36,358 nucleotides of DNA from Acidilobaceae archaeon (lineage in GTDB: Archaea; Thermoproteota; Thermoprotei_A; Sulfolobales; Acidilobaceae): the NCBI GenBank assembly GCA_026986415.1, contig JALSOR010000080.1, positions 1 through 36,358 of the forward strand, written 5' to 3'. Below the pieces are notes generated by a model. It made no database searches. It saw only the letters and a list, made by a program, of their open reading frames with translations, and had not been told where the DNA came from. How positions within the stretch are numbered: position 1 is the first letter of the stretch; each line of letters opens with the position of its first letter. The position numbers were made by a program, and so were the translations under genes. Below are positions 1 to 36,358 of this stretch, one piece after another.

Positions 1-204
1 CGCGAGCGTTTCGAGGTCGACAGTATCCCCGTGCACCCCAGCCCGGTCACTATATACCCTGAGAGGGCCTTCCTGGAGCCTCCGTACCGCTACTGACACT
101 CTGAGACTTATGGCTGACGCTAGACTTCTAGTACCTTTAACGACGAAGTGCTCGCCGAACAATATCACTTTTCCTGGGGCGCTAGCCTCGACCATTTCTA
201 CCAT
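1..204 (-). CDS. mvk: Mevalonate kinase, N-terminal part (gene runs off the left edge)
   Basis: This reading frame is open to the window edge and absent from the ORF track. The 68 visible codons begin MVEMVEASAPGKVILFGEHF, which matches the GHMP-kinase N-terminus of mevalonate kinases (APGKxxLFGEH). The enzyme phosphorylates mevalonate in the mevalonate route to archaeal isoprenoid lipids. I chose the ATG at 204; a second in-frame ATG lies nine bases further in (195). The gene overlaps the end of the dihydropteroate-synthase-like gene by 23 bp, so the two are probably co-transcribed and translationally coupled. The ATP-binding glycine-rich loop and the rest of the protein lie outside the window. 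The family call is strong. Phosphomevalonate or other GHMP kinases are the alternatives, but the GEHFVV segment favours mevalonate kinase. Confidence 0.88.
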   Translation of the reverse strand, partial: MVEMVEASAPGKVILFGEHFVVKGTRSLASAISLRVSVAVRRLQEGPLRVYSDRAGVHGDTVDLETLA

Positions 205-1711
205 GGCTATTCCACCACGGGGGAACTATTACTTCAGAGTCTTGCGTGTAGGTCTTGCCCAGCCTGAGCGCTAGCTCGGCCTTGTGCAGCTCATAGCCTA
301 GATAACCCGCGTGTTCCAGGCTCACATTAGTGTTTCGCAGAACGAGCCTCATAAGCGTTAGCGCGTCCCCGGCGGCCCACGCTCCTTTCAACCTATTATT
401 CTCATAATATTTGACTCCAAGGAGCCCGTTTTCATAGTCGACCTCAACAATAAAATATCCCTTATCCATTATGGGCTTCAAACCGCCCGTGAACAGCTCG
501 TAGTCCCCCCTTCTAATCTCGACCCCAACAGGCCTGGCATACTCTTTAACCACCAGGAGCCTCGACCAGGGCTCTAGGGGCGTGGTTCCCTTAGCATAAG
601 CGGAGGAGGCCAGCCTGATAGCCTCCCTAGCCTCAGACGTCGAATGGCGCGAGTAGTAGCGCGACTCTACAACGAGGTATAGGCTAGCACCAAGCTCTAC
701 CGCTAGCGAGGCTAGAAGCGCGTGCACCCCGTGCGTGTCTGCTGCCAGCTCCTCGGTGATATTAGCCGCACTGAAGAGCAGGGGCACGCCTAGCTTTGAA
801 GCCTCACGATACCTGTCAACCGTGGAGGACATGTCTATCAGGGGGAGGCCCACTACGGGATCCGCGATCAGTCTCGTAGTGCCGGCCTCTCTGAGCAGTT
901 CTAGGGCGCTGGCCAGCTTGTTCGTGTCCTTGTCGCCGACAATGAAGACTTTATCCTTTAATTCGAAGCCCTCCTCAATAAGGCTGTTCACGATTGGGGT
1001 CGAAACGGAGAACCCGTCGCAAAACCCTGAGAGCTGCCGGGCCAGCCTGGGCGTGGGGAGCTCGCAGATAAGGGGGATCCTGCTTGTTCCTGCTTGTTCC
1101 GATAGGAGCTTGGCTTTTCTCAGGGTCTCATCCATACCGTTGAACGATGCAGAGCCTAGAACGACTATCTGGGCGCCCTCGCCTGTAATCCTAGAATAGT
1201 AGTCTTCAACGCTGTCCACGCCTATCTCTGGAGGTATCTCGACTGTGAGCAGTAAGGGCGGCCCTCTAGCGGGGACTGGGACGCCCAGTATTTCGAATGC
1301 TACTCTCTCCGTGGCCGGTTGCAGGTCTTCTCGTGCAGGCTCTTCAAAGCTCTTCTCCCTGCTCAGCTTCTCGCCGCGGAGTAGAGCTTTTAGGACTTCG
1401 ACTAGGAAGCCTGGATTATTGCTGGCCTTGAAGGTGGGTATCCCCGTTTTCTCCTCTATAATCCGGGTGCTACCCTTGCATGTGCCCGGTACTAGTAGTA
1501 TGTCGGGTCTCCTGCCTTTAGCGTTTAGAAGCGTGGGGTTCCTCTCTAGGAGTACTGCTATGGCTTCTGTTGTTAGGTGGCCTATGGCAGGTATGGGGAG
1601 CTCTATTATTATGGTGTCGACCCTTTCAAGATCGGGGGCCCGTCTGGCCTCCTCTAGGACTCGTTCTATGATTGGACGGGCGTTCCTGCTCGTTACTATG
1701 CCTACTAGCAT
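182..1711 (-). CDS. Dihydropteroate synthase-related protein
   Basis: This 509-residue protein resembles the archaeal dihydropteroate-synthase-related family (TIGR00284 type). It has an N-terminal archaeal domain of about 150 residues, followed by a TIM-barrel pterin-binding-like region containing VLGSASFNGMDETL, DKVFIVGDKDTNKL and LIADPVVGLPLIDM. It then carries a C-terminal extension ending PPWWNSHGRNGRG. Family members are thought to act in pterin metabolism (tetrahydromethanopterin-like or molybdo/tungstopterin routes), but the reaction is not settled, so I give no gene symbol. The start ATG follows GGGAGAAGAGGGA. The gene begins 16 bp after deoC and ends inside the mevalonate kinase start, so deoC, this gene and mvk look like one operon. 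The two plus-strand ORFs inside it are shadows. Confidence 0.82.
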   Translation of the reverse strand: MLVGIVTSRNARPIIERVLEEARRAPDLERVDTIIIELPIPAIGHLTTEAIAVLLERNPTLLNAKGRRPDILLVPGTCKGSTRIIEEKTGIPTFKASNNPGFLVEVLKALLRGEKLSREKSFEEPAREDLQPATERVAFEILGVPVPARGPPLLLTVEIPPEIGVDSVEDYYSRITGEGAQIVVLGSASFNGMDETLRKAKLLSEQAGTSRIPLICELPTPRLARQLSGFCDGFSVSTPIVNSLIEEGFELKDKVFIVGDKDTNKLASALELLREAGTTRLIADPVVGLPLIDMSSTVDRYREASKLGVPLLFSAANITEELAADTHGVHALLASLAVELGASLYLVVESRYYSRHSTSEAREAIRLASSAYAKGTTPLEPWSRLLVVKEYARPVGVEIRRGDYELFTGGLKPIMDKGYFIVEVDYENGLLGVKYYENNRLKGAWAAGDALTLMRLVLRNTNVSLEHAGYLGYELHKAELALRLGKTYTQDSEVIVPPWWNSHGRNGRG

Positions 1712-1727
1712 TCCCTCTTCTCCCGTC

Positions 1728-2465
1728 TCATATGGTTTCTCCTGTTAGCCTGGCATAGTCTAGTATTATCCTCTTAGCGCTGCTGGTCCCGATCCTGTCC
1801 GCCCCGGCTGATATCGCGAGGAGCGCGTCTAGCGCCGTTCTTATGCCCCCGGCCGCCTTAACCTTTAAGCCTCTCGGCTTGGCGAGCTCGGAGAGGCGTA
1901 GCACGGTGCTGGGGTCTCCTCCCTTGCTGTAGACTCCTGTGCTGGTCTTAACATAGTCTGCCCCTGCTCTCTTGGCTGTTTCGACGAGAAAGTCCAGGGT
2001 GTTATCGTCGACAAGTGGCGCTTCAACTATTATCTTAACAATTTCTATTCCAGAGTCACGCGCGTAGCCGACAATCTCGCTCAACTCGTCAACAACATAT
2101 TCTGGCTCGCCGCTAGCCGCGGCCCAGAGTGGCGCCACCACGTCTATCTCTCTAACACTATCCGAGACGAGCCTTATCTCCGAGATCTTAGCCTCCCCCG
2201 GCTGAAAGCCTGAGGGGAACCCGATAACAGTGCAGAGCTTTACATTCAAACTGTCAGCAGCGTCCCGGGCTCTAACAGCTAGCGGGGGCGGGACCATTGC
2301 GCAGTTGAAACCGAACCCGGAAGCATCCTCTATTAGCGTGTATACCTGGTCGATTCCTGCAGTTGGGGACAGGATCGTACTGTCTATTCTAGAGGCCAGA
2401 TCTCTAATACTCATGACCTTAGCGATACTTTCGAGCGCCTCGACAAGTTCGGGTCTACGGCCCAT
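1728..2465 (-). CDS. deoC: Deoxyribose-phosphate aldolase
   Basis: The 245-residue product is a class I aldolase that interconverts 2-deoxyribose-5-phosphate with glyceraldehyde-3-phosphate and acetaldehyde, in deoxynucleoside breakdown. Visible family motifs are CTVIGFPSG near residue 80, VKIIVEAPLV near 140, the Schiff-base strand YVKTSTGVYSKGG near 170 and KAAGGIRTALDALLAISAGADRIGTSS near the C-terminus. Both the Schiff-base lysine (VKTSTG) and the second catalytic lysine (KAAGG) are present. Length is normal for archaeal DeoC. The ATG is preceded by GAGGAG, about nine bases away, which supports this start. It is the first gene of the minus-strand operon with the DHPS-like protein and mevalonate kinase. 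Confidence 0.95.
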   Translation of the reverse strand: MGRRPELVEALESIAKVMSIRDLASRIDSTILSPTAGIDQVYTLIEDASGFGFNCAMVPPPLAVRARDAADSLNVKLCTVIGFPSGFQPGEAKISEIRLVSDSVREIDVVAPLWAAASGEPEYVVDELSEIVGYARDSGIEIVKIIVEAPLVDDNTLDFLVETAKRAGADYVKTSTGVYSKGGDPSTVLRLSELAKPRGLKVKAAGGIRTALDALLAISAGADRIGTSSAKRIILDYARLTGETI

Positions 2466-2507
2466 CCCTAATCTCCTCTAAGCATTATGCGTAACGATAC
2501 TAGAACA

Positions 2508-2515
2508 GATAAAGG
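2508..2515 (-). promoter_or_regulatory. TATA box of deoC operon
   Basis: On the minus strand the sequence CCTTTATC lies about 45 bp upstream of the deoC ATG. An archaeal start site 25-27 bp downstream would give a leader of about 20 nt that still contains the GAGGAG ribosome binding site. The rest of the gap up to the Alba stop (2516-2659) holds no gene that I can see. Confidence 0.5.
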
Positions 2516-2659
2516 TTTACAGGCCGACGTTCTAAGCCCTGCATGTTAAGGTGTTAGGAATCGGGTTGCCCCGGCAGTTTGGCGGGTTCTCCCGGGGGAA
2601 AATACTCGGTGCCTGCTAGCAATCTGGCTCTAGGATTGTGGAGGGCGGACCGTTACTGT

Positions 2660-2974
2660 TTAGGCTGCGGGCTCTTTGACGAGGCAGATCTCTATGCTGC
2701 TGACCCTCCTGGTCCTGGTCTGGCCGGTCTGGGGGTCGGTGGTGGTTATCTCCTGGCTGCCGATCTCGCAGCTCTCAACTTTTATGTTGACGCCCTTGGC
2801 GAACCTGTTCCTCACTATTTCGACAGCGTCGACAGCCTTGTTGATGTTGCGGCCCCTAGCTTTGACCACTACCTTGCTTGCCCCCTGGTCTACCAGGTTC
2901 ATGAGGATCGCGAGTACGTAGCTCTGGATCGACTTCCTACCGATCCTTACCTCGGGTGCTCCCTCACATGCCAT
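2660..2974 (-). CDS. albA: Chromatin protein Alba
   Basis: This 104-residue protein is Alba, the small dimeric DNA- and RNA-binding protein that coats crenarchaeal chromosomes. The diagnostic segment runs IGRKSIQSYVLAILMNLVDQGASKVVVKARGRNINKAVDAVEIVRNRF, followed by the beta-hairpin arm (TTTDPQTGQTRTRRV) that reaches into the minor groove. The residue matching Lys16 of Sulfolobus Alba, the acetylated lysine, is arginine here (GRK), while the next lysine is kept. The start ATG follows GAGGTG eleven bases upstream. Plus-strand ORFs 2579-3046 and 2676-2921 are antisense shadows. The gene has its own TATA box and appears monocistronic. Confidence 0.96.
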   Translation of the reverse strand: MACEGAPEVRIGRKSIQSYVLAILMNLVDQGASKVVVKARGRNINKAVDAVEIVRNRFAKGVNIKVESCEIGSQEITTTDPQTGQTRTRRVSSIEICLVKEPAA

Positions 2975-3040
2975 TGCTACACACCTCTCTGCGCAACTTT
3001 AGTGTTGTTGTTTCACGTTGAACTAGTGCAGGGGTATCCG

Positions 3041-3061
3041 GTATAAAAGAGTTACTTATAC
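3041..3061. promoter_or_regulatory. Back-to-back TATA boxes for albA and the SPOUT gene
   Basis: GTATAAAAG (3041-3049) read on the minus strand is CTTTTATAC, a good TATA box for albA with a leader of about 44 nt. On the plus strand TTACTTATA (3053-3061) would place a transcription start near 3085-3088, almost at the TTG start of the SPOUT gene. The two divergent core promoters are thus packed into about 20 bp. Confidence 0.55.
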
Positions 3062-3089
3062 TAGGACTTCTCCCAGGGCTAACTCTGGA

Positions 3090-3800
3090 TTGGAGAGTGC
3101 TCTAGGACTGCAAGCCTTCGCTGCAAAGGTAGAGGGTAGAGGAGCAGTGTTTAGAGGAGGGTTCCTACACGTGTTAGACCGTCCCCTGCTACTGGTCGAG
3201 TACATGGAGTCGTACCCGACACGCTGGCTTCTAGCGGAGATCGCGGAGGCGTATGAGACGGCTGTGAATGCGGGTATGGGGTTTGCAGTATCGAATGTCC
3301 CCCCAGGGGTACCGCAAGCCTACATGGAGAGGGAGGGTATCCCGTATACTGCCGAGAGCTTTGACAGGATAGGATGCCCCCAGCCTATTATCGTGCTGGA
3401 CATGAGGGCTCCCAGGAGGATGGAGCCTTGGGAGGCTGCCAGTTCTAGATGCATAGTGATCGGAGGCATAATGGGCGACCACCCGCCTAGGGGCAGGGGG
3501 CTGCTCCTGTCTATGCGGCCGGGAGTGGCGCTTCGAAACCTTGGGGGAGAGCAGATGAGCATACACTCTACAGCATGGGTTACCGCAATGCTGTACAGGG
3601 GGGCAAGCCTTGACAGTATACGTCTCGCCAGTCCAGGCATTATAGAGTGGGAGACCCCGTATGGTAGCATGACGGTGGAGCTCCCCTACGCGTATCCGGT
3701 TGATCCCGTGGAGGGCAGGCCTGTCATCCCGGAAAGGGTTAGAAGGGCGATTATAAGGGGTAGTATGTGGGACGAGGAGGTTCTACACTTCTCCTTCTAG
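3090..3800 (+). CDS. SPOUT-family methyltransferase, Sfm1-like (DUF431/COG2428)
   Basis: The 236-residue product matches the predicted SAM-dependent methyltransferase family that includes yeast Sfm1, which methylates an arginine of ribosomal protein Rps3. The telling segments are LLLVEYMESYPTRWLLAEIAEAYE near the N-terminus and GGIMGDHPPRGRG near residue 145, close to the GGILGDHPPRDR loop of the family. LRNLGGEQMSIHSTAWVTAML then forms the knotted cofactor-binding region. The ORF opens with TTG; the TATA spacing suggests a nearly leaderless message. Archaeal members could target either RNA or ribosomal protein; nothing here decides. The gene ends in a 4-bp tail-to-tail overlap with threonine deaminase. 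Minus-strand ORFs inside it are shadows. Confidence 0.82.
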   Translation: MESALGLQAFAAKVEGRGAVFRGGFLHVLDRPLLLVEYMESYPTRWLLAEIAEAYETAVNAGMGFAVSNVPPGVPQAYMEREGIPYTAESFDRIGCPQPIIVLDMRAPRRMEPWEAASSRCIVIGGIMGDHPPRGRGLLLSMRPGVALRNLGGEQMSIHSTAWVTAMLYRGASLDSIRLASPGIIEWETPYGSMTVELPYAYPVDPVEGRPVIPERVRRAIIRGSMWDEEVLHFSF

Positions 3801-5029
3801 CTGCTCTCCAGTTCAAGCCAGAAATCGTAGCCTTCACTTTTAAGGGCTGATATTATCTCCTTTATCTTCTCCTCTCCGGGTGCTTCGAATGTTATCGTTA
3901 CCTTTGCATGCCATGCTGGAAGCCTCGGATCTATGCGGTCGTGCTGGATGCCTATAATGTTGCCTCTCCTCCCAGCTATTATTGTGAGGATCCTGCTCAG
4001 CTGCCCGGGAGCGTCCGGCACGTAGCCGCTTATTCTCGCCAGTCTCCCCTCCCTGGTGAGGCCGCGCAGTATTATCTTATAGATGTGTGTAAGGTCGATG
4101 TTGCCGCCGCTTATTATTGCGATGCTCGTCCTGTTCCTGGCTTCTACTTTGCCGTGGATTAGCGCTGCGAGGCTGACCGCCCCGGCGCCTTCCGCTAGGA
4201 CCTTGCCCCTCTCTAGTAGGAGATATATGGCGTGGGCTATCTCGTCCTCCTCTACTGTTACGATGCCGGATACGGTTTCGCGTATTATTTTGAAGGTGAG
4301 GTCGCCGGGCTGTTTAACTACTAGGCCGTCCGCTATTGTCGCTTTGGGCTCTATTCTTACGGGCCTGCCTGCTTTGAGGGACTCGAGGGTTTTGGGGCAT
4401 GCGGCGGGCTCTACACCTATAATGTCAGTGTAGGGCCTGTACGTTTTCAGCACGCTGGCTATCCCGCTTATCAGGCCGCCGCCCCCTATGGGGACCACTA
4501 CCTGGTCGAAACTGTCAAGGTTCTCCATAAGCTCGAAGGCTATCGTCCCCTGGCCTGCAATGATGTCGGGATCGTTGAAGGCGTGTATCAGCGCGTATCC
4601 CCGCTCTTCCGCTATTCTCATGGCGACATTTAGGGTCTCGTCGAAAACCCTGCCGGCGAGCACTACTTCCGCGCCATACCCGCGTGTCGCCTCGATTTTC
4701 GATATGGGGGCGGTCTCGGGCATTACGATTACAGCTTTGAGCCCGAAGATTCTAGCGGCGTACGCTACACCCTGGGCATGGTTGCCTGCGCTTGCCGCGA
4801 CGACCCCGGGATACTCGTCTTTTATCTTGTACACCTTGTATAGGGCTCCTCTAACCTTGAATGCCCCCGTTTTCTGGAGGTTCTCATATTTTAGATATAC
4901 CGTTCCTCCGGCGAGCCTGGAGAATGTAGTGCTCAGCTTTAGAGGCGTTTTATGGGCATATTCGCGTATGATCTTGTAGGCTTCTTTCGCCCTGGCCGCG
5001 ATGTCCCGGATCAGGCCGTCTTCAGGCAC
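3797..5029 (-). CDS. ilvA: Threonine deaminase (dehydratase) with ACT domain
   Basis: This 410-residue PLP enzyme converts threonine to 2-oxobutyrate and ammonia, feeding isoleucine synthesis or threonine catabolism. The catalytic core (1-320) shows the PLP lysine in KTGAFKVRGAL, the substrate loop SAGNHAQGVA and the phosphate-binding GGGGLISGIA. Residues about 330-405 form an ACT domain (GYVPDAPGQLSRILTIIAGRRGNIIGIQHDR), which in this family binds an amino acid for feedback control. Single-ACT enzymes include both biosynthetic and catabolic types, so the pathway is not settled. The GTG start at 5029 follows CCGGAGGCG at good spacing. The gene lies 26 bp downstream of ridA on the same strand, its usual metabolic partner. 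Confidence 0.95.
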   Translation of the reverse strand: MPEDGLIRDIAARAKEAYKIIREYAHKTPLKLSTTFSRLAGGTVYLKYENLQKTGAFKVRGALYKVYKIKDEYPGVVAASAGNHAQGVAYAARIFGLKAVIVMPETAPISKIEATRGYGAEVVLAGRVFDETLNVAMRIAEERGYALIHAFNDPDIIAGQGTIAFELMENLDSFDQVVVPIGGGGLISGIASVLKTYRPYTDIIGVEPAACPKTLESLKAGRPVRIEPKATIADGLVVKQPGDLTFKIIRETVSGIVTVEEDEIAHAIYLLLERGKVLAEGAGAVSLAALIHGKVEARNRTSIAIISGGNIDLTHIYKIILRGLTREGRLARISGYVPDAPGQLSRILTIIAGRRGNIIGIQHDRIDPRLPAWHAKVTITFEAPGEEKIKEIISALKSEGYDFWLELESS

Positions 5030-5055
5030 CCTGTTGTCGCCTCCGGAGGGGGTTG

Positions 5056-5454
5056 CTAGCAGAGGTACGCTATTGCTTCCACTTCGAGCTCTGCTCCTAG
5101 GGGGAGCTCTGCTACTCCCACGACGACCCTGGCTGGCGGTACTGTTTTGAAGTACTCGGAGTACACCCTGTTGAACTGCGCGAACTTTCCTATGTCTTTC
5201 AGGTAGACTGTTACCTTGACAATGTCGCTCATAGACCCGCCGGCGGCCTCAACGATAGCCTTGATATTGTCTAGAACACGTTTGACTTTGTCTTCGAAGC
5301 TTCCATCTACGAGCTCTCCGGATACGGGGTCGAGGGGGATCTGGCCCGAAATGTACAGTGTGCACCCGCCAGCTAGGATAGCCTGGCTATAAGGCCCTAC
5401 GGGTCGGGGAGCGTTATCCGTGTAAACTGCCTGTTTCCTCGGGGAAGAACGCAT
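5056..5454 (-). CDS. ridA: RidA-family imine/enamine deaminase
   Basis: The product belongs to the RidA/YjgF/UK114 family, which hydrolyses the reactive 2-aminoacrylate and 2-aminocrotonate released by PLP dehydratases to the 2-oxo acids. Motifs present are NAPRPVGPYSQAI, LYISGQIPLDPVSGELV, the arginine in PPARVVVGVAELP, and the C-terminal GAELEVEAIAYL. The ORF track starts at a GTG (5487), but the ATG at 5454 has GGAGGCG seven bases upstream and gives 132 residues, close to the usual 125-130, so I use it. The gene sits directly upstream of threonine deaminase with a 26-bp gap, a functional pair: one enzyme makes the imine and the other clears it. Confidence 0.95.
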   Translation of the reverse strand: MRSSPRKQAVYTDNAPRPVGPYSQAILAGGCTLYISGQIPLDPVSGELVDGSFEDKVKRVLDNIKAIVEAAGGSMSDIVKVTVYLKDIGKFAQFNRVYSEYFKTVPPARVVVGVAELPLGAELEVEAIAYLC

Positions 5455-5509
5455 ATGGCTCGCCTCCGTGGAGACTGCTACCCCCACATATTATGTTGTG
5501 GTGTGGGGA

Positions 5510-6004
5510 TTAATCTTCGGAGCGCCTGGCGGCCCCTATCATGTACCCTATGATTCCTGTTAGGAGTACCGGTATTGCGGCATACCCGGTCTTATAGGCG
5601 GGCTCGAGGGTTTCGAGGTATCCCGATAGTGCCGTGGTTGTTGCTGTTTGTGTCGCGGTTAGAACTATTGTATAGTTTCCCGGTTTTCCCAGTTTAACAT
5701 GTGCGGTGAGTATCTTCCCTCCGCTGATGTTCCCCGTGTATATTATCTTCCCGTCTGGGTCTAGTATTGCGAGTTGCCCGGTTCCTGTGCCTGTAGAGGC
5801 GGCTATTACGAGGGTTGACCCTCTGTGCGGTGTAGATACGTGGGCGACTAGGCTTCCGGAGGGTGGTAAGAGTGCTCCTACGGGTGTGAGGGGTTTTTCT
5901 GTGGGGATGGGGTATGCTACTAGTAGTATTGCTATTAAAATTGATAATATGATAGTATATGCTATTATGTTACGCCCCATTCCCGCCGGCCTAAACCTTC
6001 CCAC
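5510..6004 (-). CDS. Small membrane-anchored exported protein of unknown function
   Basis: I do not recognise this 164-residue protein. It has an N-terminal hydrophobic segment (IIAYTIILSILIAILLVAYPI), an extracytoplasmic-looking stretch of about 100 residues rich in Gly, Thr and beta-type sequence (STGTGTGQLAILDPDGKIIYTGNI), and a second membrane segment near residues 138-156 (AAIPVLLTGIIGYMIGA) followed by a short charged tail. This two-anchor topology would hold a small beta domain outside the membrane. The track start is GTG at 6004, closely preceded by GGGGAGGCAG; the ATG nine codons later (5980, MGRNIIAYTI) is an equally good start. It lies 13 bp after the small helical gene and 22 bp before the long ridA reading frame, so it is probably in the same transcript. 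Confidence 0.65.
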   Translation of the reverse strand: MGRFRPAGMGRNIIAYTIILSILIAILLVAYPIPTEKPLTPVGALLPPSGSLVAHVSTPHRGSTLVIAASTGTGTGQLAILDPDGKIIYTGNISGGKILTAHVKLGKPGNYTIVLTATQTATTTALSGYLETLEPAYKTGYAAIPVLLTGIIGYMIGAARRSED

Positions 6005-6017
6005 CTGCCTCCCCTTC

Positions 6018-6191
6018 CTAGGAGAGCTTGGACGTGAACTCCTCCACGGCCTCCTCGTATCTCCGGCCTATCTCGCCCTTATACTCCTCATACTTACTCC
6101 TCAGCTTGGCCTTCTTTTCCTCGAGAGCCTTCCTGGCCTCCTCGTGCAGCCTAGATCGGAGACTCTCCTTGTACGATTCTGGGAGGCTCAC
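6018..6191 (-). CDS. Small charged alpha-helical protein
   Basis: This is a 57-residue protein made almost wholly of Glu, Lys, Arg, Ala and Leu (SLPESYKESLRSRLHEEARK, then EEKKAKLRSKYEEYKGEIGRRYEEAVEEF), predicted to be one long amphipathic helix or coiled coil. The track starts at the GTG at 6200; the GTG at 6191 has GGAGGGTG six bases upstream and is preferred. The composition recalls stalk or peripheral-helix subunits of membrane machines, but I cannot assign it. Reading frames on the plus strand over the same DNA would encode unlikely Ser/Leu-rich peptides. The clear ribosome binding site and the 13-bp spacing to the next gene support it as real. Confidence 0.6.
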   Translation of the reverse strand: MSLPESYKESLRSRLHEEARKALEEKKAKLRSKYEEYKGEIGRRYEEAVEEFTSKLS

Positions 6192-6257
6192 TGTTAGCAC
6201 CCTCCACTGCCTGTGATTTCACACTCTAGCTCGTCATGATTGTTGAGGGCTACCAGG

Positions 6258-6266
6258 TATTATAGG
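6258..6266 (+). promoter_or_regulatory. TATA box of the splicing endonuclease-like gene
   Basis: TATTATAGG is centred about 27 bp upstream of the GTG start at 6290. This is the distance expected for transcription to begin at or next to the start codon, so the message is probably leaderless. No ribosome binding site is visible before the GTG. Confidence 0.5.
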
Positions 6267-6289
6267 TTTACCGGGTTCTCCCTTCAAGC

Positions 6290-6799
6290 GTGGAGGGTCG
6301 GGCCGTGGTCGGGGAAGGAGTATCTCTAGCAAGGTGCGGGGAGGACGTTTGCGTGGAGGCCTGCGCCGAGGAGAAGCTGTGCCGTAACCTTAAGGGTAGA
6401 GGGTTACTGTTTGAGGATGGCAGGATAGACGTTCTAGAGGCCGCCTATCTTCTCGCGAGGTGCAAGGCAAGGCTTGACGGGGAGTGCGGCTGGGTTGAGG
6501 CGCTGAGGATTCTCGGGAGTGTTGAGAGCGTAGACCTATTCCACGTATACTATGACCTGAGGAAGAGGGGGAGGAATGTTAGGAGGGGTGTGAGGAGGAG
6601 CACCCTCCTGTTACGAGTGTCAGGCTCTAGGACCGCGGAGATACTGGTTCTTGGCGAGGGTAGGCCTGTGACTATCGAGTGGCTAGTGGAGTGGAGCCGG
6701 ACCGCCAGCGGGGATGGGAAGGATCCCGTGATAGCTGTCGTTGACGGGCACGGGAATGTCACGTACTACCATGCGAGAGCAGTCACAACATTAACTTGA
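6290..6799 (+). CDS. tRNA-splicing endonuclease, probable structural (non-catalytic) subunit
   Basis: The 169-residue product resembles EndA-type tRNA intron endonuclease subunits. The middle has the family's ARxLL...VYxDLRxRG pattern (VDLFHVYYDLRKRGRNVRRGV) and the C-terminus has the VIAVVDGHGNVTYYHAR strand pair matching the LAVVDxxGDVTYYxV end of EndA. The stretch that normally carries the catalytic histidine (HSEFLV-like) reads RTAEILVLGEGRP, without it. Crenarchaeal enzymes are heterotetramers of catalytic and structural subunits, so I infer this is the structural one; the catalytic partner is not in the window. Six cysteines in the first 75 residues are unusual. The gene starts with GTG and overlaps the pilus platform gene tail-to-tail by 17 bp. 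Confidence 0.68.
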   Translation: MEGRAVVGEGVSLARCGEDVCVEACAEEKLCRNLKGRGLLFEDGRIDVLEAAYLLARCKARLDGECGWVEALRILGSVESVDLFHVYYDLRKRGRNVRRGVRRSTLLLRVSGSRTAEILVLGEGRPVTIEWLVEWSRTASGDGKDPVIAVVDGHGNVTYYHARAVTTLT

Positions 6800-8267
6800 G
6801 TAGTAGGAGGACACCTAGGACTGCGAGCAGGCCCCCCAGCTGGGAGGCGAGGCGCCCTCTCCTCAGTACTGAGGCTGGGAGAACCGATACCGGGACTGTC
6901 GGGACGAGTACTCTTATCAGTACTCTAGGTTTCAGGGCGGGGAGTATCCATTGGGGGGCCTGGCCTGTTAGGGCTCCAAGCTTTATCACGGCGTAGACGC
7001 TCATGATCGGGGCCAGGCCGCTCAGGGCTTCGAGCACTAGTGCTTCCGCCCATACGCTCCTCCTCACCCTGCCGGCCTCTTCTAGTACTTCCACGAGCTT
7101 CTCGAGGGCGCCTCCCACCCCTATGCTTCCAGCTATCCTGCTAGCCTCTGCCACGGCCCGCACGATATCTCCGCCTACAGCTTCAGCCTTTTCTAGGAGG
7201 CTCTCATAGTCTAGGCCTAGCCTGGCCCTCTCAGCCGCCTCTTCCAGTTTTGATAGGGCCTCCATGTATGTTCTCCGGTATTTCGCCGCGTAGTATTCTA
7301 CAAGCACTACTGTTCCTGCAAGGAGTGCTATAGCGGTCTTGTCGAGCCCCTGGTACAATAGGAGTCCTGCTAGTAGTGGTGTTCCAAGCGTGACAGCCGC
7401 TATGCTCGCCGGGGCCTGTATGTCTCCTATTCTAGGGCGTGACAGTACTAGCAGGACGGCCCCGGCTGTTGAACCTAGGATTATGAGTGCTGAGATGGAG
7501 AGCAGTCTCGGGCCCCCAACGAGCGGGGCCAGGGCGGATACCGCGACTATACTGCTTGCTACCGCCTCGACGATCACACGTCCCAGAGCACTATAGGAGC
7601 GCCACTTCTCCTCCAAGCTCTTAACCGCTCTCTCGACGAGCCTGATCGTCATTTCGGACCTGGTCGCGCCGATCCTCTGTAGTGTTACATACTCTTTCAG
7701 TGTTTTCTGCAGCGCCCTGCTCGGGGTTGTGCGGGCGAGCTCCTCCAGTGCTGATAGGGGGTCCATTCCGGAGCCCAGTAGTAATTCTAGCTTTGCAGCC
7801 TCGTGCTTAGCCCATTTGAAAATGTTCTCCGGTATTGATGTTAGAACGTCGGCCAGGTAGCGGGGGCTCGCAGTATAGGGGAGGAGGTATACTAGTAGGG
7901 CTGGCATCTCCTGGTCTATACCGTTGGCGAGCACGCTCCTCCATGCGGCCGGCACTATTTCAGCTACTATCAGGGCTGCTAGCGCGAGGACTACTACTGC
8001 TAGGCTTAGTGTGCGGCTGAAAAACAGCATTACCGGGGCCACGATCGCCGCTGATACTGCGAGCGATTCAAGCATTGTTATTGTTGCTCTAATCTTCGCG
8101 GCGGCTACAGGCCCTAGAGATAGGGGGTCCGAGCGGCGTAGGGCGTCGAGGAATATTTCTCCGACTATCATGTCCACCGGGTTCCTGCTCCTTCTCAGCG
8201 CGGTTGCCTCTTCGAATGTGGCTTTTCCGAGGATTAGCTGTGCGAGCCTCCTCGTATGGCTTGTCAT
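6783..8267 (-). CDS. Type IV pilus platform membrane protein (TadC/GspF family)
   Basis: The real protein begins MTSHTRRLAQLILGK (ATG at 8267). The extra 77 residues in the ORF track are an out-of-frame reading of the ATPase gene's 3' end, rich in His, Arg and Gly. The remaining 494 residues contain several clusters of hydrophobic segments (for example LAVSAAIVAPVMLFFSRTLSLAVVVLALAALIV) and the cytoplasmic helices typical of the duplicated T2SSF fold (ALEELARTTPSRALQKTLKEYV). This is the inner-membrane platform on which the assembly ATPase works. The start codon overlaps the ATPase stop as ATGA, with GGGGAGGCG eleven bases upstream. Pilin, ATPase and platform together form a minimal archaeal pilus operon. 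Confidence 0.85.
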   Translation of the reverse strand: MTSHTRRLAQLILGKATFEEATALRRSRNPVDMIVGEIFLDALRRSDPLSLGPVAAAKIRATITMLESLAVSAAIVAPVMLFFSRTLSLAVVVLALAALIVAEIVPAAWRSVLANGIDQEMPALLVYLLPYTASPRYLADVLTSIPENIFKWAKHEAAKLELLLGSGMDPLSALEELARTTPSRALQKTLKEYVTLQRIGATRSEMTIRLVERAVKSLEEKWRSYSALGRVIVEAVASSIVAVSALAPLVGGPRLLSISALIILGSTAGAVLLVLSRPRIGDIQAPASIAAVTLGTPLLAGLLLYQGLDKTAIALLAGTVVLVEYYAAKYRRTYMEALSKLEEAAERARLGLDYESLLEKAEAVGGDIVRAVAEASRIAGSIGVGGALEKLVEVLEEAGRVRRSVWAEALVLEALSGLAPIMSVYAVIKLGALTGQAPQWILPALKPRVLIRVLVPTVPVSVLPASVLRRGRLASQLGGLLAVLGVLLLLKLML

Positions 8268-9706
8268 GAGAGTATCGCCTCCCCGTACTTTTCTATGTAG
8301 AATTCGCGGAGGCGCGCGTGGAACTCGTCGGGGGTGAGTGTTGCTGTCTCGGCGAGGAATCTGGCCCTGTCTGCCAGTTCCTCTACCGCGTCTGTGCCTG
8401 GCATGCCTATTTTCTCCCATGCCGGTGTTATCTTGGTGCTCCTCTCCGCTATCTCCTCGGCCGTGGCTGGCTTGTGCGTGTCCATCGTGGGGGACCATTC
8501 TATGACCTCGACTATCTCGTCCCCGTCGATCTCCGACACGCCCACAAGCCTACGTATAGCCCCGCCACCCCTCAGGGGGATCCTGCGGACATGGGCGAAA
8601 GCGGTTATAACGTTGAGGAAGAGGGGTGGGAGGCTGATAGGGTCTAGGCGCAGCCTGAGTATCGCCGACTCGGGGCTGTCCGCATGGAATGTTGTCATGC
8701 ACCCGTGCCCGCTAGCAGCAGCCTGGGCTAGGAGGCGGGCTTCCCTGCCCCTCACCTCGCCCACGATCAGGTATTCCGCCCGCCTCCTCATGGCGAACTT
8801 CAGCAGCTCCTCCAGGCCTATCTCCCTTATCTCTCCCCCTGGGGGTTGGGGTCTAGCGACGAGGCTGTCCCAGTGGGGGTGTTGGAGCCGTATCTCGGGC
8901 GTGTCCTCTATCGTGACTATCCTGTAGTATGGTGGTAGTAGTCCTGCGAGGGCCTGGAGGAGTGTCGTCTTCCCGCTGCCCATGTTGCCTATTATAACTA
9001 TGAATCCCTGGGCTTCCAGTAGCATCCACAGGTATGCGGCGGCTAGGGGGCTTATCATTCTTGATGAGACCAGGTCGGCCATGGTTATTGGCTTGTCAGG
9101 GTATTTCCTTATAACAGCTGTGCTCCCGAACCTGGAGACTTCGCGTGAGAATGTTACTGCTATACGGTGTCCTTCGAGGGTTAGCCCTTCTGCTATGGGT
9201 GATGCTATGCTTATCATTCTCCCCGCTTTTCTTGCTAGCTGTATGCTCAGGCTGTCTGCCTCCTCTCTTGTGAGGCTGAGGTCGACTTCTATCCATCTGC
9301 TCGGCATGTACTTGTGTATTACGGCTATGTTGCGTTCCGGCCCGTCTACAGCTATTTCTTCGACATACTTATCAATAATTAGCGGGTATATCTTCCCGTA
9401 GCCGCTTTTGAGCTTGTCCAAGTGGTACTTCTCTGCTTGTGTTTCGGGCTGGGCGAGCCCTGAGAGTAGCATGTTGAGTCTTTCTCTCGAGGGTTCCGGG
9501 GGTTCCTGGAATGCTAGCCTGGCGAGCCCGTCGTCCCCCCGGTATATGATGTAGTCTACGGGGCCTGTGCTGTATTTTGCGAGTATTCTCCATTCTTCCC
9601 CTACAAATCTCTCCTCTATTCTGCGTGTTTCCGGTTCTACAAGTCTAACGTGTTCTTTAACGGTTTCTCTAGTATTATTTTTATTTAAAAAATTTTTGAG
9701 TATCAT
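8264..9706 (-). CDS. Type II/IV secretion-type pilus assembly ATPase (TadA/PilB-like)
   Basis: This 480-residue protein is a hexameric assembly ATPase of the archaeal GspE/TadA group. It has an N-terminal adaptor domain (to about 190), then a RecA-like core with Walker A GNMGSGKTTLLQALAG, the Asp box TIEDTPEIRLQHPHWDS, Walker B EYLIVGEVRGREARLL and the His box AAASGHGCMTTFHADSPESA. These energise pilin polymerisation at the cytoplasmic face. The C-terminus (DEFHARLREFYIEKYGEAIL) overlaps the platform gene start. It follows the pilin stop by 22 bp with GGGGAA before the ATG. The first residues are encoded by an AT-rich run (KNFLNKNNTRE) unlike the rest. An archaellum FlaI is less likely, since no other archaellum genes are present. 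Confidence 0.92.
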   Translation of the reverse strand: MILKNFLNKNNTRETVKEHVRLVEPETRRIEERFVGEEWRILAKYSTGPVDYIIYRGDDGLARLAFQEPPEPSRERLNMLLSGLAQPETQAEKYHLDKLKSGYGKIYPLIIDKYVEEIAVDGPERNIAVIHKYMPSRWIEVDLSLTREEADSLSIQLARKAGRMISIASPIAEGLTLEGHRIAVTFSREVSRFGSTAVIRKYPDKPITMADLVSSRMISPLAAAYLWMLLEAQGFIVIIGNMGSGKTTLLQALAGLLPPYYRIVTIEDTPEIRLQHPHWDSLVARPQPPGGEIREIGLEELLKFAMRRRAEYLIVGEVRGREARLLAQAAASGHGCMTTFHADSPESAILRLRLDPISLPPLFLNVITAFAHVRRIPLRGGGAIRRLVGVSEIDGDEIVEVIEWSPTMDTHKPATAEEIAERSTKITPAWEKIGMPGTDAVEELADRARFLAETATLTPDEFHARLREFYIEKYGEAILS

Positions 9707-9728
9707 GTTTTATTCCCCGCCCGGAGGG

Positions 9729-10166
9729 CTAGCCCAGCTGGACAGGATCGCTCTGATGCTCCACACCATCAACACTATAGTGTACCACTACAGCCCTGGG
9801 CACGGTCTGGTTAGATACGAGGATGATAGTGTTCTTCTCTCCAGGGTTTAGCTGCACCGGTAATTCCTGGCCCGAGGCCGGCTTGAGTGTCACCGTGCTG
9901 GCGTTGGCTAGTATTCCGGTTACACCGGTGATTGTGACAGGCTTGTTGTAGTTGTTGAGAATGGATACTTCTATTAGCGTAGTGTTACTGTTTAGGGGCA
10001 TGCTTGACGCTGTTACTGCTAGCCCCTGAGCCATTGCCTGGGCCCTGCCAAGGCTAGACTGGAAATACTGGTAGACGAGCATGCCGCCGACTATTGTGGC
10101 GCTTATGAGTACTACCGCCGCTATTAGAGGGCTGAGCCCTCTCCTCGACTTTCTAGCCCGGATCAT
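9729..10166 (-). CDS. Archaeal type IV pilin
   Basis: The 145-residue product begins MIRARKSRRGLSPLIAAVVLISATIVGGMLVYQYFQ. This is a class III (prepilin) signal: a short basic leader ending in RRG, a cleavage point before LSP, then the hydrophobic N-terminal helix that packs in the pilus core. The processing enzyme would be a PibD-type peptidase, not in the window. The rest is Ser/Thr/Val/Asn-rich beta sequence with several N-glycosylation sequons (NSNTT, NAST), as expected outside the cell. It heads the pilus operon. A TATA-like AAACTATATCC is centred about 24-25 bp upstream of the ATG and no clear ribosome binding site is seen, so translation is probably leaderless. Confidence 0.9.
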   Translation of the reverse strand: MIRARKSRRGLSPLIAAVVLISATIVGGMLVYQYFQSSLGRAQAMAQGLAVTASSMPLNSNTTLIEVSILNNYNKPVTITGVTGILANASTVTLKPASGQELPVQLNPGEKNTIILVSNQTVPRAVVVHYSVDGVEHQSDPVQLG

Positions 10167-10363
10167 GGCTATCGCCTGGGAGGAGGATATAGTTTAAGAA
10201 AAATAATGTGTATTTAATCGTTTTTTCCGGCGGCCTCTAAGGGGGCGGGGTGGTCTCCGGACGTGAATATTAGATTCAAAAATCGACTCCCAGGACCATC
10301 TTTTTGACAGTAAAATACCCGGGGGCGGAAACGCGGGAATCCTATATGGGAGGGTGTGTAGCC

Positions 10364-11308
10364 GTGGAGAGGGTAGAGGACCCGGTAATCCGGCCGGACA
10401 TGACGGTTCGCGAGCTTATAGATGCTTACTCTAAAATATACGGTTTCAACGCCGGCCACCTCTACAGGGCTATAGAGCTCCTCAGGAAGGGACTATCGAG
10501 GAGCAGGCTCCGCATCCTAACGTTCACCGCCAATCTTGTATCTACAGGTTTGAGAGGGATAATAGCGGACCTCATAGGGAAGGGCCTGTTTAATGTTGTT
10601 ATAACCACGTGCGGGGCGCTCGACCATGATATTGCCCGTGCAGTTGGGGGAGAATATCTTAAAGGCTTCTTCGAGGCTGACGATGTCGAGCTCTACGAGA
10701 AGGGCTACCATAGGCTCGGGAACATATACATACCCGTGGAATCGTACGGGCCGAAGGTTGAATCCTTCGTTAGGAAGCTTGTGGACAAGATGGAGAGCGA
10801 TGGCAGGGATAAGTGGGGCACCTACGAGATAGCCAGGCTGGCGGGCTCCATTATCGAGGATAAGAGGAGCATATTGAGGGCCGCAAGCAGTAGTGGAGCC
10901 TATGTTTTCGTCCCCGGCTGGCCCGACGGTGCCTTCGGGACGAGCCTCTTCATGGAGGCTCAGAGGAGAGAGTACAAGTTCACCGTAGACTACTTTATCG
11001 ATATGAAGATGCTCTCCGACATATTCTTCTCGTGGAAAGGGGAAGCGGCCGCGCTGATAGTTGGAGGGGGCATAAGCAAGCACCACGCAATATGGTGGAG
11101 CCAGTTCAGGAACGGCCTCGACTACGCAGTATACGTCACCACAGCGGTAGAATACGATGGAAGCCTGAGCGGGGCCCACCCACGGGAGGCGGTAACATGG
11201 GGGAAGATAAAGCCGGAAGGGGGAAGAGTGGTAGTCTATGGGGACGCGACTATAATCTTCCCAATAATCGCGGCTGGAATCCTAGATGTGCGGCCAGCAA
11301 CGAAATAA
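10364..11308 (+). CDS. dys: Deoxyhypusine synthase
   Basis: This enzyme transfers the aminobutyl group of spermidine to one lysine of translation factor aIF5A, the first step to hypusine. Signature stretches are LIDAYSKIYGFNAGHLYRA, IADLIGKGLFNVVITTCGALDHDIAR, VFVPGWPDGAFGTSLFM, IVGGGISKHHAIWW and the active-site segment AVTWGKI with the lysine that forms the enzyme intermediate. The track starts at a TTG (10304), but that lies upstream of the likely transcript start (TATA-like AGTAAAATACC, about 10310-10318). The GTG at 10364 follows GGGAGGGTG at normal spacing and gives the expected N-terminus (MERVEDPVIRPDMTVREL), about 314 residues. The gene is divergent from the pilin, and its 3' end is overlapped by the DUF429 gene. 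Confidence 0.94.
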   Translation: MERVEDPVIRPDMTVRELIDAYSKIYGFNAGHLYRAIELLRKGLSRSRLRILTFTANLVSTGLRGIIADLIGKGLFNVVITTCGALDHDIARAVGGEYLKGFFEADDVELYEKGYHRLGNIYIPVESYGPKVESFVRKLVDKMESDGRDKWGTYEIARLAGSIIEDKRSILRAASSSGAYVFVPGWPDGAFGTSLFMEAQRREYKFTVDYFIDMKMLSDIFFSWKGEAAALIVGGGISKHHAIWWSQFRNGLDYAVYVTTAVEYDGSLSGAHPREAVTWGKIKPEGGRVVVYGDATIIFPIIAAGILDVRPATK

Positions 11309-11847
11309 CAATAGCAGGAGTAGACCTGGGAGCAGGCAGAAGCCCAACAGTCCTCGCCATAGCGACAACAAGATCCCTCCATGAACGCCGCCAATCAATC
11401 ATCCTAGAATCGTACGAGCACCCGTGGGATGCGATAGAAAGCATGCTACGCGAAAAGGCATCACTCGTGGCAGTAGACGCTCCACTCTACCCTCCAAAAG
11501 GTAGAGGCCTAAGAAAGGTCGAGAAAATACTGGCGGAGAACACGGGAACCCCGCTCCTCCCATGCAGTTTCAGGGGGATGGCGAAACTCTGCCTTCTCGG
11601 CGTGAGCATTAGAAACCTCCTTGAAGAGGCCGGCGTCTACGTGTTGGAGACATACCCTGCGGCGGCCGCCAGGAGATGCGGGCTCCCAAGGCCGAGGCGG
11701 AGACCGTTTAGGGACATATGCGATGCCCGCATAGCGCTGGCGGCCGCGTTCTCGGAATGCACCGGGAGGTCATACAGGGTTTGCGCCGGCAGGGAGTGCA
11801 TAGTGTTGCCGGATTGCGATATTCTGGTAGAACTATGCAAGCCTTAA
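11197..11847 (+). CDS. DUF429 family protein (RNase H-like fold, predicted nuclease)
   Basis: The conserved part begins at ITIAGVDLGAG and continues with SLVAVDAPLYPPKGRGLRKVEK, LLPCSFRGM and ETYPAAAARRCGLPRP. These match the DUF429 family, predicted to have an RNase H-like fold with Asp residues in VDLG and VDAPL as metal ligands; the substrate is unknown. The track start (11032) lies deep inside deoxyhypusine synthase. The nearest in-frame ATG is 11197, preceded by GGGAGGCGG, giving 216 residues but a 112-bp overlap with dys. No ATG, GTG or TTG lies between there and the conserved N-terminus, so either this long overlap is real or a rare codon such as ATA near 11306-11312 is used. It is probably co-transcribed with dys. 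Confidence 0.72.
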   Translation: MGEDKAGRGKSGSLWGRDYNLPNNRGWNPRCAASNEITIAGVDLGAGRSPTVLAIATTRSLHERRQSIILESYEHPWDAIESMLREKASLVAVDAPLYPPKGRGLRKVEKILAENTGTPLLPCSFRGMAKLCLLGVSIRNLLEEAGVYVLETYPAAAARRCGLPRPRRRPFRDICDARIALAAAFSECTGRSYRVCAGRECIVLPDCDILVELCKP

Positions 11848-11918
11848 AAATAAGACAGTATAAACATTTCTATCAGTATTATTTAGAAAATATATATGGG
11901 TTTGGGCAGGGAGCCCTG

Positions 11919-12419
11919 CTACTTCCTAATGCCCCAGAGCTTCTTTACAGCAGTCTTGAACCCAGCACTAATACTGTCGACAACCTTCGGGGACAGCTGC
12001 ATCCTTACCCTCTCCGGCGGTGGATAGGCGCTGCTTAGGGCTAGCGCTAGACTTAGAGCGTGGGTTAGCAGCGAGTGGGCGCCCTTATAGGGATCCTCCT
12101 TTATGAAGCCCTCGAAGTAGGGTAGCCACTTCTCGGGGTCACGGCTCCTCCTTATAAGGACAAGGTAACCTCCCACTACGGGGCCTATCTCTTGCTTCAG
12201 CTTATAGGCCTTATAGTTCTCGCTGCCCCCCTCTTCGAGTATATAGTCGTACTTCTTGAGGACGTCAACCATTACTTTGAAGACTTCCTCAGACTTTCTG
12301 CCCCCCATTCTTATCAGTGTGCTCTCCCTCTTCTCGGGGGTAGCACTCCTGAACTGGATGACGGGGCCTCTAGCCGTCTTCCTTAACACTAGCTTGTATG
12401 TTCTGTTCTCTAGGCTCAT
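11919..12419 (-). CDS. Conserved-looking crenarchaeal protein of unknown function
   Basis: I do not recognise this 166-residue protein. The N-terminal half is rich in Lys, Arg and Glu with a plausible beta-strand pattern (TYKLVLRKTARGPVIQFRSA, STLIRMGGRKSEEVFKVMVDVLKKY). The C-terminal half looks helical (YKGAHSLLTHALSLALALSSAYPPPERVRM). It has no cysteines, membrane segments or signal peptide, so it is probably cytoplasmic and basic enough to bind nucleic acid. Support for reality is strong: GGAGGTG lies seven bases before the ATG, the codon usage is normal, and a TATA-like CATAAAATAC sits at a distance that gives a leader of about 20 nt. It is divergent from the PhoU-like regulator. Confidence 0.75.
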   Translation of the reverse strand: MSLENRTYKLVLRKTARGPVIQFRSATPEKRESTLIRMGGRKSEEVFKVMVDVLKKYDYILEEGGSENYKAYKLKQEIGPVVGGYLVLIRRSRDPEKWLPYFEGFIKEDPYKGAHSLLTHALSLALALSSAYPPPERVRMQLSPKVVDSISAGFKTAVKKLWGIRK

Positions 12420-12705
12420 ACCTGTGCACCTCCTTTACCAGTATTTCTTATAGGTCTCGTGTATTTTATGAGCAAACACGGGTTTAAATATGTCACCTTC
12501 ATCATTACATATTGAAACCATAGAGGAGAGCATCTATATTGAATTTAAAATGATATATAGTAATTACATGTAGGGTACGGGTTCGCTCTTTTACTTAAAA
12601 TGAAGTATGTATAAGCTATTATAATACGCCTTATATAGGGGTGCTATTTTTTAACTGGACGCTCATATACAGATATATCGAAAAGTGCTTTACAGGTGGC
12701 GTGTT
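12420..12705. other. AT-rich divergent promoter region
   Basis: This 286-bp gap is much richer in A+T than its surroundings and holds no gene that I can support. On the minus strand CATAAAATAC (about 12458-12468) fits as TATA box for the unknown gene. On the plus strand TTATATAGG (12631-12639) and GATATATCG (about 12671-12679) are TATA candidates for the PhoU-like gene. I find no repeat array or initiator-binding motif that would mark it as a replication origin. Confidence 0.5.
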
Positions 12706-13779
12706 TTGGCCAGTGAAACATATGCCAGGCCGCGTGGCGGTAATTCAAAATCTAATGGACACTTGTTTTACCGGAAGATCCAAAGGCTCGGTGCTTCAAG
12801 TCTTATAGTTACACTCCCGAAGGAGTGGGCTAAAAGGCATGGTATAAAGTATGGTGACGTGCTAACACTCTTCGACGAGGGGGACAAGCTGGTTATCGCC
12901 CCCAACAATACACGGAACATGATAAGCTTAGAGTTCAGCCTCAACCATACCCACGTCGAGAGACATGTCAACAGGCTAGTGCTATGCTCATACGTTTTCG
13001 GGTTCGACGAGGTCAGATTCATATCCGGCAAGAACATTAGGAAGGAGCAGTATGAGAGAGTAAAGAAGATGGAGCTCATCCTTCCAAACGTGGAGGTTAG
13101 GTATGATAAGAACGAGATAAACGTGAAGCTCGGTAGGAGAAACGAGAATCTCGTGGACAGGCTCATAGAGTATGGTAGGCTCATATCAAAACTATTCGCG
13201 GACTACGTGTCACTCCTAGCAGGCCAGAGAATCCCGACCGAGAGGGAACTAGAAGTTATCAGGAGGGAGCTAGAAGTCAGGTATGAGCACCTGATGAGGA
13301 TAAACTATCTCCTGCTGAGAACAGCCAATAGTGTGAAATCATACAATAAGATGCATGAGAGGAAGTGCAGGTACATGGTCTCAGCCAGCAATCTTATCGG
13401 TATAATAGCCGACTCCGCATATAAGCTGGGACTCGACCTCATAACGATGCTGGACCATCTAAGCGAGGATGAAAGGGAGAGGCTAGCCTTCCTCCTCCAA
13501 ATACTTGAGGTTGCCATATCAACAACGGTACTCTCAGTCAAACCTCCGAGCGTCAGGAAAAGCGAGGAGAGCTACATGAAAGTATCATACATACTAAGCA
13601 TGGAGGGCGACCTCGCGGAAGTCGTCTCAAACAGTAGCCCGGCGTTCGCATACTTCCTGGCCAAGATACTCGAGATCGCCAGGATAGTAGAGATAGCCGA
13701 GCACATAATGCTGTGCAACGCTTTGATAGAGAAATATAACCAGGCGGGACCGTCAAATTCCCCCAACCTCGTAATGTAA
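12706..13779 (+). CDS. AbrB-PhoU domain regulator (archaeal phosphate-uptake regulator family)
   Basis: The protein opens with a SpoVT/AbrB swapped-hairpin domain (FYRKIQRLGASSLIVTLPKEWAKRHGIKYGDVLTLFDEGDKLVI, residues about 20-65). A long helical region follows in two PhoU-like bundles (for example NLVDRLIEYGRLISKLFADYVSLL and SASNLIGIIADSAYKLGLDLITMLDHL). Archaeal members of this architecture are annotated as phosphate-uptake regulators; the N-terminus should bind DNA and the PhoU part may sense a transporter or kinase. The track start is GTG 12685. I prefer TTG 12706 because AGGTGGCG precedes it and a TATA candidate (12671-12679) leaves little room for the earlier start. No phosphate transporter is adjacent, so the target is open. 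Confidence 0.8.
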   Translation: MASETYARPRGGNSKSNGHLFYRKIQRLGASSLIVTLPKEWAKRHGIKYGDVLTLFDEGDKLVIAPNNTRNMISLEFSLNHTHVERHVNRLVLCSYVFGFDEVRFISGKNIRKEQYERVKKMELILPNVEVRYDKNEINVKLGRRNENLVDRLIEYGRLISKLFADYVSLLAGQRIPTERELEVIRRELEVRYEHLMRINYLLLRTANSVKSYNKMHERKCRYMVSASNLIGIIADSAYKLGLDLITMLDHLSEDERERLAFLLQILEVAISTTVLSVKPPSVRKSEESYMKVSYILSMEGDLAEVVSNSSPAFAYFLAKILEIARIVEIAEHIMLCNALIEKYNQAGPSNSPNLVM

Positions 13780-13790
13780 GTCTAAAGGGC

Positions 13791-13896
13791 GGGGGAGGGG
13801 ATGCTGAGGAATCCCTGAGGAGGCGAGGCCCGGTCTAAGGGCCCAAAAATGCTTGGGGCCGATGGGCGCGCCCCGCATCGCTGAGCCTCCCCCACA
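13791..13896. ncRNA. Candidate structured RNA in gap between PhoU-like gene and HDAC-like gene
   Basis: The 170-bp gap contains a long nested hairpin. GGGGGAGG (13791-13798) pairs with CCTCCCCC (13886-13893), then GATGC (13800-13804) with GCATC (13875-13879), leaving a 6-nt bulge GCTGAG on one side. The interior holds further complementary blocks, including GGCCC/GGGCC and the palindrome GGGCGCGCCC. ACA follows the closing stem immediately (13894-13896), reminiscent of box H/ACA guide RNAs, but I cannot identify a convincing guide pocket or kink-turn. It matches no tRNA, 5S, SRP or RNase P signature I know. It could instead be a 3'-end structure between two converging genes. Confidence 0.35.
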
Positions 13897-13949
13897 CTGT
13901 TTCCTGTTCTGGGATTTGATATGCCCGGAGGCCTTCCAATCGTAATCCT

Positions 13950-14888
13950 CTATGAGAATACTCCTAGGAGGCCGGCTATGAACGAGGGAAGCCCGTGCCG
14001 GAGACCTGTAGAATAGCCTCCTTCAAGCATGATAACAGTCCTGCCGCTCCATTTACTGAGCATTGAGCCTATGAGCCTGAACGTCTTCTCAGTCGCGTTT
14101 AGGGAAACGAACGGTGTGTCATCCCTATAGGCGTCGAAGCCAGCACTAACAACGATATAGTCCGGGTCTATCTCTTCGAGCTCCAAGCCTATCTCTCTGA
14201 TTACAGCCTCGTATTCCCGGTCGCCCGCGCCAGGCCTCAAATTATAGTTCACCTTCGTACCCTGATACCCGGTTCTCCGTTCTAACCCTGTTCCCGGGTA
14301 TATCGTGCGAGCATCCTGGTGAATATCGAAGTGGAATATTGGCGTGTCCCACAGTATTTCCTGTGTGCCGTTACCGTGATGCGCGTCGAAATCGACAACG
14401 GCAGTACTGCCGTGATGCTTCCATAATCTCAACGCTAATAGAGCGCTAGTGTTGACAATGCAGAAGCCTAGCGTGGGGGCTCCGAGCGCTGGGCCTCCCC
14501 TGCCAGCATGATGTCCAGGCGGTCTCCCCAATATTAGAACTGGCCCCTCCCCTCTGCCCACGATATCGAGAGCGCTGGTCACGGCCCCGCTCAGCCTTCT
14601 TATAGCCCTGGGTGTTCCAGGGGATACGTACGTGTCAGGATCGAGGAATTCGACTTCCCCGCTGTTTGCCAGGGTAAGAATCCTGTTGAGATATTCTTGC
14701 GTGTGGGCTTCGAGATATGCCTCTATAGGTCCCTCCTCGGGCTCGATCCAGCTAACATAATTGGTTAACATTGAAAGGCCTGCGCGTGCCTCGCGTAGCC
14801 TTCCAGGATTCTCCGGGTGGGGATACGGGTCTGGCCGGTGGAGCATGAAATCCTCATGGTATAGTATTTTTATCAGGGCGGAGCGCAT
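13950..14888 (-). CDS. Histone deacetylase-fold zinc hydrolase (HDAC/AcuC/APAH superfamily)
   Basis: The 312-residue protein has the arginase/deacetylase fold motifs: RPPGHHAGRGG (the paired active-site histidines), VVDFDAHHGNGTQEI (zinc-binding Asp and His), SAGFDAYRDDTPF (second zinc Asp) and EGGYSTGLRHG near the C-terminus. Superfamily members remove acetyl groups from protein lysines, polyamines or small molecules; archaea have no true HDAC substrate tails, so the substrate here is unknown. The ATG starts nine bases after the TldE stop with GGGGTGAG upstream, so it is the third gene of a TldD-TldE-deacetylase transcript. ORF 14761-14997 on the plus strand is a shadow. Confidence 0.92.
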   Translation of the reverse strand: MRSALIKILYHEDFMLHRPDPYPHPENPGRLREARAGLSMLTNYVSWIEPEEGPIEAYLEAHTQEYLNRILTLANSGEVEFLDPDTYVSPGTPRAIRRLSGAVTSALDIVGRGEGPVLILGRPPGHHAGRGGPALGAPTLGFCIVNTSALLALRLWKHHGSTAVVDFDAHHGNGTQEILWDTPIFHFDIHQDARTIYPGTGLERRTGYQGTKVNYNLRPGAGDREYEAVIREIGLELEEIDPDYIVVSAGFDAYRDDTPFVSLNATEKTFRLIGSMLSKWSGRTVIMLEGGYSTGLRHGLPSFIAGLLGVFS

Positions 14889-14896
14889 CTACACGC

Positions 14897-16207
14897 TCAC
14901 CCCGATATGCCGGTTCTTACAAGCACGTGGGGCACGAGGCTGGGTAGCTCTATCTCCCACCATCTTAGCGGGTACACCTCCCGGCCTATACCTATGATTT
15001 TCCTTATTAGAGACGATAGTTTTCCTGTTATTCTAATCCTTCCTAGGCACGCGACAGGGTCTCCCTTCTCGACCAGGAACACTGCGTCCCTCGCGACGGT
15101 GGAGAACGTGCCATCGGCATAGTTCTGGAACCTTGTATACCAGTTGTTCGTCACGTAGACCATACGGTCTTCGAGGCCCATGAGCTCTTCCACACTGTAA
15201 GGCCCCGGGCTTATACGGAGCTGGAATGGGGCGGGGGCTTCTAGCCCTGCGTTAGCGGTCGAACGCAGTCCTAGCATTTTAGCAGTCCTAGTATTGTTTA
15301 AGATGTTTTTCAAGATGCCGTTCTGGATGATAGGCTTATCATAGGTAGAGAGGCCCTCCTCATCGAAAAGAGTATACTCGGGGAACCTCTCATCTAGAGG
15401 GGCATCCTCCAGGGTGAGATCCTTGCTGGCTATCTCGCTACCAAGCATCTCCTTTCTTATAAAGCTATACCCTGCAATAACAGAGAACCCCGAAGCCATA
15501 TGCGCGACCTCTCCCAGCAGGTTGCCAGCAACCATAGGGCCGAGCAGGACGGGCATGTCACTCTCCGATCCGATAGTGGTCTTCGGGAGCCGGCTGCACT
15601 CCTCTGCAAGACTCCTCGCAATAGACACTGACTTACGCGCCAGTGGGAAGTCTAGCTTCGAAGAAGTCCAGCTCCACTGGCCGCTAGAGCCATCACGGAA
15701 TATTCTAACGTATCCTTGGAATCCGGAGTTCGCACCGCTTAGAGCGGCTCCAGAAGTTGATACTAACACTTTATTCCTAACAATAGCTTCAACCTTCCCT
15801 GAGATATCCCCTGCAAGCTCTAGTTCTAACTCATCGTTTAAATCGTAGTTTTCAGGGTTTTCTAGGAAATCGGCGATCCGCCTGTCGACGCTGGAATAGC
15901 TCTTGCCTGTAGGCTCGGGGAGCCGCGTGTATAGTGGTGAGGGTTTCAGCTTGTCAAATACGTTCTTGAGCCTCCCAACGTTGGCGGGTGACACGTTATC
16001 CAAACGGGCTACGAGCACCCTCCCGTCACTCTTAGAGACGTATATTTTCGCGGTAATCGAGTCCCAGTCCTGCCATACGCTCGCCTCTCCCCTGGCAAGT
16101 TTAAGCATGGACCATCTAGAACGCTCAACAATAACGACAGCCTCATCCCCTATCCTTGAAGCGTTGGAGAGGAGGTCGTCCGCGATACTGTATAGGTTCT
16201 CGGTCAT
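14897..16207 (-). CDS. TldE/PmbA family protein
   Basis: This 436-residue protein is the non-catalytic partner of TldD in the TldD/TldE (PmbA) peptidase family. Family features include the N-terminal EAVVIVERSRWSMLKLARGEASVWQD, the central GPMVAGNLLGEVAHMASG region and the C-terminal VYVTNNWYTRFQNYADGTFSTVARDAVFLVEKGDPV. The position of the TldD zinc motif HExxxH is degenerate here (GEVAHMASG), as expected for TldE. With TldD it forms a heterodimer that cleaves unfolded or small peptides in a shared cavity. The start overlaps the TldD stop by 4 bp (ATGA), so the two are made in tandem. Confidence 0.9.
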   Translation of the reverse strand: MTENLYSIADDLLSNASRIGDEAVVIVERSRWSMLKLARGEASVWQDWDSITAKIYVSKSDGRVLVARLDNVSPANVGRLKNVFDKLKPSPLYTRLPEPTGKSYSSVDRRIADFLENPENYDLNDELELELAGDISGKVEAIVRNKVLVSTSGAALSGANSGFQGYVRIFRDGSSGQWSWTSSKLDFPLARKSVSIARSLAEECSRLPKTTIGSESDMPVLLGPMVAGNLLGEVAHMASGFSVIAGYSFIRKEMLGSEIASKDLTLEDAPLDERFPEYTLFDEEGLSTYDKPIIQNGILKNILNNTRTAKMLGLRSTANAGLEAPAPFQLRISPGPYSVEELMGLEDRMVYVTNNWYTRFQNYADGTFSTVARDAVFLVEKGDPVACLGRIRITGKLSSLIRKIIGIGREVYPLRWWEIELPSLVPHVLVRTGISG

Positions 16208-17640
16208 ATCCTCACACCCCTAACCCTAACATGAGGGCCTCCAAACCATACAGGGACGCCCTGAGGCGGCTCCCCCTTCCCGCATATTCCAGAATAAAAC
16301 CTTAGATCTCTCCCCACAGCATCAATGCTACTGTACAATTCCTCGCTAGTGACCTCAAACACAGGATCCTTGACGGGCTCGGCTAGCCTACCGTTCTTGA
16401 CAAGGTAGGCTTCGAGGCCGACATATCTCTGCTTCCACCTATAATCGTCAATGTTCCACTCCATATACTTTTTAATGTAGACGCCTAGTTCGACATCCTC
16501 TATTAGCTCCTCGAAACTGTAGTCTCCCGGGGCCATATACGTGTTGGCCATTCTAACAATCGGCTCGCTCATATAGTTCATCGCGCGCGCTGCAGCATTA
16601 CTCTCGACGCCGTAAATGCTCGCAGTCTCCCTATTATGCAGTAGCTCGGATAGCACGCCATTCTCTATGAGCTTCCTCGGCCTCGCTCTTACACCCTCAT
16701 CGTCGTAGAGGTAGAAGCCGAGGCTTCCAGGTATGGTGGGATCATCGATAACTGTGACGTGTTCGCTACCTATCCTATAACCCACGGGCTTTTCCATGCG
16801 GTAGCTTAGGCCTGCCTGGGCAGCCTCCCTCCCTAGAACCCGGTCTGCCTCGCTAGGATGCCCCGCGGACTCGTGGACTATTAGCCCTACAACCTCGGGG
16901 CCGAGTATAACGTCTAGCTTTCCGTGGGGCGGTGGGACCGCTCTAGATAGCACAGTAAAGAGGCTCTTATAGTCGTCCTCAATTGCACTGTCAATACCAA
17001 TGTTTTCCACTATCTCGAACCCTCCGGAACCGCCCAGCTCGAAGAAGCGGGTCCTCCTCTCACCATTATACTTAACATTTAAATTATAAAATATATAAAC
17101 TTTTGGAATAACACTCTCAACGAGCGCACCATCACTCGACACTAGAATCTTATGCTCGACCTGATCCATATAGAACAGTGAAACCGAGGCTTCAACACCC
17201 CTAGGAGGCTCGGCAGAGGAAGCTATCTCAGCCGCAGTATCGGAACGGTCCACATCCGGGATAGAGCTTAGAGGCTTCCTCTCAATAACACTATACCTAG
17301 CAGTACCGAGCAGTCCCGGGCCCATCTCGACTTTCCGCTTAACCAGGCGCGAAGCAGCCCTAGCGGCAGCCACAGCCCTCTTCGCCGCGCTCTTAAGCGA
17401 GTCCATATCTAGCTTGCTAGTAGATGAGAACCCCAGGCCGCCATCAACAACCGCTCTGAACGCTATCCCGCTAGAATCTGAGGGAGACGCCTGGATAAGG
17501 CTTCCTGAGAGGTAGAAGGCACTAAAGCCCGTTATAGAATGGTACCGGGCCTCGGAGTACTCCGCTCCAAGCCTTCCCATATAGTCGGTAAGCTCCAAGA
17601 GGACGCTAGCGTCCACGATAGGAGAATCGGCCAAGGGCAT
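16204..17640 (-). CDS. tldD: TldD family metallopeptidase
   Basis: The 478-residue product is the catalytic subunit of the TldD/TldE peptidase. The zinc motif HExxxH is intact as LIVHESAGHPSEADRVLGREAAQAG near residue 250, and the C-terminus carries the cysteine-containing IDAVGRDLRFYSGICGKGEPPQG that supplies the third ligand in this family. Other members act in antibiotic-peptide maturation and general peptide turnover; here, without a peptide substrate gene nearby, turnover is more likely. The ATG follows AGAGGTGA. A TATA-like GTATAGTATAG sits about 25-30 bp upstream. A short AT-rich patch (FYNLNVKYNG) interrupts otherwise GC-rich codons. The gap 17641-17839 otherwise contains no gene that I believe in. 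Confidence 0.93.
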   Translation of the reverse strand: MPLADSPIVDASVLLELTDYMGRLGAEYSEARYHSITGFSAFYLSGSLIQASPSDSSGIAFRAVVDGGLGFSSTSKLDMDSLKSAAKRAVAAARAASRLVKRKVEMGPGLLGTARYSVIERKPLSSIPDVDRSDTAAEIASSAEPPRGVEASVSLFYMDQVEHKILVSSDGALVESVIPKVYIFYNLNVKYNGERRTRFFELGGSGGFEIVENIGIDSAIEDDYKSLFTVLSRAVPPPHGKLDVILGPEVVGLIVHESAGHPSEADRVLGREAAQAGLSYRMEKPVGYRIGSEHVTVIDDPTIPGSLGFYLYDDEGVRARPRKLIENGVLSELLHNRETASIYGVESNAAARAMNYMSEPIVRMANTYMAPGDYSFEELIEDVELGVYIKKYMEWNIDDYRWKQRYVGLEAYLVKNGRLAEPVKDPVFEVTSEELYSSIDAVGRDLRFYSGICGKGEPPQGVPVWFGGPHVRVRGVRI

Positions 17641-17839
17641 AACGTCACCTCTACATTTAACACTATACTATACGCGCTACGGGTTCTAAAACAGTTCCTA
17701 CCAGGCATATGATGGGGGCTCGCGTAAGGGGAATGGTCATCACACTCTATCAGTCGACCGTCGTATCTTCACAGCCCCCAACCGTGAATCTACCGGGACT
17801 CAGGGAGGCTTTATCTAGCTTGACAGTCTCGAGAGCGAG

Positions 17840-18244
17840 TCATGCAAGGTCCCCGAGGGGTAGGAATCTCGTCTTACAGTTATCATGCTCTAGGCTCGCA
17901 TACAGCTTCCCTATTATTCTGCTGGGGCCTTGTACTACTATTATGTCGATACATTTACCGTCAATATGAATATGCATGTGGCTCGAAACTATATCCTTAT
18001 AGTCTCTAACTTTCGAGGCGACCGCAATATTATCTGGGCATAACCCCACAATAATTCCCCGGCACTCGTGCGGCACCAGCATGTGCTTGTGATCGTCGAG
18101 ATACTGTCTAACAGCCTCCTCGACAAGCCTACTCCTATCTACACCCAGAACCTCTGCAAGCCTGCTCAAGCGCTCCGCAACACTCTTATCAATGCTAATG
18201 CCAAACCTGCTCTTACCGTTACCCCTGGCCTCCCGCCTCTTCAC
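17840..18244 (-). CDS. NikR-like ribbon-helix-helix metalloregulator
   Basis: This 134-residue protein has an N-terminal ribbon-helix-helix DNA-binding domain (FGISIDKSVAERLSRLAEVLGVDRSRLVEEAVRQYL) and a C-terminal ACT-like domain with a His/Cys cluster, SSHMHIHIDGKCIDIIVVQG, at the place where NikR regulators hold nickel. NikR normally represses nickel importers. Here the gene is third in line behind an ABC-3 type permease and its ATPase, 30 bp after the permease, so it probably senses the metal that transporter carries. It may bind the repeated TATGCAC boxes upstream of the operon. The GTG start follows AGGGGG. Assignment to the NikR family is firm; the metal (Ni, Zn, Mn or Co) cannot be told from sequence. 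Confidence 0.85.
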   Translation of the reverse strand: MKRREARGNGKSRFGISIDKSVAERLSRLAEVLGVDRSRLVEEAVRQYLDDHKHMLVPHECRGIIVGLCPDNIAVASKVRDYKDIVSSHMHIHIDGKCIDIIVVQGPSRIIGKLYASLEHDNCKTRFLPLGDLA

Positions 18245-18274
18245 ATCTAAACCCCCTATTGCTATGAGTGTTTC

Positions 18275-19153
18275 CTAGGCCGATCTATGAAATGCCAGGG
18301 CTGCCAGGTATACTATGACTAGCAGGAGACCTATAATGCCGGAGGGGGAGAGGTTTAAGAGGACTGCTAGGAGCAGTCCCACCACGCCTATCGAGAGGCC
18401 TATGATTATACTGGCAACCATGGTCCACAGGCTGCCGCACCTGCAAGATAAGACCGATACTGCTCCAGGCAGTAAGAGTAGGGGATGCTCTATGACGAAC
18501 CCGACAACCGTTACCATGCCAACGCTTGCGAGACCAATAAGGGTGAAGAGGATCAGGTCGTAAAGCCAGACTCTTATACCGCTCAGCTTGGCATCGTCCG
18601 GGTCTGTCCCCATGTAGACTATTTCTGGTGCGCACAGGAAAGTGAGGATCACGGTAGCGAGCGCTACGAGCGCGGAATACTTTACAAGGTCCGGCCCGGC
18701 TAGTAGGGGGTCCCCTATTATTATGGCAGAAATATCTGCTCCAGATACTATCTTCGACATTACATAATACACGGTTAGAGCCCCAGCGCTGGTCGAGAAG
18801 CTAACGAAAAGGCTTGTCGCATCGTCCGGGTCGACACCCCTATATACCATGAAACCCAGCGTGTACACGAGAACTAGGCCGATAATAACAGTCCAGGCCA
18901 ACGGTGCGATCCCGGTCCCATATCCGAGCAGTATTCCAAGCCCTGCAGCCAGGAATGCCGCGTGAGGGGAGCTCGCAGACGCGAAGAGCAGACGCCTCGA
19001 GTATACGAGTATGCTTAACGCGGCGAAAGCAGTGCTCGAAGACGCTATAACTATTAGCCATCGTGCAGGATACTTTTCTGCTAGGAACAAGGATAGTACT
19101 AGATCAAACATTAATATTATTAATAATATTATTTTTTGCTTTACGAAATCCAT
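18275..19153 (-). CDS. Metal ABC transporter permease (ABC-3 family, ZnuB/MntB-like)
   Basis: The 292-residue membrane protein has about eight hydrophobic segments and the ABC-3 family pattern. This includes LFASASSPHAAFLAAGLGILLGYG early on, the PDDATSLFVSFSTSAGALTVYYV segment and GMVTVVGFVIEHPLLLLPGAVSVLSCR near residue 220. It would form the channel for a divalent metal, usually zinc or manganese. The N-terminus (VKQKIILLIILMFDLVLSLFL) is encoded by an AT-rich run. It lies 24 bp after the ATPase gene and 30 bp before the regulator, in the same operon. Confidence 0.88.
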   Translation of the reverse strand: MDFVKQKIILLIILMFDLVLSLFLAEKYPARWLIVIASSSTAFAALSILVYSRRLLFASASSPHAAFLAAGLGILLGYGTGIAPLAWTVIIGLVLVYTLGFMVYRGVDPDDATSLFVSFSTSAGALTVYYVMSKIVSGADISAIIIGDPLLAGPDLVKYSALVALATVILTFLCAPEIVYMGTDPDDAKLSGIRVWLYDLILFTLIGLASVGMVTVVGFVIEHPLLLLPGAVSVLSCRCGSLWTMVASIIIGLSIGVVGLLLAVLLNLSPSGIIGLLLVIVYLAALAFHRSA

Positions 19154-19177
19154 ATCATACCACCCGGAAGCCTAGGC

Positions 19178-19954
19178 CTACCTATGACTATCGACAATAT
19201 GCAGATGACTCGGACCGACAGGAATTATCGCGGAACCATAAACCTCCTCCAATACCTCCCTCCTAATAACAACACTTGGAGGCCCATAAGCAACAACCCT
19301 CCTGTTAACTAGAACTAAGGTCTTCGTCTTATCCAGCAAAAGCATAGGATCATGGCTCGTAACAATAACCAATCTATCCTTAGACGCGTCAACAATAAGC
19401 TTTGCAAGACCAGTCTTACCTGCAGGATCGACAGGGCTCAAAGGCTCATCCATAAGAATAACAGGCCTGCCAGCCGCAATACTTTTTGCTATAAAAACTC
19501 TCATCAGCTGTCCACCGCTAAGCTCGGTCAGCCGCTTAAACCAATGGCTGCTGGGCACCCCCACACGGGACAGGGCGTCCTCCACGAGCCTCCTAGTTTT
19601 AGAATCGCAATATAGCCGGGGCCACGATCTTCTCATTAGTACACTGTAACAGACAGTGTCAAAGGCTGTGAGAGGACTATATCTCCCAACAGGGGGGCTC
19701 TGCGGGACATACGATAGGAATCTACCAGCGATTCTAGGATTTCCTGTAATGTTTACCCCATTAATTATGATGCTCCCGCTTCTTGGCTTTACGAGGCCTG
19801 CCAGAAGGCGGAGTAGTGTCGTCTTCCCCGCACCGTTCGGGCCCAGCACTTGAACCAGGCCTGGCCCCTCTAGCTCGAGACGCTCTATATGTAGGACGCT
19901 TTCCCCCTTATATGCAACCTCAACGTTTTCCACTTCAATCTCGATTCTACCCAT
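19178..19954 (-). CDS. Metal ABC transporter ATP-binding protein
   Basis: This is an ABC ATPase with Walker A GPNGAGKTTLLRLLAG, Q-loop YVPQSPPVG, signature LSGGQLMRV, Walker B PVILMDEPLSPVD and the H-loop TSHDP. It powers the neighbouring ABC-3 permease. The track start (20008) adds 18 residues that are not ABC-like; the ATG at 19954 (MGRIEIEVENVEVAYKG) follows GGTGGTGTG and gives the normal family N-terminus, so I use it. Its length is then 258 residues. The C-terminus LHIVDSHR contains a His pair that may be incidental. The gene is first in the importer operon and divergent from the binding-protein gene. Confidence 0.93.
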   Translation of the reverse strand: MGRIEIEVENVEVAYKGESVLHIERLELEGPGLVQVLGPNGAGKTTLLRLLAGLVKPRSGSIIINGVNITGNPRIAGRFLSYVPQSPPVGRYSPLTAFDTVCYSVLMRRSWPRLYCDSKTRRLVEDALSRVGVPSSHWFKRLTELSGGQLMRVFIAKSIAAGRPVILMDEPLSPVDPAGKTGLAKLIVDASKDRLVIVTSHDPMLLLDKTKTLVLVNRRVVAYGPPSVVIRREVLEEVYGSAIIPVGPSHLHIVDSHR

Positions 19955-20001
19955 AAATGTGCACACCACCACAATCGTTACACTGAGAGAGTAATATTTT
20001 C

Positions 20002-20111
20002 TATGCACAGTATAGAGGAGAACAAAGAGATGTTCGTTAATGGAAGTAAAAGGAGGTTGGCCGGTAAGAGTCTATGCACAAAGCTTTTATTGAGCATGCT
20101 ATTTTATGCAC
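20002..20111. promoter_or_regulatory. Three TATGCAC boxes in the divergent metal-transport promoter region
   Basis: TATGCAC occurs at 20002-20008, 20073-20079 and 20105-20111, all within the 172-bp gap between the ATPase and binding-protein genes. The first touches the AT-rich TATA region for the ATPase operon (minus-strand AGAAAATATTAC). The third lies about 20 bp downstream of a plus-strand TATA candidate (CTTTTATTG, 20084-20092), near the expected transcription start of the binding-protein gene. The third also belongs to an imperfect inverted pair GCAT...ATGC. The arrangement suggests operators for a shared metal repressor, with the NikR-like protein the obvious candidate. Confidence 0.5.
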
Positions 20112-20126
20112 GTTGGGAGATGCATC

Positions 20127-21026
20127 ATGAACAGAGGCAGAACGAAAGAACTATTATTAATATTATTAATATTAATTATATTATCTTCTATTCTACTATA
20201 TGATGCTCTCCAAACTAGACAGCCCCATGCTGTACAGCCGAAAGAGGAAAGGATACTGGTAGTGTCAACGTTCCCAGGAGTGTCAGATGATATACGCCTC
20301 CTAACCCGCGGGTGCGACACTATTAAAGTTGTACCTCTAGCACCTCCGGGATCAGATCCTCACCATTACAGCCTGAGACCGGGCGACGTGAAATTGCTGG
20401 ATAACGCTTCTCTCGTAGTATCTACAGGTCATGCCCCCTTTGAGAAGAGCATCGCAAAGTATGTTCCGCAGGATAAGCTTGTGGTAATACCGGAGATCCC
20501 AGGAATACGCATTCTACGTCTCCCTACTGGTGCAGTGAATCTTCACATGCCTATATACGACCCTAGGAATTACGCGGTTTTCATGAATTACATCGCTGGC
20601 AAGCTAGAAACGCTAGATCCTAACTGCTCAAATATAATAAATAAAAACAAAAACTATATATTTAGAAATATAAGCATTCTTGAAAAATATACAAATATTA
20701 TGAATGGCACGCTCGCGGTCGCCTCGAGCCCGCTAGCAGAGTATCCCGCCAGCTGGTTAGGTATAAACATAACGGTATATTTATCATTACAGCCCGGCGC
20801 CTCCGCGATCCCTCCAGATGTTATTAGCAGGGCGGAGGAAACCCTTAAAAACAACGGGCTGGCTATTATAATTGTTGACCAGGAAGGGGCCCCCGTGGGT
20901 CAAGTGGATAAGAGCCTAGAGGCATTAGCATTAAAATATAATGCTAAAATATTAAAAATACCTGCACCTTACCTGCCCGAGCCCACACTGGATAAGCTGG
21001 AAACAATAGCGTCACAGGTAAAATAA
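20127..21026 (+). CDS. Metal-binding solute-binding protein (ZnuA/MntC-like, SBP family 9)
   Basis: After a membrane anchor (ELLLILLILIILSSILLYDAL) the protein shows the cluster A-I binding-protein pattern: ILVVSTFPGVSDDIRLLTRG, LAPPGSDPHHYSLRPGDVKLL, SLVVSTGHAPFEKSI, VNLHMPIYDPRNYAVFMNYIAGKLETLDP and the C-terminal VDQEGAPVGQVDKSLEALAL. His residues in DPHHY, STGH and NLHMP are probable metal ligands. It would capture a divalent metal outside the cell and pass it to the divergent ABC permease/ATPase. I start at the ATG at 20127, seven codons after the track start, because GGGAGATG lies four bases upstream. No lipobox cysteine is seen, so a transmembrane anchor is likely. A patch of AAT/AAA codons (IINKNKNYIFRNISIL) is strikingly AT-rich. 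Confidence 0.9.
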   Translation: MNRGRTKELLLILLILIILSSILLYDALQTRQPHAVQPKEERILVVSTFPGVSDDIRLLTRGCDTIKVVPLAPPGSDPHHYSLRPGDVKLLDNASLVVSTGHAPFEKSIAKYVPQDKLVVIPEIPGIRILRLPTGAVNLHMPIYDPRNYAVFMNYIAGKLETLDPNCSNIINKNKNYIFRNISILEKYTNIMNGTLAVASSPLAEYPASWLGINITVYLSLQPGASAIPPDVISRAEETLKNNGLAIIIVDQEGAPVGQVDKSLEALALKYNAKILKIPAPYLPEPTLDKLETIASQVK

Positions 21027-21116
21027 ATAAGGAATATCAATTTTAATATATTATTTACTATTGTTATAAAGGCTAAGATGCTCTCATGGTCGGAAGCAAG
21101 CCTAGTGTAGAGATTG

Positions 21117-21180
21117 CTAACTTGTATATACAAGCTGTTACTAACTTATAGGTTGGGTTAAATGGGGGACTAACTTGATA
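21117..21180. repeat. CTAACTT direct repeats with a perfect 14-bp palindrome
   Basis: CTAACTT occurs three times, at 21117, 21141 and 21170, 24 and 29 bp apart. The first copy runs into CTTGTATATACAAG (21121-21134), a perfect inverted repeat. This block sits in the 278-bp gap before the Cys4 protein gene, downstream of a TATA-like GTTATAAAG (21063-21071). It looks like a cluster of binding sites for a dimeric regulator. The rest of the gap is AT-rich sequence just after the binding-protein stop. Confidence 0.5.
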
Positions 21181-21240
21181 TCTACTGGTGTATGGTACAA
21201 CGCCTTTACCCGGGGGCCCGCAGGGGAGAATGGGATCTTA

Positions 21241-21260
21241 GAGGATACACGAGGATACAC
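21241..21260. repeat. Tandem 10-bp duplication
   Basis: GAGGATACAC is repeated exactly, back to back. It lies 45 bp upstream of the GTG start of the Cys4 protein, inside the probable leader. It may be a slippage duplication rather than a functional site. Confidence 0.7.
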
Positions 21261-21304
21261 AGTGAGAGTGATAGGCACTACTTGGCAGAAGGGGTGCTGT
21301 GTGA

Positions 21305-21958
21305 GTGGCATGTCCCTACGCTAAAAACATACGAGGCACAGTAGCATACTGTTCTCTCATAGGCAAGAAAGTAAGCACTCTCCGCTTCCCATGCAAAGGG
21401 AACTATAAGAGGTGCCCCATCTATATAAGGTATGGCGGGAGACAGCGGGCCCCCGAGAGGAGGGCTAAGACCCAGGCTCCCCCTCCCGAAACAGTCCAGG
21501 CACCACAGCAGAGAAAGGAAGCCCCTACCCCGTCTCCCCCAACAGAAGCAAGCACCCCTAGAACAGTAGCTGGGGCGAGAGTGGCTCCCACAAGCAATGC
21601 CAAGCCTAGCGAGGTCCTATGCGATAGTCTAATTTTAGCTGCACTTCTCGCTAGCGGCTCCCTTATTGACAGGTATAATGGGGATTTCGCCGGGCTCATC
21701 AGTACTCTTAACGCGAAATACGCGGGCGGGGAGCTCATATTTATCGTGGGCCATCTAGGCTCTTACAGTTTAAGGGCCCTTTATAGGAGTGGAAAGCTGG
21801 TCTACGCTTTCGAGAGTAATGGTGTAGCAATTTGTGGTGCTGACGCGGAGAAACTGCTCGAGGACAATATCAATATGCCTTTAGACGCGATACTATACAG
21901 GGTGGAATGGGAGAATATACCCTTATGGAGGGATACTATCGTAAAAGAGTTATCATAA
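21305..21958 (+). CDS. Cys4 N-terminal, proline-rich-linker protein of unknown function
   Basis: I do not recognise this 217-residue protein. Four cysteines at residues 3, 16, 30 and 37 (CPYAK...CSLIG...FPCKGNYKRCPIY) could bind zinc or an iron-sulfur cluster. Residues about 45-100 form a linker rich in Pro, Ala, Thr and Arg. The last 115 residues (EVLCDSLILAALLASGSLIDRYNGDFAGLISTL, then GGELIFIVGHLGSYSLRALYRSGKLVYAF) look like a compact alpha/beta domain that may sense or bind a partner. It starts with GTG and has GGGGTG upstream. The three-part layout resembles a regulator or adaptor, but that is only inference. The upstream repeats suggest controlled expression. Confidence 0.75.
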   Translation: MACPYAKNIRGTVAYCSLIGKKVSTLRFPCKGNYKRCPIYIRYGGRQRAPERRAKTQAPPPETVQAPQQRKEAPTPSPPTEASTPRTVAGARVAPTSNAKPSEVLCDSLILAALLASGSLIDRYNGDFAGLISTLNAKYAGGELIFIVGHLGSYSLRALYRSGKLVYAFESNGVAICGADAEKLLEDNINMPLDAILYRVEWENIPLWRDTIVKELS

Positions 21959-22021
21959 GACTATACTTGAAAGTGTAAGCCTTTTAATTCATACTGTAGA
22001 GGGGAACTATATTATTGTGTA

Positions 22022-22113
22022 GTACTAGAAGGCTAAACGGTAAACTCGGGGAGTACACAGGCTTTAAGGGGGTTACCCTCCGGGCGTACCCCCAAGCCTT
22101 CCCGGATAACGGG
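22022..22113 (+). ncRNA. Candidate structured leader or small RNA before the acidic-tail membrane protein
   Basis: Three hairpins lie in a row. GTACT (22022-22026) pairs with AGTAC (22052-22056). AGGCTT-TAA-GGGGGT (22059-22073) pairs with ACCCCC-AAGCCT (22088-22099), with an inner CCC-TCC-GGG. CCCG-GATAA-CGGG follows (22101-22113). The middle stem has 12 pairs interrupted only by the TAA bulge. A TATA candidate (AACTATATTATTG, about 22005) or the AT stretch near 21980 lies upstream. The element ends about 50 bp before the GTG of the next gene, so it could be a 5' leader structure or an independent RNA. It is not a tRNA. Confidence 0.45.
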
Positions 22114-22166
22114 TAGCACGTCTCCGCAGTATAGGGTATTGCGTTGAAATAGGGGGTGTGTGAAGG

Positions 22167-23135
22167 GTGTTCCCGGCTCTCGCAACATTCACGGTGGTAG
22201 CCCCTATCCTATTAATTACCGGTATAGTCATCCTATCTATAGGAGTACTATACAGGATCAGGGAGCAGATACTTGTAAGCGTGGGATTCCTACTCCTAGG
22301 TTTAGCGTTCGTCTCAGCCATAGCGGCCCTAAACAGTACGGACGAGAATCTAATCATAACATACAACTGGAAGTACAGTATCGTCAAGCAGCTAGAAATA
22401 GCATTCCTAAACCCGTTCAGAGGCCCAGCAACCCCAGGTATTGTGCAGATAAACGCGTGGCTAGGAGCTAAACAGTACATGGTGCTCGCAGCCACACTCC
22501 TAGTCCTAGGGGTCACCGTGCTCTCCTACGTTGGAACCCTAATGATGGGCGCCTCAACCAAGATAGCGTCGGCACTAGCAGTCATAGTGGCGATCCTAGG
22601 GTTCGCAGGCATAGGCCTTATGAGTAAGGCGGTGAACGCGCTAGTATACCAGGCTCCCATAACAGAATTCATAAAATACTTCAACCAGTCAGCAGGACTA
22701 AGGGCGGCAAGCATACTGCTCGCCTTCATAATTCTTGTCGCAGGCGCCGGCTCGATCTACTATGAGACTAAGACCAGGGCCTACCTCCTCTACAGCGTGT
22801 CATTCCTCCTGAGCGCTATTGGATGGGCCCTGCTCATGTCAACAGCCTTCTACCGGTACCAGATACTTGCCACGCACGAGCTCATAATGGAGAATAATAT
22901 TGCGACCTCCAACGCCATATTCCTGTCGGCCGCAGGCTTCATAGTGGTCGGCGCGGTGGGCCTGCTAATAGCTAGCATCATAGAGGTCATAAGCTCGGCC
23001 GCGGCTGGCCTAGAGGAGGTCGAGGGCCTAGAAGAGATAGGAGAAGAAATAGAGGAGGTCGAAGGGGAAGTAGAAGAGGCTGAGACTGGCGCCGAGACCG
23101 AAGAAGAGGAGTCCGGCGAGGAGGAAGGAAGCTAG
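22167..23135 (+). CDS. Polytopic membrane protein with long acidic C-terminal tail
   Basis: I cannot assign a family. The 322-residue product has about eight membrane segments (PALATFTVVAPILLITGIVILSIGVL, ILVSVGFLLLGLAFVSAIAAL, MVLAATLLVLGVTVLSYVGTL, IASALAVIVAILGFAGIGLM and others). It ends in some 50 residues that are nearly half glutamate (AGLEEVEGLEEIGEEIEEVEGEVEE and so on), probably on the cytoplasmic side. A mid-loop NWKYSIVKQLEIAFLNPFRG faces the other side. The GTG start follows GGGGGTGTGTGAAGG. The acidic tail may bind cations or basic proteins. The gene stands alone, with a hairpin-rich leader and no co-directional neighbour within 170 bp. Confidence 0.75.
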   Translation: MFPALATFTVVAPILLITGIVILSIGVLYRIREQILVSVGFLLLGLAFVSAIAALNSTDENLIITYNWKYSIVKQLEIAFLNPFRGPATPGIVQINAWLGAKQYMVLAATLLVLGVTVLSYVGTLMMGASTKIASALAVIVAILGFAGIGLMSKAVNALVYQAPITEFIKYFNQSAGLRAASILLAFIILVAGAGSIYYETKTRAYLLYSVSFLLSAIGWALLMSTAFYRYQILATHELIMENNIATSNAIFLSAAGFIVVGAVGLLIASIIEVISSAAAGLEEVEGLEEIGEEIEEVEGEVEEAETGAETEEEESGEEEGS

Positions 23136-23182
23136 CCCGGCCGCCGAGACACAGGCGGGCAATCACGTCTCAAACCTGTCAC

Positions 23183-23229
23183 TTTTTATACCTATTCTGA
23201 ATCCCGGTTTATACGCCATATTAGGCGTA
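23183..23229 (+). promoter_or_regulatory. Promoter and inverted-repeat operator of acyl-CoA dehydrogenase
   Basis: TTTTTATA (23183-23190) and TTTATA (23208-23213) are TATA candidates. Overlapping the second is the inverted repeat TACGCC-N6-GGCGTA (23212-23229), perfect over six bases per arm. It falls between TATA box and expected transcript start (about 23237), the place where an archaeal repressor would block initiation. In Sulfolobus, fatty-acid genes are controlled by a TetR-type acyl-CoA-sensing repressor; whether a similar protein acts here is inference. Confidence 0.5.
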
Positions 23230-23310
23230 CCGTCTTTTCCTAGACCCTCACAACATACTAGGAACAGAACAGGCCTTAGCGGCGTGTTATGAGCGGAGGT
23301 AGACTCCAGA

Positions 23311-24510
23311 ATGGTGTTCCCGTTCAATAGCGTAGAAGACTTCCAGATCAAGATAGACGAGGAGCACGAGCTGTTCAGGAAGGCTGTGAGAGAGGTCGTA
23401 GAGAACAAGGTCCTACCGAGATGGCAGGAGATAGAGAAGACCAACACTATACCTAAAGAGATCTTCGAAGAGTTCGCCGCACAGGGTTTCTTCGGCGTAG
23501 GCATACCAGAAGAGTATGGAGGCCAGGGAGGAGGCCAGCTACTCCAGGCTATACTGACAGAGGAGGTTGCAAGGGCCGTCCCCAGCCTGGCTGTCGCTAT
23601 CGGTGTTAACCACCTCTTCGGCATACCCATACTAAAGTTCGGCACTGAGGAGCAGAAGAAGAAATACATAGTTCCCATAGCCCAGGGCAAGGCGTTCGGC
23701 GCCCACGCCAACACCGAGCCCTGCTGTGGGAGCGACGTGGCGGGCATACAGACCAAGGCCAAAAAGGAGAACGACCACTACATTATCAGCGGTAGGAAGA
23801 TATTCATAAGCGGCGCGGAGAAGGCCGACTTCTTCGTTGTCAGCGCCAGGACGGAACCCCCGAAGCCCGACAAGCGCTGGTGGGGTATCAGCGTGTTCGT
23901 AGTCGAGAAGGACACGCCCGGCCTCAAGATAGGGCAGAGATTCAACGTCATAGGGATGAGGGGAGAACAGCCATACGAGGTAATACTGGACGAGGTCAAG
24001 GTCCCGGCTGAGAACCTGGTCGGCCCCGAGAACCAGGGCTTCAAAGTCATAGTGACAACCTACGACTATACGAGGATAGGAATAGCAGCACAGGCTGTCG
24101 GTATCGCACAGGCAACATTCGAGGCCGCGGTCAACTACGCCCTCCAGAGGGAAGCGTTCGGGAAGCGCCTCATAGAGTTCGAGATGATAATACAGAAGAT
24201 AGCAGACATGTACATGAAGCTAGAAGCGGCCAGGCTACTCACATACTGGGCAGCAACGCTCGCAGACGATGGGAGGAGGGAGTTCGTCATCGCGAGCAGC
24301 CTAGCAAAAGCGTTTGCGACTGAAGCTGCAGAGTGGATAGCAAGACAGGCCATACAGGTCCATGGAGGCGTGGGAGCTGACGAGGAGACAGGCGTCGCTA
24401 GATACCTGAGAGACGCGGTGATAACGACCATTTATGAGGGCACGAACGAGATCCAGAGGCTGACAATCGTTAGGCAGCTGGTAAGACAAGTATTCGGACT
24501 CAAAATATAA
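23311..24510 (+). CDS. Acyl-CoA dehydrogenase
   Basis: The 399-residue FAD enzyme oxidises an acyl-CoA to the 2-enoyl-CoA, passing electrons to an electron-transfer flavoprotein or similar acceptor. The domains follow the family order: helical N-domain (EHELFRKAVREVVENKVLPRWQEIEK, GFFGVGIPEEYGGQGG), beta middle domain (NTEPCCGSDVAGIQTKAKK, GMRGEQPYEVILDEVKVP) and C-domain with QREAFGKRLIEFEMIIQKIADM and HGGVGADEETGVARYLRDA. The catalytic-base position IYEGTNEIQRL keeps the glutamate. Length is standard. The ATG follows GGAGGTAGA. No thiolase, hydratase or ETF gene is adjacent, so chain length and pathway are unknown; short-chain or branched acyl-CoA from amino-acid fermentation is plausible. 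Confidence 0.94.
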   Translation: MVFPFNSVEDFQIKIDEEHELFRKAVREVVENKVLPRWQEIEKTNTIPKEIFEEFAAQGFFGVGIPEEYGGQGGGQLLQAILTEEVARAVPSLAVAIGVNHLFGIPILKFGTEEQKKKYIVPIAQGKAFGAHANTEPCCGSDVAGIQTKAKKENDHYIISGRKIFISGAEKADFFVVSARTEPPKPDKRWWGISVFVVEKDTPGLKIGQRFNVIGMRGEQPYEVILDEVKVPAENLVGPENQGFKVIVTTYDYTRIGIAAQAVGIAQATFEAAVNYALQREAFGKRLIEFEMIIQKIADMYMKLEAARLLTYWAATLADDGRREFVIASSLAKAFATEAAEWIARQAIQVHGGVGADEETGVARYLRDAVITTIYEGTNEIQRLTIVRQLVRQVFGLKI

Positions 24511-24596
24511 AATATTAAAACAGACTATTTATAAATAAAGCCACGCCAAACTATTTTTCCCCGCACAACGCCCTCATATATGTTTAGGGTTTCATA

Positions 24597-25892
24597 ATGC
24601 GGACAGGAAAAACAGCCCCACGCCTACTACTTGCAATACTACTCCTAGCAGGAGTAATCCTAACTATAATCCCTCAGCCCGCCCTACCAGTAAAGGCACA
24701 GCCGCTACCATCCGGCTCGAGCATGGGTGTGTTGGTCAACCGGACACTCGAGTGGATAAGTAATAATTCTACAATAAATATAATATGTAACAATAATATT
24801 AGTAATATCAGAATATATATGCCTCTGCCACCATACATGTCATATATTTCACAAATAATAAGTTTAAATACTAAAAGTACGTATGTAAACAATAAACTAT
24901 TTATAACAGCAAATTTATCAATAACCGGAATATTACAACTTTTAGGAATAAAAGATATATCACTAAAATATAAAATAAACAATAATAATTTAAAAATAAA
25001 ATATAAAATAGAGACTACAAATGGCACGCTTAAAGTTGAAATAGAAGGAACCGGAGCCGGGTCGAACACTTCCTCCCAGTTAAATGTAACGTTCAAAGTG
25101 AAAGCCGAAGCAACAGGAATATACAATTCGACAGTTACGAACACCACAAACCTTGAACGGCTGGTAGGAGAATTTCTAATGGCAAGAGATCTCCGGCTTA
25201 ATGGTACCCTTGAGCGGGTTGATGGCGAGAGCAAATTTGAGGGGCATGGAACAGGAGTAGTCTACTTACCGTCAAGCGTGCAGGTAGGCAATGTTAGCTT
25301 GAAAGTTGAAAGTGGCGATAACGGTAATCTCACCTCGAACCTATATGCTACTATTTACGTGGAGAACGCTAGCCTTTACACTGTGCTAGCGGCTATAGAT
25401 TCGCTTATTAGTATGCCGCTCGTCTATCATTATCTCAAGCCTGTAGCGGTTAAAATTAAGTCAATAATAAGTAATAATTATGATATTAAATATTTATATC
25501 TATCTAATAATTCGATAATACTATTTAAGAATAATAAGAATAATAGTTTACTATTATATATTGATGGCTTGGAGATGCGAGCGAACACTACCACAAGCCT
25601 TGCCTTGCTAGGCAGGATACTCCTGGATATCGGTTTCTCCCCTACGGCAAATGTTACAGTGGATTGTAACGGTTCAAGGGAGCGCACGCTTCTAGGAAAC
25701 ATAGTATACCAGGGTCAGGCTAGCGGTGGTAATATTACGACTGGCAATATGAGTAATGCTGTGAGCACTTCTACGTCCTCTACAACTGGAGGGATGGGTG
25801 CTAGGAGTGGCCGCGGGCGGTTCTATAATACTATTATTCTAGTATTAGCATTATTAATAATTATTATTGCAATATATAGGCGTGGAGGTTAG
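24597..25892 (+). CDS. Asn-rich, heavily glycosylatable cell-surface protein
   Basis: This 431-residue protein has an N-terminal signal peptide (PRLLLAILLLAGVILTIIPQPALPVKAQ), a long extracellular region and a C-terminal anchor (NTIILVLALLIIIIAIYRRGG). About twenty N-x-S/T sequons are visible, so it should be densely N-glycosylated. I recognise no enzymatic domain; the repeated beta-like segments suggest a structural or binding surface protein. Base composition is a mosaic: stretches coding N, K, I, Y and S (24760-25010 and 25450-25560) are extremely AT-rich, while flanking parts are GC-rich like the genome. It sits between acyl-CoA dehydrogenase and an antiporter. The start is the ATG at 24597; no strong ribosome binding site is seen. 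Confidence 0.8.
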   Translation: MRTGKTAPRLLLAILLLAGVILTIIPQPALPVKAQPLPSGSSMGVLVNRTLEWISNNSTINIICNNNISNIRIYMPLPPYMSYISQIISLNTKSTYVNNKLFITANLSITGILQLLGIKDISLKYKINNNNLKIKYKIETTNGTLKVEIEGTGAGSNTSSQLNVTFKVKAEATGIYNSTVTNTTNLERLVGEFLMARDLRLNGTLERVDGESKFEGHGTGVVYLPSSVQVGNVSLKVESGDNGNLTSNLYATIYVENASLYTVLAAIDSLISMPLVYHYLKPVAVKIKSIISNNYDIKYLYLSNNSIILFKNNKNNSLLLYIDGLEMRANTTTSLALLGRILLDIGFSPTANVTVDCNGSRERTLLGNIVYQGQASGGNITTGNMSNAVSTSTSSTTGGMGARSGRGRFYNTIILVLALLIIIIAIYRRGG

Positions 25893-25903
25893 GGGCGCCA
25901 CGC

Positions 25904-27103
25904 TCAAACCTCGTTAGTGACAGCAGTCCTAGTCAGCACCGCCGTAGTAATAGTTGCGAGAAGCGCTGAGAGAATAATCCCGCCCGCAAGAGTAGAAGAG
26001 AGGATGCCGGCCGCCTGGCCAGTGAACGCTATAACAGTACTCATAGTCAGCCTCGCACCGAAAACCGAGGCAAGCCTTAGATCGCCAACACCAGTAAGAA
26101 CTTTTAGACCCATATAGGAAGCCGCGACCTTCAAAGTATAGCTCAGCACGAAAAGGAGCAACGCCGTCTTCAAACTGCTCCCCACACCGCTCGGCATCGC
26201 GTTCATACCCGCATAGACGAAGAAGACCGGTGCGAGAAAGCCGAAAGTTAGACCGCTAATTTTCGCCTCTAACAGTCTACGCTTCTCTATGAAGCCACGA
26301 GTAGCAATACCAAGTATGAAAGCGAATAGGACAGCATGTATGCCTACGTGCTCGCTCAGCAGGCTGGCCCCTATTAGGGCCGCTATTATTATCCTGAGCT
26401 CGGCCTCCGCGCTGCTGTGGGGAAGCCAGTCGATCGCTTTGGCGAATAGTACTGGGAATACTAGTACGAACGCGAAGTAGAGCAGCAGTGAAAGGTTTTT
26501 CGATGATACTATAAACGTGAAGGATAGTACCACTATAACGTCGGCGATCATGGCGGAAGAGAATATTAGCTGTCCTATCCTCCTCCTGAGCAGGCCTACA
26601 CTTTTAATTATAGAGTAGACGATAGCCACCCCTGTCGTTGAGACTCCCAGCCCTGTTAGGAGAGCCTGCATCCGGGTATAGCCCGTCCAGTATAGCACTG
26701 TGTAAACGGCTACAAGCGGTACAACTACGCTGGCGCCACCTATCAGCAACCCGCTTTTAAACTCTCTACGGAGCAGTGTGGGGTCTATCTCTAAACCTGC
26801 TATGTACATTAAGAATACGCTCCCGGCTAGGGATAAGAGGCCTAAGAGATTGTCACCGTGCATGCCGCGGACCGCTATGAGGAGGCCGAACAGGATCTCG
26901 AATATGGCGGGAGTAACCGCTAGTGCGTCCGCCAGGAAGCTTGCCGCGGCAATCATAAACGCGACGACCGTTGCCTCATAGAGCATTACCCCTCCCTTAG
27001 AGCCCGTCTCTCCCGCGTGCCCGGCGAGCAGTGCTCCCCCAATGGCCAGTCCTACTCCTATGAGCGTAAGTACTAGTCTCCACCGGAGTGTTAGCCTCTT
27101 CAA
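25904..27103 (-). CDS. Cation/proton antiporter (CPA2, Kef/NapA type)
   Basis: The 399-residue protein has about twelve membrane segments and CPA2 landmarks: ITALEID-like LMYIAGLEIDPTLLRREFKSG near residue 115, the paired-helix region LLTGLGVSTTGVAIVYSI, SAMIADVIVVLSFTFIV with the transport aspartate (IAD), and the C-terminal FGARLTMSTVIAFTGQAAGIL. It would exchange Na+ or K+ for protons across the membrane. No nucleotide-binding TrkA-N domain is attached, in contrast to bacterial Kef. The start is a TTG at 27103 with only GTGTAGGG upstream. It converges with the surface-protein gene, 11 bp apart. Confidence 0.9.
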   Translation of the reverse strand: MKRLTLRWRLVLTLIGVGLAIGGALLAGHAGETGSKGGVMLYEATVVAFMIAAASFLADALAVTPAIFEILFGLLIAVRGMHGDNLLGLLSLAGSVFLMYIAGLEIDPTLLRREFKSGLLIGGASVVVPLVAVYTVLYWTGYTRMQALLTGLGVSTTGVAIVYSIIKSVGLLRRRIGQLIFSSAMIADVIVVLSFTFIVSSKNLSLLLYFAFVLVFPVLFAKAIDWLPHSSAEAELRIIIAALIGASLLSEHVGIHAVLFAFILGIATRGFIEKRRLLEAKISGLTFGFLAPVFFVYAGMNAMPSGVGSSLKTALLLFVLSYTLKVAASYMGLKVLTGVGDLRLASVFGARLTMSTVIAFTGQAAGILSSTLAGGIILSALLATITTAVLTRTAVTNEV

Positions 27104-27217
27104 ACCCTACACGCTCCCTAGCTTTCACAGCTACCATCCTGGGGTTGTGGCGGAAGGATAGACGGTAGGATCATGTTGACATGTACGGGCTAATTTCCCC
27201 TACACACTTATTCCTAC

Positions 27218-27607
27218 ATGACCAATAAAACGTTGTATGGACAGGGAGTCCTAGAGGGGCACTACCAGTTGGCGGGACGTAAGTATAAGGGTTGCGGTAG
27301 GAGGGTGGTACTGCCTGTACGGTCTAGAAATGCTAGGAGGCTAGCGGCGAAGCTCGAGCCTGAAACATGCGATGGTGTGCTGGTGCTTATTGTATGCGAG
27401 GGGTTCAACTGTAGGGAGTGCGTTTTCGATGAGAAACCGGAGGTTATAGTGAGGAAGGTTAAAATGCACGACCCGCTTAGCGGGTTATACCATGAGCTTC
27501 CCGTGGTGGAGGGGGTCTATAGGGGTAGGATTATATGGAGGGGTGTATGGAAAAACGGTATGCTTGAGGTTTCAGGGGTCGAGTGCCCGTCTACTCCGGG
27601 TCCCTGA
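27218..27607 (+). CDS. Small cysteine-containing protein of unknown function
   Basis: I do not recognise this 129-residue protein. It looks beta-rich and basic ([46 protein letters not shown]), with a CEGFNCREC cluster around residue 60 that might bind a metal. The second half ([50 protein letters not shown]) could form a small barrel. The ATG at 27218 has no ribosome binding site, and the TATA-like ACACTTATTCC just upstream is too close for a normal leader, so the start is unsure; TTG 27232 is an alternative. It overlaps radA tail-to-tail by 17 bp. The gap 27104-27217 holds only a weak hairpin. Confidence 0.55.
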
Positions 27608-28547
27608 TACCCCACTCGGTTATTACAAAGACTGTCTCCCCCTCGGGGAGGTGGGGAGCATCTACTATCCTGGCGATCCTCTTGTTTCCACGGCTCTTCT
27701 TCAGTTGAACCCTGACCCCTGGAGCATGGTATAGCACGTGGCCGCCCACTGCCTGGGTCGGGTCTCCATAGAAGACGTCCGGCCTAGCCATTACCTGGTT
27801 TGTTATGACTACTGCTACATTGTATATCTCGGATAGCCTGGAGAGCTGGTGTAGATGCTTGTTGAGCAGCTGCTGTCTCATCGCGAGGTTCTCTCTCCCG
27901 GGGAACTCGGCCCTGAAATGGCTGGTGACACTGTCAACCACTACTAGCCTGATATTCTCCCTCTTGATCATGTCGAAGAGCTGGTCTACTATGGCCATCT
28001 GGTGGTGGCTGTTGATAGCCCGTATCCAGTATATATTCTCCATGGCCTGGTCCGGGTCTAGGCCGACGCCTCTAGCCATCTGCTCTATCCTCTCCCACCT
28101 GAAAGTCCCCTCAGTATCGATATAGACGGCCTTAGCGTTGAGTCCTCCCTGCTCCTCGGGAAGCTGAACGTTAACACTCAGCTGGTGGCATATCTGGGTC
28201 TTCCCGCTACCGAACTCTCCGAAGAACTCTGTTACCGTCCTAGTCTCGACTCCCCCGCCGAGCAGCTGGTCTAGATTCTTGCTCCCAGTAGTGATCTTCC
28301 TAACGGTTAGCCTCTCCTTTTTCAGGTCGAGAGCGGTCTTGAACCTGATATCCAGGGCGTCGCGGGCGGCCTGGATTATCTTCTGGGCGGTCGGTAATGG
28401 TATACCTGTAGCCTGGCTGAGCTCGTGCGGTGTAGCGACAGCGATAGCCTCGATACTGGTGTAACCGCTACTTATGAGTTTCTGGGCCGTTGTAGGGCCA
28501 ACGCCTGGAAGCTCGGTTATATCCTTAGGCTTCTTCTCCTCCGACAT
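27591..28547 (-). CDS. radA: DNA repair and recombination protein RadA
   Basis: This is the archaeal RecA/Rad51 homologue that forms filaments on single-stranded DNA and drives strand exchange. It shows the N-terminal helix-hairpin-helix domain ([27 protein letters not shown]), the polymerisation FKTAL segment, Walker [15 protein letters not shown], Walker [12 protein letters not shown], and [25 protein letters not shown]. The track starts at a TTG (28586), but the TATA box at 28590-28598 puts transcription near 28567, downstream of that codon. The ATG at 28547 ([17 protein letters not shown]) is therefore the start, giving 318 residues with a leader of about 20 nt. It is complete and typical, without an intein. 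Confidence 0.97.
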
Positions 28548-28588
28548 AGCCTTATCAATCCCTGTTAATGGTTTTCCACCGGGCAAAC

Positions 28589-28598
28589 CTTATATACC
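28589..28598 (-). promoter_or_regulatory. TATA box of radA
   Basis: Read on the minus strand this is GGTATATAAG, close to the archaeal consensus. It lies about 45 bp upstream of the ATG at 28547 and rules out the upstream TTG as the start. The remaining gap to 28741 contains the plus-strand TATA candidate CTTAATATTTA (about 28693-28703) for the editing ThrRS. Confidence 0.65.
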
Positions 28599-28741
28599 AT
28601 GTAGTGTTAGAGTTACCGCCCGCCCCGGGAGGGGGGACCGGAACTATTACCAGCCCGGGAGACAAGGATTACCGCCGGAGGAGTCCAGGCCCCTTAATAT
28701 TTACGCCCCCAACACTAGGACAAGCCCGGGTGTAATAGAGT

Positions 28742-30136
28742 ATGAGAATACTGCTCTTCCACGCCGACATGCTAGAGTATGAGACCACCCGTAAGGCGTT
28801 GAGGAACCCTCCCGACCCTCCCGGGAAGTACACGGGCGGCCCTCTAGTAGCGGTTTTCGTAAGCGTGGAGGAGGACGATTCCCCACTAACAGTAGAGGCC
28901 GCGGCAGGCGAGATACTAAAATACTCGCTAGACACTGTAAAGGAGGATAACATCGTCATCTACCCATACGCCCACCTAAGCAGCAGGCTCGCCAGGCCCG
29001 AGAAGGCTCACAGGCTCCTCGTACTACTGGAGGAGGAGCTAAACAAGACGGGGAGCCTGAAAGTACACAGGGCACCATTCGGATGGTACAAGAAGTTCAC
29101 AATAAAAGTCAAGGGGCACCCGCTCAGCGAGCTTAGCAGGACCATAAAACCTGAGCCGACCATAGAATATGAGGGCTCGAAATACCCGTTAAGCGAGGCT
29201 CCCAAGACAGGGGCAATACCGAGCCTACCAGGCAGGGTTACCGCTTCCGGGCTGCTCCTAGAGAAGCTAGAGCTTTTCAACGTTCTCAGCTGCTCCTCCT
29301 GGTGGCTAGACCAGTTCTCGTCCAGGCTCGAATCAAGGATAATAGCGGTCACAGGCAGAGACCGGGTCAAACATGAACTGTTACGCTCAGACCACAGGCC
29401 TGGAAGCCCGTTGGACGCGCTAAGAGCGATCATAGAGCTTTTACAGGCCGGGCCTGGCAGGAGCGGGCAGGTAACAGTCTACAGGCTCGCAGGCTGCCCC
29501 TCCCAGACCATGTACTCGCTACCCATAGATGGTTCTGGAGAGGCCAGGAGCGTGCTCGACGCCATACTTCACAGGGCGGGCAGCGATAGCCTCCGCACCT
29601 ACCCTGAGGGGGAGCTGAGAGTGTCGGGTCAGAGCTTCAAGATACTCTACTATGAGAACAGTAGCGGCCCCCAGACGCCTATAGGCGCGGTCTCAGGCGA
29701 AACCGTGATCCTCGGGCCTCTATGGGCCATACTCTACGCCGTGCTGGACAGCGAGGTAAGCATCGCCAGCCGGGGAGTAACACCATACCTCCCCTTATGG
29801 TTACACCCAGTAAGCGTAGCGCTCATCCCGGCCAAGACGGGGCAGGCCGAGTACGCGGGCATCATAGCGTACGAGCTGGCCAGACACGGGGTTACCACGG
29901 TAGTATTGGAGCCTCCCGGCAGTATCGGGCAGCGTATAAGGCAGGCCGCGAAATACTGGATACCAATGACGGGTGTTGTAGGGCCCCGGGAGGTGTCAAC
30001 GGGCACTGTCACGATCCGTAAGAGGTGGAAGGAGGGAGAGCAGGAGGTGCTAGCAGTCTCCGAGCTGGTAGAGCAGGTTTCAAGCCAGCTGGCCAGCACT
30101 GGAGGTGTCGGGCTCAGGCTCCGAAGCCTCCCCTGA
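28742..30136 (+). CDS. Threonyl-tRNA synthetase-related trans-editing protein (ThrRS-ed / ThrRS-2)
   Basis: The 464-residue protein has the archaeal ThrRS N-terminal editing domain (MRILLFHADMLEYETTRKAL, VFVSVEEDD, YPYAHLSSRLARPEKA, HRAPFGWYKKFTIKVKGHPLSE, residues 1-140). It also has the C-terminal anticodon-binding domain (PVSVALIPAKTGQAEYAGIIAYELARHGVTTVVLEPP, about 345-450). The linking 200 residues do not show the class II catalytic motifs of a normal ThrRS. In crenarchaea ThrRS is split: one protein charges tRNA-Thr, and a second, like this, removes serine misattached to tRNA-Thr. The charging protein is not in the window. The ATG follows CGGGTG. Its 3' end overlaps a zinc-ribbon gene on the other strand by 57 bp. 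Confidence 0.88.
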   Translation: MRILLFHADMLEYETTRKALRNPPDPPGKYTGGPLVAVFVSVEEDDSPLTVEAAAGEILKYSLDTVKEDNIVIYPYAHLSSRLARPEKAHRLLVLLEEELNKTGSLKVHRAPFGWYKKFTIKVKGHPLSELSRTIKPEPTIEYEGSKYPLSEAPKTGAIPSLPGRVTASGLLLEKLELFNVLSCSSWWLDQFSSRLESRIIAVTGRDRVKHELLRSDHRPGSPLDALRAIIELLQAGPGRSGQVTVYRLAGCPSQTMYSLPIDGSGEARSVLDAILHRAGSDSLRTYPEGELRVSGQSFKILYYENSSGPQTPIGAVSGETVILGPLWAILYAVLDSEVSIASRGVTPYLPLWLHPVSVALIPAKTGQAEYAGIIAYELARHGVTTVVLEPPGSIGQRIRQAAKYWIPMTGVVGPREVSTGTVTIRKRWKEGEQEVLAVSELVEQVSSQLASTGGVGLRLRSLP

Positions 30137-30301
30137 GCCGTCCTCCTCTATCCTCTCCAGTACTATGTGGAACGTGTTCTTCTTACAGTACGGGCAGTAA
30201 TGGTATATCTTCCCCATACTCGCTAGATCGTAGCTTACAGGCAGGACCCACTCTCTACCGCACTCGGTGCATTTGAGCTTCCATCTCGTCACTTCAGGCA
30301 C
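30080..30301 (-). CDS. Small zinc-ribbon protein
   Basis: This 73-residue protein has two CxxC pairs, KLKCTECGREWVLPVSYDL and YHYCPYCKKNTFHIVLERIEE, the usual zinc-ribbon arrangement, followed by an acidic, disordered-looking tail (EDGSGEASEPEPDTSSAGQ). Small ribbons like this often accompany the ribosome, RNA polymerase or tRNA-modifying enzymes in archaea, but no specific role can be read here. Its start overlaps the end of the upstream ribbon gene by 8 bp, so the two are translated together. Its tail coding is antisense to the last 57 bp of the editing ThrRS gene. Confidence 0.78.
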   Translation of the reverse strand: MPEVTRWKLKCTECGREWVLPVSYDLASMGKIYHYCPYCKKNTFHIVLERIEEDGSGEASEPEPDTSSAGQLA

Positions 30302-30584
30302 CCTCGTCCTCGGGGATACGTATCTTGTAGAGGAGATATAGTTTCTCCACGGCAGGCCTAACCTCCGGTAGTAGAATGTACTTCATATAGTTCAGCCCTT
30401 TAATCGGCATTATCAGCTTCTTTTCAATAGTGTAACCGCAGAAGGGGCATCTCATTTTCACGGTAATCCTTGCCAGCTCCCTGTCATCTTCCAGGGGTCC
30501 CTCGAGGATATACGTGTACTCTACAGGCATGTTACATTTAGGGCATAACCCCTTCTCCTTGTACTCCCTAGCTATTTTAGGCAA
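30294..30584 (-). CDS. Small zinc-ribbon protein
   Basis: The 96-residue product has CPKCNMPVEYTYILEG and MRCPFCGYTIEKKLIMP, two CxxC pairs about 30 residues apart, with a helical C-terminal extension (YMKYILLPEVRPAVEKLYLLYKIRIPEDE). It is probably a nucleic-acid- or protein-binding adaptor; I cannot name the family. The start is TTG at 30584, with GGTGG six bases upstream. It forms a two-gene unit with the second ribbon, overlapping by 8 bp. The two ribbons are not close copies of each other: spacing and flanks differ. Confidence 0.75.
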   Translation of the reverse strand: MPKIAREYKEKGLCPKCNMPVEYTYILEGPLEDDRELARITVKMRCPFCGYTIEKKLIMPIKGLNYMKYILLPEVRPAVEKLYLLYKIRIPEDEGA

Positions 30585-30709
30585 CTCCTACCACCAGGCA
30601 CCCGTCTAGTCCTTATTCTACGCGGAGAGGCGGCCGGGGAAAGGCCGGGCTTCCACCCATTCTTACAAGGGTTATCGTTTGCCGATATCTTAAAGGGGGT
30701 TAAATCCTT

Positions 30710-32587
30710 CTAGCCTGTCATGCCAAGCCTGGTCCTCACCAGTTTCAGGGCGTACTCCGCGTCGCGCACGGCAAAGCCTAAGCCTAGCCTTTCAAGCGTT
30801 TCCGGAAGTGGCACCCCCGTCTCGGGATCCCAGCCTCTAATCCTATAGTATTCTCTTACCGCCTCTCGCAGGTCGTCCCAGTCTAGGAATGCCCTGACAC
30901 CCCTGAGCGGGCCCTCGGGTATGGGCTCCATCCAGCGCGGCGGGACCGTATCGTCTAGTGGGGGAGTAACATGGTCTATAATGTCGTGGAGCCTGGCGAG
31001 TATCTCCGCCCGTCTCGGGGCTTGGAGCAGCTCCTCAATCCCGGCATTAATACCGGTGTAGGCGGAGAAGAATTCTTGGACAGCGCTCAGCGGGTATGAG
31101 ACGAACCTGCAGATACCCATAGTGTCGAAGAGGGCGTCCTTATCCCTGTTCCTAGCAAGACTCTCAACCCTCTCCTTGGCAGGCCCCGCAATAGGGGGCT
31201 CGTGCGGGCTTGGCCATCCCCTCAAGTGGCTAGCCCCGACATCTGCAGTTGCATAGCTGACACCTAGAGCCCTCCTACCTCTAGGATCCCAGGCTGGAGC
31301 CTCGAGGCCTTTAACGTGGACAGCCTGCTCTCTGCCCACGCCTAGTATTTCTGCCGCTCTCTTCACACCTTCAGCAAGTATTGCGCCGACACCCCTTCTC
31401 TCGGCGATCATGTTTATGAGCGTCTCTACAGCCTCCGCGTCCCCGAAGCCCTCAGCTTTCAGGCCGAACGTTGACGGGTCGACAAGGCCTTTCTCCACGA
31501 GCTCCAGGAACCAAGCTATAACGTTGCCCGTACTGATACTGTCGAGGCCTAGCTCGTCAACTAGCACGTTGAAGTAAAGGACCGGTTCGATCTTGAAAAC
31601 GCCCGGGGCCGCGCCAAGCATCCCCAGGTTCTCGTATTCCGGTTTCACATTGTAACTCCCACCCTTATACTTGAAACTGACGAACCTGGCGCACTTCACC
31701 GGGCAGCTCTTGCCGTGGATATACCATGGGGCTTCAACCTCATACTTTTTCACCTCATCCCCGGAGAGGCGGGCTGCGAGCTCCCCCGGTATCCAGGGCC
31801 TGGTGAAGTTGAAGGAGGGGCTCATGCTGGCCGCAGCGCTAAACTCGAGCGCGTTGGTAGTGCCGTACTCGCGTATCTCCCCGTACGTGGGGCTTTCACT
31901 GAAATGGCGATACCAGTAGTCCCGAAGTATTCTGAGCCTCTCCTCATCCTTTACGGGTAGCTTGCCCGACCCGTAGACGGCGACGGCTTTGAGCTTCTTG
32001 GACCCCATTACGGCTCCCAGCCCTCCCCTGCCAGCGGCGCGGTACACGTCGAAGGCGATGTGGGAGATCCTAACCAGTCTCTCGCCTGCCGGGCCTATGG
32101 CTGCCACGCTAGCCTCCTGCCTGGTCATGCTCCGCACGGCGTTTGTCGCTTCTGAGACCCTGAGACCCCAAAGCTTGGAGGCGTCCAGTATTTCTACGCG
32201 GTCGTTCTCGATATAGAGCACGCCGGGATCGTCCAGGACACCCTCAATAATAAGGGCAGCATAACCCGCCCTCCTGAGGAGCGGCCCGAAGAAATCGCCA
32301 GCATGACTATCATGCAGGAGCCTTGTAAGAGGACTCTTAGAAACAACACTAACCTTGCTCGCACCGGGAGCTACAGCGTTCAGAAGGCCGCTGCTAAACA
32401 CCAGCTTATTCCCAGGCCCTAACGGGTCTGTCCCGGGGGGTATGTGCTTCCACGCCAGGTAATAGCCGAGGCTTTTACCTCCAAGGAACATGCCACACAC
32501 GTCCTCGTCCAGAACCTCGACCCTGTGCCTACCGCTCGTCAGGTTCACGGTTAGGACTCGGCAGTATTCTCCGGGGAGTCTGATCAC
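30710..32587 (-). CDS. Aldehyde:ferredoxin oxidoreductase (tungstopterin AOR family)
   Basis: This enzyme of about 625 residues would oxidise aldehydes to acids with ferredoxin as acceptor, using a tungsten bis-pterin and usually one [4Fe-4S] cluster. Family segments are LTVNLTSGRHRVE, GGKSLGYYL, HAGDFFGPLLRRAGYAALIIEG, AAGRGGLGAVMGSKKLKAV, KPEYENLGMLG, GLDSISTGNVIAWFLEL and YATADVGASHLRGWP. The cluster motif is incomplete: HGKSCPVKCARF keeps the second and third cysteines of CxxCxxxC but has glycine for the first. The fourth is present in DTMGICRF. The track start is TTG 32602; I prefer GTG 32587 (MIRLPGEYCRVLTVNL), which has GGTGGTG upstream. The substrate is unknown; AOR, FOR, GAPOR and WOR subgroups cannot be separated by eye. 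Confidence 0.92.
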   Translation of the reverse strand: MIRLPGEYCRVLTVNLTSGRHRVEVLDEDVCGMFLGGKSLGYYLAWKHIPPGTDPLGPGNKLVFSSGLLNAVAPGASKVSVVSKSPLTRLLHDSHAGDFFGPLLRRAGYAALIIEGVLDDPGVLYIENDRVEILDASKLWGLRVSEATNAVRSMTRQEASVAAIGPAGERLVRISHIAFDVYRAAGRGGLGAVMGSKKLKAVAVYGSGKLPVKDEERLRILRDYWYRHFSESPTYGEIREYGTTNALEFSAAASMSPSFNFTRPWIPGELAARLSGDEVKKYEVEAPWYIHGKSCPVKCARFVSFKYKGGSYNVKPEYENLGMLGAAPGVFKIEPVLYFNVLVDELGLDSISTGNVIAWFLELVEKGLVDPSTFGLKAEGFGDAEAVETLINMIAERRGVGAILAEGVKRAAEILGVGREQAVHVKGLEAPAWDPRGRRALGVSYATADVGASHLRGWPSPHEPPIAGPAKERVESLARNRDKDALFDTMGICRFVSYPLSAVQEFFSAYTGINAGIEELLQAPRRAEILARLHDIIDHVTPPLDDTVPPRWMEPIPEGPLRGVRAFLDWDDLREAVREYYRIRGWDPETGVPLPETLERLGLGFAVRDAEYALKLVRTRLGMTG

Positions 32588-32719
32588 TGCTCGCACCACC
32601 AAATACTAGTATACTATGGGCCCTCACAGGTTGATAGCCGTTATTTAGGGCTGGGACGAGCAGGGTTAGACCTATACTGTGCTGTTAAGCAATTCTTAGT
32701 ATAGGGGCGATGACGTGCT

Positions 32720-32812
32720 GTTACACGGCCGTGAGCAGAGCCCACCCTCAGGGTCACGACCCTGGAGGGGAGGGCGGTGGTGAACCGTGTTTCAGCGCGG
32801 AGCCCCCGCGGA
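32720..32812 (+). ncRNA. Candidate independent structured RNA
   Basis: The 218-bp gap between AOR and the next gene holds dense secondary structure. GCCC-A-CCCT-CAGGGT closes over a CACG loop with ACCCTG-G-AGGG-GA-GGGC (32740-32775). ACACGG (32723-32728) pairs with CCGTGT (32785-32790) around it, or alternatively forms the palindrome CACGGCCGTG. CGCGG-AGCCC-CCGCG (32796-32810) follows. A TATA-like TTAGTATAGG (32696-32705) lies about 25 bp before the first stem, on the plus strand, opposite to both neighbours. It carries no tRNA, 5S or SRP signature that I recognise. The other strand could instead be a 3' region of the membrane-protein gene. Confidence 0.45.
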
Positions 32813-32820
32813 ATAGCTGT

Positions 32821-33579
32821 TTAGAGGTATGCGAGTGCAAGCTTGTATATGAGTGGGCCTGAGCCGGCGATAATAGCCGCGCCGGGCGTCGTCTTCATGG
32901 TCCTCTTTAGACCTGTGATTGTTAGTGCTGTGCCTAGTAATAGTAGTATTAATCCTACGGGGGATCCGGTGGCTGCTAGGAGGCTTTTCAGGCTCAGCCT
33001 GCCTGTCGCTTCTAGGAGGACTATGCGTAGACCGTATGGTAGGAGGCTGCTCGCTCTTACGGCGAAAACGTCGTAGAGGGGTCTCTCGCGAGGGAATGGT
33101 GCTAGTAGTATTAGGATTATTATTGCGTCTAGGAATGCTGCTATTACGGGGAATATGAAGCTGTATACCGCGGCTCTTAGCGGTGCTGTCATTATACCGG
33201 TAATGTTGAGGCTCGCAGCATTACGAATAAACTCTATTAATAATATTATGATAAAAGTTAATATTGATGTCCCTATCCAGCTGGCAAAATATACAACCGC
33301 GACACCATAAAGCCCATACCTAGCGAGAAGCCTCCTCAAACGGCTATAATACCTTAAAGGGTTAACCAGGGCCCTTACAGGGTCAAGCATGCTCCCCAGG
33401 AAGCTCAGCCTCTCGCCGACCCTGCCGGGAATCCTCCTAAGCCTTGCCCCCGGCAATCCATCCACCACGCAAAATGGGCAGTGCCAGCCCAAAATAAAAA
33501 CAATATAATTCCAGCTAGGAAAAAGGCTCCGGGCAACACGCATAGGGGAGGGCCCCTCAACGCTTTGGCCCCCGGCCAT
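32821..33579 (-). CDS. Membrane protein, possibly Yip1-like
   Basis: The clear part of this protein begins at MLDPVRALVNPLRYYSRLRRLL and then has five or so membrane segments (GVAVVYFASWIGTSILTFIIILLIEF, AAVYSFIFPVIAAFLDAIIILILLAPF, VGLILLLLGTALTITGL, AAIIAGSGPLIYKLALAYL). The PVR-x-F-like entry helix followed by four or five hydrophobic helices resembles Yip1-domain membrane proteins, but weakly. The start is uncertain: ATG 33579 (track), ATG 33543 with GAGGGG upstream, or ATG 33390 with GGGGAGC. The N-terminal extra region contains a CPFC pair. If the TATA inside the nearby palindrome is used on this strand, 33579 would lie upstream of the transcript start. Confidence 0.62.
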   Translation of the reverse strand: MAGGQSVEGPSPMRVARSLFPSWNYIVFILGWHCPFCVVDGLPGARLRRIPGRVGERLSFLGSMLDPVRALVNPLRYYSRLRRLLARYGLYGVAVVYFASWIGTSILTFIIILLIEFIRNAASLNITGIMTAPLRAAVYSFIFPVIAAFLDAIIILILLAPFPRERPLYDVFAVRASSLLPYGLRIVLLEATGRLSLKSLLAATGSPVGLILLLLGTALTITGLKRTMKTTPGAAIIAGSGPLIYKLALAYL

Positions 33580-33580
33580 C

Positions 33581-33602
33581 GCACCCCCTATAAGGGGGGT
33601 GC
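33581..33602. promoter_or_regulatory. GC-rich palindrome enclosing TATAA
   Basis: GCACCCCC and GGGGGTGC flank TATAAG as an inverted repeat with 8-base arms. It lies at the 5' end of the membrane-protein ORF and in the 144-bp gap before the ASCH gene. It could be an operator sitting on a TATA box, usable on either strand. The remainder of the gap (33603-33723) shows no gene. Confidence 0.45.
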
Positions 33603-33723
33603 TAGAGCCAGCCCCTCACACATTTTTAGGGAGGGGAGGTCCTATCAGAGGGGCCCACTCCCGAGCATAATAGACTATGGCTTCCCCAGCCTATAACGGT
33701 TGGCTCGGAAGACCAATGCTTGA

Positions 33724-34371
33724 ATGGTGGCCGGGAGGTTGAGGGTTCGAAGACAGTTCCTCGGGAGACACATAATGTTGAAGAAGAAGTATGGGGACAT
33801 GCTGCTCTCGGGTAAGAAGACAACAACTATACGTGTAGGCATAGTGAAGCCCAGGTACGATACGCTGATAGTCCATAGCGGGGGGAGACCGATAGCCATA
33901 GTTAGAATAGAGGATGTCACGGTCAAGAGAGTATCCGAGCTCACAGACGAGGATGCGAGGAGGGACGGGTTCCCGGATAGGAGCACGCTGATAGAGGCTC
34001 TCCGGAAAATGTATGGAAGGATAGGCGGCGACGAGCCGGTCACGATTATACGCTTCAAACTAGTAAAAAGGCTCGACAATCTTGACAGCGACGATCCCTA
34101 CATGGGGTTAACACCAGCAGAGATCGCCAGGATAAGCCTCCGATACTTGAACGATAAGCTGTCAGACGAGGAGAAGCGCATACTCAGAGACCTTACAGTC
34201 ACAGGCAGTATAAGGGGGACAGCGCAGAGGCTCTACGGGGATCCCACCAGGAGGAGTAAGATACGTGCAACGCTGAGACGCGCGTTAAAACTACTATTAC
34301 AGGAGGGTATCCTGAGCGTTAAACGGCACCCGGACACGAGAATAGAGAGTGGAGGGGGAGACAGCGCATAA
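33724..34371 (+). CDS. ASCH-domain protein with C-terminal helical domain
   Basis: Residues about 10-115 match the ASCH (PUA-like) fold: RQFLGRHIMLKKKYGDMLLSGKKTTTIRVG, then HSGGRPIAIVRIEDVTVKRVSELTDEDARRDGF and EPVTIIRFKLV. ASCH proteins are thought to bind RNA or modified nucleotides. The C-terminal 90 residues (TPAEIARISLRYLNDKLSDEEKRILRDLTVTGSIRGTAQRLYG, then SKIRATLRRALKLLLQEGILSVKR) look like a helix-turn-helix. The start is uncertain: ATG 33724, GTG 33727, or ATG 33775, which has GGGAGA upstream but would trim the conserved RQFLGRH. It precedes the transporter by 57 bp on the same strand and may belong to the same transcript. Confidence 0.78.
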   Translation: MVAGRLRVRRQFLGRHIMLKKKYGDMLLSGKKTTTIRVGIVKPRYDTLIVHSGGRPIAIVRIEDVTVKRVSELTDEDARRDGFPDRSTLIEALRKMYGRIGGDEPVTIIRFKLVKRLDNLDSDDPYMGLTPAEIARISLRYLNDKLSDEEKRILRDLTVTGSIRGTAQRLYGDPTRRSKIRATLRRALKLLLQEGILSVKRHPDTRIESGGGDSA

Positions 34372-34428
34372 TTAGAAATATAGGCTTCCAGCCCCAACAG
34401 GAGCCTAACATCTCGGAGGCGCAAGGGA

Positions 34429-35181
34429 ATGGCAGAGCCAGTTTACAGTGAGGAGTACCAGCCCGACAGGAGGCTACTACCATTAATAACATTGATAGTG
34501 CTCTTCGTGGTGAGCCTTACAGCGTCCAACTTCCTCGCGAGCAAGATATTCTCTGTACGCATCTACCGTTTCACAATAGTTGCCCCAGCGGCTGTAGCAG
34601 CGTATGCCCTCACGTTCACTTTCACCGATATTATAGGGGAGGTCTACGGGAAGAAGATGGCCAACCTCGCTGTCAGGCTCGGCTTTATAAGCCAGCTTCT
34701 CGTGCTGGCATACATCTGGATAGCCCTCAAGCTCCCCATATGGCAGCGCAGCCCGGTCAGCGAGGAAACATACAGGAGCGTCATATACAGTAGTAACGCG
34801 ATAATTATTGCAAGCCTAACCGCATACCTGGTCAGCCAGCACCACGACGTCTGGGCGTTCCACCTGTGGAAGAGGCTTACACGGGGCAAGTGGCTCTGGC
34901 TCAGGAACAATGCCAGCACGATCGTGAGCCAGTTCCTGGACACTGTGATATTCATAACTCTCGCGTTCCACTTCCTCCCAGCATTGATGGGCGGGAACCC
35001 GCTCCCGCTGAGAGTAGTCTCCAGCATAATAATTGGGCAGTATATTGTGAAAGTCCTGATAGCCCTTGCTGACACTCCCCTAGTCTATGCTGGAGTCTTC
35101 CTTATAAACAAGTACATAGCGGCAATACCGAAGCTCCAGCTCATGGGAGCAATAGATGCTGGGAGGCCTGGCAGGTCTTGA
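34429..35181 (+). CDS. Queuosine/archaeosine precursor transporter (VUT/YhhQ family)
   Basis: The 250-residue membrane protein has the vitamin-uptake-like (YhhQ, DUF165) pattern: SLTASNFLASKIFSV in the first helix, ALTFTFTDIIGEVYGKKMA, then AYLVSQHHDVWAFHLWKRLTRGKWLWLRNNASTIVSQFLDTVIFITLAF and a final VLIALADTPLVYAGVFLINK. About six membrane segments are seen. E. coli YhhQ imports the deazaguanines preQ0 and preQ1; an archaeal homologue should supply preQ0 for archaeosine in tRNA. The next gene, radical SAM, starts inside its stop (TTGA overlap), and an ArcS-like gene follows, which supports this substrate. The ATG is preceded by CGGAGGCGCAAGGGA. Confidence 0.9.
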   Translation: MAEPVYSEEYQPDRRLLPLITLIVLFVVSLTASNFLASKIFSVRIYRFTIVAPAAVAAYALTFTFTDIIGEVYGKKMANLAVRLGFISQLLVLAYIWIALKLPIWQRSPVSEETYRSVIYSSNAIIIASLTAYLVSQHHDVWAFHLWKRLTRGKWLWLRNNASTIVSQFLDTVIFITLAFHFLPALMGGNPLPLRVVSSIIIGQYIVKVLIALADTPLVYAGVFLINKYIAAIPKLQLMGAIDAGRPGRS

Positions 35182-35930
35182 TCGGCGTTTTCCCCGAGAA
35201 CGACAGGCTCGGCAGGAGGCTAGTAGTAATACTTAGAGGGTTTCCCTGCGCGTGGGGGAAGTGTACTTTCTGTCCGTTCGCCGTGGAACAGAGCCTCCAT
35301 ACTAGGCATGTAATAGAGGATAACAGGAAGATAATCGGGAAAGCCGTCCAGCTCGCCGAGGAGGGGGGCTATGAGAGGGTGGCCGTGTTCAACGGGGGGA
35401 GCTTCCACGAGCTCCCATATGATAGCGTGGAGAAGCTTAGGCCCCTGGCTAGGGGGAGAATATTCGAAGTCGAAGAGAGGAGCGAGTACGTGACGCTCGA
35501 CATGCTCGAGACCCTAATAGGATACTACAGGCCCCAACGCCTTATCGTGAGGGTCGGATTTGAGACTGCCAATGAGAGGATCCGGGAAGAGGTTCTCCGG
35601 AAAGGCATGCCGGACAGTGAGATGCTCAGGCTTAGCAGGCTCCGTCTAGAGGCCCGGGAGAGGGGGCTCCCCGTCGAGATATGGACCTACCTATTGTTCG
35701 GCATGGAGGGTATACCCGAGGATAGCGTGTATGAGAGCCTGAGAGTATTCAAGAAACTGTTCGACGGGGTTATAGCGGTCCGCTACCACCGCTATCTCCC
35801 CAGGCATCCGAGACCTGTGCCCGTGTCGGGGGACCTGGCAAGGTTCCTCGAGGAGAACGCTGATCTTGTAGACTGGGGTGGTGAGGACCAGTGGGTTATA
35901 GGGGGGAGAAAGGGGTCTGCCCCAGAATAG
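35178..35930 (+). CDS. Radical SAM protein, probable RaSEA (archaeosine formation)
   Basis: The 250-residue protein starts VVILRGFPCAWGKCTFCPFAVEQ, with a cluster motif spaced C-x4-C-x2-C rather than the canonical C-x3-C-x2-C. Other radical-SAM strands are ERVAVFNGGSFHELP, RLIVRVGFETANERIREEVLRKGM and VEIWTYLLFGMEGIPEDS. RaSEA works with ArcS: ArcS attaches lysine to preQ0 in tRNA position 15, and RaSEA cleaves the lysine adduct to give archaeosine. Family assignment rests on the TIGR01210-like look and on the neighbours, so it is partly inference. The TTG start overlaps the transporter stop, and its own 3' end overlaps the ArcS-like gene by 40 bp. Confidence 0.78.
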   Translation: MIGVFPENDRLGRRLVVILRGFPCAWGKCTFCPFAVEQSLHTRHVIEDNRKIIGKAVQLAEEGGYERVAVFNGGSFHELPYDSVEKLRPLARGRIFEVEERSEYVTLDMLETLIGYYRPQRLIVRVGFETANERIREEVLRKGMPDSEMLRLSRLRLEARERGLPVEIWTYLLFGMEGIPEDSVYESLRVFKKLFDGVIAVRYHRYLPRHPRPVPVSGDLARFLEENADLVDWGGEDQWVIGGRKGSAPE

Positions 35931-36358
35931 TCTGGGATGGCAGCGAGCTAGACTGGGTGGACCCTAAGGGTAGGAGGCTCTACCTTAGAGGGGTTGGCTG
36001 GGACTTCCTGGCAGAGTGGCCTTTCACGGAAGCACACAAACGCCTGCTAAGAGAGTACCGGCCCCAGAAACGGTACCGCCTAGGCCTGTTCATACCCTGC
36101 GCCTACGGGAAGCCCTACAGTCAGAGCTACATCCACTACCTGATAAGGAAGGCCATCGCAGACTACATCCGGAAGGGTGAGGTCCACGAGATAATACTTA
36201 CCAACGCGGGGGTTGTGCCGCGCGAGCTCGATGAGTACTGGCCATATACTGCGTACGATTGGAACCCGCTAATGGAGACCCCGGAAGTGAAGGACTGTTA
36301 CAGGAAGGTTTTGGAAGAGCGTATCATAGACTATCTGAGAAGGTTCGGGGACTACTAT
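35891..36358 (+). CDS. ArcS-like archaeosine synthase core (continues past right edge)
   Basis: This frame is open to the window edge and absent from the ORF track. A stop at 35882-35884 makes GTG 35891 the only possible upstream start, with GGTGGTGAGGA before it. The 156 visible codons include LGLFIPCAYGKPYSQSYIHY, which fits the ArcS signature PC-x3-KPY-x2-S-x2-H, and HEIILTNAGVVPRELDEYWPYTAYDWNP, matching the VPREL...YD region of ArcS/TGT-like domains. ArcS adds lysine to preQ0 already inserted in tRNA. The protein begins almost directly with this catalytic domain, so the long N-terminal TGT-like domain of euryarchaeal ArcS is missing: a compact form. Any C-terminal PUA domain would lie beyond the window. 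Confidence 0.82.
   Translation, partial: MGYRGEKGVCPRIVWDGSELDWVDPKGRRLYLRGVGWDFLAEWPFTEAHKRLLREYRPQKRYRLGLFIPCAYGKPYSQSYIHYLIRKAIADYIRKGEVHEIILTNAGVVPRELDEYWPYTAYDWNPLMETPEVKDCYRKVLEERIIDYLRRFGDYY

Follow-up and report, generated by a model that had tools for sequence, protein, structure and literature searches.

The window, that is, the whole stretch of 36,358 nucleotides of an Acidilobaceae archaeon that was analysed, carries on its minus strand an operon encoding an ABC transporter ATPase (19178–19954), an ABC-3 family permease of the Znu/Mnt type (18275–19153) and, as its last gene, a NikR-like regulator of 134 amino acids with a ribbon–helix–helix (RHH) and an ACT domain (17840–18244). 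The gene of a ZnuA-type metal-binding protein (20106–21026, plus strand) is divergently oriented, and this confirms the gene layout given in an earlier reading made from the sequence alone (the sequence-only reading). Two of the mechanically assigned starts, GTG 20008 and ATG 20106, fall within the boxes described below. We took ATG 19954 as the start of the ATPase gene and rejected GTG 20008, which lies inside site 2; for the binding-protein gene ATG 20127 is the likelier start. The ZnuABC-type importer set is complete, with PF01297, PF00950 and PF00005 all above the cut-off. Compared with the ligand set of ZnuA, the binding protein has conserved H86, H109 and H147 and no clear third or fourth ligand, and these residues are not diagnostic of the metal. 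Two further proteins, neither with a Pfam match (21305–21958 and 22167–23135), are encoded after the binding-protein gene and are likewise conserved there in several relatives (L032, L033, L043). Bacterial promoter and terminator scans were uninformative on the DNA of the window.

Boxes in the intergenic region

The three copies of TATGCAC to which the sequence-only reading had drawn attention are present as exact matches on the plus strand at 20002–20008, 20073–20079 and 20105–20111. Over the whole window the heptamer is not enriched (four matches vs 3.45 expected); within the intergenic region none of 20,000 dinucleotide shuffles of that region reached three copies, so that the clustering goes beyond chance. 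The heptamer is thus real and clustered, but judging from the orthologous promoters it is a local degenerate form of the palindrome TGTGCACA and not the box itself. The longer register T(A/G)TGCAC(A/G) had been overlooked and likewise the best copy in the window, TGTGCACA at 19958–19965, which is the sole perfect palindrome of the set.

In this register the window contains a series of four candidate operator sites, whose starts follow one another at 44, 71 and 32 bp. Site 1 (TGTGCACA, 19958–19965), which fits the ortholog consensus T-GTGCAC-A, is the downstream site and site 2 (TATGCACA, 20002–20009, plus strand) the upstream site of the ATPase promoter, with a predicted TATA-like stretch of that promoter (19992–20001, minus strand) between them. 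The binding-protein promoter has site 3 (TATGCACA, 20073–20080, plus strand) upstream and site 4 (TATGCACG, 20105–20112, plus strand), which overlaps an ATG, and again a putative TATA-like stretch in between (20082–20091, plus strand). The spacing of 44 bp instead of 32 bp at the ATPase promoter counts against the operator reading proposed below. A scan of the 1.26 Mb metagenome-assembled genome for box pairs, as the sequence-only reading had proposed, returned RTGCAC-N25-27-RTGCAY once only, at 20074–20111, and the 32 bp regulon of this genome may therefore consist of this locus alone. There are four other copies of TGTGCACA in the genome, three of them inside open reading frames. A lone TGTGCACA at position 1502 of L075 (G000:C126:3679-3686) precedes, by about 196 bp, the gene of a small CxxC-pair protein resembling a zinc ribbon, which is possibly an extra target.

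Box pairs in orthologous promoters and across the order

Orthologs of the regulator occur through most of the family of the window. The region between the ATPase and the binding-protein gene was readable in 19 genomes, the window included, and all 19 regions contain GTGCAC (38 copies vs 1.0 ± 1.0 in shuffles); TGTGCACA is present in 20 copies, as compared with 0.1 in shuffles. The boxes, whose absence from orthologous promoters would have spoken against the sequence-only reading, are therefore retained throughout and in better form. Neighbouring sites are 32 bp apart in 14 to 15 of these regions, 31–32 bp in L036 and 33 bp in two g3 genomes; the distance between TGTGCACA and its partner TATGCATA is 33 bp in L034 and 32 bp in L043. 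In addition to this class of 32–33 bp, equal to three helical turns, there is a second one of 42–44 bp, equal to four. In many orthologs (e.g., G006, G151, and G158) one site has a TATA-like TTTATAA immediately on its inner side, and the second site is close to where transcription is expected to start. A crude score for a TATA inside the pair gave 21 of 40 compared with 13.9 ± 2.8 in shuffled spacers, which is a trend only. On comparative grounds the predicted operator is the palindrome TGTGCACA, arranged in pairs about 32 bp apart which frame the core promoter.

An order-wide sample of 214 genomes contains an ortholog of the regulator (E ≤ 1e-19) in 117. The pair GTGCAC-N25-27-GTGCAC, corresponding to 31–33 bp, was found 82 times in 71 of the 214 genomes, as against 18 for the reversed control, and the neighbouring spacings of 24–30 bp gave just 32 pairs over seven spacings. 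Pairs at 31–33 bp are present in 65 of the 117 genomes with the regulator and in 6 of the 97 without it (Fisher p 1e-15, a value in which independence is overstated as the genomes are related). The exact pair is missing from 52 regulator-bearing genomes, for instance from G004, and degenerate sites account for the ones inspected, including the window.

In the g2 and g4 genomes (Acidilobus/Caldisphaera-type) the regulator gene lies beside a DtxR-like gene and such an ABC operon is not nearby. Here the pair is found directly upstream of an unrelated membrane protein in which the motif HGxTPDEHTWP is conserved and which is weakly NicO/LysE-like (NicO match with E 0.02, below the Pfam cut-off). 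This occurrence of the pair in trans is separate evidence for the proposed link between regulator and box. Among 80 public homologs of this membrane protein the pair is located upstream of five, all from Caldisphaera, Hestiella or Acidilobaceae records, and a pair of the 32 bp class was not found in those of the 80 that come from other archaea. Two Thermoproteus records (L260, L277) show a NicO/LysE-like gene with two upstream GTGCAC motifs 43 bp apart, which is a four-turn spacing as in the window. In g2 and g4 the DtxR-family gene is directly upstream of the NikR-like gene (L038, 5655–6065; L050, 172–591), and this adjacency suggests that the two metal sensors are encoded in one operon.

The regulator and its cbiM-linked paralogs

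The regulator has matches above the cut-off to Pfam RHH_1/RHH_3 and to NikR_C, i.e., an N-terminal RHH domain and a C-terminal NikR ACT domain. The AF2 model (pLDDT 88.7) has P. horikoshii NikR as its best PDB match with a TM score of about 0.75. The NCBIfam NikR models, however, reach 22–31 bits on this protein against cut-offs of 83–175, which is below the curated NikR score, and in the tree all 31 orthologs of the family cluster in a single clade that excludes NikR and its paralogs, with a support of 100/99 and a long stem. In NikR nickel is bound by His87, His89 and Cys95 together with His76 of the neighbouring subunit (PMC7055735). The counterparts of the first three, H91, H93 and C98, are invariant in 30 orthologs, the His89–Cys95 interval being one residue shorter in most of them than in NikR. 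At the position of His76 none of the orthologs aligned has a histidine, whereas one is present in the cbiM-linked paralogs and in NikR of P. horikoshii. The DNA strand has F14, G15 and S17 as further invariant residues and the linker has H54, H59 and C61, the latter three being absent from NikR; these new histidines and cysteine suggest a different, perhaps tetrahedral, metal site. The designation as a NikR-like repressor in the sequence-only reading thus holds for the fold; this is not a canonical NikR, since His76 is lacking and true NikR paralogs are found beside cbiM in the same genus. By its sequence the regulator represents a divergent clade of the NikR superfamily with an operator geometry predicted to be its own, and is best filed apart from NikR. 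The genome of the window also encodes a second, very divergent NikR-like paralog (L069, 4412–4828; G000:C144) without the His/Cys ligands of NikR.

The canonical NikR paralogs of the order adjoin the nickel/cobalt transporter gene cbiM, and both kinds of regulator occur together in G035, G038 and G042, where it is the canonical one that neighbours cbiM. The CbiM promoters in the order often contain GTGCAC pairs at 21–22 bp. This class leans to R-GTGCAC-Y, as opposed to T-GTGCAC-A (82%) in the 32 bp class. The simplest reading, based on the cbiM linkage and on nearby NikR genes (e.g., in G071), is that the 21–22 bp pairs would belong to canonical NikR, and that one half-site core would thus serve two sensors by means of two spacings. 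Pairs at 21–22 bp also precede FmdE-like and radical-SAM HemN-like proteins (L203–L226, near position 1501) and in the same set small conserved membrane proteins (MACFITPL...EHVWHGEVVP), so that the 21–22 bp regulon exceeds cbiM.

The arrangement resembles the NikR systems of E. coli, H. pylori and P. horikoshii in the two-domain fold, the His-x-His and Cys residues, the location with a metal importer and the two half-sites on one face of the DNA. It differs in the half-site, which is GTATGA there and TGTGCACA here, in the spacing, the half-sites of E. coli NikR being 22 bp apart (GTATGA-N16-TCATAC) instead of 32–33 bp (PMC7055735), and in the targets, which are here Znu-type ABC or NicO/LysE-like transporters. 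With the cbiM-linked NikR of the same order it apparently shares the GTGCAC core and also a similar DNA strand, [KR]FG[VI]; that protein differs in its 21–22 bp spacing, its R-GTGCAC-Y flanks, the retained His76 and its nickel/cobalt ECF transporter. The proposed likeness to Zur/ZnuABC and MntR/MntABC lies in the metal-dependent repression of an importer of the ZnuA/ABC-3 type, but the regulators of those circuits are of the Fur or DtxR type, and the one described here is a member of the NikR superfamily. The DNA-binding domain also matches CopG (E 8e-4), an RHH plasmid repressor whose operator likewise has a TGCA core, but which is without an ACT/metal domain and stands outside metal circuits.

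Proposed regulation and the sensed metal

From the motif with its pairing, spacing and conservation and from its tracking of the regulator gene we infer that the NikR-like protein encoded at 17840–18244 uses the boxes as its operators, binding them in pairs, and that it would exert metal-dependent, autoregulated repression of the importer; we put the probability of this reading at about 0.78. One RHH dimer would occupy each TGTGCACA-type palindrome and a tetramer would bridge two palindromes, 32–33 bp (three turns) or 42–44 bp (four turns) apart around BRE/TATA, on one face of the DNA. With plentiful metal the protein would sit on both promoters and block TBP/TFB or the polymerase, and when metal is scarce it would be released. 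As the regulator gene is part of one of the repressed operons, importer and regulator would be repressed together, giving a negative feedback. The feedback regulon on an ABC metal importer suggested by the sequence-only reading is strongly supported by comparative genomics, namely by all 19 orthologous regions and by boxes that track, in trans as well as across the order, the presence of the regulator gene. What that reading noticed is real and applies more widely than it stated, the function being a prediction from comparative genomics.

We give hardly any credence to a reading without a regulator, in which the boxes would be repeats by chance or else parts of the core promoter or of start codons. 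The missing enrichment of TATGCAC over the window, the ATG within site 4 and the capacity of VHIP starts to yield GTGCAC by coding, as in G150, would fit such an explanation, but not the conservation in every ortholog, the fixed spacing and the fact that the pairs are mostly missing in genomes without the regulator. A DtxR/MntR-family regulator binding the GTGCAC pairs in place of the NikR-like protein would fit the DtxR-family gene next to that of the NikR-like protein in g2 and g4. DtxR genes, however, occur throughout f9, where there are no pairs at 31–33 bp, and no DtxR gene was found in G037, G038, G094 and G097, all of which have pairs. Due to this mismatch we rule out DtxR as the binder and, the pair tracking the NikR-like gene, regard such binding as very improbable.

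The sensed metal is the weakest step. Among the candidates, which also include cobalt, manganese and iron, zinc is favoured over nickel, because the nickel/cobalt system with cbiM has a canonical NikR paralog beside it and because this clade is without His76. We consider it unlikely, though clearly less so than binding by DtxR, that the regulator, like NikR, senses nickel (or else cobalt), with an importer taking up nickel or cobalt and with the operator layout as the only difference. The NikR fold and the retained His-x-His and Cys ligands would agree with this, as would the weakly NicO-like target in g2 and g4 and the lack of a cbiM match in these two; the ever-missing histidine at position 76, which the cbiM-linked paralogs keep, the invariant H54, H59 and C61 and the three genomes owning both regulators argue against it. 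The CbiM of G150 was considered as a member of the regulon, which would favour nickel, and was rejected; its pair has a spacing of 21 bp and a third GTGCAC is made by the gene's own VHIP start, and this argument for nickel was therefore dropped.

Returning to zinc as the favoured metal, we tentatively propose, at somewhat less than even odds, that these archaea have a pair of NikR-family paralogs sensing different metals. Both would use the palindromic GTGCAC core and be distinguished chiefly by spacing, with two helical turns (21–22 bp) for the canonical nickel NikR and cbiM and three (32–33 bp) for the divergent paralog, probably a zinc sensor, and its ABC or NicO/LysE-like transporters. If this is true, operator spacing, with some aid from one flanking base, would encode which metal a promoter obeys. 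The two repressors would be a natural pair of paralogs for studying the co-evolution of operator spacing and metal-site changes. In the literature on NikR, zinc and archaea, mostly outside subscription papers, we did not find a description of such a circuit. The hyperthermophiles of this order are mostly uncultured, and for them our analysis provides a predicted regulator of metal uptake together with its operator and targets. The operon is presumably also borne by the cultivable genus Aeropyrum (G005/G006).

Follow-up and report, generated by a model that had tools for sequence, protein, structure and literature searches.

At its 3′ end the window (the whole stretch of 36,358 nucleotides analyzed here) carries three overlapping genes, which the initial annotation described as encoding a transporter, a RaSEA-like radical SAM protein and an ArcS-like protein. 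The question raised by this locus is whether these genes form a compact archaeosine module which relies on salvage of the precursor preQ0. Archaeosine is a structural modification of tRNA that has been linked to heat tolerance; in other Crenarchaeota the same pathway step is performed by the GAT-QueC and QueF-like archaeosine synthases, and arcS has been described as mostly absent from the Thermoproteota/Crenarchaeota.

As outlined in Table 1, the three open reading frames were found as annotated, with overlaps of 4 bp (transporter/radical SAM) and 40 bp (radical SAM/ArcS-like), and the ArcS-like protein indeed contains the signature ascribed to it. The source genome (G000) is a MAG of 1.26 Mb in 144 contigs and is 92.5% complete. 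A search of this assembly located the rest of the ArcS-like gene on contig C135 (6580 down to 6276), and joining both contigs across 74 identical bases completed the protein beyond position 36358 to 232 aa. The tgtA gene, for which a place near this locus had been considered, sits on contig C5 instead (434 bits, above the cut-off of 350). The ASCH-domain gene upstream possibly belongs to the unit. On contig C135 (L003 2797–4876) a GHMP-kinase-family gene overlaps a DUF1464 gene; both lie 3′ of ArcS, past a convergent ORF without Pfam match.

Table 1. Features of the locus and the evidence by which they were assigned.
Feature	Positions	Strand	Details
ASCH-domain protein, upstream of transporter	33724..34371	+	Pfam; also near the transporter in G037 and G038
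Transporter, Vut_1/TIGR00697 (COG1738, YhhQ type)	34429..35181	+	250 aa, ATG start; ORF and HMM matches
Compact RaSEA-like radical SAM protein	35178..35930	+	250 aa, TTG start; ORF and HMM match
CAWGKCTFC, C-x4-C-x2-C cluster motif	35247..35273	+	Residues 24–32 of the radical SAM protein; alignment
ArcS core (DUF5591) protein, first 156 of 232 aa	35891..36358	+	GTG start; runs to contig end
ArcS signature PCAYGKPYSQSYIH = PC-x3-KPY-x2-S-x2-H	36095..36136	+	Sequence
Exact overlap of 74 bp with the end of contig C135	36285..36358	.	Assembly break inside the ArcS gene; sequence identity

The transporter scored above cut-off with both Vut_1 (172 bits) and TIGR00697 (166 bits vs a cut-off of 51), confirming its VUT/YhhQ type, and stayed below the equivalog cut-off of the E. 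coli-type YhhQ (42 vs 252 bits). For the radical SAM protein RaSEA is the best curated HMM match (TIGR01210, residues 9–177), but the score of 48 bits is far under the NCBIfam equivalog cut-off of 212. Its C-x4-C-x2-C cysteines are invariant across 11 aligned relatives, and radical SAM folds dominate the structure matches of its AlphaFold model (pLDDT 92). Likewise, ArcS is the best curated NCBIfam match of the last gene product, again far under the cut-offs (53 bits vs 440 for NF040592, 46 bits vs 600 for NF053620), whereas Pfam DUF5591 was matched above cut-off (53 bits, cut-off 26). DUF5591 is the sole Pfam domain detected in the completed protein, in which neither a TGT-like N-terminal nor a PUA C-terminal domain was found; intact compact relatives measure 224–258 aa, most of them about 230–240 aa, with one ORF having an over-long predicted start. 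The only structure match of the ArcS-like model (pLDDT 84) was the DUF5591 protein 2q07, and this match was weak (TM 0.47). The signature by itself proves little, because solo DUF5591-type proteins of 181–212 aa from two further families of this order, f4 and f7 (L227–L231, L233), carry the same motif, which is thus not diagnostic of ArcS function on its own; in the phylum-wide TIGR01210 search, no RaSEA from the f4 genomes was among the matches listed. Since the scores lie so far under the equivalog cut-offs, both proteins were filed as a divergent, domain-reduced branch of RaSEA/ArcS.

The arrangement of the two enzyme genes was then compared among relatives. For counting the pairs an ArcS core alignment search was used; the phylum-wide TIGR01210 search was set aside for this purpose because it mostly gave partial matches to other radical SAM proteins of about 530 aa, an Elp3-like size. 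The compact RaSEA-ArcS pair was found in more than 20 loci, the named relatives being mostly Acidilobaceae and Desulfurococcales MAGs. Within the Acidilobaceae, RaSEA-like genes with 64–77% identity occur in some genera only and were not found in the others. The 40-bp RaSEA/ArcS overlap is exactly kept in six relatives from other species and genera at 63–67% RaSEA identity, and evidently this arrangement is not due to chance; other relatives show overlaps of 25–94 bp or a reversed gene order with a short gap or overlap. In families f1, f2, f8, f55, f57, f51 and f20 the two cores are adjacent in either order. Several genera from three families have the transporter gene immediately 5′ of RaSEA; this order was seen in G035, G038, G044–G047, G328, G340, G365, G419 and L140. 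In G064 the transporter gene stands ahead of an ArcS-RaSEA pair.

Furthermore, the phylum-wide search unveiled single-chain RaSEA-ArcS fusions of about 450–470 aa, which contain both the C-x4-C-x2-C and the ArcS core motif. Such fusions occur in families f6, f24, f26, f39 and f48; the ArcS core alignment search and retrieval of the loci showed that genus g12, which belongs to the same family as the window, has them too. According to NCBIfam the N-terminal part of these chains is RaSEA (74–118 bits) and the C-terminal part ArcS. Fused and compact forms separate into two fully supported groups in the trees of either domain, and the similarity matrices of both domains agree (r = 0.96 overall, 0.83 for the compact forms only). 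Judged from these sequences, the fusion of genes which are otherwise adjacent is strong evidence that RaSEA and ArcS function jointly. Genus g12 had also been considered as a case of a transporter without synthase, which was rejected since the fused form is present (checked in G039 and G042).

With respect to the precursor supply, no queC, queD, GAT-QueC or QueF-like gene was found in the 92.5% complete source genome, and a single-sequence search for queE gave none either, which favors the salvage proposed initially. The best weak QueC match (C25, 530 aa) turned out to be the GMP synthase GuaA and not GAT-QueC; a second one was seen on C85 (456 aa, 19 bits). Weak hits of this kind to PF06508 are no surprise, as the superfamily includes the GMP synthases (PMC13329287). 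QueC is also absent from RaSEA-bearing relatives that are 95–99% complete (G031, G035, G037, G044, G045) and from the single-contig genome G419. The compact or fused pair was counted in 34 genomes, of which 26 contain the transporter only, six QueC only, two neither, and none both (G040 and G041, with a putative fused gene, were left out). In G029 and G031 the contig ends inside RaSEA, before any ArcS. The Fisher test for this exclusion gave p = 2e-5 by genome, which ignores shared ancestry, 0.003 by genus-level lineage and 0.015 by family. Pyrolobus fumarii (G115) has the pair and QueC but no VUT, and the only member of the window's family that yielded QueC, QueD and QueE alike (G016) lacks VUT as well; G017 and G018 from the same genus have the transporter, both being just 61–63% complete.

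Several further observations were made. The two pair-bearing genomes with neither QueC nor Vut_1 (G359, G218) perhaps use another transporter. In genera g3 (G005–G010), g4 (G012–G015) and g6 (G024) of the Acidilobaceae, and at L050–L052 and L163, Vut_1 occurs together with QueC while no QueD or QueE was found; QueC was checked in G005, G006, G012, G015 and G024, the last of which has some 0.8 kb between the two genes. Such a gene set would be in keeping with uptake of CDG or ADG instead of preQ0. A QueF-like gene was seen within the family only in g3. The near-complete genomes G001, G002 and G004 (g2) have tgtA but gave no strong match to QueC, Vut_1, compact RaSEA, ArcS core or QueF-like. G035 encodes, besides a normal TgtA, a distant TGT-like protein of 481 aa (L157, G035:C37; 24.5 bits to TgtA).

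Taken together, the locus most probably encodes a salvage-type archaeosine module, to which we assign a probability of about three in four; the initially proposed preQ0 salvage followed by modification on tRNA is the best-supported reading, given the missing de novo and QueF-like genes and the RaSEA and ArcS best matches. The transporter would import preQ0 or a direct precursor, as gene linkage and the exclusion with QueC suggest. TgtA, encoded elsewhere in the genome, would then exchange tRNA G15 for preQ0, which is the known activity of its family. From the chemistry of the respective families, the compact ArcS core may attach lysine to the nitrile of preQ0, after which the compact RaSEA may use a 5′-deoxyadenosyl radical to cleave the lysine, leaving archaeosine. 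The overlapping frames suggest that one message serves for both subunits, in line with the finding that ArcS of Thermococcus kodakarensis transfers lysine only when complexed with RaSEA (PMC11298593). As no de novo preQ0 synthesis was detectable in the genome, archaeosine in the source organism should depend on an outside supply. Counted against the salvage reading are the low scores of both enzymes, the fact that the radical SAM protein has its closest structurally solved relative in queuine lyase (see below), tRNA binding by an ArcS core without TGT-like and PUA domains, the genomes G359 and G218, and the incompleteness of the MAG.

The top PDB match of the radical SAM protein is the queuine lyase 6p78, both by sequence (56–66 bits, phmmer E 3e-14) and by fold (TM 0.71/0.77). 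Together with the near-equal size (250 vs 251 aa), the low TIGR01210 score and a transporter family that also serves queuine or preQ1 salvage (PMC5372724), this would be consistent with a protein that cleaves a queuine-like compound after its import, yielding a base that can be used, while the ArcS core acts separately. We regard this as very unlikely. PDB searches with the radical SAM protein yielded no RaSEA structure, so the likeness shows its superfamily branch and not its substrate, and queuine lyase may simply be the one protein in this branch with a solved structure. RaSEA is favored by the pairing with an ArcS core, which is present in nearly all genomes with a sufficiently long contig, by the single-chain joining of both domains, by TgtA of the archaeal G15 type as the only TGT detected in the source genome (a queuosine-type bTGT was not found there), and by the QueC-bearing genomes of P. 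fumarii and G016, which hold the pair alongside their own preQ0 supply. The compact ArcS core might also use ammonia or glutamine directly or halt at an adduct, so that the final base or the route would differ from the lysine route. The absence of the N-terminal and PUA domains would be compatible with this, as would the report that Methanocaldococcus jannaschii ArcS uses ammonium, asparagine or glutamine (PMC11298593). The steady pairing and fusion with a RaSEA domain point to the two-step lysine route, however, and render such a deviation improbable.

It is likewise unlikely that the pair produces archaeosine and the transporter carries something else, i.e. preQ1, queuine, CDG or an unrelated compound. 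COG1738 subfamilies appear to differ in substrate (PMC5372724), and the joint occurrence of Vut_1 and QueC in g3, g4 and g6 would agree with CDG import in those genera. In pair carriers, by contrast, VUT and QueC are mutually exclusive. The VUT gene of the window overlaps RaSEA, and in several families VUT adjoins RaSEA. Where QueC is lacking, preQ0 itself would be the only compound to feed this TgtA. A de novo synthesis of preQ0 whose queC, queD and queE genes merely fell into gaps of a fragmented MAG is extremely improbable, as QueC is missing in more complete relatives and in the single-contig genome, and queD and queE are undetected in the source genome as well.

The salvage reading bears on the biology of these organisms. 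A salvage of preQ0 in Archaea was suggested earlier from the transporter distribution (PMC5372724). The present data add genomic evidence that salvage, hitherto no more than a prediction for Archaea, takes the place of synthesis in several families, which makes archaeosine a testable nutrient-dependent modification in hyperthermophiles. With evenly balanced confidence we propose that archaeosine may be a vitamin-like, diet-dependent trait in many Thermoproteota, in which obligate preQ0 scavengers finish the base with a minimal ArcS-RaSEA of about 480 residues, encoded by overlapping genes or as one fused enzyme. In a review table, archaeosine was not found in tRNA of cultured Stetteria hydrogenophila (PMC6313347); NCBI places Stetteria in the Acidilobaceae, and a scavenger short of supply could explain its lack of archaeosine. 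Furthermore, the synthase would be narrowed to these roughly 480 residues, and the natural single-chain form could ease work on the unsolved ArcS-RaSEA-tRNA complex. Our results also suggest that the view of ArcS as lacking in most Crenarchaeota should be revised to account for domain-reduced forms under the standard model cut-offs.

Compared with known systems, the GAT-QueC and QueF-like synthases are proteins unrelated to the pair described here, and neither was found in the source genome. E. coli YhhQ, which is needed for preQ0 transport (PMC5372724), shares the Vut_1/TIGR00697 membership (COG1738/QPTR) with the window transporter, whereas the latter is archaeal and linked to archaeosine instead of queuosine genes. 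The bacterial queuine lyase QueL of Clostridium spiroforme resembles the radical SAM protein in sequence, fold and size and acts, like the module proposed here, in 7-deazaguanine salvage; QueL converts queuine to preQ1, whereas the archaeal protein has an ArcS core as its partner or fusion domain and comes from a host with archaeal TgtA. The closest counterpart is the ArcS-RaSEA system of T. kodakarensis, whose ArcS accepts even the preQ0 nucleoside as substrate (PMC11298593). Common to both are the ArcS core signature, a RaSEA-type partner and an archaeal TgtA in the genome. In contrast to a standard ArcS (about 515–575 aa by NCBIfam model lengths), the protein described here has 232 aa and neither a TGT-like nor a PUA domain, and its partner comprises 250 aa compared with 313 for the RaSEA model. 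Furthermore, unlike in T. kodakarensis, the two genes overlap here, a sister clade carries them as a fusion, and the compact pair occurs in the Thermoproteota, from which arcS is said to be largely missing.
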